From Alternaria dauci (taxonomy: Eukaryota; Ascomycota; Dothideomycetes; Pleosporales; Pleosporaceae): a DNA stretch of 64,000 bases. The notes under the pieces were generated by a model. That model saw only the letters and a list, made by a program, of their open reading frames with translations. It did not search any database and was not told the origin of the DNA. Position numbers and translations under genes: made by a program. This document shows positions 1 through 64,000 of this stretch, one piece after another. Position 1 is the first letter of the stretch. Each line of letters begins with the position of its first letter. The DNA is taken from assembly GCF_042100115.1 (NCBI RefSeq), contig NC_091280.1:992001-1056000 (forward strand), written 5' to 3'.

Positions 1-917
1 CGATGGTGCTTTAGCTTGCAGTTGTGTCGCCAGCGTGGATCGTGGTGCAGCGTTGGGTTCAACGGCCAAATTTCCGGCACCGGAAGGCCTGAGAGCATAA
101 AGTGCGGCGAAGCGTCAATTAGCAAGGTTCTCCCTTCTAACAACCTTCTCGACACCCAAAGGAGGGCCGGCGCTGCAGACGCACGCATGGGCACGCATGG
201 GCACGCATAGGAGAGTCATGGCAAAGAGGGAAAAGTGAGGTGGTTGATGGGCTGAGTGACGTGGCGTGGCATGCAGACGGGGACCGGGGAACACTAAGCG
301 ACCGACTAACTCAGCCAGGCCGACCCGATTCAAGTCGTACCTGGCGACGTGGGACCCTCACAAAGAAGACACCATCCTGACCCCACCTCCCAAACCCTTG
401 GTACAACAAAGCAAAAGCGTTGCGGTACTGAGGGGCATCCGGTGACGTCGACTCTAGTTGCAGCTCCAGATCGCGATGCTGCGACTAGACTTGCTCGCCA
501 CGTCCAATCTACGACCTAGAGCATTGGTGACGTGCATCCAGCCGACGATAGGTGGACTCAATTATGCAGCGGCTATCGAGGATTTTCGAAAAGGCGAGAA
601 GGATGAGAGAAGATTACCCAAGGTGGCGGGCGAATCTATTGTCAGTACGTGTTCGCAGTTCAGTGCTCCGCGCCCCAATCAACAATAGATGAGTTGATTA
701 CTCTGCTGCAGACAAGCATGTCGTCAGATGCGCTCATGTAAGCAGACATCTGGAGCCGAAGTTTAGTCACGTGTGTGTCCTAGTTTGGATCGGAGAATCA
801 TTCGATGCTCACGTGGAGCGATATATGCCTACCTAGAACACCTAGAACGACCCAGAGTACCTAGCACTATTTCCTGTCACGTGTTCACTCGGCCAAGCTG
901 TCCGACATGATGATACC
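1..917. other. Intergenic, no gene supported
   Basis: No open frame here has recognisable motifs or a convincing gene structure. The stretch holds a short 10-bp tandem repeat (listed separately), a repeated CCTAGAACR motif near 831-850 and several CACGTG/CACGTGA-like elements near 766-890. It may be the distal flank of the minus-strand gene that ends at 918, but nothing proves a regulatory role. Confidence 0.5.
181..210. repeat. 10-bp tandem repeat, three copies
   Basis: The decamer GCACGCATGG occurs three times head to tail; the last copy ends in AG instead of GG. It is a small simple repeat in intergenic DNA with no visible function. Confidence 0.8.
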
Positions 918-1601
918 TCAAAATGGTCTGCAGGCTCGTGACGAAAAGCTTGTCATCGTCGTTCCTACCTCACCATAGTCATTTTGTCCAAATATTTCCA
1001 CCTTGTTTCCTGTCTCCACAGCCGTATTCATCTTCATGGCCTCAAGCCACTTCCGATTGACCTCTACGTCTTTCTTGCAAAGTTCACAGTTCGTCTTGTC
1101 CCCCCTGTGCTTCTTCTTCTTACTCTGCGTCATTGTGACATGGACGTCGGTTGTCGACCACAGGTTCTGTTCAAACGTATGCCACGTAACGAGATTCATG
1201 GTTGGTACTGAGGTTGGAGAAGCCGAAGTAAGAGTTATAGCGGGTGTCTTTTCGAAATAGTCGCTTCCTTGCAACAATATAGTCGGAGGGCTTTGTGCTT
1301 GGAGGAACGTGTCTACCTTCAGTGGCGATGTGCAACGTGTTGACGGATTGAGCGTTCTTATCAAGTCGAGCGCTTCTCTCCATTCTTGCGTCATTCCGGA
1401 GCCACAGCGTTGCCACAATTTCTGTAATTTCGTGGCGCTGATAGCGGGTAGGGTCCAGCGTGCTTTTATTGTGCTTCGTCCGAGTGGACGTGTTTTCGGC
1501 GACAATGACGATGAGGGGGATGGAGAGCAGACCTGACATTTTGCTTGGTCCTCTGGGTCGGACTGAGAACATGCCCAGCATGGCGTGGTATCGGAGGACA
1601 T
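918..1601 (-). CDS. Small hypothetical protein with RanBP2-like zinc ribbon
   Basis: A single open frame of 227 codons starts at a true ATG. Near the N-terminus a CWAC pair is followed after ten residues by CQVC. This C-x2-C-x10-C-x2-C spacing is that of RanBP2-type zinc fingers, but the conserved Asn between the pairs is missing. A further CELC sits near residue 172 after a Lys-rich stretch (SKKKKHRGDK). The middle is low-complexity and Ser/Thr-rich. No enzyme motif, signal peptide or membrane segment is visible. The upstream side carries an imperfect tandem repeat of about 40 bp. Function is unknown; a weakly conserved or lineage-specific gene is likely, and an undetected intron cannot be excluded. 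Confidence 0.45.
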   Translation of the reverse strand: MSSDTTPCWACSQSDPEDQAKCQVCSPSPSSSLSPKTRPLGRSTIKARWTLPAISATKLQKLWQRCGSGMTQEWREALDLIRTLNPSTRCTSPLKVDTFLQAQSPPTILLQGSDYFEKTPAITLTSASPTSVPTMNLVTWHTFEQNLWSTTDVHVTMTQSKKKKHRGDKTNCELCKKDVEVNRKWLEAMKMNTAVETGNKVEIFGQNDYGEVGTTMTSFSSRACRPF

Positions 1602-1644
1602 GGCGTTCGCCTTGAGGTTATATACGTAACGCGGTGAAGTGTAT

Positions 1645-1724
1645 GAAGGCGGGATACGTCGTTGTATCGAAGACTTGAGGGGAGAAGGCGGAATACGTAG
1701 TTATACCGAAGACTTGGGAGGGGA
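1645..1724. repeat. Imperfect tandem repeat of about 40 bp, two copies
   Basis: Copy one (1645-1683) and copy two (1684-1724) share GAAGGCGGRATACGT and CGAAGACTTG blocks with a few substitutions and a 2-bp length difference. The repeat lies 44 bp upstream of the start codon of the minus-strand gene at 918-1601, in its promoter or 5' UTR. Confidence 0.75.
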
Positions 1725-2154
1725 AGACGGAGAGAAAGCAAGATAGATTGGAAATATGAAGCAGCTGTCGAAAATTCCTGGCCAGTTCCGCTCTACGGAT
1801 CTGTTGAATCTCTAGGTGTTGTGTGATGCGAAAATGGATAAAGATGGAGCAAACCATGGTTCTGGTGAGTACGTTACCAAGCACCACAAAGGCATTCAGG
1901 CGACACAGTGACGGCAGTAGAAATCCTGCACTGTATTTACTGAGGTACAGTTGTCAAACCTGTCATTTCCTCACTCATGGGCATTGTTCTTTCCCAGTTG
2001 CTCCTACGACGCAATCTTATGATCCACTGCTTAAAATGGGAAGGCACCAAGGGCGATAGGCCTCTGTCCACCTCGACCCTTACTTCCCCATCCAACGCCG
2101 CTTTGACGGGCTTCTCATCTATCCTACCCTCATCTCCGCGCTGGCTCACGAAGC

Positions 2155-3075
2155 ATGGCGAATACCACCTCTGCAACACAAGATGTGTCGCCGTTGACTA
2201 AACCAGGTGAGCACTCACCTCCAGGTCTCGACCGCACCTGTCATGGTACTCCATTTTGGAATTTCAAAGGATTGTGCCTGACAACTGCAGCGGATTGGGC
2301 TCTCCACATGGTCGTCGCTTCTCTGAGATTTTCTCGTTCGAGCGACGCGCCAGCCTCGTCGTACACCACGCGTGATGCCGGTCGCCTTGATGTGCTGAAC
2401 GCCCTCAATTGGCATGAGGCCCACGATGAATACGAATGGCCTGATTTCGTCCAGCTCGGCCTTGACTTTGCCCAAACGATGCGGTTCCGACGCGGTCTCG
2501 TGAATGATGTCTTCATGGCCCTTGAGAAAGCTGGTGTCATCAGGGTCACTGGTGAGCCCGGTGTACTCGGAACGCCACAGAGCTCCATGAGCAAGAAAAG
2601 AGCCGGAGCGAACGATAGGTACTGTACAGATACATGTCTAGCCATCGAAGTACTGACGGAGCGAGTAGTTGGCATGCGCATGTCCGAGCGAAAGCGTCAT
2701 TGCAGGCGTGAGAGCTCCAATACCGAAATGGCTTCCGACAAAGAAGTACCCTACTATGAGACCGATCGTTTTCTTGCGCAGAGCATGCTGTCCTTGATCG
2801 AGCATGTTGGTTCTCCTGTTGCAGGCCGCATCGCTAGCCTTGACGAAGGCGATCGTCTCTCCGAAGAAGAATTTGCCAACAGCATTCAAGATCTTGTGAC
2901 CCAAATCCGGAATGCTAAGGACGACCCAAGACCCATGAAGCGTGTTGGGAATGTCGATGTTTCGAAGAGCAGCAATGAACAGGCACCTAGAGTATCGAGC
3001 TCCGAGCCTTGGACAACAGACGATGAAGCCAAGTGTAAACACTTGGATGCCACGAGCATTCCCTGTACTCGCTGA
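2155..3075 (+). CDS. Hypothetical protein, 306 aa
   Basis: An uninterrupted frame of 306 codons opens at ATG with AGC in front of it. I do not recognise the family. The central part (about residues 75-130) is rich in aromatic and charged residues (HEAHDEYEWPDF, LDFAQTMRFRRG) and looks helical and folded. A basic patch (SERKRHCRRES) follows near residue 180, then an acidic helical segment, then a polar tail. There are several Cys but no regular metal-binding spacing, and no signal peptide or membrane segment. It is divergently oriented from the minus-strand gene at 918-1601, about 550 bp away. Continuity of the frame and codon use argue for a real gene; function unknown. Confidence 0.5.
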   Translation: MANTTSATQDVSPLTKPGEHSPPGLDRTCHGTPFWNFKGLCLTTAADWALHMVVASLRFSRSSDAPASSYTTRDAGRLDVLNALNWHEAHDEYEWPDFVQLGLDFAQTMRFRRGLVNDVFMALEKAGVIRVTGEPGVLGTPQSSMSKKRAGANDRYCTDTCLAIEVLTERVVGMRMSERKRHCRRESSNTEMASDKEVPYYETDRFLAQSMLSLIEHVGSPVAGRIASLDEGDRLSEEEFANSIQDLVTQIRNAKDDPRPMKRVGNVDVSKSSNEQAPRVSSSEPWTTDDEAKCKHLDATSIPCTR

Positions 3076-3331
3076 GGGGGCCGGAACGGGGAAATTCTGG
3101 CTGAGGGAATCAGTTTGACGATGTCTCGGAGGCCGTCTATATCGCTATGACAACAGTACAAAGACTCAAAAAAGTTGTCAGGAACGATGTACAACTAACA
3201 TATGCATATCTACATATACATACTACACAGCCTAAATCTGGTATATCTCGGGCAGAAAATCGCATCGCTGCCGTATATGTGGGTATAAGTCATCAATCAT
3301 ATCATCGTACATGACAATCCTCATCGTGCCT

Positions 3332-4507
3332 TCATAACAGCACCCAGTCCACGGCCACGGTCCATTTCTCCTCTCCAACTTCGACGTCCCACATGGGTGC
3401 ACGAATACCAACCACGCACCCCGTTTTGACGAGCACGCCTCCTGAGGCTCTAGCTCCGCCTTGACCGGCTAGCACGACCCTGATTGGGCTATCTTCCGCG
3501 CCCATACTCCCTTCTCTTGAAGCATTATACACGCCAGACACGGTGCTGCCACGCGCAAAGACGATGCCACCTGAAACACACTCCACAGCATCATCTTTTT
3601 GCGGTTGATCTCCGCCTCTGGACAGGCCAGTCACTCTTATTCGCAACCTAACGCCGTCCTCCTTATCACGACCACCGACGACACCACTCCTATCTTGCGC
3701 CGCAAAACCAGTATTCGCCGTCTCTATGATCCAACTCGTCACTGTCGATGCTAGACCGTTGGGTATGTATTTGCCGTGCTTGCGCGAAGGAGAGAAGATC
3801 TCAGGGAGCGGTCGGGAGGATTTCTGGGGCGAAGTAGGCTGCGCGGGAAGTATAAAATGCGGGCGTTGCGGTGCAGCGGCTGGCGTAGACGTCACTGCTG
3901 CGATGCTAGGGAATGGCGCAGGGGTACGCGGCGGGAGGACTTTGAAGCGGTGTGTCGTTGCATTCGATCCGGGAGCTGGTGTAGGGGGTTCAGACAGTTG
4001 TGGGAGCGACGGAGAGCTTGCTGGAGAGATGCGACGACGCTTGTTGGTTTGGACGGATTCAAAGAGCATCTCATCTTCCTGGTCTGCTCCTTGTTCTACC
4101 GAACGGCCCAGCTGTGTGTGACCACCTTCAATAGACTGTATGATAGCCTCACCATTCTCGTCCTGCTCTGACTGGCTTGATTGAGAGGGTTCTTCTATGC
4201 TTTCAATTCGTTCAATTTTCCTTCGCGGCTTCGCAAGCGGTGTGGAGTGGGTGATTGTGTCCTCCTGTGCCTCACCACGCTTCTCCTTGGCGACTCCAGT
4301 TGCTGGTCGTGGCGGCGCGAGCACGAAACGTTTCGCAGGCGTCAGCTTCTTCTGCTGTAGCTCAGGCCCTGGCCGCACTGTTTTCGTGGATGCTGGTGTT
4401 TGTACAGCGAGAGCATTGTGTAGGCCAGATTGGGGTTTCTTCAGCTTTTGGGTCGAGGGCGGATTGGGCGCTAGGAAGCGGTGGGGGGAGGGCGTGTGGG
4501 CCGACAT
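3332..4507 (-). CDS. Hypothetical protein with disordered N-half and beta-rich C-terminal domain
   Basis: A single exon of 391 codons. Residues 1-250 are low-complexity, rich in Pro, Ser, Lys and Arg, with a likely nuclear signal (NKRRRIS) and repeated SP/TP dipeptides that could be kinase sites. From about residue 243 (KHGKYIPNGLASTVTSWIIE) the protein becomes compact and beta-rich, with alternating hydrophobic residues, Gly turns and a WDVEVGEEKWTVAVDW end. This resembles a small beta-barrel (OB-like) fold, but that is only a guess. No catalytic motif is seen. A nuclear DNA- or protein-binding role would fit; I cannot name the family. Confidence 0.65.
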   Translation of the reverse strand: MSAHTPSPHRFLAPNPPSTQKLKKPQSGLHNALAVQTPASTKTVRPGPELQQKKLTPAKRFVLAPPRPATGVAKEKRGEAQEDTITHSTPLAKPRRKIERIESIEEPSQSSQSEQDENGEAIIQSIEGGHTQLGRSVEQGADQEDEMLFESVQTNKRRRISPASSPSLPQLSEPPTPAPGSNATTHRFKVLPPRTPAPFPSIAAVTSTPAAAPQRPHFILPAQPTSPQKSSRPLPEIFSPSRKHGKYIPNGLASTVTSWIIETANTGFAAQDRSGVVGGRDKEDGVRLRIRVTGLSRGGDQPQKDDAVECVSGGIVFARGSTVSGVYNASREGSMGAEDSPIRVVLAGQGGARASGGVLVKTGCVVGIRAPMWDVEVGEEKWTVAVDWVLL

Positions 4508-6118
4508 CGTGGGAGTAACATGAGCGATCCGGGCAGCTTTGAAATGGCGGGTTGGCGATGTTGGGGGATATTATCGTAGACAGACGTATGATGGTGGTGG
4601 CGAGGCTGCCAACGCCAACACTGACACAAACGCGATGCAGTCGCGAAAACGCGGGATCGCGCAGTCACGTGATAGGAACGCCACATGTGCGTCGCGTTCA
4701 TTGTGAACGCATCTAGGGCTTTCCTACATTTTGCCAACTGTTCATGGACGCTCAACAACAACCTCAATACTATAGAAGGCTGTACACTCTTTTGCTTCTG
4801 TATAGGTGACGCGACGCTCTCAACGTACCACATAGTTGCGTGGGTAGCTGCAGCGTCAATCGCGAATCACATGTCAGTATCGAAGCGACTAAACATCAAC
4901 AGTATCCGGAACCTCGGGAATCTCTACAGAGATAAGCTTCAGCACGCTTAGATGTCTTCGGCATGTCAATTGTCACTCCAAGGCTGTATTGCATCCAAGC
5001 GTGGATAGTATCCCACGCGCAATCTCCACAAAACAAAAGATTCAAGGATGTTTCTGGAAGCCGGACGAATCGGGGTATTGGTGTTGGGCGGCAATTGGCA
5101 ATCCGGTGATACCAGCCATCTTTTGCAGAACCTGAATTGGGTCTGTGGGATTGCAATGGGGTGATCTCTCGATTGGCGCCGGGTGATCAACGATATCCTG
5201 GCTGACGCTCGTCTCCATAGGAACATGCGCCAAACCTGGCACAGAAGAATCGAATAGACGCATGGACTGCGAGCAGCACGGTGGCGCAGCGCAGGGAACA
5301 AACAGGTGGGCAAGGCGTGAGATTCTAGCAGAAGTGTTTTGTCTGGCGATGCAAGGTTGAGCGCGGAGGGAGGATGATATAATCTGACAGCTGGGGTCTT
5401 GCATGCGGCTGACGCAGAGTGGGCGGCGAAGGCGGGCCAAGGACTCGGTGCAGCGCAATGGAATGGCGGCAATACGAGTGCATACGTACTGCCGACGGGT
5501 GCACGGCGTGTGTAACCTGGCGAAGAGCCGGTCACAGACGGCAGGTGTCGCGGTTAGTGAGGCGATGGGCAGAGTCGCGGGCCCAGCCACGGAATATGAC
5601 ATGGCCCAAAGCAGTGCAAACAATAGCGCGACAGGCGTTCGCAGCGAGATGGGGCTAAACAAGAAACTTGCGACTTCGCGTCTGCAAGGGACGACCCCTT
5701 CAGCCTTAATGATCTGACCGGGGAAGGGCGTGGTCGGTCCACACGGTGGCTCACGGCGTGTGATTGGTGCAGCGGGGGGCTCGGAGAGGCTGGAGCCAGC
5801 CACACGAGGATGCGTAACATAGCAATAGAACAACACCCGCGAACCCGATCCACCCCCCCAAAACACGCTTGCATCTGGCATCCACGCCATACCGCTGCTT
5901 CTGCACTGTCGCTCTTTTTTGTTCTGCCTCTCCGACACTCTCTCTCATTCTCCATCTCTCACTCTCTCCCATTGCAGCTCCACGTCCGTCTCGCAATTGC
6001 AGCGAATGCGCCTGATCGCCGCCAACGACGCTGCACCCGCGGCCACTGACGTCCACCGCCCGCTCTCGCTCGACGCGCCTTCCCGCTCCAAGTCCCTCAC
6101 CCGGGCGACTGCCTCAGC
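4508..6118. other. Divergent intergenic region, pyrimidine-rich near the plus-strand gene
   Basis: This 1.6-kb gap separates the minus-strand gene ending at 4507 from the C2-domain gene starting at 6119. Long frames on both strands here overlap each other and carry no motif, so I do not call them. From about 5888 to 5992 the plus strand is strongly CT-rich (CTCTCTC runs), as often seen just upstream of fungal transcription starts. It is therefore the likely core promoter and 5' UTR of the 6119 gene. Confidence 0.5.
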
Positions 6119-9100
6119 ATGGCGACCAAGGCCATGAACCTCCCCAATTTTGGCGGAGCCCATGCCGCAGGCATCTTCTCCGACATGACGGTCGACGGGC
6201 CCGTCATCGGCACCCTGGTTGTCATTATGGACCGCGCCCGCAACCTGCCCAACAAGCGGACCATGGGAAAGCAGGACCCGTACTGCGCTGCCCGGCTAGG
6301 CAAGGAAGCAAAAAAGACAAAGACGGACAAACGAGGCGGCCAGACGCCCAAATGGTACGTACATATTGCACTTGTTCCGACTCCATCTCTCTGACATGTG
6401 CAGGGACCAGGAATTGCGCTTCACCGTCCACGACTCGCCCGACTACAACCGCCTCAAGGTCTCCGTCTTCAACGACGACAAGAAGACAGAGCTGATTGGC
6501 GAGGCTTTTGCCAATCTCAGCTCCGTCATCACGCCCGGCGGAGGACAGAGCGATGAATGGCTCGGCCTCAATTGCAAGGGCAAGTACGCCGGCGAGATCC
6601 GGATGGAGATTACCTACTACGACACGCGTGAGAAGAACGAAAAGCCGGTACAGCAGAAAAGGAGAGAGTCAGCCAAGCAAGAAGGCAAGGCCGCTGTGGG
6701 TGGAGCGCGCGAGATGACGCCCGTCAAGCGACGTCCGCTCCCCAGCGACCCGACAGGCGCCACGCCATCGCCTGTACATACTCCTGAGCAACGAGGACTG
6801 CGGGGCGTCAGGGCTGGCCCGCGAGAGCTGGGCTCACCGCGGCACCAACGGACTCCAAATGAGCCGTCGCCAGCACACCGGCCACAGTCGGATACACCTT
6901 CACGCAGGCCTGTGCCCGAATCGTCCCCCCTCAACCCCGCGTCTGCGTCGAGCCAGAACACCCCGCAGCGCCCCGCGCCGCATACCTCGTACAGCACACC
7001 TTCAAACCCGCGCCCGTCGGCCCAGAGGATGCCTCTGCCGAGAGAAGAGAGCTTCGACATGTCCTATGCCGCCCCCAAGCCATACGAGGTGAAGCCGATT
7101 GATCCCTTGCCACAGCGCATGCGCCACTCGGAGCAGAGGAGGATGTCTCAGGAAGATGGCCAATCTCCTCGAAGCCAAGCGTTGCAACATCCCGAACCAG
7201 TACATTCTCACTCGGCTCCAACGGTCCCGACACAGCACACCTATGAATCCCCGACGCAGCAGCAAAAGCTCCAAGAGCAACAGAAGCAGATTGAGTACCT
7301 GCAGCAGCAGTTACTTCAGCACCAGCAGCATGAGCCTCAACGCATTGAGCCGGCCCCGCAGCCAGCTTGGCCAGTCCAGCCGTCTCAATCGTACGCGCAA
7401 GACCAGTACCAAGATCCAACATACCAGGTCGCGCCCCTGCGAAGCAGCCGTAGCCGTGAGCACCCTCAGGAGCAGGCCTCTCCAGTCGACCAATACTACG
7501 GTCAGCGATTTATCGAGGCACCACCCCTGCACGACGAAAGCCCTACCCATCGGAGACGTAGTGCGATGCAGCCCATGGTGGAAGACGAGGACGACATGCC
7601 ACCGCCGCCGCCCATGCACAAGCGCAATGCTAGCACCTTGCCTCACCCTAATCAAGAGAGCACTGACCGTTACCGCAACGACAGCCCGGCGCCACTCAGC
7701 TTTGCATCAAGATCAAGAGGGGATTCACTTCCGTACAGCTACGACATGCCGCCTCAGCAATACGAGCCCGACAATTACGCGCCTCGACAACCTTCTGAAC
7801 GACGGTACACTCACCCTCGCATGCCAACACAGGCTTCAAGTCGCCCCGAGTCTCGTGATGCGATGGTGCCATCCCCACTACGTCAAGAAACACTACGACA
7901 GGAACCACCACCAGCACTGCCAACCAGTCTCATTGCCGGGCTGAATCCGGTGAGGCAAGAGATTGAAGCGCCATCTTACGAAGCTCCTCCTTCGTACGAG
8001 ACACCGCCGCAACTGCGCCACTATTCTGAGCCGGCAGAGTATCGAGCCCTCACACAGTTTGAGGCTCCTAGTCAGTCACAGGAGTTGGTCCATCATTCCG
8101 CCTACCAGTCCAACGACTACTATCCCCATGACCCGCCCGAGCAGCCTCGTCAGATGTCACCTCCTGTTTACGACCCCACCCCTATCGTCAAGCCTCGTGC
8201 TACAAGTCCTGGTGTGAACCCGCGATACTCTCCCAACCCAACCATGGACCGCTACTCTCCAAATCCGACAACGGACCGCTATTCTCCCAATCAGGAGATG
8301 GAGCGTTACTCCCCGAACCCAGTTGCCGATCGCTCGTCCAGGATGCCTGCACGAAGCATGCCAACTCGCAAGTCAGTGTCACCTCGCCCACCACCCGCGA
8401 GGGAAGACACGGGTGAACGAAGACTTTCTGGAGTGGCATTCAATCCTGACAGCTTTGATGTCTATAATCCCAGAGTGTCCAAGTCTCCCATACCTTCGGA
8501 TGACGAGTTGGAACGACCTGGTAGCCGCATGGAGTACAATGACAAAGGTCAGATTGTCACATTCAGTGGCCGGGTAGTCGATGCGTCGGATCATCTGCCC
8601 GTCGATAACTGGGCACCCGAACCAGTACCCAAGGGCACAGTCAAGGAGAAGGCTCCTCGCAGCAGAGCGCAGCTCAACGGTAGTAGAGATTTGGAGGCTG
8701 CTATGCAACGCGAGGAGCGATACCAGCGCGAGCGTGCTGACAGAGAGCGCATTCGCCATGCAGCTAGCATGAACTTTGACAACAGCAATGCCCTAGTCAC
8801 TACGAGGCATGACTTTAACAACGACTACAATTCGCCCGTCAACGCAGGTGCGCTGGTTCTTGCAAGTCAGAGTCAATACAATGCGCCTCCTACTTCTACA
8901 ACACGCAGCAGACCCACTAGGCGAGACCAACAGCGTCCTGTGTCTGCCTACGACACGCCACCGCAGTATAATCTACCGGACAGACAGGCTCTTCGCGAAC
9001 GCGACAACCCCAACAGCTACGGCAGCAGTCCTAGCTATGACAGACGTGGTACCCAGAGGCATAGTGTTGCAGCACCACCCATTCCTGCCAAAGTACCCAT

Positions 9101-9236
9101 CGATATGAACGGCGGTGGCTACGGCGCACAGAACGAGGACATGGCACTCAGCTTGGAGCTGCAGAGCATTGACATTGGACCTGGCTCTGGTGGACGCAGA
9201 CCAAGAACTACGACTAGACGACAGTATGGATACTAA
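6119..9236 (+). CDS. fic1: C2-domain cytokinesis protein, Fic1/Inn1 (ingression protein) type
   Basis: Two exons, 6119-6354 and 6404-9236, are joined through a 49-nt GTACGT...CAG intron that splits a Trp codon, giving 1022 residues. Residues about 25-145 form a C2 domain: GTLVVIMDRARNLPNK, then KQDPYC, then FTVHDSPDYNRLKVSVFND and ELIGEAFANLS. The rest is a long Pro/Gln/Ser-rich disordered tail with many PxxP motifs, a Gln-rich possible coiled coil near residues 363-390, four tandem RYSPNPxxD repeats (686-721) and a basic helical stretch near 770-790. Fic1/Inn1 proteins work at the actomyosin ring, where the C2 domain and PxxP motifs link membrane ingression to SH3 proteins such as Cyk3 and Hof1/Cdc15. 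The architecture fits well. The length greatly exceeds the yeast proteins, as in many filamentous ascomycetes. Confidence 0.82.
8223..8330 (+). repeat. Coding 27-bp tandem repeat, four copies
   Basis: Four 9-codon units (8223-8249, 8250-8276, 8277-8303, 8304-8330) encode RYSPNPTMD, RYSPNPTTD, RYSPNQEME and RYSPNPVAD. The unit carries an SP site in a context like that used by proline-directed kinases. It lies in the disordered tail of the C2-domain protein. Confidence 0.9.
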
Positions 9237-9836
9237 TGGCAACATGAAGACTTCATACCACACTTTTACGCTTTTCATGGCGTTGTACGATAATGTTTTA
9301 CCGGGGAAGAAGGGCTGTTCCTTGACTGCTTTCTTTCCTGTTTCTTTGCTCGATGTCTGGACGCTGGAGCCAGGCATGTCGGAGTCTTCTTTTCTTTCTT
9401 CCCTCTCTCCTTTCTTACAAGATGTCTTGCATGGCCTTTGCTTGCGTAGATCGGTTTCTTTACGCGCCTTCGTGCGCTACTTTTTATACTTTCCCTGGTC
9501 CGAAGACAAGCATTGATACCACTTTTCCAATTCAACGCATCTAGTACACCATGAATCGTTCACTCTGTATCTCTTGCCTCTTGTGATGATGTTAGGCATG
9601 AAAAATGAGTCACAAGATAGCAGAAGCAGGAACATGTGGTCTTGATAAAGCGCATACTACATTGTTGATTATCTTCATCTCGTAGACGTCGTGAAGAAAC
9701 TGACTCCGAGCTGGGGTATCTGCACGCGTACTGCTCAAGGAAATCTATGCTAAAGCTAAAGCTATCTTCTCTCTGACATTTGCACTCGACCACTCTCAAC
9801 TCATTAAAGACCATTACCTCGAGTTGACCAACAAGC
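9237..9836. other. Convergent intergenic region
   Basis: This holds the 3' flanks of the C2-domain gene and of the minus-strand membrane-protein gene. Pyrimidine-rich runs around 9380-9420 are the only visible feature. No gene is supported. Confidence 0.5.
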
Positions 9837-11601
9837 CTACTCATACAAATCTCTGTTTTTTGAATCGTTCTTGAGAGGAGCATCAGCTGCAGAGGCAGTG
9901 GGCTGTTGTCTGGCCGAGTCCTCAGCTGAAGCGTCACTCGTTATCACTGGTGGGAGCTGCGGTGGTCCCTGCCCTGCCGCTTGAGGTGGGGAGGTAGGGA
10001 GAGGGCCCTGGGGTGGCGGACTTGGAGCCAGCGGTGGCGTAGTTCCTGCATTCGATGGGCCACCATACGGCGTAGGCGTGTGCGCAGCGTTCCCAGGGGC
10101 AGAATAGATTGGCTGAGGGGCCTGAGGGACCAAAGGCGACACGTCTCCCATCTGATGTTGCGGTTGTGGGTGGCTTATGGGAGAGACAGAAGACTGCGAA
10201 ACGACGGTTCCATCCTTGGCCATGTCGCCGTAGTAACCAGTTTGCTGAGGAGGATACATATAGCCTTGTGGTGGCACGAAGCCTCCGTTTGGTGCTTGAA
10301 CCCAGCCTGGAGGTGGAGGGCCATAGTAGTAGACCTGGCCGGGAGCACCAGGTACGGGCTGCAGGGCACCGCCACCAGGCATACCAGGCTGGAAAGCACC
10401 TGGTGTTTGTGCCATGGCGGGATAAAGCGGCTGACCCGGTGGTACAATACCGACGGTTGTCTTGCTGAACTGACCCAACAACTCTTCTGGGTACCGATGA
10501 CGAAATCCCCATTTCCACCAAGCCTTGAAGGCTGCGCCACTGCCCATGGTCTTCCACTTCTCAGCCAACAGCTTCTGGTCTTCAGCGCTCCGACGATCTT
10601 GCATACGAGTGAAGCAGAGCACCCAGAGCGAGATGAGTACCCAAGAGCATGTACCAAAACGCATGGCACTCTTGCCGAGCATGAGGCGACGGAACCAGAA
10701 CCAAGACTCGAGGAAACCAAGGAAGAAGAGGGTGGGTATTATAGCTGCAATGACGATGATCCATATGCGAATGCGAGAGGTGCAGTAGTAATAGTAGCAC
10801 GAATCGTATGAGCTATCATCGTCATCGCTGTCGTTTAAGCTGCCACTACCTGCACCACCGGAAGAGGAATCAGTGCGATAAGGTGCCGGAGGCGTGCTGC
10901 AGTCCGAAATGTAGTACGAGTAGTAGTAGTCCGATGTTGCAGTGAACGGTGCGGCGCTCTCAGACAGATACCATGTCTCCCAAACGTAGACGGTGTTGTC
11001 GTAGGCAGTGCTGCTTGAGTAGGTCTCAATCGAAGTTGGCGAAATCTGTGCAGTTACCTGGGTCGGGACATCCACAGAGGCGGAAGTAGTCACGGTGACT
11101 AGGGAGGCACTCAGAGTCAGTATTACGAAGAGTTGGACAGGGAATGGTTTACTAACATGGTGTGGGGCAAGAGGCAGGTGCCGTCATGGTGACGGGCATG
11201 CTGAAATCGATATTTGTGATTGTAGTTGTCGTTGAAGTTGCCGTTGCAGTCGCATAGTAATCATAATCAGGCTCAAGATCAGACTCTGCCACCGCACCGG
11301 TAGTGTAGTAAGCGTATACCACCTGGAGATCATCGTAGTAATAGCCATATTCGGCAGTGGTCGTGTACGGTGAGACCGTGGGGGTGACTTCGTCCTTGAC
11401 GATGCGGGTTACGGTATAGCTATCGGTGGTGACACTGCCGTCATAGTATGTGTACAAACTCTCAGACACAGATTCCGCATAACGGGAGGTGTATGTCCAG
11501 TATGCCGAAGTAGAAGGAGTGGTAGTAGTGTAATCAGAGAAGAACTGTGCCCGTGCAATAACGGCATTAGCGATCGCCATGAAGACGAATCGGGCAGCCA
11601 T
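9837..11601 (-). CDS. Thr/Tyr-rich membrane glycoprotein with Pro-rich cytoplasmic tail
   Basis: Exon 1 is 11157-11601 and exon 2 is 9837-11098. They are joined by a 58-nt GTTAGT...CTAG intron with a CTGAC branch site, giving 568 residues. The N-terminus is a signal peptide (RFVFMAIANAVIARAQ). Residues 20-250 are Ser/Thr/Tyr-rich with YY pairs and many potential O-glycosylation sites, plus a few Cys near the membrane. A strong membrane segment at about 255-280 (RIWIIVIAAIIPTLFFLGF) is followed by a second hydrophobic segment near 292-308. After a Trp-rich loop the tail (from about 360) is rich in Pro, Gly, Gln and Tyr (PPPPGW, QGYMYPPQQ). This is a fungal surface protein of unknown function, possibly a wall or surface sensor; no enzyme motif is present. 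Confidence 0.78.
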
Positions 11602-13732
11602 GATGCTACGTGCTGCGAAAGTAAACGATCGTAGGTCGCGAAACGCGAAAATTAGATATTAGCAAAATCTGTAGGGCTGTCTCCAAACATTGGGACAACG
11701 CCCTCATCTTAAGCAGCACCAGGCGCCGCGCTGTCAAGCCGAACAACGACACGGCTAGCTCACCGGTCGTGCAAACTGTGCAGAGTTACATTTCGTTTCC
11801 CCTTAAGCGATCGATGCAGCCTTGCGCCTCTTTCAGGGACCGTCTCTTTGAACCAATCATGGCATCGTCGCGATACGAGTCAGCCAATCCCGCGAAGAGT
11901 CTAGACGTTTAGCGGCATTGAGCCGTCTATCTTTGGGTCCATGCGGATCGTGGCAGACTAGTCGCCGCCAGGGGTCGATGGGGCGCCTGAGAAGGATAAA
12001 GGGCTGCACTGCCCTTGCCTTTATTGAAAAGGTGACTCCAACCATCACTGAGCAGTGTAGCCTTGCCGTATACGAATGACGTTGCTGTGGACCTACTGCA
12101 AGACCTGCATAAGATAAAAGCTGGGCGCATCCTGACCAACAACACGACGAGGTTGGTAATGGTTGTGTGATGGTGAAGTGTGGTGGTTGCGAGAAATGAG
12201 ATCAGGTGTCCTTTTGGTGGCGTTCTTGTATGACAAGGGCAACAACATCTTGGCGACACATGAACAGTCACCCTCGGCAATTCCGCTCAACACACCTGCT
12301 TCTTAGGGCTTCTCGGCCGGATGTTCGACACGACATCCCTCATGTCCGTCGTCTGTATTCGTGGGGTTCATGTCGTCGGCTACGAAGGACAGCTCACGTT
12401 TCCCAATCGCGATAGCCGCTCCTCCAGCCTTCTCAAAGCCATGAGTGATCAAGGTCACCAATAGATGTCCGGCATCCGTCACTTGCACCAACTACGGCTT
12501 CCTGTGAATGCAGGTACGGTGCAAAGGTTGTCTCCCTACGGCATGTGTAGTATGTAAGCTGGCAAGTTACAGGTCTTTGAAGGAATCGGTGGATCTGTGT
12601 GAACAATCGAACAGCTCGGCGGATAAATCGACTTACACGGACGCCGATGATGGAACGTTGTAGCACATTGACTTGTTGGTTTACTTGTTGCCCATGCCGC
12701 CAACACCAGTCTTTCAACTGTGCTTCTGCAACCATTGATCAGTCACTAGAAGTGCACCAGGGCAACTTACATTTGGTCATTAGTTGTGACTCATGCTGGG
12801 TATAAAGATTAGTGCCCCAGATGTGTGTCTTTGTGCCTGTCCTCGGAACACTCCTCGCGAGCAAACATTACCGCTGTCCACGTTTACTGACCTGCAATGT
12901 GGCAGTGTATCTGCACCGTTTTTGTCGGAAAGGGAACAACTAAGACAAGCAGCTACAAGTGGAATCCCATCGAAGTCCTGGATCGTCAGCACTGGCCTAA
13001 AGCTAGCAAAGTCATCAGTAGGTGCAGCAACCTTCTCTAACTATTCAATCTTTCCTGAATCGAATTCATGTGTTCCAGGTACGCGGGAAGTTCCCTCACA
13101 AACCGACCCAGGAAAAATCTTCCCAGATGTGCCTTGAATAGGGCTAGATACGTCGTCCGCAATCGTACGATTAAGAAGCACGGCTCGAGGAGTTAACTGT
13201 TTGAGAAACACATCTTCAAGCTGGGGTGGGCGATATCATTTCAGATGCGCTGGGCGTTAGGTAGAGTAGGTTACGGCCTGGATGCGTGGCATATGGAGTA
13301 ATTGGGCGAGTAGCCAGCAAAGCGGAGAAGCATCTGACGGCCTGGAGATCAATGGAACCTAACGCGCTGGCCGTGCACTGATTCACAGGTCTTCTCTTCG
13401 TTACAAGCTGTTATTTGCTTAGGTTTCCATGGATATGTTAGGTACCTGAGTTCTGTGGGCCCGCTAGGACAAGGCGTACCTTGTAACAATTCACAGTTTG
13501 CCTATTGCAGCGTCGCCAATCTCGAACTATTAGCCGAAATTGAGTGATGTTGAATGCAGGTTGGTCGTGCGCAACAGCACAACGCGGACCAATGGCCAGA
13601 AGGGTATAGCGTTGTTGGACCCCACTTTCACGAAGGCACCCACCCAGCCTTCAGCTTCATGCTGCACAACGATTATCGACACCGACACCAACAACGCTTT
13701 GAAAACTTGATGAACGTCACTTTGAACCAATC
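11602..13732. other. Intergenic, no gene supported
   Basis: About 2.1 kb lies between the divergent membrane-protein and MetAP2 genes. Frames up to 114 codons occur (for example 12793-13137 plus), but they overlap frames on the other strand and have no motif. A 22-bp sequence at 11841-11862 matches the start-codon region of MetAP2 (13715-13736) at 21 positions. Confidence 0.5.
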
Positions 13733-15269
13733 ATGGGGTCCAAGTCTCCAGAAGATCATCAGCAAGGACCCGATGGTCAGTAAATTGAACAGGATGAAGG
13801 AACGAGAAAGATGCTAATACCTTTCAGGGTCCTCAGCAAACGCCGCAATTGCTATCATCAATCCGCCCAGATCAGCCGCCGCGAGTGGACTACTTCATGG
13901 CGTTCTCGAAGGCCAAGATGAAGACGGTGACGACGACGACGATAACGTGAAGCTTGGACTTGACGTAAAGAACGACGATGGTGAGCTGATGACAGTCAAT
14001 TGTGATGCTACGACTGACTGCCTAAGGCGCGAAGAAGAAAAGAAAGCGTAACAAGAAGAAGACCAAAAATGTGTCGCAAAAACAGCAGACGGCGCCTCCT
14101 AGGGTTCCCCTCACCGAATTGTTCCTTGGCCAGCCATATCCGCAAGGTCAGATTGTTGAGTATACCGTCAAAGATGACAACCTGCAGCGCACTACAGCTG
14201 GCGAGCTTCGTCATTTAGCCGCCATGGAGAACATGGACGATGACTTCCTGAAAGACTATCGAAAAGCTGCCGAGGTTCACCGCCAGGTGCGCCATCATGC
14301 ACAGACAATCGCGAAGCCCGGCGTGTCTATGACTCGCCTTGCCGAAGAGATTGACGATAGTGTTCGCGCACTCGTCGGCCACGAAGGCCTTGCAACCGGA
14401 GATGCACTGAAAGGCGGCCTTGCTTTCCTAACCGGGTTGTGCTTGAACAATATAGGTGCGCATTGGACACCGAACGCCGGTGCCAAGGAAGTCTTTCTCC
14501 AGCATGACGATGTGTTGAAAGTCGACTTTGGTGTCCATGTCAATGGCAGAATCGTGGACAGTGCTTTCACTGTGGCCGCCAATCCAGTTTATGACAATTT
14601 ACTGGCATCTGTGAAGGCAGCTACCAACACAGGCTTGAAAGAAGCCGGAATCGATGCGAGAATCGATCATATCAGTGAGATGATTCAAGAGGTGATGGAG
14701 AGCTATGAAGTGGAGATCAAAGGGAAGATGGTCCCAGTGAAGGCGGTGCGCAACATCACTGGTCATAATATCCTACGTTATCACATCCATGGCGACAAGC
14801 AAGTTCCCTTCGTCAAGACCAAGACCTCTCAACGTATGGAGGAGGGAGACATCTTCGCCATCGAAACGTTTGGCAGCACGGGCAAGGCCTATCTTCACGA
14901 TGGTGTTGGCGTCTATGGGTACGGACGCAACGAGCATGTCAGTGCCGCTGGGCTCCACCATGCATCTGCAAAGTCGCTCCTGAAGACCATTGATGAGAAC
15001 TTTGGAACTCTGGTCTTCGCGCGCCGTCAACTCGAGCGTCTACCTGGTGTTGAAAAGTACCATCTCGGCATGCGAGCGCTAGTCAATAGTGGAATTGTTG
15101 AAGCGTATGCGCCGCTTGTTGATGTTGCAGGCTCCTTTATTGCACAGTTTGAACACGTAAGTCATGCTTCTTCCAAACGTATAGCTCACAACTGATTTGC
15201 TATTCCCAACAGACCGTGCTGCTTCGGCCCAACTGTAAGGAGGTTATTTCCCGAGGGGACGACTATTGA
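13733..15269 (+). CDS. MAP2: Methionine aminopeptidase 2
   Basis: Four exons (13733-13775, 13828-13980, 14027-15156, 15213-15269) give 460 residues. The enzyme removes the initiator Met from nascent cytosolic proteins and needs two divalent metals. All five metal ligands are visible: D232 (VLKVDFG) and D243 (RIVDSAF), H312 (ITGHNI), E345 (FAIETFG) and E441 (QFEHT). H211 (GAHWTPN) matches the His that fumagillin modifies. The N-terminus has the MetAP2 signature of an acidic run (EDGDDDDD) followed by a Lys/Arg-rich run ([12 protein letters not shown]) thought to contact the ribosome; intron 2 falls exactly between the two. The last exon adds a short tail after the final Glu ligand. Every junction preserves phase. 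Fungi often have more than one MetAP2 copy, so this could be a paralogue of the main enzyme. Confidence 0.95.
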
Positions 15270-15569
15270 AGATTGACCGTTCGCTGAGTCATGAATGACT
15301 TCAACAGTCTCTATGACAATATTCTCCCATAGTGTTTCAACACACTTTTGATTCAATGTTTGCTAGTGACCTTTAAGACAAATCACATTCTTTTCATCAG
15401 CTCATGTGGATCATACGATGTTATTAGTGTACTCCGTGCAGAAAAAATTCAACGTTCGACGTCCGCCAAACAATACAGGTGGATCAGATCCATAAACATA
15501 TATTAGTCGAGCATGGCTAAACTGAATTACTAAAGAATCGTGACCAAGGAAAAAGATATCATAGTTCGC

Positions 15570-16481
15570 TCATCCAAACACCAGCGCCCTAACCTCAATA
15601 CTTTCTCTGCCAACTGCGCCCTCGGGTGTCCGAGGATCTGTAAAAGCTGTGTGTGGTACACGTCCCCACTGGCCTACGTTTTCGTCACTGTCAAAGCACT
15701 TGAGCAGCAGACGGTCCTCGTTCTTCATGCCAGACCAATAGTACCACTTCTGCCCCGGGTTGTATGCTACAGCTGCGGTCTGACCGTTGCGATTGGGATA
15801 GCGATGCTCGATGGGGACCAGATCGCTATCGCGCACTGTTTGGCTATCGGCGACTGCAAGTGGGTGGCTCATGACAGGCCCATTGAGTGGACGCCAAACG
15901 TTGATGATACGATAGCGACCTTGTAGGAGTTGTTCGGCTTCGTCAGGCAAGTGCAGCTTGACTCGTTCGGCGGCAGAGAAAGGTGTCTGGTCGATGTGCA
16001 CGCGTTGGACGGGGGTGCGATTGCCAGTCGGTCGGCGGATCGTATGATCAAAGAGAAGCACTCTCTGTGCGCCTTGTACGTTCTGCAAGAGTAGGTTCTC
16101 CACCTCGGGATAGTATATGCGTTTTATTGCTTCATCGTCGTCGAAGTCGGCCCTGTCCAACCCGCTTTTGATGTTCTGGTATGTGTCGAAGGCGTTGTTG
16201 TCCAACGTGAACTTGTGTTCCTGACCTCGCAGGTCGTTGAGCGTGACCTCGGCCCATGTATCTCCCCAATTCCGTTGTGGCACGCCTGGGGGCGGCTCGA
16301 CGTAGTTGTGTGGTGGCGCACCATCTTCTGGGGCTTTGTAAAAAGATAGCGATGCTGTGACGGGGCCGCGAGGGATGGGTAGGCCTTGGAAATTGACGTC
16401 GGAAGAGGAAGTGTTGTTGGAAGTAGGCGTCGGGTTGGAGAGTTGGTGTGCGGGTGTCGGGAGGGACGCGGTGGTTGTCAT
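15570..16481 (-). CDS. AsaB/CmcJ-like Fe(II)/2-oxoglutarate-type oxygenase
   Basis: A single exon of 303 residues; the start is placed at the ATG in CACAATGAC because the frame has no earlier ATG. The family (named for cephamycin CmcJ and aspergillic-acid AsaB; also called GA4-desaturase-like) has a jelly-roll iron centre. The protein shows VHIDQTPF with H162-x-D164, a downstream NVWRPLNGPV block typical of the family, the WYYWSGMKNEDRLLLKCFDS strand pair, and a late H277 (VPHTAF) as the probable third iron ligand. A C-terminal Arg-containing strand (RESIEVRALVF) closes the domain. The first 45 residues are Ser/Thr/Pro-rich. Such enzymes often act in secondary metabolism, but no scaffold synthase lies nearby, so the substrate is unknown. 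Confidence 0.85.
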   Translation of the reverse strand: MTTTASLPTPAHQLSNPTPTSNNTSSSDVNFQGLPIPRGPVTASLSFYKAPEDGAPPHNYVEPPPGVPQRNWGDTWAEVTLNDLRGQEHKFTLDNNAFDTYQNIKSGLDRADFDDDEAIKRIYYPEVENLLLQNVQGAQRVLLFDHTIRRPTGNRTPVQRVHIDQTPFSAAERVKLHLPDEAEQLLQGRYRIINVWRPLNGPVMSHPLAVADSQTVRDSDLVPIEHRYPNRNGQTAAVAYNPGQKWYYWSGMKNEDRLLLKCFDSDENVGQWGRVPHTAFTDPRTPEGAVGRESIEVRALVFG

Positions 16482-17610
16482 TGTGATGGCTGGGGTGCTA
16501 GGTTTGTTCGCAATTGAAATGGAAACTATACTGTGGAGAGCTTGCAAATGCAGAATCGTGGAGGAAGATCGCGGTTTGCTGGGTTAGTGGCTGTATGGTA
16601 AGTTGCTTGGGTATGGACTGGGGACATGGGCAGCTTAAATGCAGTTATATGCGCCTACGCGATTAGAAATGCTTCCTACTATTGAGGTGTCAGGACGCCC
16701 TTCATCCGCCGATGCTTCCCCTCATTCGACATCTCTGTAGCGATGATGCCATAGCTCTATTCCCGAGGCCAAAGCTGTGTTACTAATGCCCTGTCGTCCA
16801 ATGATCGCCCACACGCTGACAAAATACACGTATTGCGTGCTGGACAGAACCATTTGTCAATGCGCGTATATTGTTATAATGGTTAAGATGTTGATCCGCA
16901 ACTGTTCGTGTGGTTTCTAAGCCATTGACAAAGCAGATGGGCCGAGCGCCCGGAGAGGGCGCGGGGAATATTCGGAATGATGATCGCGTCATAGCCGCCG
17001 ATGTGTGGCAGCTCAACACCATCACATTTCCTTTCACTTCCAGGCATTCACACTGAGGCATTGCTGATACGTAGAGATCACCCGAATACTAAATCGTATA
17101 ATATATAGTGTAGCGTTGAATACGTCCCAATGCCACGCCTAGAGACAATCGAAGCCATGTGGCTCTACATACGACGCGACAACGATAGCTTCACAGCGCC
17201 CGCAGTTGTCCAGATCAATGGTAGTCTTGATTGCAGGACGAATGCACCTCGACTTTCCACAATGCAGGCAAGTACCAGAGTCTAGCACATTTAATGGCAT
17301 CTGGCACATGGCAACTGCATCTACCTTTAGCTCGCTCCTGGCCGTGAGAGCCGTGCCTCAAGCATTAGTCGATGCTAAGGTGTGCTATTTGTTGGTGGCT
17401 TGCGCTTCTAATATGGGGAAAGTGGAATTTCGATACTTGCGTGCGCTCATAGTATGCATCGATCTGTCGCGCCAGTGCTCAATTCATTGGACCCCATCTT
17501 GGAGTACCCATGCGTCGTCTCAACGTCATCATGTTCGTATGTCAACTGTGACATCGTTCCTCCACCTTTAAGTCGCATAAAGGAAGCAGCCATTACAACC
17601 ATATTTCAAA
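16482..17610. other. Divergent intergenic region
   Basis: This is the shared upstream region of the oxygenase (minus) and the SDR (plus). It contains TATAATATATAG-like AT-rich sequence near 17097-17109. No gene is supported; a 121-codon frame at 17206-17571 has no motif. Confidence 0.5.
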
Positions 17611-18739
17611 ATGCTCAGACTCTTCTCAAGAAGCTTTCCCACAGCTACCAAATCTATTACATCCACAACACGGACAAATCAATTCATTCCAAGGACCACT
17701 TACCAAATCGTCAGAAATATGGGTAACGGCAAGGCCAACACCGAGGACCTCAAGGGCTCTAAGCTCTTCGACGTTTCTCACGTCACCGCTCTCGTTACTG
17801 GTGGAGGAACTGGAATCGGCTTGATGATCACACAAGCGCTGGTCGCAAACGGTGCAAAGGTCTACATCACATCCAGACGCGATGAAGTTTTGAAGAAGAC
17901 AGAGGAGTTGTACAGTGGTGGTGGCTCGGGCCAGATTATCCCTCTTCAGGCAGATGTTAGGTAAGCACAATCATGTCCGCTCTATGAAGAGTACGACACT
18001 AACAATACCAAGCGAAAAGGATGATGTCAAGCGCCTCTACGACGAGATGTGTCAAAAAGAGCCAAAGGGAATCCAAATCCTGGTCAACAACGCGGGTATC
18101 GCTCGTGATGACAACACCAAATTTTCCGCAAATGGCCAGCCAGACATGGAGGACGCCCAAGCCATCTCCGACCATTTCCTCAAGTCTCAGCCCGAGAACT
18201 GGGCCGACACCATGAAGACTAACGTCGGAAGCATCTTCTGGATGTCAATGACCTTTTTACCTCTATTGGCCAAGGGTGGCCAGGTGACTCCTGGGTACAC
18301 TTCGCAAGTCATCAACGTAAGCAGTATCTCAGGGTACATGAAAGGCAGCAGCAATGGCCAGTTCTCCTACGCGTCTAGTAAGGCAGCCGCCACACACCTA
18401 AGTCGTATGCTTGCAACAACCTTTGTCGGAACCAAGGTGCGGGTGAACACTATCGCTCCTGGTGTCTTCCCAAGTGAGGTATGTAGCCTTACTCCGCATA
18501 GCTTACCATTACGTTGTTTGAGCTAACACCACATCCAGATGACCACTGGCTCTTCCGACGAGGATAACAAGAGCCGCATCGAATCTGGGATGAGCAACCC
18601 TGCAGGCCGTCCTGGTGCTGACACTGACATGGCTGCGACGGTTCTCATGCTGGCTGGACCAGGTGGTGTGTTCTACAACGAGCAGGTCTTGTACCCTGAT
18701 GGCGGAAGCACGCTCTCGCAGCCCGCAGCGAGGGCTTAG
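17611..18739 (+). CDS. Short-chain dehydrogenase/reductase (RhlG-like)
   Basis: Three exons (17611-17960, 18013-18478, 18539-18739) give 338 residues. Both introns have GTAAGC/GTATGT donors, and the joins restore ADVSEKDDV and PSEMTTG. Classical SDR motifs are present: TGGGTGIG (NAD(P)-binding glycines), a conserved Asp before the second strand (ADV), NNAG, SSISG with catalytic S223, and Y236-x3-K240 in YASSKAA. It resembles fungal 3-oxoacyl-ACP-reductase-like or rhamnolipid-type reductases. The first 36 residues are Arg/Ser/Thr-rich without acidic residues and look like a mitochondrial presequence; a second ATG at 17719 would give a 302-residue form without it. The substrate cannot be told from sequence. 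Confidence 0.9.
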
Positions 18740-19102
18740 TTGTCTACCACCCGTGAGCAGCCTTACGGGAATGAGATCATAGACCAGATAGCGTGCTTTT
18801 AATGAAACAGTAGTACTTCAGGCTATTTGTTATCGTGTGTTGTGGTAGTTCATTGTCATATGTTTTTCCACCAAGTACTTTTCGCGTTGTGCCCCACCAT
18901 GCCGAAGTGGTCCGACAACCCCACCACAAGTGCAAATTCTTTCACGTTGCACAGCTTCTACGTATGCCGATGACAAGATCGAAATTCTGGTTGCTGCATT
19001 GAAGATGATGTAAACAATCATGAATATATTTAGATTAAAAGAAAAAGTCCTCATCAATCAAACAACGGCCTAATGGCCCAATGGCAAGGCGCTTGACTAC
19101 GA

Positions 19103-19112
19103 TTCGTTCGAT
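19103..19112 (+). other. Canonical tRNA intron (10 nt) in the anticodon loop
   Basis: It lies one base 3' of anticodon ACG, the fixed position for nuclear tRNA introns. The internal CGT can pair with the anticodon to form the bulge-helix-bulge used by the tRNA splicing endonuclease. Its ends could shift by one base. Confidence 0.75.
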
Positions 19113-19130
19113 ATCAAGAGATTCCAGGTT

Positions 19131-19186
19131 GTAAGTAACACTCAACAGATCAGTCCGTTCGAACACAGACACTGACGATCATCCAG
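19131..19186 (+). other. 56-bp GT-AG intron-like insert in the tRNA T-loop
   Basis: It starts GTAAGT, has a CACTGACG branch-like site, and ends ATCCAG 11 nt after that site. All three signals and the length match the spliceosomal introns of neighbouring genes. Clean removal restores T-loop TTCGACC and B box GGTTCGACCCC. The centre holds the palindrome GTTCGAAC. Confidence 0.75.
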
Positions 19187-19227
19187 CGACCCCTGGTTAG
19201 GTCATAATACGTTGTACTCGATATTTC

Positions 19228-19232
19228 TTTTT
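19228..19232 (+). terminator. Probable RNA polymerase III terminator
   Basis: A T5 run lies 24 bp after the tRNA discriminator base, within the usual distance for Pol III termination. Confidence 0.6.
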
Positions 19233-20373
19233 GCTGTTTTCTGTGACATATAACCTTGTCGCAACACTGACGTATCACCTGTTTCTCCGAGCAGGATTCG
19301 GCCATATTTTTGCTTGGCCCTTTTTTCATTGCTAGCTCTAAAGCAATCATCCACACTCACAGCCTTGCAGGGTTGTACGTGGATATATAATCTTGGCATA
19401 CAATCAGGTAGGTTGTACAATTCGTACAAATTCTGCGACGGGAAGAAGTGCTAACATCACTGTCATAAGGCAAGAGTAGGCAACACAAACCAAACATTGG
19501 ATCAGATGATACTTGGCCAGTCGGATTGCCATGCTTGAACAGGGAAGGGAGATGCGAGATATTGACGAGATGCGTGTTGTAGGCTTCGTCGGAAGCGCTA
19601 GCTCATAGAATTAGGTCCTACACTGGATAAGTCATAGGCCGATACATGAGACAGTACGATTATCCGTGCTTTAATATACTTGAAAGTACACAGCCGTATA
19701 TACAAAGTGAGACTTGTTCCGCCATGTGCCACGAACTACACGCCAGGCGGCCGCTACCGACATTCCCTGGAGAACATAAGGGACGACAGGCTTCTTGTAC
19801 CTGTTGTCTAACAAGAAGCGTTCAATGGTACCATGTTATATTGATTGCATCTGTTTGGTGAAAGGGTGATGGTGCCATGCGGAGAGTCGTGGTAGCCAAC
19901 CGAGGAAAGTGCGGAGTCGGCCCAGTCAGCTTTCGTTAAAAGGCGACTTGGCACCCCGAGTGCGGACCTTTTCCAGTAAGCAGCAAGGGTAGGTGTGCGT
20001 GATCGCCGCAGGGCAGGAAGCCGGTAAACCTCAGACGCGACACGATGCTGCAGCGACACGACCGTAGAGTTGCACGCGCACCGTACCGAAACGAAGGCCG
20101 ATGGTGAAGTACTTTTTGATCGAGTTTGATCTACAATGACGCCATGTTGTAGATCCCGGCGAGAGCGTGGAGCCGCCACCCAGCGGACCGAGACGCTTTT
20201 CAGTCATCATAGCTAGAGACGCAGCGTCTAGGCCGTGGCTGCGCTAGCTTTCCAGGTAGCAGTGGAAAGCGGAAGTAATCCTCGTTTGTACCGATAGCAC
20301 CCAGACGTCTGTTCAATGCGCCGGCCGTGTGTCTTGTCGTCCTCTCCGCCCATCCTGCTCTGCGCCGCGTGAG
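19233..20373. other. Upstream region of the histidine-kinase gene
   Basis: No gene is supported. The stretch probably contains the promoter and 5' UTR of the kinase that starts at 20374. Confidence 0.5.
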
Positions 20374-23300
20374 ATGGCCTCGAACGGGCAGCTACTTGCG
20401 CTCCACAACTACTACGGGACAACCGGCCATGTCTCGCACCCACCGCTGGCTGCCTGCAAGCCCAAGCTGCAGGCAACAGAGCGAGATTTGGCATCTATCA
20501 CGCTCCTCGACGCCCTCGACCACGACGACCGCCCTTCATTCGCAATCGAAACCTGTCCGTGCCCGCGCCGCGGCGACGAAACGCTCGACCTTGTGTATGC
20601 GAACACGGCACTGCACGCCGTCAACGGACTGCTGGCCAGGATATCGGGCAACGATGCGACGAGCTTGTTCACCGAGAGCTCGGCTGCGCAGCTCGCCTTT
20701 AGAGATTGGGTTCGTGGGCATGTGAACGAGGGCGACCAACAACGGCGCGGCAACGCGTATGCATTTGAAGCGCACACATGGAACGCCACAGTCCTGGGGC
20801 GATACAAGATCGTCAGCGGAGTGCCGACGCGCTTGCTGTGGGTGGACGCTGCACCGGGAGGAAAGAGCCACCGCACCATCATGCCCGAGCCGAACGCACC
20901 TCGAGGCCGGCTTCGCGCCGACGCTCTACCCATCAAACCCCAGCTGTCCCTCGCCCAGGCACCCCAAATGCCTGAGCCTGGCACCAGCTGTTCTCCCGAC
21001 GCAACCGCAACCAACAACATATCTTTCGACTGTACTTCGCATGTGCTCACGGGCGGCGTGAGAGCCAGCCCGCACATCGACTACTTCCGCAGTGTCGACT
21101 GGGCCAAGACACCGTTGGGACCAATGACTTCATGGCCCTGTGATTTGCGCTGCATAGCAAACACAGTACTGAGCAACAATGTACCCGCTGTCATATTCTG
21201 GGGTGACAATGTCATCATGTTGTACAACGAGCCCTATGTTCAGCTGCTTGGCAGCCTCCATCCCTGCATGGGGGAGAGCGTTCGTATCATCGCACCCGAT
21301 CACTGGTCTTCTTTCCAACCCATGGTCGACCACGTCAAAGCCACTGGCGAATCCATAGCCGAACCCGATATGCTGCTCTTCATAGAGAGGGATGGCCTTG
21401 TCGAAGAGACGCACTGGTCCTTCCAATTCGTACCTATATTGAACGCCGACGGCCAAGTAACAGCCTACTACCAGACCTTCTACGAAGTTTCGAATCATCG
21501 TATTCTCGAACGCCGCATCTCTAGCCTTGTCGCCCTGGGAACCGAAAGCGCAAACGCGAGAGATTTCCCGTCGTTTTGGGATACTACGTTGCGTTCTCTA
21601 AGCTTAAATGACAAGGATGTACCGTTTGCTCTGTTGTATGCTGCCGAGCGACATGTTAGCGCTCAGATACCCTCCATGTCGTCACCGGGCAGCATTCCCC
21701 CACTGGAGGGTTGCGTCCTCAAGGGCACCATTGGCGTTTCCGTCGGCCACCCCATCGCGCCTGCGACTGTCAACATCAATCAGGACTCTTACATTCTGCA
21801 CACGTATCTAAGTCGGGCTGCCAAATCTGGAAAAGCCACTGTTGTTCATCTCGATGATCTCCCTGCTCCGACAACGGCATTGGAAGGCATTGACTGGCGA
21901 GGATATGGTGACCCTTGTCGTACGTTGGTCATATGTCCTATTATCCCTACGACAGGAAACCAAGTAGAGGGCTTCCTCATAATAGGCATCAACCCCCGCC
22001 GGCCTTTCGACAGTGAGTACCAGCAATACCTCCAGGTCATGGTGCGATTACTTGCTACCTCTCTCGCGTCCATTGTTCTTTTCGAAGACGAAGTCCGTCA
22101 GAGGCAAAAGGCTATCACCCAAGCTGCTCAGATTCAAGAACATCTCATGGCTCAGATCCAGCTCAAAGAGAGCAAATTTCAGCGCTTCGCGGAACGGTCT
22201 GATGTAGGCATCTTCATCATCGATCCGACAGGCACCTATACATATCGAAACCAACGCTGGTACGATATGTTTGAAGTTGCATCTGCTGACGACAACGCGA
22301 CCGAGGCTTGGTACCGGATCGCTTTCGCAGAGGATGTGCCCTACTGCCAATCCATATTCTCGAAGCTCGTCACCAACCATGAATCTGTTTGCTTCGAACT
22401 ACGTACGAGGATGCCATGGGTGCCGCCCTCTGAGTCTAATGAGCCACAATCTGAAGACACCCAGCACTTCAAATGGATCCTATGCTCAGCTTACCCTGAA
22501 CTGAGTCCGAACGGCGAGCTTGAGGAAATCGTTGGAAATGTCACGGACATATCAAGTAAGGCGCTTGCGAGCAGAAACCAAAACTGAAACGTATACTGAC
22601 TTTGCAAACCGCACTCCAGAACAGAAGTGGGCCGAAGGTATTCAAAAGATTCGCACCGACAGTGCGCTTCAAGGGAAACAGCACCTAGAGCACTTTCTAG
22701 ACACGACGAGTCACGAGATGCGAAATCCTCTCAGCGCCATCATGCAGTGCGCTGATTCCATCACATCGTCTTATCCCCAGGATGATCGCCATGGTGAACA
22801 GGGTATTACACCAAATGAATGGGCAGCTTTCATAGCTTCCACCCTGGACGCTGCCCAGACCATAGGGGTTTGCGCGACCCACATGAAGCATATCGTCGAT
22901 GACATCCTCACCATCTCTAAACTTGATTCCGGTCTTCTAGACATGACGCCGGTGATTGCGCAGCCCGAAAGCGGTAAGTCTTTGATGCATGAACGCATAT
23001 CAAACATACACTGACCTAGCATCTTTATCACTGAAGTGGCAAAACATGCAGTAAAAATGTTCTCCGCTGAGGCAAAAGCTGCCGGCATCGACCTTGTGTT
23101 AGCCGTGGACAAATCGTACCGAGACATGGATATCGATTGGGCGTCTCTGGACCCAACGAGGGTGTTGCAGATCCTCATCAACCTACTCACAAATGCCATC
23201 AAATTCACGCGCTTGGAATCGACTAAGCGAGTCACAGTCACCCTCACCGCAAGTGCAACTGAGCCCGTTTCATCGCCTGTAGGGATACAGTTCAACGATG

Positions 23301-24430
23301 AAAGACTGGTGGAACAGGACTCCCGCTTGGAAGATGACTGGAAAAGCGTGCAAGAGCTATTTTATCTCCAATTCTCTGTTACTGATACGGGACGCGGTCT
23401 TTCTGATGAGGAGAAACGTAGCCTCTTCACCCGCTTCTCGCAAGCCTCACCTCGCACGCACATACACTACGGCGGGTCCGGCCTTGGGCTTTTCATATCG
23501 CGCCGTCTCACCGAACTGCAAGGCGGTTCGATTGGTGTCGCTAGTGAATCTGGGAAAGGCAGCACGTTCTCCTTCTACATCAGATCACGTAGAGCCAAAC
23601 CAATGATGGCTCGGAAAGGCAGCTTACCCCATGTTTTCCCTGAAGATATCAAACACAGACAGCCCACACCGCTCGTAGGCCTGGCACGCCCGTCTCCTCC
23701 AATATGCAAACCCATAAGCGAGGATAGTCCACGATCCGACTCTGTGAGTCCAAAAGCAAGACGCCAATATATACAGTCAAGGCCATCGCAGACTGAACAT
23801 TCTCATGTTCGTCCCGAAGCTCTTGGGCTACCAGAAGGTCCCAACCTACAGGAATTGAAGCGCACAAAGAGTATACCAGATACGCTCCACGTTCTTGTAG
23901 TAGAAGATAACCTCATCAATCAGCGTGTTCTCGCTAAGCAACTACGCAATCTGGGATGCGTTGTCAGCGTCGCCAACCATGGTCAGGAAGCTCTTGATTT
24001 CCTACCAAAGACCACGCTCTGGAACAAAGATCACCCCATGTCGGACTCGATTGCACTAAAGGAAATCTACCACATCCCATCCACAGAGCCTATACCTAGT
24101 GGCTACAACGATGTCTCACCTGTTGAGCTGAACCTCATCCTGATGGATTGGGAAATGCCCATTATGAACGGGCTTACGGCCGTTGCAGAGATAAGAAAAC
24201 TCGAGGAACAAGGTTTATTGAGGGAGAGAGTACCAATCATCGGGGTCACTGCGAATGTGCGCCAACAACAAATCGAACAGGCCATGGCTACAGGCATGGA
24301 TGACGTTGTCGGTAAACCCTTTAGGGTTGCTGAACTGCTAGTGCGGATGAGAGGGATCGTTGCGGGGATGGGGCCTGAAGGCCCAAATGGCAATGCGCAT
24401 AGGATGGAGGGGTATACAAGCTTCGGGTGA
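20374..24430 (+). CDS. Hybrid sensor histidine kinase (PAS / HisKA / HATPase / receiver)
   Basis: Three exons (20374-22555, 22620-22973, 23037-24430) give 1309 residues; the start is the first ATG in frame. A PAS-like region (about 200-370; WAKTPLGPM, VIFWGDNVIMLYNEPY) is followed by a GAF-like stretch and a second PAS (about 585-720; VGIFIIDPTGTYTYRNQRWY). The H box has phospho-acceptor H759 (TSHEMRNPLSA). The ATPase has an N box (NLLTNAIKF, about 893), D box (VTDTGRG) and G box (GGSGLGLF). The receiver domain (about 1128-1285) has the acidic pair in VVEDN, phospho-acceptor D1216 (LILMDWEMP) and the conserved Lys in GKPFR. There is no signal peptide or membrane segment, so it is a soluble kinase that would pass phosphate through an Ypd1-type protein to Ssk1/Skn7-like regulators. 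The sensed signal is unknown. Confidence 0.93.
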
Positions 24431-25490
24431 AGCAAGAGCGGCCCGATTTCGACACACGAAAGACGAATCAGTGTTGAATGGCTGCGGATTAGAGGTTCAG
24501 CTACCACTCTAACTGTATTGACGTTAGGGAACCTCTGACTACCTTGGGGGCCTATCACGATACTGGACCACCTAGGCCGCTCATAATTGCTCTGGGGATC
24601 ATGATCAACAGTTTGCATTGCTGAGACAGAATCGCGAAACGAACAACGTCGATCTCCCGCTTGTATAGCTCAAGGGAAACGATTTGGCGGGCTACCGCAG
24701 GTAGAAGCAGTACCTCTACCCATCCACCCAGCCAAAAGAATTTGTCGCCACTGGCAACTCGGAAATTACAGTACATTTGCCTCTGCGGATGTTATTAGAG
24801 GAGGTGTGGCTATAGTATCGTCAACGGTTCAGAGTGTTCCGTACAACGTCGTTAAAAGTACAAATTGGTGACGGAAACGTGGTCACCTGTGGTGCGGCGA
24901 AGACAGTGGGTATGAAGAGGAGGAGTGAAGAAAGATAGGTAGTGGTCATGCGACAGGACTCTGAAAACCTATGGGCCAATAACCATATATGTATTCATAT
25001 GTGTCCACATCCTCCGTTGTGAAATCCTATGCGGACTATGGAGTCACATATTGTGTCCGTTCCACGACGCATCAATCATCTCGATGGTAACCCAATGCAC
25101 CCTTCGATTTCGCTGGAGCTAGTCTACTTTGGGCTACCAGCTAGTTTACCCAGACTCCAGCGAAACGAACCAAATCCATTTCATTAAACCGTTCCCCGAA
25201 AGAAAAAGTTGTGACGATTCCCATACAAACCAGAGCTCCAGCAGAGCAGACCCAGAGGCACGTTCTACACTCTCGTTTCACAACGTGACACTTTAGCGTT
25301 TTGGCGCGACGTGTTTCGTGTCTAGTCCTGATTTGGTCTAACTGCGCTGCGTCGAAGAATCAACGTCTGGACCCAACGAATTTTGTGGCATCCACAACTT
25401 CAGTCTGCATTTCGTTGACGGAACCAGACGGCCTCATAGCTTCTCGCCACCTTTTTTAACCGGTGTCTGCTTCGACGTCTTCGTAGCATG
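24431..25490. other. Convergent intergenic region
   Basis: This holds the 3' flanks of the histidine kinase and the RING gene. Its only distinct feature is an 11-bp inverted repeat at 25108-25165 (listed separately). No gene is supported. Confidence 0.5.
25108..25165. repeat. Inverted repeat with 11-bp perfect arms
   Basis: The left arm TTTCGCTGGAG (25108-25118) is matched by CTCCAGCGAAA (25155-25165) with a 36-nt spacer. The spacer itself carries CTAG near both ends. It may be a small hairpin in the 3' region of two convergent genes or a remnant of a miniature transposon; no target-site duplication is evident. Confidence 0.6.
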
Positions 25491-26828
25491 TTAATCATCC
25501 ACGTCCGTTGCTAGCGAATCTCTTTCCCACTCCTCATCGTCTTCAGCATAAATGATGCGCTGCCGCTCCCTCGCCTCACAGATTTCTGCTCTACAAAGCG
25601 GACAGCAGTTGCTATTCTTCTCGATGCCGTTGATCATACTTCTCAAACAATGTTTGTGGAACATGTGACCACACCTAACCTTCCAAGCCACTGTACTCGA
25701 CCTACGGACGGCGAAAGATTCCAAACAAACCGTGCAGGAGGCGTCAGTCCTAGGCTGGACCGGTCTAGCAACGTTTTTGACTAGAATGCGAGGCCCTGTC
25801 GCTTCAAACTCAACGTCGCTCAACTCGTCGGGGTCGTAATCTTGCCAATCCTCTAGAATGTGGTCGGGGACAACCAGGCCTTTATTTTGACCAGGTACAT
25901 AGTCTGGTTGTGGCGATGCAGCTGGATCGGTAATCATGCCGAGTTCAAGATGGCGGAAAAGCTCTATTGCTTCAGAAGGCTTATCCTGGAAGCCTCCTTC
26001 CACACAGCGCAGTAGCCATTTATACATTTCCCAGTTCAGGTACCCTCTTTTTGTGCTTTCAAGCAATTTTTTCGCCCGCAGTACTACAGCATCTTGGATA
26101 GTCCGATGGTTGGTTCTCGAACAGCGTATGCGGGCATGTAGTGGGATGTGGCTCATCGGGTCAGCGAACATGCGGGATAGCTGATTCACTCGATACTCTG
26201 CAAGCGCCTCTACTACTTGTGCACTGGGTGCATAATCTGTCTTCTTGAAAAGGTCGCAAACGTAGGCGACGTGGTGCACAAGGAAGAGGACGACAGTGTC
26301 GGTAACCCCGCTTTTGCCGTCACCTATACCGTTTGTCGGAACCAATAAGTCAGTGGTCGGCTCGTCGACGCCACTCGGCCGGTCGTAATATTGGGGTTGC
26401 TCTGCCACCAGCCTAAAAACGAGATCTGTGAACTGCCCATCGTAACCGAATTGCAACGACTGTAACAGGAAATAAGTGTGTTGGTCGACACGTAGGCCCA
26501 TGAAGACTTTTTCGCCGCGCCGATTTTCCTGTGATAGATAGATATAGTTGAATAGCTCGTCACGTCGCTCCATCAACTCCTGCCAGATTCGGTTGAAGAA
26601 CCCAGACGGCGTCGAGACACGCTCTCGTGGGCGTTTGATCCACATCGAGAGAGCTAATTTGCGGGAATCGTCACCTTCTGCCTTATGGCTCATCGCAGCG
26701 ACGAGAATATTGTCGTAGGTACAAAGTATGCTGGTGCGAGCTTCGTGTGTGTCTTCCGTTGCAGTGAGGAGAGTGTGTAGGTATTTTAGAGGCGTTGGAA
26801 ACTGTCCCACCGGACTGGAAGATCCCAT
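25491..26828 (-). CDS. RING-H2 finger protein, likely E3 ubiquitin ligase
   Basis: A single exon of 445 residues; ATG at 26828 is the first in frame. Residues 1-350 are mostly helical with no recognised domain. The C-terminal RING (about 365-413) has CTVC, then C-G-H-M-F-H-K-H-C, then CPLC, a C3H2C3 pattern with all eight ligands. RING proteins usually bring an E2 enzyme to a substrate. An acidic stretch precedes the RING and a very acidic tail follows (AEDDEEWERD). A decayed paralogue lies head to head at 27768-29240. The two share the motif after DPMS/DPFS, the EFEATGP/YFEPIGP block before the RING, and the INGI segment inside it. Substrate unknown. Confidence 0.85.
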   Translation of the reverse strand: MGSSSPVGQFPTPLKYLHTLLTATEDTHEARTSILCTYDNILVAAMSHKAEGDDSRKLALSMWIKRPRERVSTPSGFFNRIWQELMERRDELFNYIYLSQENRRGEKVFMGLRVDQHTYFLLQSLQFGYDGQFTDLVFRLVAEQPQYYDRPSGVDEPTTDLLVPTNGIGDGKSGVTDTVVLFLVHHVAYVCDLFKKTDYAPSAQVVEALAEYRVNQLSRMFADPMSHIPLHARIRCSRTNHRTIQDAVVLRAKKLLESTKRGYLNWEMYKWLLRCVEGGFQDKPSEAIELFRHLELGMITDPAASPQPDYVPGQNKGLVVPDHILEDWQDYDPDELSDVEFEATGPRILVKNVARPVQPRTDASCTVCLESFAVRRSSTVAWKVRCGHMFHKHCLRSMINGIEKNSNCCPLCRAEICEARERQRIIYAEDDEEWERDSLATDVDD

Positions 26829-27767
26829 GATCGCGGATTTAGGTGGTTGAAGTTGAATGTTCACTGTAATAGATAGGATGAGTGTGAGTGCTCTCCTATA
26901 TATATTTGTCTGTTCTCAAAGCTCTGCAATGCTTTGTCCCATAGCTGTGAGTGAAGAACACAGACTTTGTGAAATATCTGTCGAATGGCGTTTCATCAGC
27001 CTTTGTGCGATTCTACCTCCCAGAGCGAAGTTTCACATCCAACTTGTCACAGGGAGCGCTTCTGGTAGAAATCGTTCCATGGCCAAGGACCGCAAGAGCA
27101 GCGACGGCAATACCTGTTAGAAACAATCTTGGAATGCTCTTTTGGAATAGGTGTTTGAAAGGTATACTGGAAATCAGCACAATGAGCATCTTCGGTTGGT
27201 GAGCTGTGAAAAAAGCGAGAGTTTGTCACACAATGTGCCAGTGAGTACAAATACGATCTGTTAGTCTGGTGTTTACCTTCGCTCTTGCAATGCACAGCCA
27301 TGGTAGCTGGACGCAAAAAATCTCAGATACTGAGCAAAAAAAGCTTAGCTTGGTGAACGCATCGAGGGTAGGGATTCCCAATCCTTTGTATATGAGTCCA
27401 ACTTGTTACGCACCATTTTGCCTCTTTGCAAAGGACAACACTGTCCGTCGTTCGGATCATATCATGTATTGGACAGGCAGTCTAAACTTACTGAAGTCTT
27501 GCAGGTGAGATTGAGGGCGCCTTCAAGACGATTGCGCTGCCGGTGAAGAAAGAAGCCCCGCAAATATCTGTACGTTTGACACAGTGGCGCACCACAAAGT
27601 GAAAGAGAGGTTTTACCCACTATGCGACGCTCACTTAAATTCTGCTGGCTGTAAAGAGTTTTCTTTCGCTTAGCCCAAACTCGAATTTAGTTACACAGGC
27701 TTACTCGTCACAACACTCCCAAGGTTCAGTCGAAAAAGGATTCGGATCCTCCAAAAACTCGGCAGAA
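26829..27767. other. Divergent region between the two RING paralogues
   Basis: This 939-bp region would serve as promoter for both the intact minus-strand gene and the decayed plus-strand copy. Short frames on both strands lack motifs; no gene is supported. Confidence 0.5.
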
Positions 27768-29240
27768 ATGGAGAGGGTATCCGTTCCTCCGACAGTAATA
27801 CCAATGACCCATCTAGAGACATGTCTCCGCCATTTGCGAGGATATTTCGAGGCGACCACCAGGATTCTGAGTTCCTACTGCGATTTGCTCGGTTTTTGTC
27901 TATCATACCAGGCCATCGATTCCGATGCAACACGCTCGATGATCAAGCGGTTAGTGTCTGAGCAATGGGCCGAGTTGCGGTCTGGCTTACCTGACCTACC
28001 GACGGGGACGGTCAAGGTGGTCTTGCCAACTTTTAATATAATTTGGGATGAAGTCGCTGCAGTTCTTGACGCTGTCCTGCTTCTAGATCCAGCCAAGTAC
28101 AATCTGGAGTTTGGGGAACAACATGTCGACTACTACGGTCTGGTGGTCGACCCCAGCATCATACTAATATGCGACACTCTTATGAATCTGTCATCTGACT
28201 TCGAGGATTGGATCATGCACATTATCAACTCTCAACCGCGCTATAATGATGTTCCAGATGATCTTCAAGATCAGCTCAAGGCACGTCAGTTGCTGGGAGC
28301 CAACACTATCCCCGAAATGGCTCGGATGATCACCGCAAATCCTCTTGATTACAAGGAGATCGAGAGTGAAATTGCTCACTTCGCCGGACTCGTTCAGGTT
28401 ACGATTGATCATCACCAAGAAATGAGATGGTTCTCAATGGGTCATCCTTCTCTCAACGACTACCTCAACGAACTAGTAGATCATCATCGCTCCCTGATCT
28501 CCGACCCCTTCTCAAAACTGTCTTTGGCACTACGTCAGAGATTTGCATCGTGCGATATCCGCGGTACAGCGAGGCTGCTAGTATAAGATGCGACGACTCT
28601 CTTGAACCGGTCATTTTACACCGCCCGCGGCCATTCTTGGGACATGTTCAAGAACTTCGTCGACGGTCTCATGCACGTTGTTAGTGCGCTTGGCTCAGTG
28701 TGCCTTGGTCATGTACGAACAGCGCTCTCCATGATCCGATTAGATTGTTTCCTGGATCCAAACGCTACAAGAGATGATACATGGATATGGCTACCTGAAG
28801 AAAGGGACGATGAGCACGAGTCCGATGGCGAATTTGACCTAGACCATCTGCCAGAAGTCTACTTCGAACCTATCGGGCCCGTTATCAAGGCCGAACAGTA
28901 CGCCTTCGCCGTCACCAAGATTTCTGATCTTCTTGGAGAAGACTGCACCATCTGCCGTGATGTGCTCAACGTCCATGAGACTGTACGCGACGAAGTCCCG
29001 GTCAGAATTGATTGTGGTCACGCCTTCCACTACGGCTATCTGAGTACTCTGATCAACGGTATCTCTAGATTTTCTAATCTATGTCCCAATTGCCGGTACA
29101 TGGTGTGTCCTCGAAGGCCAAATCGGCTGAAGGACGCTGAAGAGCTTGAGAGTGCGCAAATTCTGGGGGAACCAGATGAAACAGAGCCAGGGCGCTTCCT
29201 TCAGGACAGGTATGGTGATGTGATTATGACGGATGAATAA
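27768..29240 (+). pseudogene. Decayed paralogue of the RING-H2 gene
   Basis: The frame starts at ATG (MERVSV) and runs 272 codons to TAA at 28584-28586. It then continues in the same frame to the TAA that ends at 29240. The sequence after the stop still aligns with the intact paralogue (WDMFKNFVDG against WEMYKWLLRCVEGG), so coding similarity spans the stop. In the RING (CTIC, CGHAFH, CPNC) the Cys after the second His is Tyr (HYGYL where the paralogue has HKHCL), so one zinc ligand is missing. A 72-nt in-frame intron (28581-28652) could remove the stop, but it would delete conserved residues and lacks a good branch site. A non-functional relic is most likely; a sequencing error at TAA alone would not explain the lost Cys. 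Confidence 0.7.
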
Positions 29241-32200
29241 AAATCCGGTCGACGCAGCATAGCGAAGCAAAAGACCGGGTGAGTGTCACGAAAAGTCGAG
29301 ATGGATGTATCTTCGGCACCTAATTAGGTGCTGGATCAATAGCCCGACAGTTACCACATTGTAAATCGTAGTGGTAAAACCTTCAATATTCACATGTACA
29401 AATCTTTCATGCACATCAACTCATCCGTGAAGTACGCCAAAAAAAAGTTATCCTGTTTTACCATTGTCCACCCACAGTGATCATTCTGACGAATAGCCGT
29501 GTTCGAGATATTCAAATTTCATCAGCTTAAAAGTTGGATATTCCATCTAAGGCTACTTTGTCAAATGTCAGCCAAAAAGATCTGCAACGCTCACTATGGT
29601 AAATTCGGCGAGCATGCCGGAAATTCAAGGCTAGATTTCCATTTCGTCATGCAAGTCGATGGAGAAAAGATTTGGTCCGAATGTGCGAACCGGGTTTGTC
29701 CAGTCCACGAAGCAAGGTCTTCTACTCTCACATCTGGATCAAGGCGACGTGGCAATGGAGACAAATCGCCTGATCAAGAACGGGGTACAGCGGTCCGTTT
29801 AGGTTTTCGCTTGGTCTAATATGTCGTAGACGAGCTCATCGTTGAGTCCAAGTGATCATGTTGGCGATCTCCGCTATAATCATGTGCTTTTGCGGCACAG
29901 CGGAGCTCGAACTTCCGAACAACGCTGTGTGACAGAATCTGTCGGTCTGACTGCGGCACATTTCTAACAAGAAGTGATGAGCGGCAGTGGCGGCGTGCTC
30001 GCATGGGGCACAGCATGTGAGAGATCGGAACGCAGCGCTTCACCGTTGCGGACGTTCCCGAGAGGCGCAGTTGGTTCTACTTAGACTGAAACGCGATGAT
30101 GGACAAGTTCTCTAGAGTTGAGCCTAGATAGCTGCGCCGTATTTCATATATGGTTGGAGGCCAGATGCTTCGCCGTACATATGCGACTGTGCCGTAGAGT
30201 TTGTAACTGCAGGACGCGAGTGCTTGAATATGGTACTCACAACATGTCCTCTAGCCAATAATCGTATTTATGGCGATCGATAGTCGGAAAGTATTGGTCT
30301 TGTAGAAAGAGGCAGAGAATTGCTTTCGGACCGTCATGTTGATGCGCAGACGTGTTGCTTGCGATGCATTAGCGCACTTGTGCTTCAAATTTCCTACCAT
30401 GTGATGGCCATTACTGCAGCCTTTGGTGATGATACATCGGAGATTCAGGATGTCTCACTTCGTGACAAATAGCCACATCACCGTCCAGAGATATGTGCGA
30501 ACCCAACTCAGAGGCTTCATCTCTAGAAGGCATATTGTTCCTTCCGACCGTATATGTAGCCGATGGACTGACAACTTAGTCTTCATCAATTTCCGACTAT
30601 GCGGCATCCAGTCACACGTGGTCATTTTGTCGTTAGGGTGGCAGGCGCTATTCAACAACCGTATCTGCGACCGCTGGTAGTGCATTTGAGGGTTTCAGTC
30701 TGTGATGTTGGCCATCGGTTCGGCCGAATGTACATCTAAGCGCCGGTTTTTGCCACTGCGATTGGTACGATTTCTAATATCGATAGTGTAGTCGAGTTGG
30801 TTCCCGACCCAATAGCTGGCCAGAGTGCTGTTGCGACACGCGAAGACAGAATATTTTCTCGGAGGTATTTCTCATTGGTTGGAAAGAGGTAAGCTGCAGT
30901 AGTCAGGCGGCAGTGTAGGAAGTAGTAGGAGTGCAGCGCGCTCTAAGCACATGGAAAAGGCAAGAAGAGGCTAGTGAACTGCGCATGCAACTGACCAGAG
31001 ATTGTAAATCATGAAGCATTGCCACGGCCAATACCTCGAATTAGTAGCTTCACATAGGGCTGAGCTACGTGGTCTGCATGAGGCTCCGACATCCAGGCAA
31101 GAGTTCTGATGGTGTAATGGGAGAGGACGAGACAGTGGTGGCTTGCTCGGCGGCGCTTACAGGTTTTGTGGTTGGGGGGCTTGCGTCGGCTACGGCTTAC
31201 GCATTCTACATTATTCATCCAGTCGGCGGAGGACCACAGGGCAGGAGTTCACAATGTACAACTCCGTGGACGCCGACCAGGGACATGTATCTGCCAGTGA
31301 CGGGAGCATGCTTGAGAGGAACAAGTGGATGCACGGTATTCCGGGCATGGCGGAGCCAGGCACGTGCAGGCGCAAAACAAGTTGCGATAGCATGCGGCTG
31401 CTTGCAGACCTTGTTCTGGTGCATGCACGGCTCTATCGGGGATTGGAAGTTGATTGCTAGTATACATGGTGCCGTCATTGCAACGAACGATGCAGATGTC
31501 GCGATGAGGAGCTGGGGGGTGTGGTGGCAGTTTTTGGCGAGGCAGACTTTGTTGGTTCAGCCTCATGGAGGATTAGGCGGAAGGCTAGACATGTGGGTGG
31601 AGCTAACTTTAGCAACGGGAGGGAACGGCACTAGGCTTGTTTGGGCACACACTTGGTGCGACTGCCCCCGCACGAAATGTGAAAGATAGATATGTCCAGC
31701 CGTGTGATGGCGGTGAGGCTGTGATGGTTTGGCGCATGATGAGGTAGGAGACATGTAAATGGACTGACATAGAAGCCGCTGCACATACGTGCGTGTTGCA
31801 TATCGCAATATTGAGCGATGCAGACCAGGTAAGCGGCAGTGGGTGGGTGTAGGCCGATGAAGGATCAACTACGCAGCCGAATCAGATAGCTTTCGCGACA
31901 GAAGTGGTGCTCGCACGTGCCTCGCCGTGATTGCATCCTGAGATCAAGCCATGCCCGTTGCAACGGGCATTATCTGCAGCCTGAGGGATCCTACTGGAAT
32001 TGTCCTGCCGTGTGATACCTGCCTCCTCTTCCCAGCGACCTGATTGCGGGGACGCCGACGATGCCAACACAGCATGGCTTCGTACGTCATTTCGGCGAGC
32101 GCGACAGCGACACAGTGACCATGATCTGATGGCGTACACCATCCCCAGATACTCCAAGCGGGAAGCCATTCGTTGTAGATCTGTGATGAGTACTGCCGGG

Positions 32201-35146
32201 ACGACTTCGGTATCTTTCCTGACCTCACGGGAGGAGAGCCAGCCTAGCTAGAGCAACCGCCTGAGTCGCGCCATCTGCGGGTCGCGGCAAACAGCTCTCG
32301 ACCTTCCTGTCTCACCCTGACCCACCAGCGATGCTCCACGCGAGGCAGTCCTCCCTAGACTTTGGACAACAGCCCAGGCATGGTTGTGACGAGACTAGGT
32401 AACTCGGACGGCTGGCACGTGCCTTTCATTTCTCAACATCCCCCACTAAACCATCGCGCTTTGAACCTTTCCGGGCGGGCCAACGGTGATCATTGGCCTT
32501 CTCGTCGTCGCAGAGAGCCTTGGATTGGTCATGTCGCAGCGCACAGGTCTTTGTCGGACGACGTTGATTGTCTAGCCCTACGGCTATTGAGCATGGAGCT
32601 CATGGCCCGCCACCTGTCAACAAACTCCAGCATCGTGGAGAGGGGCCACAGCTGCAAGTCAAGTCAAGTTATCTCGCTTGGTTTTGTCGCTGTACACCCT
32701 AGACGCGCTCATCAGCCGATGCGACCCAAGACCTTGACAGCCTCCAACCCAGACACGTGCCGAAGCGTGGAGCCTGCCGGATCGAGTTTTGCATTCATCG
32801 AGATTACCGGCTATATTGCGTCTTACGCCCCCATTGAGCAAGCAATGTCGTCTATTCTGACACATCCGGCTCGACTTTCACCGCTTCAGTTTCAGCGTCT
32901 TCGACAAGCGCTCAAGGGACAGCTCCATAGCCTGCGGGACGTTGCAGTTCATTTCCCACCACACTAATCTGAAGTGGTACTATTAAGCGATTCTGCCGGC
33001 TGGCAGCCTCGCGCAAAGATTGTGGGAGCGAGCGAAACCCGACCCGCCCACCCAACGCTTGAACCAAAACAGCAAATGGCATGGTCTTTCTTGCTAATGG
33101 AACGGACAAGGTTGTTGCTGTTCAGTGAATCGCGAGAGCCGCCGACGGAGCATTGCAAACTTCATGAGCCGCCAAAGCATATCGACTTGGACCTGGATTA
33201 CGCGCCAACGACAAGCTACTAGCTGCTGAACATAACCCACCACACAGGCTGCGATTCGTCTGCCCATGTTAGACTGCAGATTGCTTACCAGGGTCATCGC
33301 CATTACCCATCGTCTCGGTTGCGGAGGAGCTGAGCCATCATGAAACCGACAGCGGTCCTGGCCCGACAATCAGGCTCGCCAGCGCCCAAACGCGCAACAA
33401 GCTGGTCGTCCCATGTGCAGTCGACAGCCATCGTCAATCTGAAGGCGGCTCTGCCGGCTGGAGTTATCCGCATGGGGGGTTTTGAGTTGCAAGTCTCTGA
33501 TGTGCAACTGCAGGAGCTTGAGCCCTGGAAACCGGTGAAGCCTACGTGACGTGCGTGATGCAGTCGTCCTCTGTGCCAAGCAAAACGCGTCGACCCTCAT
33601 CAAATCCTCGGTCGTCCCCCATGCCTGTGCAAACCAGTGCAAATCAATGCAAAAGTGGGCGCCATCGTCGTCAGGCGCCTTTCATTTGCCTTGTGCCTTG
33701 AAAGGCTGAACAAGCTTGGTCGACGTGTTCCCAAGCTTTGCGCGAGCGGACGCACTAAACCATAAGGCCCCCCGCCCTTGCAAGTAGCCCTACGCCCACA
33801 GCGGGCTGCCGTGTGGAGATTGGGCGAGGGTCAGGGACTGCAGGACCACCTGAAGCCGCTTCATGTGCTCGCGGAGGGACTGCTTACTGTGCTTACGCCC
33901 TGGACATTTCCACCTTGACGAATGATCACAGCAAAACCATGGTGTGCAACGCCGTCGGCCAGGAACTATGTGTTGCAGCTTTCGCCGTCGTTGCCATCGC
34001 CGACTTGTGATTCGGCGACCACACGTCTTGCCGTTGTCCTGCGTGTTGTACTGTATAAACTCTGACGCCATGGGTCCCTGGCATGGCTGGTTGACAGGCG
34101 AGACTACACATCTGCCGCTCAGCGCACCTAACAAATGCCATATCCACCAATTAACTTACATGGCACCACGAAACTTTCGGGCACATCTCCCACTGCAGGG
34201 ACGGATATCGCAAACCCGACGCCTACCCCGACGCGATTGCTCAGCATCCTTCGACAACCTTCTCTGCAAGGGGCATCATGTGTCGTCGCGATGACAGCAT
34301 ATTGCGATGCTGCTGCATCTTTGGTGTAAGCGGCAGCATGGGCGCCGTTGCAGGAGGGCTGAGCACGGTCATGCTCTACGCGAGTCTCTATTTCGGGTCC
34401 CCCATGGCTCTCACAAGCCACGCTCCTCTTAGCATCGAGCGTGAAGTTTGAGGCGGGAACGGTCCGCAGCCTGGCCTAGCGGTGTCCTCCAACTACCCAG
34501 TCACATCCTGCCCATGTCCCAATTTTGGTGCGCGGATGCCTTGTTGCTCAGTGTGACTAACGGAACCGTTCGCCTGCACGCCCGCAGCCATGCCCGTGGG
34601 CTCAAGCCATGGACTTGCCATGGGATCGGCCAATGCACTGCCTATGGCGGATACCCTGGAAAGCACCATGTCTACACCCTGCACATGTCGGCTTGCAGCG
34701 TCTATGACCCTCGTCGCTTTTCCAACCCCCATATTCGAGTATGCTCCTCGTTCGGGGTTGGCTCAGGCACAGCCCGCAGATATTTACAGTCTCTTCCTCT
34801 CCACAAACCTATCCGGGCGCAGCATATTCTCCTACAATCGTCGTAAATGCCCTGTTTTGGACCGGCTTTCCTTCCCAATCTAGTCAACTACACACCACGT
34901 TAAGCCGTCTCCCCTGGCGGTTGTTCCTTAATTCAACTTTCTGTCCCCCGGCTGCCTATCATCATCCCGTAGGAACAGCACCGACTCGTCCAAGACATGA
35001 TCGCTAGTTCATAGCCGTCTGTCGTACCACTAGATCTGGAACGTTTAGCACACATTAACCACGTCTCCACTTGAGCTTCTGATCTCTCCTAGCCCCATCG
35101 TTTTCCAACTTAAGATATATACCATCCGTCGCCTCGTCTATCCGAC
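29241..35146. other. Long region without supportable genes
   Basis: About 5.9 kb between the RING relic and the C2H2 factor. Frames of up to about 200 codons occur near 31069-31689 and 32362-32967, but they begin at non-ATG codons or overlap opposite-strand frames, and none shows a domain or credible splice structure. The left half is fairly AT-rich, while the part from about 32 kb on is not, so it does not look like uniformly RIP-mutated transposon DNA. It may be a long promoter for the factor at 35147, may encode non-coding RNA, or may hold fast-evolving genes I cannot recognise. Confidence 0.45.
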
Positions 35147-38100
35147 ATGTCCGAATCCACCGAGACAGGAGGCCTCCCATTGGACTCGAAGACCTATCAG
35201 CAACAGCAACCTAGAGCCATCATTCTTCATCACCCAACACTACCTACTGTCGAATACTGCGGGACACCACAGTCACCCAACGTATCCAACGTACCCAGGA
35301 GATCCAAGGCTACTAGCCCTCGCCGTCGTCCTGGAACCATCAAACAAGCGCCATCCGGCCCCCACACCGGCTCCTCCCGCTCTGAGCAACAGCCAGCCTT
35401 GAGCCCAACAGATATGTCGTCTCACAACCCATCCATCCACTACACGCGCACTGGTCGTATCAGCAAAGCAAAGAAAGGATTGAAAGTACACAATTGTGAA
35501 AACTGCGGAAGAGTAAGTTCCACTATGCATATACTGCTATCCGCTCCACGATGCAGGCAGGCATCGACCTGCGTCTGGGCTACAGGTGTTGCACTGTGCC
35601 CTTTTGCAGCCGAATGTATCTGCTCGGTCGCTGGATATTACCATCATGTTTCCAATGTACTTTTGCTAACCAACCAATAGTCTTACACCCGGGCCGAGCA
35701 CCTAAGGTTAGCTTTGATTCCCGTCAGAAACTGAAGCGTCACTAACAGCGCACGTCAGACGGCACCAGAAAAATCATGCTCAGGAAGACGCACTTGTCTG
35801 CCAGGTGCCAGGATGTGGCAAGACTTTCTTCCGGATTGATCTCCTGCATCGACATGAAGAGAGACAGTATGCGGGACCCATCAGACTCTCAAAGACAGTA
35901 TATTAACTTTGAGCAGCAACGAGCCTGGAAGAGACACTCCTCAACAGAGTCCAGAAGGCTCACCAGAGCCAGCACCTATCTCTATACCTACCTCTATACC
36001 CGCTCTCGCATCGCCCATAATGGAAGTAACGTCGAACCCCCCAACCACTTCCTATTACCAGCCCGTATCTCCCATGCTGGAGACGGTGCCATTTACAAGG
36101 TACAACCACGCTTCGTTTCGTACTCCCAGAACGCCTCAAAATTTCTCGTCAAGTTCCAGTCTCATTCCTCGTTCTTCTCCTCATACTACGTCTAGCCCGA
36201 AGTGAGTTTCATTGCACATGATCGAGCACTTCTTTCTTTCAACTCGTCTCGCATCCTCTACTTGAGCGCACACTTATTCTTTTCCAGTCAACCCAAGCAT
36301 CCCCGTTCGCAATACAACCGACCATCTGCAGCTGTACCTGTGCCCATGGAGGCTATGACACCAGGTCTATGGCACGAGCCGTACAGTCCTACCCCTGGGT
36401 ACTCTTCTTCAAGTGGGTACGCATCGCCGATTGCGTCGACCGACTTCCCCACGTTTGGCAGCGCGCCTTACCATCGAGCACGTACACCTTCGAATGCGTC
36501 CGTCATTGACCCGTCGTGGTCGTACCAATCCCGGTCGCCGGCGTCTACCACCTCGACCATAGCATTCACATGGGGCTCGAACGACAAGGGATCGACCGCT
36601 GCAAACCTCGCCTATATGAACGCCTGTTCCTATTCAATGACGACCATGTCGATCCCTACAAACATGGATGCAATGGCTGGATATGGACACTTTGGTCCAC
36701 GGACAATGATTCAGAGAGACGAAGAGGAGGGGGCGATTCTCTTTGGAGACGAACAATATGGTATGGCCTCGATCGCACACACCCATCCATTTGAGCAATA
36801 TCTTGACTATTACTGGAGGCTCTTTCATCCCACTTTCCCCATCATCCATCGATCTACCTTTGTAAATCCGTCCCCGATGCTGCGCGCAGCCATGATCGCC
36901 ATAGGCAGCCAGTACTCGACCGATTACAGCGACAAGAAAAAGGGCCGAAACCTTCACGACCGGTGTATGAAGTTGCTTGAACGGGTAGGTTAGTTACATG
37001 TTCTACTGATCTTGACTGACCTGGAGCAGAGAGATCACGAAGCTTCAACGGAACCAGACCGTTTATGCGATTTTCAGACGATATTTCTTGTTGAGGTACT
37101 CTCCCAGTATCGCGCTCGACGGGCTGCGAAGGTTTTGTCATCACGCTTCGACAAGTTGTACCACAAGGTAGGTTGAGTGTTATTCGCTATAACAACAGAA
37201 AGCTAACAGAATCAGGCTGTTGGAGATTGCAGGAGCACGACGGCAGAAATGGCGGATTTGGTCGCAACTCTTTCTCCGGACCATTGGGCTCGTTGGGTTG
37301 AGCTAGCCACCTGGCAACGCCTGCTCTTGTCTTGTTTCGTTCTCGAGTCACAGCAGCATCTCCTACTCGCTCGTGAATCCTTACCTTCTCTAATACACGA
37401 CTGTCATTTTGACATTCCCTTGCCGGCAGACAGTTCTCTTTGGAATGCGACGACTTCGACCGAATGGGCTACGGCTGCCCAACAGCACCTCTACACACCA
37501 TCATACGTTGACGAAATAACTCCCGGGTCTCTACCAGGCCCTCTTGATACGTTCCAATCATTTGTCATACTCGCTGTACACTACAAGCGCAACGAACCCC
37601 CGATACCATACATTTCCACCTCGACATCATCGAATCTAGAGTCTCTTCTCGACTCTGCGCCTCCCACCACACGAATGCTACTCGTAGCAAAGCTGGTGCA
37701 AGTGACCCCTATCCGTGCACTTGTAGCCGTCGCGAGCGAGTCATGGATCTTCTCGGAGAAGGTCGCAACCCCACAAGCCTTCACTGCATTGAAGACTACG
37801 CTCCGCACATGGGTCGCACAGCTATGGTCCACGAGCGAGCCCGAAGGTGTACCAGTCAAGGAAGCACTAAAGTTGTCAATCAAGATCCTGCAACAAGCTG
37901 TTGAGGAGCAGCGAGATTCTGTACCGTTGGAGATGGGTACAGACATGGGTATCTTCTTTGCCGCTCTGGTTCTATGGATCATCACTGTCGCAGCGAACAC
38001 ACGATCAAAAGGCCGCAACCAGATAGTCAAGCAGCAGAGCCGACAGCAGAGCCATTCTGAATCGCCACCGATCTTCCAGTCAGTCTGGGCTTCTACAACC

Positions 38101-38514
38101 CCTTCAGCACAACCCATAGGCCATGCCTCATCTTCATCAGTTCAGCATACACTGGTACCGTCCAACAGCCAGCCGCAATCACCAATCATTGAAGCGACAG
38201 CCGAAAATCCTCTTCTTTCGCATGCGCAGATCATCATCAACACCATAAGCTTCCTCAACGATGCCCTCGCCCTCTCAGACAACACTGTTTCGATGCGCCA
38301 GTCTCCTGCAGACCATGCACGCCGTCAAGCAGGCTGCGTCAGCCTACTCCTCTGGGTCAAACTCCGACTTCGCGGCGTCCCACTCGACGACCAGAGTGGC
38401 GCCACTGACACCTGGATCAACAAGTCCGGCGATGGGCTTGGCGAGCTTTTGGAGGGTGTCATTGGCTCCATCGAACGCATTTTGAAGAAGGGCTGGAGCG
38501 ATTGGGGAATCTGA
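35147..38514 (+). CDS. C2H2 zinc-finger transcription factor with fungal-specific TF domain
   Basis: Seven exons: 35147-35512, 35681-35706, 35759-35866, 35917-36201, 36288-36984, 37030-37167 and 37216-38514, giving 972 residues. Every junction keeps phase. Two C2H2 fingers lie at about 118-170: CENC...HQKNH and CQVPGC...HEERH, each with 12 residues between the second Cys and first His. Finger one is assembled from three exons, including a 26-nt microexon. After a Ser/Pro-rich linker, the fungal-specific transcription-factor domain (about 425-640) shows HPFEQYLDYYWRLFHPTFPIIH, as in many Zn2Cys6 and C2H2 factors. A Gln/Ser-rich segment near 780-850 could be an activation region. There is no Zn2Cys6 cluster. 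It probably regulates transcription in the nucleus; targets are unknown. Intron 1 is unusually long (168 nt) for this window. Confidence 0.9.
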
Positions 38515-39308
38515 CCCAATCGCTTGCTTTGTTTGCTTCGCTTTCCTACTTCTGGGTCTGCATCTTGCATTTCTAAACTTTTGCTTTACTTTGCATACGC
38601 TTCCACGTCGCGCAGTCTTCTCTGTCCTGTTCCTTGTATTTCGCTTTTACTTTTTTTCTTATAGCGCGGCATTGGGATGCACGGGCAAGAAGGCTACGAT
38701 TTCATGACTGTTTACGGCGGATACCCCTGATTACTTGCTTTATGCTCTTACGAATCATTGTTTGCATTTTATGCTGTAGAGTACGTTGCGGTTACCCTCT
38801 ATATTTCGGTTGTCATGTCTACATTCTGTCCCTGCTACTCACGAAATATGCATTGTTGTAACATTCAACGCATGTGTCACATACCCGCTCCACGTTGTTT
38901 TTGGTCTGCTTTGAGCATCTTGTATATTACAACCCCCACTACCAAGACCATACATGGGCAAAGCCCCGATTCCGAGAATGCAATCACCCCTGTGCTTGTC
39001 ACAAATGAAAGATCTCCGCAAGGCTAAAAGAACAGCGTCCACTTATGTTATTAACCATCCTCGCGGTACTTGTGCCAAATCCTGCAGGAATGCATGCTTA
39101 TGTGCATTTAGGCCACCACCACCACCAACAACACCACGTGGAAAATATTCTCGGTCATTGCTTGTTAGGGAACTTGTGGAGATCTGTTACTCATTTCATG
39201 CTGACGATTGTCTCTTGGGCTACACGACTACAGCAGGCACTTTAGATCAAATGATATGAGTTCAACAAGACGTGATCGTGATCGCCAAGTAAGGCAAGAC
39301 TTTACACC
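38515..39308. other. Convergent intergenic region
   Basis: This is the 3' flank of the transcription-factor gene, T-rich from 38540 to 38660, followed by a short CCA-rich run near 39112-39136. No gene is supported. Confidence 0.5.
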
Positions 39309-39836
39309 TCACGTCCAGTGCCGTTCCCTAACCCATTCCTTCTCTGTCTTTATCCACCCTCCATTCTCGTCTCTATGTCCTCTCGTCCTCACAAACACAA
39401 ACTCATCCTCTCTCTGCTGCACGTACGCACCATCCGCCTTGTTCCTCTTCTTCTTCTTCTTCTTCTTTTGGAAGAGCGGGTGTTCAGATTGACGGTCCGG
39501 ATAATATGTAATATAGCGATCGCTATATCTCTCTGATTCACGAGTGTAGGTTGGAGAGTCGGAGTTGGAGAGATCGTGAGCAAGACTCCTGTGCACAATT
39601 TCAGCAGCGGACGTGGAAGTCGAAGAAAGGTCAGGGCTATATGGGTATCGAGAGCTGCGTGATGTAAACCATGGAGGGAGGCGCTCGTAGCTGGAGGGAT
39701 TTTTGGTATATTCGAAGGGCGATGGCTGCACAGTGCGAGTTCGATGTCCTAGTTCTGTTGAAGTTGACAGCATCCTCGTATCTCGTTGTTGATGTTCGCG
39801 ATGGTGGTGGCCGTTGGCCAAGAGCTCTCGCTGCAT
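39309..39836 (-). CDS. Small basic hypothetical protein, 175 aa
   Basis: I start the protein at the ATG at 39836 because the frame upstream becomes AT-rich and UTR-like. It is rich in Arg, Ser, Tyr and His and appears disordered for its first 110 residues. A run of seven Lys follows (encoded by an AAG-type repeat), then a compact end with DEFVFVRTRGHRDENGGW and KTEKEWVR. That last block looks like a conserved motif, but I cannot assign it. No signal peptide or membrane segment is present. Function unknown; the lysine run could act as a nuclear or nucleolar signal. Confidence 0.5.
   Translation of the reverse strand: MQRELLANGHHHREHQQRDTRMLSTSTELGHRTRTVQPSPFEYTKNPSSYERLPPWFTSRSSRYPYSPDLSSTSTSAAEIVHRSLAHDLSNSDSPTYTRESERYSDRYITYYPDRQSEHPLFQKKKKKKKRNKADGAYVQQREDEFVFVRTRGHRDENGGWIKTEKEWVRERHWT
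39447..39467. repeat. CTT microsatellite, seven units
   Basis: Seven CTT units on the plus strand encode the Lys run of the minus-strand protein at 39309-39836, so length changes would alter that run without breaking the frame. Confidence 0.85.
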
Positions 39837-40291
39837 GGCCCTGGGACCTTTGCCGTTGAGGAAGAATGGTGTCATTGGTGTGAAGTTAATGAAAAGCTGA
39901 CCAGCAAATTTAAGCTTCTGGTTATTCTGATATATAGACTTGCTTCTACAGTTGCGATGTACAATTACCACATTAAAAAGTTTGTTGATGAGCATGAGAC
40001 CAAGTGGTTTGCTTGTTGGGTTGGATGTGTCCGGACGCATCTAGTAGTCTGGAGACAATGCGGGGAGCGAAAGGATATCCTAGATAGTTGAAGTTGAAGA
40101 TCGGGCCTGGTAGTGTCGGTATGTGGGCAGCACAGTTTTCGGGTGCGAAATATGATGCGTGAATCAGAGGAAGGTTGCCTTGGACAAGAGAATAAAAGGT
40201 CATAGACATCGCTAAGATGTGTACTGCCAGGTATAAACATGTTAATCCCCTAGCATCCACATTTCAGTTGGATGGTGCCACAGCTTTTCGT
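39837..40291. other. Intergenic between two minus-strand genes
   Basis: Moderately AT-rich; probably the promoter and 5' UTR of the small basic protein and the 3' UTR of the aldehyde dehydrogenase. No gene is supported. Confidence 0.5.
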
Positions 40292-41908
40292 CTACATCTT
40301 TGCCCTTCGCTGCAAATAGAGCCTAATGGCGACGGCCGCTATATTTGTTAGCCTGCCGAAGAGTCTCTGGCCATCTCCTCGGACCCACTACTTACCAACG
40401 ACAGCAGCCAAGCTCTTCAAGCCTACGAGACCCATGAACCACGCACCCCAGCCAAGTGCTCTACCCTGACGATCAAAGTTGGGCTTCATGTCATTCATGC
40501 CAATAAACTTCTTCTGCTTCGCGAGTGTGTATGGCGGGTACCTGACGTCCATGAGACCCTCAAGCCACGCTGGTGTGGTGGTTACACTCCTGCGGTGTGT
40601 GAAGGTATCGAAACTCGCCTTGCCCCTGTATGCGCCCTGGCCACTTGTTCCAACACCACCAAAAGGCATGGTGGGTATGGAGCCGTGGAAGAAGCCGTCG
40701 TTGAGCGAGGCACCTCCACTGCGCGTTTGTGTCATGACTTGTTCCAACTCGGCCTTGTTTCCAAAGGCGTAGGTACCGAGGGGCGTGTCGTGGAGCTCGT
40801 TTGCGATCTTGATGGCTTCGTCGAGGTTGGCGACGGGGAGGATGGGCAGGAGGGGGCCAAAGGATTCGGAGGTGACCATGCTGTCGTTCATGTCGTTGAT
40901 CTGGACGACGGTGGGCTCGATGAAAAGGTCGGCTTCGTCCATTGTGCCGCCGATGACAATCTTGCCGTTGCTGGCGTCGAGCATCTTCTTCATGCGCTGG
41001 AACTGGCGCTCGTTGACTATGCGACCATAGTCGGGCGAATTTCGAGCGCCGTTGGGGTAGAAATCGTGGAGCTGCTTCTTCATCTCCTCGATGAAGGCTG
41101 GGACGATCTCGCGGTCAACAAAGGTGCAGTTCTGGCTGAGGCAGACCTGGCCTGCGTTGAGTGTCTTGGCCCATAGCAGCCTCCTCGCGGCGAGCTTTGG
41201 GTCTGCGTGCTTTGTGACAATGGCAGGGTTCCTGCCGCCCAGCTCGAGCGTCAGGGGCGTGAGTGTCTCGGCGGCCTTCTTCGCGATGATCTTGGCGACG
41301 GTCTCTCCGCCCGTGTAGAAGATCTTGTCCCACTTCTGATCGAGCAGGGCCGTCGTCTCGGGGACGGCACCCTGGATGCACGTGTAGCACTCGGGGTCGA
41401 GCGAGTCACGCATGATCTTTTCGATGGCGACGGCGGCGTTGGGGGCCTGTTCCGAGGGCTTGACGACAGCAGTGCATCCTGCGGCGATGGCGCCGATGAG
41501 AGGGCCGAGAGTGAGTTGAATGGGGAAGTTGTAGGCGCCAATGATGAGGACAGCGCCCAAGGGGTCCTTCTTGATGCGCGGGCGAAGCGGCATGTTTGTC
41601 CACGGAATGTCCGTCGCCTTCTCGTCCTTTGCGAAGCGCGGCACGTTGTTGGCCATCCAGATGCAGTCGTTCATGCACCACGAAATCTCCGTCAGGTACG
41701 TCTCAAACGACGGCTTGCCCAGGTCGCGCTTGCACGCCTCCTTGATGAGCTCCTCATTGTCCTTGAAGCCCCAGTAGAGCTTGCGCAGCTGCTGGATACG
41801 GTACTCGAGCGGCTTGGTCTTGTGTGAGAGGAAGCTGGCGCGTACCTTGGCACACGTGGGCGCGATGTCCTCCATGGGCGTGTGCTCAAAAGGTGCTAGT
41901 TCCGCCAT
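40292..41908 (-). CDS. Fatty-aldehyde-type aldehyde dehydrogenase with C-terminal membrane anchor
   Basis: Exon 1 (40396-41908) and exon 2 (40292-40338) flank a 57-nt GTAAGT...ATATAG intron and give 519 residues. ALDH family motifs are present: catalytic C256 (NAGQVCLSQ), general base E222 (LELGGRNP), the FYTGG turn at 198-202, and ESFGPLLPI. Such enzymes oxidise aldehydes to acids with NAD(P)+. The overall form is that of class-3/Hfd1-type fatty aldehyde dehydrogenases, which sit on membranes. With exon 2 spliced in, the tail becomes GLVGLKSLAAVVAAVAIRLY plus a basic end, a good tail anchor. If the intron is kept, translation ends after VVGK and the hydrophobic segment is shortened. The substrate is probably a long-chain aldehyde, by family inference. 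Confidence 0.92.
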
Positions 41909-42285
41909 GTTGGTCTGCGTAGTGTCGTGTGGGAGGGTTGGAGGACAATGGCCAACTATAAGCTCCCGACCAATATGTCAGCCACGGCGGCGTTTCACAC
42001 GCGCGCAGTCGTTCGTGCCTCGGTTCCCGTTCAGTTGCATTCGAGGTGGGGTGTATACTAGTCCAAACTAGTCTTAGCGCAAACGGTCCCTCTCCTTGAT
42101 TCATAATACATGTACAGTATGCTCGTAAGAACACTTACGTACGCCCTAAAATGTGGGGGTATCTGCTATGTCCTGCTCCTCGTATCCAAGCCGCGGGTGA
42201 ACCCCGCCGCATTAGATCATACACCAAGAAGAAAATACTCCGACCAGCATGCTAGCTAACCTCCGACTAAGCCGACCCTCATACT
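41909..42285. other. Intergenic, no gene supported
   Basis: This is the upstream flank of the aldehyde dehydrogenase and the 3' flank of the glycosyltransferase. Nothing else is visible. Confidence 0.5.
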
Positions 42286-43566
42286 TCACCTACTACTCGT
42301 GAAGCGTATGAGATCAGGCTCGCTCCCGCCAACCTTGGTCTTCTTGACCTCTTCCGTCTCCTTGACGAAATACGTCTTCCGCTTCCCATGCAACTCCTGG
42401 TGCAGCAGATCAGTCAAGCTCTGCATCATAGCCGCCTCAGTACTTTGTTTCGTACGCTGTTTATCGATCGTGTGATGCCTGACGAACTGGCCTGTACACT
42501 TGCTCGTAATCCATTCATGCTCTGTCAGGCCCGGGTATCCCATCGCATCATTGCACGGTATTTCAACGATATTAGTTCCGTTCGGATTGAAGTCATATCG
42601 TATATATTCCGAAAACGCCTTCTGCTCGTGTGACCACTCGTTGGCCCACTGCTTGCAGTCTGGATACCGCACACCCGTCGGGCACTCTTTCCATGCGTCT
42701 AGCATGTCGAACGTATGTGGAAGGGACTGCGCAATAACGACGCCAGTGTTGAGGGCGAGCTTTCCGCGGCTATCCTCGGACGCGTGTTCGTCGCCGTTGA
42801 GCGTCTGTCGTGTGTCAAAGGGCATGGCGATGCTCGTCTCAGGTGTGATGCCCCAGCGATTGAAGAGCCATTCGATTGGGACTTCGAGGTGGCTTATGGT
42901 TGCGTCGGCGTCAATGAAGACTACAAATTTGTACTTCCTGAGGAGGGTGTGGAGAACGTGCGGCTTCACCCATGTATTGTGCATTCCCTCCATGTCGTGC
43001 GCATTGATAAAGCGGTATTCGTAGCCGTGTATTTGCGCTGTACAATGTCAGTACTACAGCAACGATGCGCAAATGGCAATTTTGTACGGACCGTAGAAGA
43101 AGTGATTCATGAAAGCCGCACTGACCATACCACCGTCACCCTCCGACTTCATCGTCTCCCAATTCAGACGGTCCTCATTCCAGAGCTCATTCTTCTTGTT
43201 GGGCACCCTGGTATCGATGTCCACAATCAATATCTGGCTCCTAAGTGGCTCTCTCCACCATGGCGCGTCTTCCTTCACTTCGTATACTTTTCCCGATGCG
43301 TCAGTATATGACGGTTCGTCTATGGGATATCGTATGGATTCATAGAGCCGGAGGAAAGAGTCGCTGATCGTAGTCTTCCCAAAAACTGGGCGGTCGTTGT
43401 TGCAGACATCGTTGGCTGCCTCCTTCGCAGATTCCTTAATCCTCTCGACTACCTTGGAACCGCTTTCGTGTAGTCCGGCTGTCGTTGAGACTATCAGAAT
43501 GCATACGATGATAAACACACCACTGACGATCGCCACTTTGTTATATGACATGATGGGGCCCGGCAT
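42286..43566 (-). CDS. Type II membrane glycosyltransferase (GT34/GMA12-MNN10-like)
   Basis: Exon 1 (43092-43566) and exon 2 (42286-43037) join across a 54-nt intron with a GTCCGT donor and CTGAC branch site, restoring FFYAQIHGYEYRF; the product is 408 residues. The first ATG in frame is at 43566, with an alternative at 43551. A short cytosolic tail is followed by one membrane segment (about 11-30, VAIVSGVFIIVCILIV), as in Golgi transferases. The lumenal domain has a DxD metal/nucleotide-sugar site (FVVFIDADATISH, about 201-203), the HGYEYRF strand, and a late acceptor-side region with EHEW and RHHT. It probably transfers mannose or galactose to glycans in the Golgi. GT34 membership is inferred from these blocks; another GT-A family is possible. 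Confidence 0.82.
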
Positions 43567-45040
43567 GTTGGTGAACCCTGAGGAGATTGCCAGAGTGAAC
43601 AAGTAGAGTAGAGAGGCAGGCCAGTAGTAAGACGCGTGGCAAAGTCAAAAAAAGGGAGGTTGTCAGTTAGGTAATGGTCAATGCCTAGCCACAGCCTCGT
43701 AAAAGTAAAAAATGAAGGAGGAAAAAACACAACGCAGTTCTCACCAACTACGCGACACTAATGGGCAAGACGCACCGTCAAACGGGGTCAACGCCATCTC
43801 CATTAAACAGCCCACCCAAGGCTATGACCGATGGCACCCCAGGGAAAGAACTCTGTTCTTCGTATGACCACTGGTTTCGCATGCAGGGCTGAGCATAGTG
43901 AGAGCGGCGGGAAGCCATTCGAGATGATCGCTGACGCTAGGAGTGAACATCACGATGTCCTATAGCGGTCATAGCGTGCGGTCTAGTCCTTTCTTGGATC
44001 AGCCCCTCTATCCGGCAGCCGGCGCATCCACGGCGAATCATCCAATACGTTGTCCAAGCTTTCCGGACCAGACAAACGTCGGCGATGATTTCATCGAATC
44101 TGTGTGCCGCGTGTCGCTTCCTCAACACATTCTAACTAACAGCGCCCAGACAGACGGGATCTAGTTGAAAATCTGCCGCTACGGCGTATCATGCCGACGG
44201 AGAATATAACGTTGGAGCAATGGCACCCCTCACAGGGCGACGTTACCCTCCTACTGCACAACCCTTAAGCCCAGCTGGACAACCTGTGCTAATTGATACT
44301 GGAACCCTCTCGTTGTTATGGCCCAGCTTGCTGTGCATCTGCAGGCGCACTGGTCTTCGTCATTACAACCAAAGCCATACAGCAAGCCAACCGTTCCTCA
44401 AAGCACAATCCAATAATCGCTGCCATACGAATCAGGCCCCCCGAGGTCCTCTAAGAGGTCCAAAGCCAACTCTACACACTCATGCACTTGTATCCATGCT
44501 CCCGAGGTTGAGGCTACATCGTCGCATGCGCTTGACTAATGTTATCGGGTCTTCACATGTGCCATAGTTGGCAACAATCACAGCAGATATGGTTTCATCT
44601 GATAATATCCCCTCCCAATGCGAAGCCTGTATTGAGTAGTTGACCTGTATCAGAGCTTGGTATCGTTACTAATGTGGTTAGCACTTTAGGAAAACGTATT
44701 CGGACGTCGTGATGGAGTGATCCGCAGCAGACAGAAATGATCGCAACAAATGACTACGAGGAACTAGAGATTGGATGCCTGAAAAAGAAGCAGCCCTTGC
44801 ATCTGACTGCTGGAATATATGTTGTTCAGCATGCCGCTATGCTTCTTTGATTGCCTTTGCTGACATGTTGGAGGTACAGCGTCAGATCCTACAATTCGCG
44901 CTTTCCTCATGCAGGCTTACAAATGCGATGAATTACAAAGCAGACACCTCATGGCATATAGAAATACCCGTGGACCTGAATCATCACGAATAGGCAAGCT
45001 CAAAGGTCCATCTCCAGATTACCTGGGTATCATCGCGACC
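43567..45040. other. Divergent intergenic region
   Basis: About 1.5 kb between the glycosyltransferase (minus) and the Gal80-like gene (plus). Frames such as 44220-44567 have no motif. No gene is supported. Confidence 0.5.
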
Positions 45041-46252
45041 ATGACATCAACTACCCAACCAATTCGTGCTGCGCTCATTGGGCTCTCTTCTTCAGCTATC
45101 ACGTCCTGGGCTTCAGCCGCCCACCTCCCACCTCTCCTTACTGCGACCGGCCGCTCAAAGATCACCATTAGCGCCTTGTCAAACAGCAGCACCGAGGCTG
45201 CAACGTCAGCAATCCAGAAATATGGACTTCCAGACGGAACCAAGGCATACGGGTCGCCAGAAGACCTTGCGGCGGACCAAGAAGTCGATCTGGTAATTTG
45301 CAATACACGGGTTGATAAGCATTTTGAGACGGTCCTTCCAAGTGTCAAAGCCGGTAAGGATGCTTACGTCGAATGGCCAATTGCTGCAAAGAGGGAACAA
45401 ATCGATGAGCTCATCGACGCGGCCAAGAAGAGTGGATCGAGGGTTGCGGTGGGTCTGCAGAGACGATGGGCGCCACCGGTCGTGAAGTTGCGAGAAGTTT
45501 TGGATGGCGGAAAAGGTAGATTAGGCAAAGTGCTGAGCTCCGACGTTCGCGCGTTTGGTGGAACGATTGATAGGGAGATTCTGCCCATAGGTTTGAAGTA
45601 CTTTACAGACAAGGAGATTGGCGGAAACCCGATCGTGATAGGTGTCGGTCATGGTAAGTATCATCATCAGCGCAAATCTCGGCTAGTGCTAACGGGAGCA
45701 GTACTTGACTCTGTACTCTCAGTCATCGGCCAACTCGATCCAGGATCCGTCCACTCCAAAGCACAAATACAGCGCCCGAGTGTTCGCATACGCGACCCTA
45801 AAACTATGCAGGTTGTGGAGAGTGTAACATCAAACGTCCCCGACCTCCTTTCTGTCCATGCCACTATCAACCCCTCGCCCCTTACTGTTCCCAACGCGAC
45901 ACTTTCCTTCCTATTTCGTCGCGGCCAGCCCTTTCCTGGTACGCCGACCCTTACATGGACCATCAACTGCGAGTATGGCGAGATCTGCCTTACATCAGCC
46001 ACGAGTTCGACTTTTCAAAACAGCGAGAGGGACGGCCCAGTAGTGATTCAACTTCACCACTTTGATACTGATCAAGTGGAGAAGCTCGACTGGGATTGGA
46101 GCGATATGCAAAAAGAGATACCGATTGTCGGAAGGGATGTTATGGGGTGCCTCTTCGCCTTTGCGGACGGTAACGAGGAGGGAGACGGGTGGGTGGGCTT
46201 GGAGGATGCTGCAAAGTATGCGCGAATGATTGAAACCTTCCTGGAGGAGTAA
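45041..46252 (+). CDS. Gfo/Idh/MocA oxidoreductase, Gal80-like
   Basis: Exons 45041-45653 and 45702-46252 give 387 residues. The 48-nt intron (GTAAGT, GCTAAC branch, GCAG) is a multiple of three and has no stop, so an unspliced reading would also stay open. The N-terminal Rossmann domain begins RAALIGLSSSAITSWASAAH, the form typical of Gal80-like proteins rather than the classic GxGxxG. YVEWPIA replaces the usual EKP motif, and RRW follows in the next strand. The C-terminal half is the beta-sheet domain of the family. Gal80 itself is a regulator that binds NAD(P); other members are sugar or inositol dehydrogenases. Which role applies here cannot be told. An LDH2-type dehydrogenase lies convergently 214 bp downstream. 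Confidence 0.88.
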   Translation: MTSTTQPIRAALIGLSSSAITSWASAAHLPPLLTATGRSKITISALSNSSTEAATSAIQKYGLPDGTKAYGSPEDLAADQEVDLVICNTRVDKHFETVLPSVKAGKDAYVEWPIAAKREQIDELIDAAKKSGSRVAVGLQRRWAPPVVKLREVLDGGKGRLGKVLSSDVRAFGGTIDREILPIGLKYFTDKEIGGNPIVIGVGHGKYHHQRKSRLVLTGAVLDSVLSVIGQLDPGSVHSKAQIQRPSVRIRDPKTMQVVESVTSNVPDLLSVHATINPSPLTVPNATLSFLFRRGQPFPGTPTLTWTINCEYGEICLTSATSSTFQNSERDGPVVIQLHHFDTDQVEKLDWDWSDMQKEIPIVGRDVMGCLFAFADGNEEGDGWVGLEDAAKYARMIETFLEE

Positions 46253-46466
46253 GAAGTATGGTTACGTGGTACAGTCGCATTGAATTAACGCACTTTCATC
46301 GTTACTTCCGAGTTCACGTGTGACTGCTGTCAACATGCATGACAACACTGACTCACGCCAACCCCTTAGCGTGTTGAAGAGTGTTGCTATCCTGCATTGT
46401 TCGATAGATAGAGATTACCCGTAACACCATGGACACTCTAATATCCTCGTGGATGACACTCTCTTT

Positions 46467-47543
46467 TTAAGTTCGCTTCAAGACTAACGGTTTTGCGCCA
46501 ACTCTTTCTGCCTCTGCATTCAGCGCATCCACTTCCGCTTGAACCAACGGAATGCCACTCTGCTCTCTTTCCTGCTGTTGCATCTGCTCAAGCTCGCCTG
46601 GGAAGTAGATCCTCTCTACCCCGGCTGCCTTCTCGGCACCCGTGACCCTGTCGTACAATATCTGCATCCTCTCCCTGAAATCATCTAAGCTCATGAAAAG
46701 GTCTGGTTTCACAGCGACGAGGAAGTGACCAACGTCTGAAGGTCTAGACGGATCGTACGGATTGGTTACATCGCCTGCAAATGCCGACCCAGAGAGTACG
46801 CCAGAGAAGACGTCCATCATGACAGCCAAGCCCGAACCTTTGGGGCCACCCATGGGAAGCATTACGCCACCATCCAATGCGGCTTCTGGGTCATCGGTCG
46901 GCTTCCCATCTTTATCCAAGGCCCAATCCAAAGGTATCTTCTCTCCCCTTCTCTTTGCTTTGTAGATCTTTCCTCTTGCCGCAATCGATGGTGCCATGTC
47001 CAATACGAACGGCTGGTCTTTGCCAGGCGCGCCACATGCAATTGGCGAAACACCCAGCAGCTTACTCTTACCGCCCCAAGCCGGCAATGCAGGACTAGAG
47101 TTTGTGAATACCAGACTCATCATATCCGCATCGAGTGCCTTCTGAACCACCCAAGCACTCATACCAAAGTGGTTGGAATGCTTGATACTGGCCATGCCGA
47201 TACCATACGTTTTGGCAGACTCGATACACGCCGCCATGCCAGCATCTGCGGCAAGGAATCCGAAACCGTTGTTGGCGTCGACCTGGGTAACAACTGGCGT
47301 GACTTGAGTGACAGTAGGTGTTGCTGCACTATCCAAGACACCTTGGCGTACGCGCTCCATGTAGGAAGGGATCCGGTTCATGCCATGGGTGTCGACGCCA
47401 CGGAGGTCGGCTGCTACGAGACATTTGGCAACGATGTTGGCGTTTTCGGGAGCGACTCCATTGCCAACCAAGACTGCGTTTACAAATGAGCGTGCATCGT
47501 CCGCACTGACATATAATTTAGTATCTGTTGTAGATTCTGCCAT
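46467..47543 (-). CDS. Malate/L-lactate dehydrogenase family (LDH2) oxidoreductase
   Basis: A single exon of 358 residues, close to the usual family length. This NAD(P)-dependent family is unrelated to classical LDH and oxidises 2-hydroxyacids, ureidoglycolate, or reduces cyclic imino acids. The signature RGVDTHGMNR with H53, the IKHSNHFG block near residue 123, the cofactor-side GVSPIACGAP and the late GGPKGSGLA loop are all present. There is no targeting signal, so it is probably cytosolic. It is convergent with the Gal80-like oxidoreductase, and the pair could act in one sugar-acid or hydroxyacid pathway, but that is inference from position only. Confidence 0.93.
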   Translation of the reverse strand: MAESTTDTKLYVSADDARSFVNAVLVGNGVAPENANIVAKCLVAADLRGVDTHGMNRIPSYMERVRQGVLDSAATPTVTQVTPVVTQVDANNGFGFLAADAGMAACIESAKTYGIGMASIKHSNHFGMSAWVVQKALDADMMSLVFTNSSPALPAWGGKSKLLGVSPIACGAPGKDQPFVLDMAPSIAARGKIYKAKRRGEKIPLDWALDKDGKPTDDPEAALDGGVMLPMGGPKGSGLAVMMDVFSGVLSGSAFAGDVTNPYDPSRPSDVGHFLVAVKPDLFMSLDDFRERMQILYDRVTGAEKAAGVERIYFPGELEQMQQQEREQSGIPLVQAEVDALNAEAERVGAKPLVLKRT

Positions 47544-48511
47544 GTTTGGGGTGGAAGGTCGAGGCTGCCAAGGTGAGGGCGAAGCAATTGAGGCTTCTAG
47601 AAATGCTTGTCTCGTATCTTATATCCTTTTAGAGTCAAAGAAGTGACTCACGATGCTCGCCGATCTTCCCGATTACGGATACGCTTGTTGAGGTGTAAGA
47701 TCTCCCGGTGGTATGTCTGAGTCAGCCGCCTTGTGGAGACCACAACCGGCGGACATCCCCGCTCTTCTCCGCATCGTCTCCATCCAAGCTCATCAAGGGG
47801 AAAACGCATAGCTCTATTTTAGCATCAGTCTTTTACTACTATGGTCGGAAACATCTAGAATACACGTTGTACGGGATTCGAGTTGATCGGAAATGGCTTC
47901 GAGTTGGTTGCTGATTGGAGAGAGCGTGGCCACGATCATAGCATCTCGGTAAGTAGCACTCACTATAATGAGTAGTCTTCTCTTGGGTTGCAGACCAGTT
48001 GAGCCACACGCCTTGATGTCGCCCTTTACTTACATAGTCCTTTGGTAAACTCCTTCTGCGATATTGTCAGACCATAGTCGGCGTCGAGCATTCATACTCA
48101 TTGCCGTGCTTGCCCGAACTTCAACATCAACATCATGTCCTTCGTGTTATGTGAGCTTTTAGGCAAAGCCCGACGCCGAAATGGAGGGCGCAATTGGCTC
48201 TTAAAAATGTCTAAATCTGAAGAAAAAAGCTCATTTCACCAACCTCTCTACCTAATCCTACTTGGTTTGGAGATCATCTCACTGCTCATTTCACCCCGGC
48301 ATCATCCAGAACTTTCCTCCCGTCCTAGAAGGAAGTGAGCAGTGTGTCGCTTCCATGGACGTCGCCATCGCGACCTCCTCTTTCCTCGCCAAGCCGCACG
48401 TGTTTATTCGTAACAGGCGCACCTGCCCAGGTTCTCTCGCATCTCACCACACATCGCTTCATTCCAGCTGGTCATTTGCACCAAACTCACCAGTACCTCG
48501 GAACCGACAAC
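47544..48511. other. Divergent intergenic region
   Basis: This is shared upstream DNA of the LDH2-type gene (minus) and the PARP-finger gene (plus). A 67-codon frame at 48135-48338 has no motif. No gene is supported. Confidence 0.5.
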
Positions 48512-49761
48512 ATGGACGACGAAGGCCCCAAGTGGCGTCTGGGTGGGTTCTGGATGCCATTCCTCACTCAAATGTCTGGCTAACAAATCTGTAGAGCAAG
48601 CGACAACTGGCCAAGCGACCTGCAACCAGGCAGCTTGCAAGCGCAGCAAGATCAAGATCGTAATAGGAGAACTGCGTATCGGTACTCACACGCTGTTCGA
48701 CGATGGCATGTCGTCTAGATGGTATATGGCCTGGCGTCACTGGTGAGTAGTCTACATGCATCTGCATTCCCAGAAGCCTATGGCAGTGGCCAGCGAAACC
48801 TACTAACACAGTTCTAGGGGCTGCGCTACCAAACACCAGATAGAAGGCTTGAAGGAAGTTACTGGAAACGACCCGACCAAGGCACCTGGCTATGATCGAC
48901 TCAGCCCCGAGAGTCAAGAGCAGGTCCGGCTAGCTTTCGAAGAGGGCAAACCGGTTGACAAAACCTTCAAGGGCATCCGCGAAGACCTTGCCAAGGACGC
49001 TCGAAAATACGCTAGAGAGTACAAGAATGTGAGCTTTTACAGAGTCGACGTCGCCGGCCGCATATGTGCCTGCCGTGGCGGCGACTGTCTAGCCAAGAAT
49101 GTGAAGATCACAAAGGGTGAACTCAGGCTTGGCCTCTCCGTTCCGTTCGATGGCGATCATGAAACCATGGTCTACAAACATTGGGTAAGTGCTTCTTCAA
49201 AGCTCACGCGGCAAGACTAACGTCGAGGAGAAATGCCTGTCCGCCTACGATCTGGAACAAGTGTTAATTCTGGCGGGCGAAGACTCGATTGACGGCGTTG
49301 ACTCTCTCCCTGTAAACCTCAAGGTAGTTGTAACCAAGACCCTCGAGACGGGCAAGATTGTCGAACCGCCAGAGCGCACAATCGAGTCACCCAAGAAGCC
49401 AAAGAAGATGAGAACCAAGAGGTCTGCTGTAGAGCAAGAGACGGATGAAAAGGCTGCTAAAGCTTTCGAAGCCAATATCAAGGTGGAGAAGCCAGAAGAT
49501 GCCACTCCTCAGACGCTCGCCGCAATTAACGTGGCAGACGTAGGATACAACGTCGAAGAGGTCGCTGGTGCGCTAAAAGTCGCGTCTGGCGCAGCCAGTA
49601 CAGAAGACACTGCAGCCCCGGTGGCTAAACCCAAAGCTGAGAAGTCGCGAGCAAAGAAGCGCTCCATAAAGAAGGTCGATACCAGCAGCGAGGAAGAGCC
49701 TGAGTATATCCCCAAGAAGTCAAGGAGCCGCTCCAACCCATTCAAGGAATTGTTGGCCTAG
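48512..49761 (+). CDS. Nuclear protein with two PARP-type zinc fingers and no PARP catalytic domain
   Basis: Four exons (48512-48542, 48595-48742, 48818-49184, 49231-49761) give 358 residues. Finger one has C20-x4-C25 and H59-x2-C62, with KIKIVIGELRIGT between. Finger two has C145-x4-C150 and H181-x2-C184, with KITKGELRLGL between. These are PARP-type zinc fingers, which bind DNA breaks in PARP1 and DNA ligase III. Three introns interrupt the coding region, and the joins rebuild the RHWGC and KHWKC motifs. After residue 220 the chain is Lys/Ala/Glu-rich and disordered, with likely nuclear signals (AKKRSIKK, PKKSRSRS) and SSEEEPEY. No catalytic domain follows. A role in sensing DNA damage is plausible but inferred. 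Exon 4 could start 3 nt earlier, adding one Glu. Confidence 0.9.
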
Positions 49762-50253
49762 AGCAGGCAAAGCCCTTATGTCTCACAGCAAAGGTGCGAT
49801 GGAGGAGAAGAAATCACAGGAAGGAGGTGTCGATGAGTATGGGAATGACGAGGCAAGGCGACATGTGAAATAACACCTACAAAAAGTATATATGCATAGC
49901 TGAGATAGTATGTAGTGAGTCTCCTGATCTGCATATGTGCTCAGATCTCTCTGGCCGTGTTGCAACTATCAACAGTGGCCTCAAGCTTATGTTTGCTTCG
50001 CAGAAGGAGACATAGTGACGTGACTTTTCGTCGATCAACTTCCGATCCCTCTGTTGTACAGGGATTAAAGCTGACCGTCCAAGTGTCTTCCCAAAACCAG
50101 GTTTTGTGGTCTTGAAAGTTGTCTACATTTACAGGCACGCGTGAAGGCTGACGGGAATTATTTTATAAGGTTCCGCTCAATATCGCCATCTAGCAAAGGT
50201 ATAACATCGATTCTATCGGACTGCCAGCAAACATCCATCTCGCCCTCTCTTTC
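49762..50253. other. Convergent intergenic region
   Basis: This holds the 3' flanks of the PARP-finger gene and the second SDR, AT-rich near 49870-49900 and 50155-50170. No gene is supported. Confidence 0.5.
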
Positions 50254-51151
50254 TCAGAGCTTAGCTCCAACAATGCTGCCGCCATCGAGCGCAATAGTAG
50301 CGCCATTGACGAAAGAACCTGCCCGGCTCGAAAGCCAAATACATGTGCCCGCAACATCTTCTGGGCTGCCAATTCGCCCTAACGGGATCCCGCTTTCAAT
50401 GACATCTTTGAACTTCTCCAATGTAGCCTTCATCATCTTGCTTTGGAAGGGGCCGCAGGCAATAGTGTTGCTCGTGATACCGCGCTTGCCCAGATGGCTC
50501 GCCAATACTCTGCTCATGTGGTGAAGGCCGGCCTTGGAAGCGGAGTATGCAAAAGTCTCGAGTGTAGGGACACGCAGTCCATCGATGCTGCCGATATTGA
50601 TGACGCGTGCTGGGGAGCTTGGAGTAGAAGCGGCTTCGAGAAGGGGTGTGACAGCTTGTGTGAGTTGAAAGACTCGTTTCAAGTTGAGGTTGAGGACGCG
50701 ATCCCATGCTGCGGAGGGATACTTGTCAAAGGACTCGCCCCAGTTGCTGCCGCTGTTGTTGACGAGGACATCGAGCTCTGCAATCTGTTAGTTTCTGTCA
50801 CGTTATCGTCCAGATGCTAGAGACGTACTTCCTGCTCGCTTCTTCAACTCGTCTGCAATGTTCTTGGCAGCGTCTTCTTTGTAAAGATCGGCTGCAATAA
50901 AGTCGGCCTTGCCTTTACCGAGCGCGTTCAATTCCTTGCACGCTTGCTCGCAAGCCTTTGCGTCGCGCGACGAAATGTATACTGTAGCACCGTTCTGAAC
51001 GAAGCCCTCGCTGATCATGCGGCCAATGCCTTTGGCACCGCCTGTGACGAGAACGACCTTGCCCTGTGTACTTGTCAGTTACCATTGACAGAGGATTGTG
51101 TCCATGTCGGCGTTGACGTACTTTGACATCAAAGAGAGAGCTGTTTTCCAT
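50254..51151 (-). CDS. Short-chain dehydrogenase/reductase (RhlG-like), second copy type
   Basis: Three exons (51122-51151, 50829-51063, 50254-50777) give 262 residues. A 10-codon first exon (MENSSLFDVK) is typical of this fungal subfamily. Motifs: TGGAKGIG, a conserved Asp in AADL, NNSG (the usual NNAG with Ser), S153 in GSIDG, and Y166-x3-K170 in YSASKAG; the end shows GATIALDGGS. It is likely a cytosolic NAD(P)H-dependent ketoreductase. It resembles the SDR at 17611-18739 in subfamily but lacks the long N-terminal extension and is not a recent duplicate. Substrate unknown. Confidence 0.92.
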
Positions 51152-51654
51152 TTTGAATACCCGGATAGAGTATGTAAAAGGAGGTGAAAGCGGAAGTTAG
51201 GACGTGGAGAAACATTGCGACAGACGGGTAGAGGGTCGTCATCGGGGATTACGCCGGAAGCTGGAAGCTGCTGTTGAGCCGAGGCTCGGTGTTTTGTTAT
51301 TCCGCTGCGCTCTTGGACTTCTGACTGGACATGACATTACCGCCAACAGACCCACTCGGCCTAACCATCTTCGGTGCATTGCTTTCAGCTTTGTCACGCC
51401 CTGGCTAGCTGACTCTGACTTCGATGCATCTAATTTGAAGACATTCTTGATTTGATGAACAGAGACCTAGAGTTTCGTCTCATCGGCTCTAGGACAATCC
51501 TTTGTTCACATCATCCAACAAAAAAGGGCTGTGCTCGTTAGCCACCTCAGCGTCTCCGACCGCAGACAAGGGAACCACCGTGTCAATGGAGTAGAGGTAG
51601 TAATGCTCTTCTTCTTTTCTTCATTGAACCTAGATAACTAGTCCTGATACAACG
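51152..51654. other. Intergenic, no gene supported
   Basis: This is the upstream flank of the SDR and the 3' flank of the 930-residue protein. No other feature is visible. Confidence 0.5.
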
Positions 51655-54447
51655 TTACTCATAGGTATACCAACTCTTTTTTAATTCCCGCATGGCATCC
51701 TCTGCCTCTGCATACTTCCTACTTCCCTTTGGCGCATCGCCCAGCCACTCGGCTATCTGTTTCCTGTTCTTCATGTACTTGGCCTCCGCCCGTTTCCTCT
51801 CTCTCGCTTGACTTTTGAGATATGAAAAGTCGTCATATTTCAGAGTTTCTCTCCAGACCTCGCGCATCCTCTTGCTCCACAAACAGCAGCTTGATCCGAC
51901 GTCTGGATCCTCGCCGGGTACTAGCTGAATCGACTTGTTGAACAGGTGTGGTATAGGAGACGTTATGGACTTGGACTGGGTAGCAGGCCAGATGAGCTCG
52001 TCATAGCATTGCTCACACACTGTAAATTCGGGTAGAGAAGGGACGAAATGCCATGGTTTGCGGAATAAGGTTTTGGACCTTGCACACTCGCCCTTGAAGG
52101 AGTTTTCGCGGATCAACTTGATGAAGCGATTCAGATCGGGTAGTTGACCGGACAGCTCAGCCTCCCTGTCAAGTTCCACGAGAAGGTCCAGATATTTGGC
52201 GAAGCGAGAGGAGCTTATACGCAAGCTACATTTACTGGAGGAATCGATATGACCACGCGGAATCTTGGTGAAGCAACCCCGAAGTGATGGCAACAAAGCC
52301 TCAATCATTCTCCTGTCACTTGAACATATAGCAAAGTTGGCTATGTGGGTACCATCACGTTGGTCGGGAATGCCGTACCAGCTGACGTTACGTTCTGCGC
52401 CAGCTTCACGATCTCCGGGGCACGGACTGGCTACATAATCCATGATATCCGCGATTGCGTAGATCAAGTCGAGCGATTTGCGACGTTGCTTTACTGTGAG
52501 TAACCATGCAAGACGTGTCCAAGGGCTGCTAAAGTCACAGGTCCGCTCGATCGACCAGTCACCCAACCATATCTGTTTGAACTCCACGTCAAAGAGCGTG
52601 CCAGCGAAGACGCCTTCGTAACAGCTAGGGCAGATGTTGAAGTTCTTGTGGCCTTGTAAAGCGTACCAGTCATCGTAAGGCCCAGTCTTGACAGATCTTG
52701 GGCAATCAGGGAGTGGCCTGTCCATAGAAGCAGCCCTCCGAGATGACCTATCACGGCGACCCTCTTGTGAGCGAAGACTATCCGATCTGGTTCTTGCTGC
52801 ATGTGTCGGCTCCTCTACTATCTCGGGATCATGTCTCCTAGACCGAGAAGGCAATTCTCTCGTATATGGGGAGCCAGGAACCGACGGCGAATTCGCTCTT
52901 GGAATATCTATATAGCTGTCTCTTGGCGAGCCGATAGACGAGTGATCAAATTGGTAGTGTTCTTCGGGTGGCATGGAGACATCGATGAGCTGATCGTCTA
53001 TGGGATATGGCAAAGCAGAGTCAGGAGTTGGTTGTCTTGCTGGAGACGGACTTTGAACATCGATTCGAGGCCTTGGAAGCGGTATGGTATCGTGCCTGCC
53101 ATATCGAGAGGGCTGTCTTGATCTGTCACTGGTAGGCGCGGGAGGATAGGTGGAGTGCCAATCCGCTTCTGATATGGGCACCCGACCGCGGCCTGGCGAA
53201 GAGGGCTGCAATGTCGTTGAGAAGGACAAGGGAGAGGCCGGTCGAGCGCCGCCACGAGAAGACGGCCGAGAATCTGGAGGGGAATCGCGTAGTCGTGTGG
53301 GCAGTTGAGGCGATGGTGAGCTTGGTCTGGATAACGGGCGCGAACTGTTGGGGTAGATGGTGTCGCCAGGTACAGGTCTTGATTTTCTTGTGCTGTCCAG
53401 CGAGGACGAAGATGAGCGCGGAGACTGAGCATTCGAGTATTCCTTTGATGACGAGCCTGAAAAATCACCCTTGCGTGTCGTCGGCAGTGGACGCTGTCCA
53501 GAATCGTGCTGCTGCGGTTCAGGCCTCTCGTTTGTTTCCCGCAGGTTTGTCCTTAGGTCCTCCCGTTGTAGGTCGCTCTTCACGAAGCTGTAACGCGCGG
53601 GCTTTCGTTCGGTTCGCAGGTGGGTCGTGCTGTCGGTTTCGGACTCGGAATCGAAGACGTACTCCTTCTTGGACGATCGCGACGTCGTGTAGGAGTTGTG
53701 CCGGCTTTCGCTTGGTCTCGGCCTCGATGGTCTAGCCTGTGCATTGCTAGCATCGCGACTGTCCGAGGGGGTCATTGGTTCTGGAGAGCGCATGTACTCT
53801 GCAGCAGAGGGCGCGATGAACTCTTTCTGGGGCTTGGAATAGCCGTAGGGCGTCCTCTCTCGTTCGACAAACAGAGGGGGCTCTGGGCCGTCAGTGTTGA
53901 TGTGCGACATGCCCCCACGCTCAGCAACACTCCTCCGGCGACGGTCCCGAAGCGTGCTGGTCGTATGTGCGCCATGGTCGTCAGTGCCGGATTCAGACAC
54001 GAGCACAAAGCGGCGGTCATGGTCTTGTGCGACTCTCGGCTGCTCAACCTCGTCGAGGAGCGAGTCCTGATCGACGGTGCCCCGCGTGTTAATCGGCGGC
54101 TCACCTTCGGCCTGCCCTGACCACCCCACGGAGGACGGCGCCTCTTTTGCTAGCGCCTCCCTCTCGTCCTCGACACTTGGAGACGGCGGCCATGTCCTCT
54201 TTGGCGTGTGTGACCTGCGTGAAAGCGGCGCAGACTGTCGGGGTGGGGAAGTGCGGGGTTCGTAGGCGCTGTAGGTATTGTAGGACGACGTGTATGGATT
54301 GCTTTGGCGCATGTCTGCCAGCTGCTCGCGAGCGTCAGCTAGAGTCTGGTCGTGCCGCGAGTAGGCATAGGCGGTGGTGTCGCGCGAGGTATAGTGAGAG
54401 TCATGGCGCGGGCGCTGGTAGTACCGGCTGTCGTGTTGGTAAGACAT
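51655..54447 (-). CDS. Large hypothetical protein, disordered N-terminus and Cys-containing C-terminal domain
   Basis: A single exon of 930 codons. Residues 1-590 are disordered and rich in Ser, Arg, Pro and Asp, with many SP and RS dipeptides and short motifs such as PSSPGRG. From about 590 the chain is folded: NICPSCYEGVFAGT, DWSIERTCDFSSPWTRLAWL, a long helical middle, then FTVCEQCYDELIWP and SSCCLWSKRMREVW. The paired Cys (CPSC, CEQC, SCC) suggest a structural metal site. The end is a charged helix (ARERKRAEAKYMKNRKQ). This combination is common in conserved filamentous-fungal proteins of unknown function. I see no enzymatic motif. The N-terminal half may carry regulatory phosphorylation sites. 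Confidence 0.8.
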   Translation of the reverse strand: MSYQHDSRYYQRPRHDSHYTSRDTTAYAYSRHDQTLADAREQLADMRQSNPYTSSYNTYSAYEPRTSPPRQSAPLSRRSHTPKRTWPPSPSVEDEREALAKEAPSSVGWSGQAEGEPPINTRGTVDQDSLLDEVEQPRVAQDHDRRFVLVSESGTDDHGAHTTSTLRDRRRRSVAERGGMSHINTDGPEPPLFVERERTPYGYSKPQKEFIAPSAAEYMRSPEPMTPSDSRDASNAQARPSRPRPSESRHNSYTTSRSSKKEYVFDSESETDSTTHLRTERKPARYSFVKSDLQREDLRTNLRETNERPEPQQHDSGQRPLPTTRKGDFSGSSSKEYSNAQSPRSSSSSLDSTRKSRPVPGDTIYPNSSRPLSRPSSPSPQLPTRLRDSPPDSRPSSRGGARPASPLSFSTTLQPSSPGRGRVPISEADWHSTYPPAPTSDRSRQPSRYGRHDTIPLPRPRIDVQSPSPARQPTPDSALPYPIDDQLIDVSMPPEEHYQFDHSSIGSPRDSYIDIPRANSPSVPGSPYTRELPSRSRRHDPEIVEEPTHAARTRSDSLRSQEGRRDRSSRRAASMDRPLPDCPRSVKTGPYDDWYALQGHKNFNICPSCYEGVFAGTLFDVEFKQIWLGDWSIERTCDFSSPWTRLAWLLTVKQRRKSLDLIYAIADIMDYVASPCPGDREAGAERNVSWYGIPDQRDGTHIANFAICSSDRRMIEALLPSLRGCFTKIPRGHIDSSSKCSLRISSSRFAKYLDLLVELDREAELSGQLPDLNRFIKLIRENSFKGECARSKTLFRKPWHFVPSLPEFTVCEQCYDELIWPATQSKSITSPIPHLFNKSIQLVPGEDPDVGSSCCLWSKRMREVWRETLKYDDFSYLKSQARERKRAEAKYMKNRKQIAEWLGDAPKGSRKYAEAEDAMRELKKSWYTYE

Positions 54448-55822
54448 GTATTGTTGTATGGGAGAGATGGTCAGGCGAGCAGGGTCAGACTAGTGGCTGT
54501 TTGATACATTGAGCTCTGGCAACTGGCTAGGGCGGCTTCGAGAGTAACGAGATGGATATCGGGGACAGGGCAGGTATACATAGCGCGGCAACAACGGGCA
54601 TGTTGGACGTACAAAGATGCTTGGTGACGCATGGAGCCGTCTGTGAATTGCGGGTCGCGCCTTCTTCGCGCAGACATCCCCACCGCCGCTAGACCCTTAT
54701 CTGCTCGCTTCATGTTCCCTACAGCACGCCCACCGCCTGTTCGCCCGTCTTTCGCCTTGCAAAGATGCCTAGGTAGGACCTTGCACGTATCATCACGGTG
54801 CTTGGTACTGTCGTCTTCACTCTGTGATTGCCAGTACCATCATTTACACATCACCATGGTACTCTTGCCTTATGTACGACGCAAGTGCCTAGCACCTTCT
54901 GAACCCTTGTCCTAGGCAAAAATAGCAGCATTCGCCATGATGCTACGATACAGCGACACTATGACTTCACAATACATAAGTGTGCTTTTCTCACGTATTC
55001 CCTTGCTTGACATGCCGCACTATGGGCGCAAGTGTTGCCATGTACAAATACTGTATGCTCTCCCCTCTGTTCGCACAACCGGCCGCCTCCGGAAAAGCGG
55101 TAAACGGCACGCTGGCACCGCCACGTTATCTGCAGCCACTCTCACTAGCCTCGTCACGCGCCTCACCACTTTCTCAACCGCTTTACAATCATATCAAGCA
55201 CAGTGGTCGCATACAACACGCTTCTATTCACGTACGACATCAGGTCAGACGGCGCAAAAATCCTTCTGACGTCCTCGACCGACCGGTCACAGTCTGCCTC
55301 GCTACTAGTACTTGGACTAATCCCACCGGAACGCATAGTCAGTCGCCCAACCACCAGCGAAGCTCTCACCGGGTATGCGGCTCTGTCTATGTATGACGGG
55401 ACACACTTTGAGCTTCTTGCGATCACGTAAAACGCTTGAAGTTTGCTAAGTCATTCCGCGTGATGCTTGCAGCCGTAGGCAGTGTGGCTGTGCAAGGCAT
55501 CTTTTCCGGAAGGTGCCGATGACGGAGTAAGCAAGCACCGATATAAAAGGGAAGACTCGGGAACACGAACGTGACAACACCTCAACATGGACAGCCTTGG
55601 TGGTAACTCCGATAGATCTAGTTTTGAAGGAAGGATAGTTGTTGTCTCGTCTTCTTAAGCTCGATAACTCCACCGGCAGTTTCACACAATGGATCAACGC
55701 ATTGAGAAAGACCGTCTTACTGCAAGGATACAGTACAGACGAGGTGCATATATAAAGTGCGGCAAAACTTCAGACATTGTAGACCCAATCGAAGACCGCA
55801 TAATTTCATATCAATTACAACC
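54448..55822. other. Divergent intergenic region
   Basis: This lies between the 930-residue protein (minus) and the SnoaL-like gene (plus). It holds TATAAA elements near 55542 and 55749. Frames near 54937-55430 lack motifs. No gene is supported. Confidence 0.5.
55749..55757 (+). promoter_or_regulatory. Likely TATA box of the SnoaL-like gene
   Basis: TATATAAAG lies 66 bp before the start codon of the SnoaL-like gene at 55823, a plausible distance for a fungal TATA element with a short 5' UTR. Confidence 0.5.
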
Positions 55823-56305
55823 ATGGCCGACAAATTCCACCTGTCCAACCTAACCGTCCGCGAAGCCATAGCCGACACTCTCCACCGCTGCATCCTAGGG
55901 CTCGACAGTAACAACCGGCTTTTGGTGGAATCTGCCTGTCTAAAATCCCCCGAGATGACATTCACATACGGCCCATCCGGCAACCAAGCCACCTTGGCCG
56001 GCTGGGATGCCATAAACCCCATGTTCGACCGTGTCTTCAGCCTCACAACCACGCATACTGCAAGCAATATACGCATCGATCTAGAAGATGACAACGCGAC
56101 TAAGGCGCGACTCACCGCACACGTCATTTCGTACCATGTGAGAGAGGAAGAAGCGTTTGTCGAGGCGGACACCAGCTACACGGCAAGTTCCTTGTACGAC
56201 ATCGAGGCTATCAAGGACGGCAATGACAAAGGCCTGTGGAAAATCAAGACATGGAAGGCCAGAATGCTGTGGACAACTGGGGATATCAAGGTGTTGCATC
56301 CGTAA
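55823..56305 (+). CDS. SnoaL-like / NTF2-fold protein
   Basis: A single exon of 160 residues opening MADKFHLSNLTVREAIADTL; the ATG in CCATGG is chosen over non-coding-like codons upstream. Length and pattern fit the SnoaL-like family with the NTF2 cone fold: an N-terminal helix pair, VESACLKSPEMTFTYG, a W-DAINPMFDRV helix, then long beta strands (KARLTAHVISYHV, WKIKTWKARMLWTTGD). Members act as small isomerases, dehydratases or cyclases, or have no catalysis. A Trp/His-lined pocket is likely, but the substrate cannot be inferred. A TATA box precedes it. Confidence 0.8.
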   Translation: MADKFHLSNLTVREAIADTLHRCILGLDSNNRLLVESACLKSPEMTFTYGPSGNQATLAGWDAINPMFDRVFSLTTTHTASNIRIDLEDDNATKARLTAHVISYHVREEEAFVEADTSYTASSLYDIEAIKDGNDKGLWKIKTWKARMLWTTGDIKVLHP

Positions 56306-56636
56306 AGACATGTCTGCATATCGGCTATATAAGAAACTCTTCTGCCATCCTTCTTCCAACATCATCATCTTTTGTGTTGTCTTTTTTAGAACATAACGAA
56401 ACATCTGCCACAAAGAAACATGTTCTTAATCCAGACGCCGGCGTCGAACCAACATGCCCCTTTGATCGCTGTTTCCGTACAGACCAAAATGTCGGGCGCG
56501 CGTGTGTCGTCTACACATGTACTAGGGTATCAAAAGCAGCTAGACAAGAGCTAAAATGGGAATTGAAAAAGAAATTGCGGGATGTGGTCTGGGATTAAGA
56601 AGATTAAAAGGGCGGTCTAGTTCTTAGTTGCCGAGC
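56306..56636. other. Convergent intergenic region
   Basis: This holds the 3' flanks of the SnoaL-like gene and the RGS gene. A B-box-like GGTTCGACGCC on the minus strand near 56442-56454 was checked and is not part of a full tRNA. Confidence 0.5.
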
Positions 56637-58102
56637 TTAGAAGTAGTTGCCCTTGGGAATGGCACAGAAGATGCCGACGGCCACGGCGGAGATGATGAAA
56701 GCACCGATGATGGCCTGGAGGAAGATGGTATCCTGGATTTGGCGGAGAGCGGGTTCCTGAACCCAGACTTCGCGGTCGAATACCTTTCGGATAACATTGC
56801 GCTTCTCGTATTTGGCGACCCATGGCTCATCTTCCCAAGAATTGCTTGATGCATGTGAGTCAACGCTCTGGACAGAGTCGGACTTGGAGTCGTAGCTTTG
56901 GGGCTCGTCATCAGATGCAAAGAGCTCCCATGGACGCAGATGTCGGTGATGCATGCCGTGCAAGACGACGCACATGCCCTTCCATGCTGCGATCAATGTT
57001 GAGATACCGATGAAGAATCCAATGAGAGAGATGACACGCCATGCACGACCGGCACTGCTAAGAGTGAGGATAATCGCGACTATCGAGCCAGCCACGATGC
57101 CGAAGATACCGAGACCGCGGGCGAAAATGACTCGAGGACGGTTGCCGTTGCAAATGGTCCAGCGGATAAAGTTGGGGTGCGCCTGGCAACGGAGCGACCA
57201 CTCGACAGTCGTGATGATGTCGTTGAACGCCGACGGGTGCGTCGTGTTCTGCAGAGCGTGCAGCAGTGCTGTGCGCTCTTTTGACGAGAGATTCAGTTGG
57301 CGTGAACCATTGTCGGCAATATAGATGGAGATGATGCGATTAATTTCTTCTCGGTAAGGCTGGACAGATACTGTGGCGGATGAGCGATTGGACACTAAAG
57401 AAGAGAGGACATTGGCAAAGATTATACTCACGTGGTTTCCACTTTAGTCCTGCGTTGTCGAACGCACCATCAGCACGTTTAGTGTGATTGATTTTACCGG
57501 TAGTCATGCTCTCATCGTACGAGTCAAGAGAATACTCGCGTCCAGGCTCGACACTGGTAGGTGTACGAGGAGGAGTGAAGAAGGGATTGTGACTATCCTT
57601 GTCCGATTCAGCGACCTTGCCCTCGCTGGCGAAGTCGGTTCCTTTCAAGATGGCTGCAGCATCGGCATTGAATTTTACTGGGCTGTTCTTGGCGTCGGGG
57701 GTCTTCTCGCCAGTCCATTCGGGCGACAGAACCCTTTCGCTCTCTGGTAGCGCATTGAAACGCTTGACATAGTCGCGGTACCAAAGGAAGAATTGCAGGT
57801 TCTCTGCCGACAACTCAATGTACTTGAGAAAGTTCATGAAGTCACGGACCGTGCAGGGCTGGCAAGTGTCAGTAATGCTACTTGCAACGGCCATGCATAC
57901 AAGAATGGGTACGTACAGGGCAAGCACCGCCAGCGATGATGGTGTCAAAGGACAGGGCCTCGGGGATACCGTTGGACATGCCGCTGTTGCCAGACTTGAC
58001 TGAGTCATGGATTGACCTCCGCTGCTCGTCGCTCGAGGTGGTCGAGGCAGTCCCTGGGCGGGAGACACGCTCAGGACGGCGATAGGACAGAGAATAGACC
58101 AT
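56637..58102 (-). CDS. RGS-domain protein with three C-terminal membrane segments (Rax1-like)
   Basis: Three exons (57917-58102, 57432-57858, 56637-57370) give 448 residues; the joins restore CPPCTVRDFMNFLKYIELS and KWKPLSVQPYREEI. The RGS region (about 60-270) opens with TVRDFMNFL and ENLQFFLWYRDY and resumes with PYREEINRIISIYI; a long polar insert divides the two halves. Three membrane helices follow (GIFGIVAGSIVAIILTL, VISLIGFFIGISTLIAAW, AIIGAFIISAVAVGIF). RGS plus three TM and about 440 residues match yeast Rax1, which marks bud sites, and related fungal RGS membrane proteins. Such proteins may tune heterotrimeric G-protein signalling; GTPase-accelerating activity cannot be judged from sequence. 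The N-terminal 40 residues are Ser/Arg-rich. Confidence 0.88.
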
Positions 58103-61100
58103 ATTGAGTAGGCTGTGGGGTTGACGTCTGCTCGGGAAGGAACGTGGTAACGTTGCGGGGCAGTGACGACAACGCTTGTCAAGTCGCGTGGTCGTTTGTG
58201 GGAAATGAGCAAGAACAACCGTATTACACGCACCGAGACGCCGCGTGAAGATTGAATGCTATATACGTACTCCTCGATCGATGGGGGCGAGTGGAGTACC
58301 GAGCCTGGGCTAAGGGAAGATTTGGGAATGAGCTGTCTGCGTAGTCGACCAGTCGCTGCGCACAGAGACGGCTTTCTGTAAGGCAGATAGTAGCACGGAC
58401 CTGACTAGCAGAGAGCGGGCAAAGGGCTGAGATGGAGGTAAAAGAAGTTTGCGCCGTGCGTCTCGAGGGGTGAAGTTGGTAGAGATGGTGCCGTGTTTAT
58501 ACCCAACTCTCGGCATGGCCACCTACCCATACCCAGCTCGGCCAAAAAGCGCTTCATTCGCGACAGAGCACATGGCTCTCCACCTTCACTGCTTCCTGCC
58601 GCCTGCGGGCATTTGCCCAAATGAGACTTGGCTGTAGCGTGGGGACGTCAAGGCCTGGCTGCACATGGGATCCTCGAGGTCGCCGACGAGTAGGCGCGCC
58701 CCACGGCGAGCGTAGACTGCAGCAACCGCGACAGATGGCAGAGGCTAGCATACCGGGACGTGAAAATGTGCACTAGCGCCACGCGCCGTGAGGAGTCGGC
58801 AATCTGGGCAGAACCCGTGTCGATCGTCTGGACGCGGATTAGCTCCCCCCTGGCACGATTGCCAATCCCTTCCCGCTTGACCAACTTCCTGGCTCTGGAA
58901 AACACACCGTGGCGCCGACGGTCAAATGTCACATTGCGATGCAGCCGTTGGGAAATGAAGACTCGACACGCCCACCTTGTCAGAATGTCTTGGTCTTCTA
59001 CCGATGCAAGAGACACCTCAACGCTCGCAAGTGCGGGTGGAGAACCGAAACGAGCGGCAGTGACGATGCTGTTTTGAGAAGCTGCAAAAGCTCCAGAAAC
59101 GCGGAGTGACGTTCGCTCAGACAGCCACAATGTTCTTTTAGACAGCCACAAATTTCATAATCGCTCGCGATCGACAATGCATCCATAATGCCAGCAGCAA
59201 GCAAGTGCCAACACTCCAATCGGCAGCCGTCGTCGTCGTGATTAGCGGTCAGGATGCGCCTATGCAGCCTCTGCCTGCATCGCGCCCGGCCTCAAGTCGT
59301 CAACCACGCGTACCAAACTCTGCGACCATGGCCTCGCTTAAGCCTGGCCATTCTGCAACAGCTCGTCGCCAAAAGGTTTGCTTCGCGCTTTCATCACCTC
59401 GACAAGTATTGTGGCTTGCGAGTCATTGCCATAACGTTGAACCGGTGGGTAAGGCAAAAGCAGAGCTGATCGGGTCCCAGCCCGCTGCCAAACTGGTATG
59501 CAGCAGCGGCAAAAGCAAAAGTGCCGCCGACGACATGCCCAAGCTACAACCGAGATGGAGGAAACGCCACCACTGCCAGGACCTTGGAACTTGCAAAGTC
59601 CGGACTCCTCTGGTACCAGGCTGATAGAGACAAATGGGTATTACTCGGTGGAATACGTCGCGTCAACCCTGGATTTCATTCTACCTCTATAAACAGCATC
59701 GTCTTCGGCGAGGCATGAAGGGCCTTTTCTGCCGACACCCGTCGACGTCAAAGATGAATCGTGGGCACCGCGTCTGCACACTTGTCACTTGTGACTTCAG
59801 CGCCAGAGTCTGAGGATAGCCAAAACTCAAACCCTGTCCCAGTCGAGTGTTGATCGATCATGCGCCTACCTGCAAGCGTACCAGACGCGAAACTATCTGT
59901 ACCAAGCCCCGATCGAAGGTCTGTTGTGTTGCGCTTTGGTCCTGAGCTGGTAGCTCAAACGCCCCATATGAGCCGTACAGTGGTAGCGATGTAGCGATGT
60001 AGCGCTAAAGCTTAGATCCGCCGAAACTTTCAAAGTTGGGAACTTTGATACTGAGTCGCGACCGTCATTGGCAAAAGCAAACTCATGTCTTCAGAATTTC
60101 CCTAAGAATGTATGTGGGACACAACCTGCAGTAGCCACTTTGCGATGGCGAACATCGTGGGATGCGCACAAACTTTCAAGACATCATTTCAACCCTCGTG
60201 GAACTTGCGCAGCCCGCTCCGCATTTGGCCGGTCGAGTTTACTAAATCGGCCAGGCCAATAGCCCCCGTTCAGTGGGACGCTGATGCTAAGATCTAGGCA
60301 GCTTCTAGCGGCACGCGCTTTGGCCTCGCCGATTGGACTCAACCCACAGGTTGGGAAATTGACGTGATGTGAGTTGTGTGTGGCTTCCACCTCGACGCAT
60401 TGGACCCTGTGCATCCAGCCTGTGAACGGGATGTGTTTGCATGGAGTTGTTTCCTTCTTCTTCCCGTACAACGTCCCCGCTATTGCTTCCGAAGTCTTGG
60501 ATCTGGAAAAATGCCTTTCGTCGTACCGATGAAATGGGTTCAAGCCAGGATTGCCGTCATGTGTCTTTGCTAATCGACTGTAGACCAAAGAGCCTATTTT
60601 ACGAGTCTCAACGCCCCGCTCCTCGGTTTTGCTTTGACGTCATCAACCAGCAACATTCCCATGGAGGAAATCTCACGTCGCAGCACCGAACGTTTCAATA
60701 GACGGACAACCGGAGAGAGGGCATGTGTACGCGATGACAGCGGAAGGCTCAGGGGAAAACTCATGTTCGCGTGGACTGTCATGTAATGCGACACCTCCAA
60801 CATATGCGCTTGTTATTCTACAGATTGGTGCATTGAACGGCACATGAGATTCGCGTATGTCGCTGGCCCGTCGTTTGCAAAATCCCATACTCTCATCTCC
60901 GTCCCGTGCCTATACGCGAGCGTGGGATTCGTTTCGACCCAAGTCCAACTTCTAGACAACTGGAAGGACTGGCCGCTTTGTGGCCGATGCTACCGAAGCT
61001 GCCGTGGAGCTGATGGGAAGCGGCCTGTGTATGCATTCCGACCGCCTGGCGTTCTGGGTGGGCGCCGGCAATACATTCAACAAGTGGGTAGCCGGGTACG

Positions 61101-61773
61101 TCTGCTGGGTCTAGCGATCGAGGTAGCGGTCGCGAACCGAGTCCATGCGTTATGGTCCGTGAAGGTGAGTGCGCGGCTCGGTGTGCGTGGAGTTAATGCT
61201 GAGCGATAGAGGCAATCGCAACGCGTCGATAAGTATATATGGCAGGGACACCTGGTGACACCGGCCACGCTAGCCGGTCGCACCCGATGACTGGACGTGA
61301 CAGCATCGATTGCTGATCATTATCACGTTACGATGGTACCGCCAATGTGTACATCTCGCGGTAGCGTAGAGTCGCCAACTGCTTCTTGCAACTGACTGTG
61401 CAACGAACAATTTTTCTCATGGCGACTTCCAATGACAGTACCTGGTTGCGATCGGAAGAACATAGTAGTCCATGGTTTTCAGCTTCTGTTTGTCACTCGT
61501 GCTCCTTTCAAATCTCCATTTGCGGCGCCCATCGCACCGAACTGGTTTCGCGTCCTTGCAAGCCGTTCACACGCGGGACTCATTCTTCCTCGTCATGATG
61601 CCCGGAGAAGAGAGGCGATCAAACGGAGATGCAAGGTGAATGAGACCTCCAAAGACGTCCCATCTGTCGAACATGTTTTACGCAAAACAGCCCTTGACAA
61701 ACAAGTTGTCAATCATCCAAATACTTCAACCCTGATGCCAGTTCCTTCTATCCTCGCTCTACACATCGTCTAA
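58103..61773. other. Long region without supportable genes
   Basis: About 3.7 kb. Frames of up to 167 codons (58648-59151 minus, 59205-59624 plus, 60184-60588 minus) overlap opposite-strand frames and lack motifs. A palindromic CRE-like TGACGTCA lies at 60635-60642. A 52-codon open stretch at 60956-61114 preceded by a splice-acceptor-like TTCTAG has a protein-like sequence but no start or partner exon. The left end is the promoter region of the RGS gene. Confidence 0.45.
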
Positions 61774-62592
61774 ATGGCACCTTCCGGGCAAGAACCTCAA
61801 CATGCCTGCCGCACTCCGGTCGCTGCGATGGAAACTACCGATGAGCAACCGCTGCCCCAGGCTCCAGGGTTGGGTTTCCAGGTCCTCCATTACTACAGGT
61901 CTTCCTTGGATCCGGATTCTCCGCTTATCATACATCTTATCGGCATTTATCACACCTTTGCCCTCGCCCAAGCGGCAGCCTTGTCCAAACTACAGCGCAC
62001 ATTAAACGATTACCTTCGCACAGGGTACTACGGCCGCTACTGTGACCTGATCGATTGCCGATTTCGGGGGCTGATCACGGTGTGCAAGGAGAGTATACTG
62101 AATGGTTATATGCTCATGCGCGAGATCCCGATGAGCGAATTTCGTATGGAGACGCTCAAGACCCGGCATGACGCATCAGGGGCAGCAACGCGTCTTGCAA
62201 ATGAGACATCACAGCCCGGAAACCCACGTCGAGGCTCCATCACCAACACACAGGTAACCGGCACTGCATGGCCAGCTGTCAAGCTGCCCGTCGCACCAGA
62301 GCAGCACAAAGAACCAGCAATTCCTAAGCGCATAGCGAAGCGGGGAGAACCGGTTGTGATGCACGAGTCTATTCCGTCATGTCCAAAATTCCCTCCACCA
62401 GGTGCCCAGTACGACGAAGAACGTCAGCCAGAATGGTCACAGACTCACATACCGTTGTTCGACCGGCGGGACGATGCACCGTTCCGTCGACCGGGCGAGA
62501 AGCAATACGCGCAAGTCATGGCCTTTTCGAGAGCTGCACCTGCTCCATGGACAACGCCTGTTCAGTCAGACTCTGGGCACAATAAAGAGTAA
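61774..62592 (+). CDS. Hypothetical protein, 272 aa
   Basis: An uninterrupted frame opening at ATG in TAAATGG. Residues 35-120 look folded: GLGFQVLHYYRSSLDPDSPLI, a helix rich in Ala and Leu (LAQAAALSKLQRTLNDYL), then YYGRYCDLIDCRFRGLITVC with four Cys in the segment. The rest (125-272) is disordered, rich in Pro, Arg and Gln, with acidic and basic patches. No signal peptide, membrane segment or catalytic motif is seen. I do not recognise a family. It may be a species- or order-level gene. Codon use is similar to neighbours. Confidence 0.5.
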   Translation: MAPSGQEPQHACRTPVAAMETTDEQPLPQAPGLGFQVLHYYRSSLDPDSPLIIHLIGIYHTFALAQAAALSKLQRTLNDYLRTGYYGRYCDLIDCRFRGLITVCKESILNGYMLMREIPMSEFRMETLKTRHDASGAATRLANETSQPGNPRRGSITNTQVTGTAWPAVKLPVAPEQHKEPAIPKRIAKRGEPVVMHESIPSCPKFPPPGAQYDEERQPEWSQTHIPLFDRRDDAPFRRPGEKQYAQVMAFSRAAPAPWTTPVQSDSGHNKE

Positions 62593-63085
62593 AAAACAGC
62601 AGCTTCCGGGGCTCCAAACAGCATATGATATGAGAGACACTGCCTGGTGTGTGGAAGAAGACGTGGCATAGCTACGACAGTCAATCATAAAAGATGGGGT
62701 TTCAGCCATGCTTCCACATGATCATTACATATGATCATGATCGGAAATGGTCTATCTGGTACGTGGTCTCAGTAAAATCGGTTCCCATACACATACAAGG
62801 GCCAGGAGCTGACTTCTCAGAATACACTCGAGGTAACAATACCATTCTTACATTCGGGAAAGAGCTTGTAAAGATTCTGCGTTTGACTTGTTGGTCATTT
62901 GATCGGGTGACCAAGCTTCATGCTGCACTGACAATGTCACTGTACCCTTGAAATCTCGTTCTAATGTTTAGTCTACCCTGCGCTTCCACAATGACATCCT
63001 AAACCCCACTTCCTGTAGGCTCTCGTCCTAACCACTCTCCCTACACCCTCCCACCTGAAACACCAATCGCAACCAAATCCACGGT
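62593..63085. other. Intergenic, no gene supported
   Basis: AT-rich spacer. No gene, RNA or repeat was recognised. Confidence 0.5.
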
Positions 63086-63424
63086 ATGCCCTGGCAAGTC
63101 TTCACCTTTCTCGGCGCCACCGCCACCGTCAGGACCCCTGGCGAATGCGCCCCCGGCACGTACCGCTGCGACCTCGCCCTCACTACAATCGAAACGCGTG
63201 CTTCGTACGGCTGATTCATGGCTCTGGAATACGAATCAAATGCTTGCATTATCAATACCATTAACGGTGTGCACTGCTGCTATGATGCTTGCAACACGAG
63301 GCATGTGCACTATGGGGTTGAGTATGACGATCCGATTGCTTATTGTGATGCAGCGAACCTCAATACAACAACGAGATACCAAAGGAAGGGCGCTCAAGTG
63401 GCTTGCATGAGAGTTTTGCTGTAG
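63086..63424 (+). pseudogene. Relic of a small cysteine-rich protein
   Basis: From ATG at 63086 the frame reads 42 codons to TGA at 63212-63214. It then continues in the same frame for another 69 codons to TAG at 63424. The first part holds PGECAPGTYRC, a motif seen in small secreted fungal Cys-rich proteins. The second part holds further Cys (NACII, GVHCCYDAC, AYCDAAN, VACMR). The smooth spread of Cys over both parts suggests one protein interrupted by a stop. The usual signal peptide is absent, so an upstream exon may be lost or unrecognised. Role unknown; an effector-like ancestry is only a guess. Confidence 0.4.
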
Positions 63425-63850
63425 CTTCTAGGCTGGCACATCCCTGTAGTGAACTACATTTTGCCATGCTTCGGTATCTGCTACTCCTGAAGATCTTCTC
63501 ACATCCATAGGACATGTCTGACAAGTGGATTAGTCACTCACATCCACAGACCAATCGGTGAGTACCAGCGACTACTGCACGTTGGAAAGAGGGTGTGTGG
63601 GGTTCCACCGACCAATGCAGGTGTGAGTGGGGCTCTGCGGAAGAGGCGTTCGACGTAGAAGCAATAAGAACACACAAATGTGGAGTTCCATTTTGTTAAT
63701 CAGATCTACAAGATCTACCTGCCGAAATAGCAATTATGTCAGGATGACCGACACGTGATCATGTGAGCGGCCGTCAAAGCTTCTCCAGCCAGTTCATTCT
63801 CTGCGTTGTCAACAAAAGCAAATCAAGACAAAGAAATGACAGGAAGTGAT
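63425..63850. other. Intergenic, no gene supported
   Basis: No gene or repeat was recognised. It includes the 3' flank of the gene entering from the right edge. Confidence 0.5.
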
Positions 63851-64000
63851 CTACGCGCGAAACGCCTTGAAATTTGAAGCAACATCCCGCGTCGCATTCA
63901 AGTGCCCTGGAAGCGCGGGGATCCAGTCCTGATCACCAATGTCCTCGATGACCTTACGCGGCACGCTACAGCTGTTCATCATCTCCATGCTTTGTGTTTT
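63851..64000 (-). CDS. C-terminal fragment of a gene that runs off the window
   Basis: On the minus strand a frame is open from the edge of the window and ends at TAG (63851-63853). The 49 visible residues include CSVPRKVIEDIGDQDWIPAL and the end ASNFKAFRA. They look like a folded protein end, with no low-complexity sequence. The family is not recognisable from this piece. An ATG lies within the fragment, but the open frame extends to the edge, so the start is probably outside. Confidence 0.5.
   Translation of the reverse strand, partial: KTQSMEMMNSCSVPRKVIEDIGDQDWIPALPGHLNATRDVASNFKAFRA

Follow-up and report, generated by a model that had tools for sequence, protein, structure and literature searches.

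A tRNA-Arg(ACG) gene family of Alternaria dauci with a putative spliceosomal intron in the T-loop

The window, by which we mean the whole 64,000-nt stretch of Alternaria dauci DNA that was analysed, holds a nuclear tRNA-Arg(ACG) gene at 19067-19204 that reads with two interruptions, an intron in the anticodon loop and a second insert in the T-loop. The locus raises the question of which machinery would remove the second insert and whether a gene interrupted in this way can still provide a tRNA. In a 2026 review, tRNA splicing by endonuclease and ligase is described as independent of the spliceosome and as a pathway separate from mRNA splicing, in which the spliceosome acts on Pol II transcripts (PMC13149111). 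Searches of the open-licence PubMed Central literature turned up no description of a tRNA gene that carries a spliceosomal intron.

The features of the locus are collected in Table 1. The insert lies between T-loop positions 55 and 56, is 56 nt long in the window copy and has GT-AG ends, reading GTAAGTA...TTCGAA...CTGAC...CCAG. The first-pass annotation had named a tRNA-Arg(ACG) with a 10-nt anticodon-loop intron and an insert at 19131-19186 that starts with GTAAGT, carries a branch-like site and ends in CCAG; the coordinates proved exact to the base and each of the signals was found again. ARAGORN called no tRNA on the whole window, and an Rfam search of the window gave no family reaching its gathering score. 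Removal of the insert had been said to restore the T-loop TTCGACC, and ARAGORN does then call tRNA-Arg(ACG). Across the five copies of the gene found in this genome, ARAGORN called tRNA-Arg(ACG) in all five without the insert and in none with it. Because the genes go undetected as they stand, similar genes elsewhere may escape annotation; for tRNAscan-SE 2.0, a search for non-canonical introns is described for archaea (PMC8450103).

Table 1. Features of the tRNA-Arg(ACG) locus, in window coordinates
Feature	Position	Strand	Basis or remark
TATA-like upstream element (ATATATTTAG)	19024..19033	+	shared with other nuclear tRNA genes
CATCA upstream element	19052..19056	+	CATC[ACG] shared with other nuclear tRNA genes
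Exon part 1: 5' acceptor, D arm, anticodon arm, 5' T stem, T-loop TT	19067..19130	+	anticodon-loop intron included
A box, tRNA positions 8-19, TGGCCCAATGGC	19074..19085	+	sequence; A-box position as given in PMC3978253
Anticodon ACG	19099..19101	+	sequence and ARAGORN
Canonical anticodon-loop tRNA intron, 10 nt	19103..19112	+	sequence
GT-AG T-loop insert, 56 nt, putative U2-type spliceosomal intron	19131..19186	+	present in five of five copies found
5' splice site GTAAGTA	19131-19137	+	kept in five of five copies
TTCGAA, possible relocated B box	19158..19163	+	invariant in five inserts; B-box score 8.5 in window copy
Branch-site-like CTGAC, branch A at 19175	19172..19176	+	CTAAC in the other four copies
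3' splice site CAG	19184..19186	+	kept in five of five copies
Exon part 2: remaining T-loop, 3' T stem, 3' acceptor, discriminator A	19187..19204	+	sequence, ARAGORN, stem pairs
T5 run, likely Pol III terminator	19228..19232	+	sequence

The window copy is one of a family. A search of the 34.9-Mb genome (10 contigs) with the DNA of the locus found five dispersed tRNA-Arg(ACG) loci, one on contig C9 (the window), three on C3 and one on C5, and in all five the insert interrupts the T-loop at the identical base. The first-pass annotation had held that several intact tRNA-Arg(ACG) genes elsewhere, together with transcripts that all keep the insert, would speak for an inert pseudogene; within the limits of the searches run, such genes did not turn up, and the further copies are all interrupted. 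An uninterrupted Arg(ACG) T-arm, with up to three mismatches allowed, had no nuclear match in the genome. The pattern of an ACG anticodon with an intact B box matched once, versus 13 times in a backward-read control, at a locus (L098) where ARAGORN gave no tRNA. Arg(ACG) was likewise absent among 42 other nuclear tRNA genes and 15 further ones, a catalogue that is incomplete, the covariance search having scored 63 of 931 candidates. A wider tRNA pattern, GGTTCGANTCC, gave 47 rows versus 58 in its control; after exclusion of 13 rows already seen and three evenly spaced rows from the C7 end, 31 were examined, and 15 of them carried an ARAGORN tRNA. A looser pattern for T-loop inserts in other tRNAs returned 20 rows versus 21 in the backward-read control. 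Five of these were the Arg(ACG) genes and the other 15 loci had no ARAGORN tRNA, which is no clean negative because ARAGORN misses T-loop-interrupted genes too.

A tRNA-Arg(ACG) of mitochondrial type sits in a cluster of mitochondrial-type tRNAs near the end of nuclear contig C3 (G000:C3 about 3344000-3400000 of 3445196; L071-L073). The stretch carries the same tRNA-Asn at both ends, on opposite strands, and is either a mitochondrial genome joined in assembly or a large nuclear insertion.

The five nuclear copies all come from one assembly and are mutually related, and the T-loop insert would have been gained once, before the genes duplicated. Patterns for related sequences had no matches in collections described as viral, bacterial and archaeal contigs, which says little on relatives. 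An introner-like element had also been proposed as the source of the insert. Introner-like elements are GT-AG introns gained at new sites, and the putative intron here would be another such gain; unlike such elements, however, the insert has no similar sequence beyond the five tRNA genes, which alone were matched by the locus DNA search. We therefore found no support for an introner or other mobile element, in a search that could miss short diverged copies.

The five inserts are 54, 55, 55, 56 and 57 nt long. Four short signals, all in the sense orientation of the tRNA gene, are invariant among them: GTAAGTA (seven of seven columns), TTCGAA (six of six), CTRAC (four of five, the fifth being R) and CAG (three of three). 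The rest of the insert, in contrast, has a mean pairwise identity of 41% over 33 aligned columns, two of them invariant, the alignment omitting columns of variable length, up to two in the middle and one close to the 3' end. Flanking sequence, 40 nt to each side of the genes, is approximately 33% identical in an ungapped comparison of the five copies. Spacing is kept as well, with 11-12 nt from the branch A to the end of the insert and 17 nt from TTCGA to the branch A in all five inserts. From base composition, the chance of GTAAGT, YAG and a CTRAC at 11-12 nt in one random insert is ~2.6e-8, although the five copies are not independent draws because they are related by descent; the invariant signals set against the diverged remainder are the better measure. 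Each copy has a GTRNGT 5' splice site and, suitably spaced from a YAG 3' end, a CTRAC, the marks of a U2-type intron. This pattern of invariant signals in a diverged remainder is consistent with, and supports, the spliceosomal-type intron suggested in the first-pass annotation.

We compared the inserts with putative mRNA introns of the same genome. A crude motif scan for mRNA introns over 168 kb showed no excess (110 matches versus 131 in the reversed control), nor did GTAAGT with CTRAC in the same scan (12 versus 11). When the scan was restricted to lengths of 45-75 and a branch distance of at most 20, matches exceeded those in the control, at 50 versus 29, as did those with GTAAGT, at 12 versus 2, counts that include the window's own tRNA insert. 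In a frame test, which kept introns whose reading frame is open only when they are removed, GTRNGT starts gave 17 rows versus 4 in the reversed control and any GT start gave 176 versus 123; the 17 rows represent 15 distinct 5' splice sites, while the control rows were left unmerged. The frame test demanded a CTRAY branch motif, so distance and length alone are informative. The branch-to-end distance was 9-12 nt in 12 of the 17 putative mRNA introns and the length 48-60 nt in 13 of 17, and the tRNA inserts fall within both ranges. TTCGAA occurred in none of the 15 distinct putative mRNA introns.

The exon parts were then considered as a tRNA. Joining at the GT-AG junction gives TTCGACC in every copy but C3c, where the product is TTCGATC; in C3c the anticodon-loop intron is 9 nt by ARAGORN. 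The cloverleaf pairs are standard at 20 of 20 positions in each copy (100 of 100 pair cells). Three pairs are altered in C3c, with 7-66 changed from A-U to C-G, 6-67 from A-U to G-U and 49-65 from C-G to G-C, and each of them joins exon part 1 with exon part 2. Changes on both sides, and thus compensatory, occurred at two pairs, both in the single copy C3c, and were equalled in 21 of 500 shuffles. Stem pairing therefore appears to be kept by selection across the insert, although the shuffle control is modest with five related copies.

Upstream of the genes, a TATA-like stretch was present in five of five Arg(ACG) copies, 34 of 42 other nuclear tRNA genes and 629 of 5000 random window stretches, and CATC[ACG] in five of five, 28 of 42 and 635 of 5000, respectively. 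Both elements together were found in five of five Arg(ACG) copies, 24 of 42 other genes and 110 of 5000 random stretches, a contrast with random that is partly by choice because both motifs were written after seeing the upstream list. A TATA-like stretch with CATCA or CATCG within 60 nt upstream is common to many nuclear tRNA genes of this genome (L008-L067). Downstream, a run of at least four T was found within 60 nt in four of the five copies. The C5 copy (G000:C5 about 646600-646860; L003, L038) is followed 31 nt downstream on the same strand by a tRNA-Gly(GCC) gene that has its own T run. There is no T run between the two genes, so that they may share a transcript.

The first-pass annotation had left two outcomes, in which the tRNA is either dead or dependent on two separate splicing systems. 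Evidence from the genome points to the second, since all five copies found are interrupted, the splice signals are invariant, compensatory changes are seen in C3c and the upstream elements are present in five of five copies. We consider it very probable that these genes are a working nuclear tRNA-Arg(ACG) family in which T-loop 55/56 carries an ordinary U2-type spliceosomal intron, transcribed by Pol III and processed by both the spliceosome and the tRNA endonuclease. Pol III would transcribe the gene with the aid of the A box, of both upstream elements (TATA-like and CATCA) and perhaps of TTCGAA as an intronic B box. The spliceosome would excise the 54-57-nt intron at GTAAGTA...CTRAC...CAG, joining TT to CGACC (CGATC in C3c), and the tRNA endonuclease and ligase would excise the short anticodon intron. 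Transcription by Pol III, spliceosomal removal and the B-box role of TTCGAA are what we infer from these features.

Among the alternatives, the one that survives best, though still unlikely, is that the tRNA endonuclease removes the insert as a non-canonical tRNA intron by way of a fold resembling a bulge-helix-bulge, and that the GT-AG appearance is incidental. A 2014 review describes real non-canonical introns in nucleomorphs and Cyanidioschyzon merolae, including introns in the T-arm and sometimes alongside a canonical intron, as in the location seen here (PMC4090602). In the consensus fold the T stem does gain four pairs, with two bulged nucleotides on the 3' side, and the stem so extended reaches over the GU of the 5' splice site. 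However, that one bulge has no second bulge and no inner helix to accompany it, and the additional pairs never vary and so offer no covariation. Cutting at the bulge would not, in our reading, restore C56, whereas the GT-AG junction restores the T-loop. Because the fold lacks a second bulge and an inner helix and C56 is not restored, action of the endonuclease alone is unlikely; it also fails to account for GTAAGTA, CTRAC and CAG being invariant and spaced as in mRNA introns. The introns of nucleomorphs, C. merolae and archaea are tied to cutting of the bulge-helix-bulge type, a motif that is not seen here, where GT, branch and AG are conserved instead. The unspliced RNA of the window copy shows no excess of stability over shuffles (z -0.34), and its minimum-energy fold is without the T stem.

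The five genes could instead be dead or dying pseudogenes, with a different tRNA decoding CGU and CGC. According to PMC4090602, T-arm insertions in eukaryotic tRNA genes mostly affect a single member among many synonymous genes and are presumed to mark pseudogenes, but here the insertion is present in five of five synonymous genes found, and an intact copy was not found in the searches run. The exon parts, splice signals, upstream elements and T runs (the last in four of five copies) are intact while neighbouring sequence has diverged to about a third identity, and the compensatory changes in C3c also speak against decay. We leave this reading a slim chance because the tRNA catalogue is incomplete. 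Still more improbable is that the mature RNA keeps the insert and is either a tRNA whose T-loop is giant or no tRNA at all; some transcripts may retain it, but a retained insert would need no conserved splice signals, and we know of no precedent for a T-loop above 60 nt. An assembly artefact is barely credible, since the mitochondrial-type stretch near the end of C3 hints at imperfect contig joins but the five loci, on three contigs, have different inserts and different flanks with the insertion at the identical base.

The insert lies within a promoter element. The native B box is broken by it, and the interrupted T-arm scores -9.3 on a matrix built from 22 native boxes that were chosen by core motif; native boxes have a minimum score of 4.0 and a median of 15.7. 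The intronic TTCGAA scores 8.5, 3.0, 1.5, 6.5 and 0.0 in the five copies, values matched by 12, 219, 527, 70 and 725 of 2000 shuffled introns, respectively, and in three of the five it resembles a B box poorly. In C. merolae, tRNA genes whose A and B boxes are broken are presumed to depend on upstream TATA-like sequences (PMC3978253), and by analogy the upstream TATA-like element could be a second way in which the Arg(ACG) genes are transcribed. The anticodon intron holds TTCGATATC, which is B-box-like (5.0 to 7.6) in four of five copies and lost in C3c; we set it aside as a B box, as pairing with the anticodon explains it better. For TTCGAA as a relocated B box the match is weak, and we give this role about an even chance because its core is invariant but its flanks mismatch. 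Somewhat below even is our confidence in the fuller proposal, in which maturation of the entire, indispensable Arg(ACG) isoacceptor family depends obligatorily on spliceosome and endonuclease and the intron that breaks the B box supplies TTCGAA as its replacement. Were this so, a promoter element would be transcribed and then spliced away, and translation of CGC and CGU would be directly dependent on the spliceosome.

An intronic B box has a counterpart in Schizosaccharomyces pombe, where the B box of the U6 gene lies within its intron. That U6 snRNA is a Pol III small RNA with an mRNA-type intron removed by the spliceosome (PMC10484740), and among Pol III genes it is the precedent that comes closest. 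The Arg(ACG) genes would resemble it in combining a Pol III small RNA with a GT-AG intron and in the intronic B box proposed for TTCGAA; they differ in that the host is a tRNA with an additional intron of the tRNA type. The U6 gene of the Alternaria genome itself gave two full-length matches without an intron and two weaker partial ones. Introns of Cryptococcus SRP RNA were considered as a further precedent and dropped, PMC4605306 stating that there are none. With canonical eukaryotic tRNA introns the family shares the intron in its anticodon loop (10 nt in the window copy), as do other tRNA genes here. The insert differs from these in its T-loop position, its length of 54-57 nt and its splice-site and branch signals in place of pairing with the anticodon.

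Arginine is encoded most often by CGC in ten long window frames, at 131 of 437 arginine codons. Of 5938 codons, 70 were CGT, 131 CGC, 56 CGA, 46 CGG, 68 AGA and 66 AGG, in frames taken from stop to stop that include some non-coding ends. By established decoding rules, CGC needs the ACG tRNA. If the insert is a spliceosomal intron in a working gene, decoding of common arginine codons would be tied to spliceosome activity, and a Pol III tRNA precursor that is short, folded and free of a cap or a poly(A) tail could serve as a spliceosome substrate. The family would also provide a natural experiment on how introns arise and survive within a promoter element.

Several minor observations were made. 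At the end of C7, a B-box-like 11-mer is found three times at intervals of 7504-7505 nt (G000:C7 2741389, 2748893 and 2756398), probably in tandem repeat units such as rDNA. At L030 1501-1592, ARAGORN gives a tRNA-Asn(GTT) with an odd intron, a stretch that reads better by eye as tRNA-Arg(TCT) with an anticodon-loop intron. Elsewhere in the window, the frame of a RING-type protein has just 50-53% identity in its named Alternaria matches, and an aldehyde dehydrogenase shares 96% identity with a protein of Alternaria alternata and 87-88% with those of Decorospora, Pyrenophora and Bipolaris.
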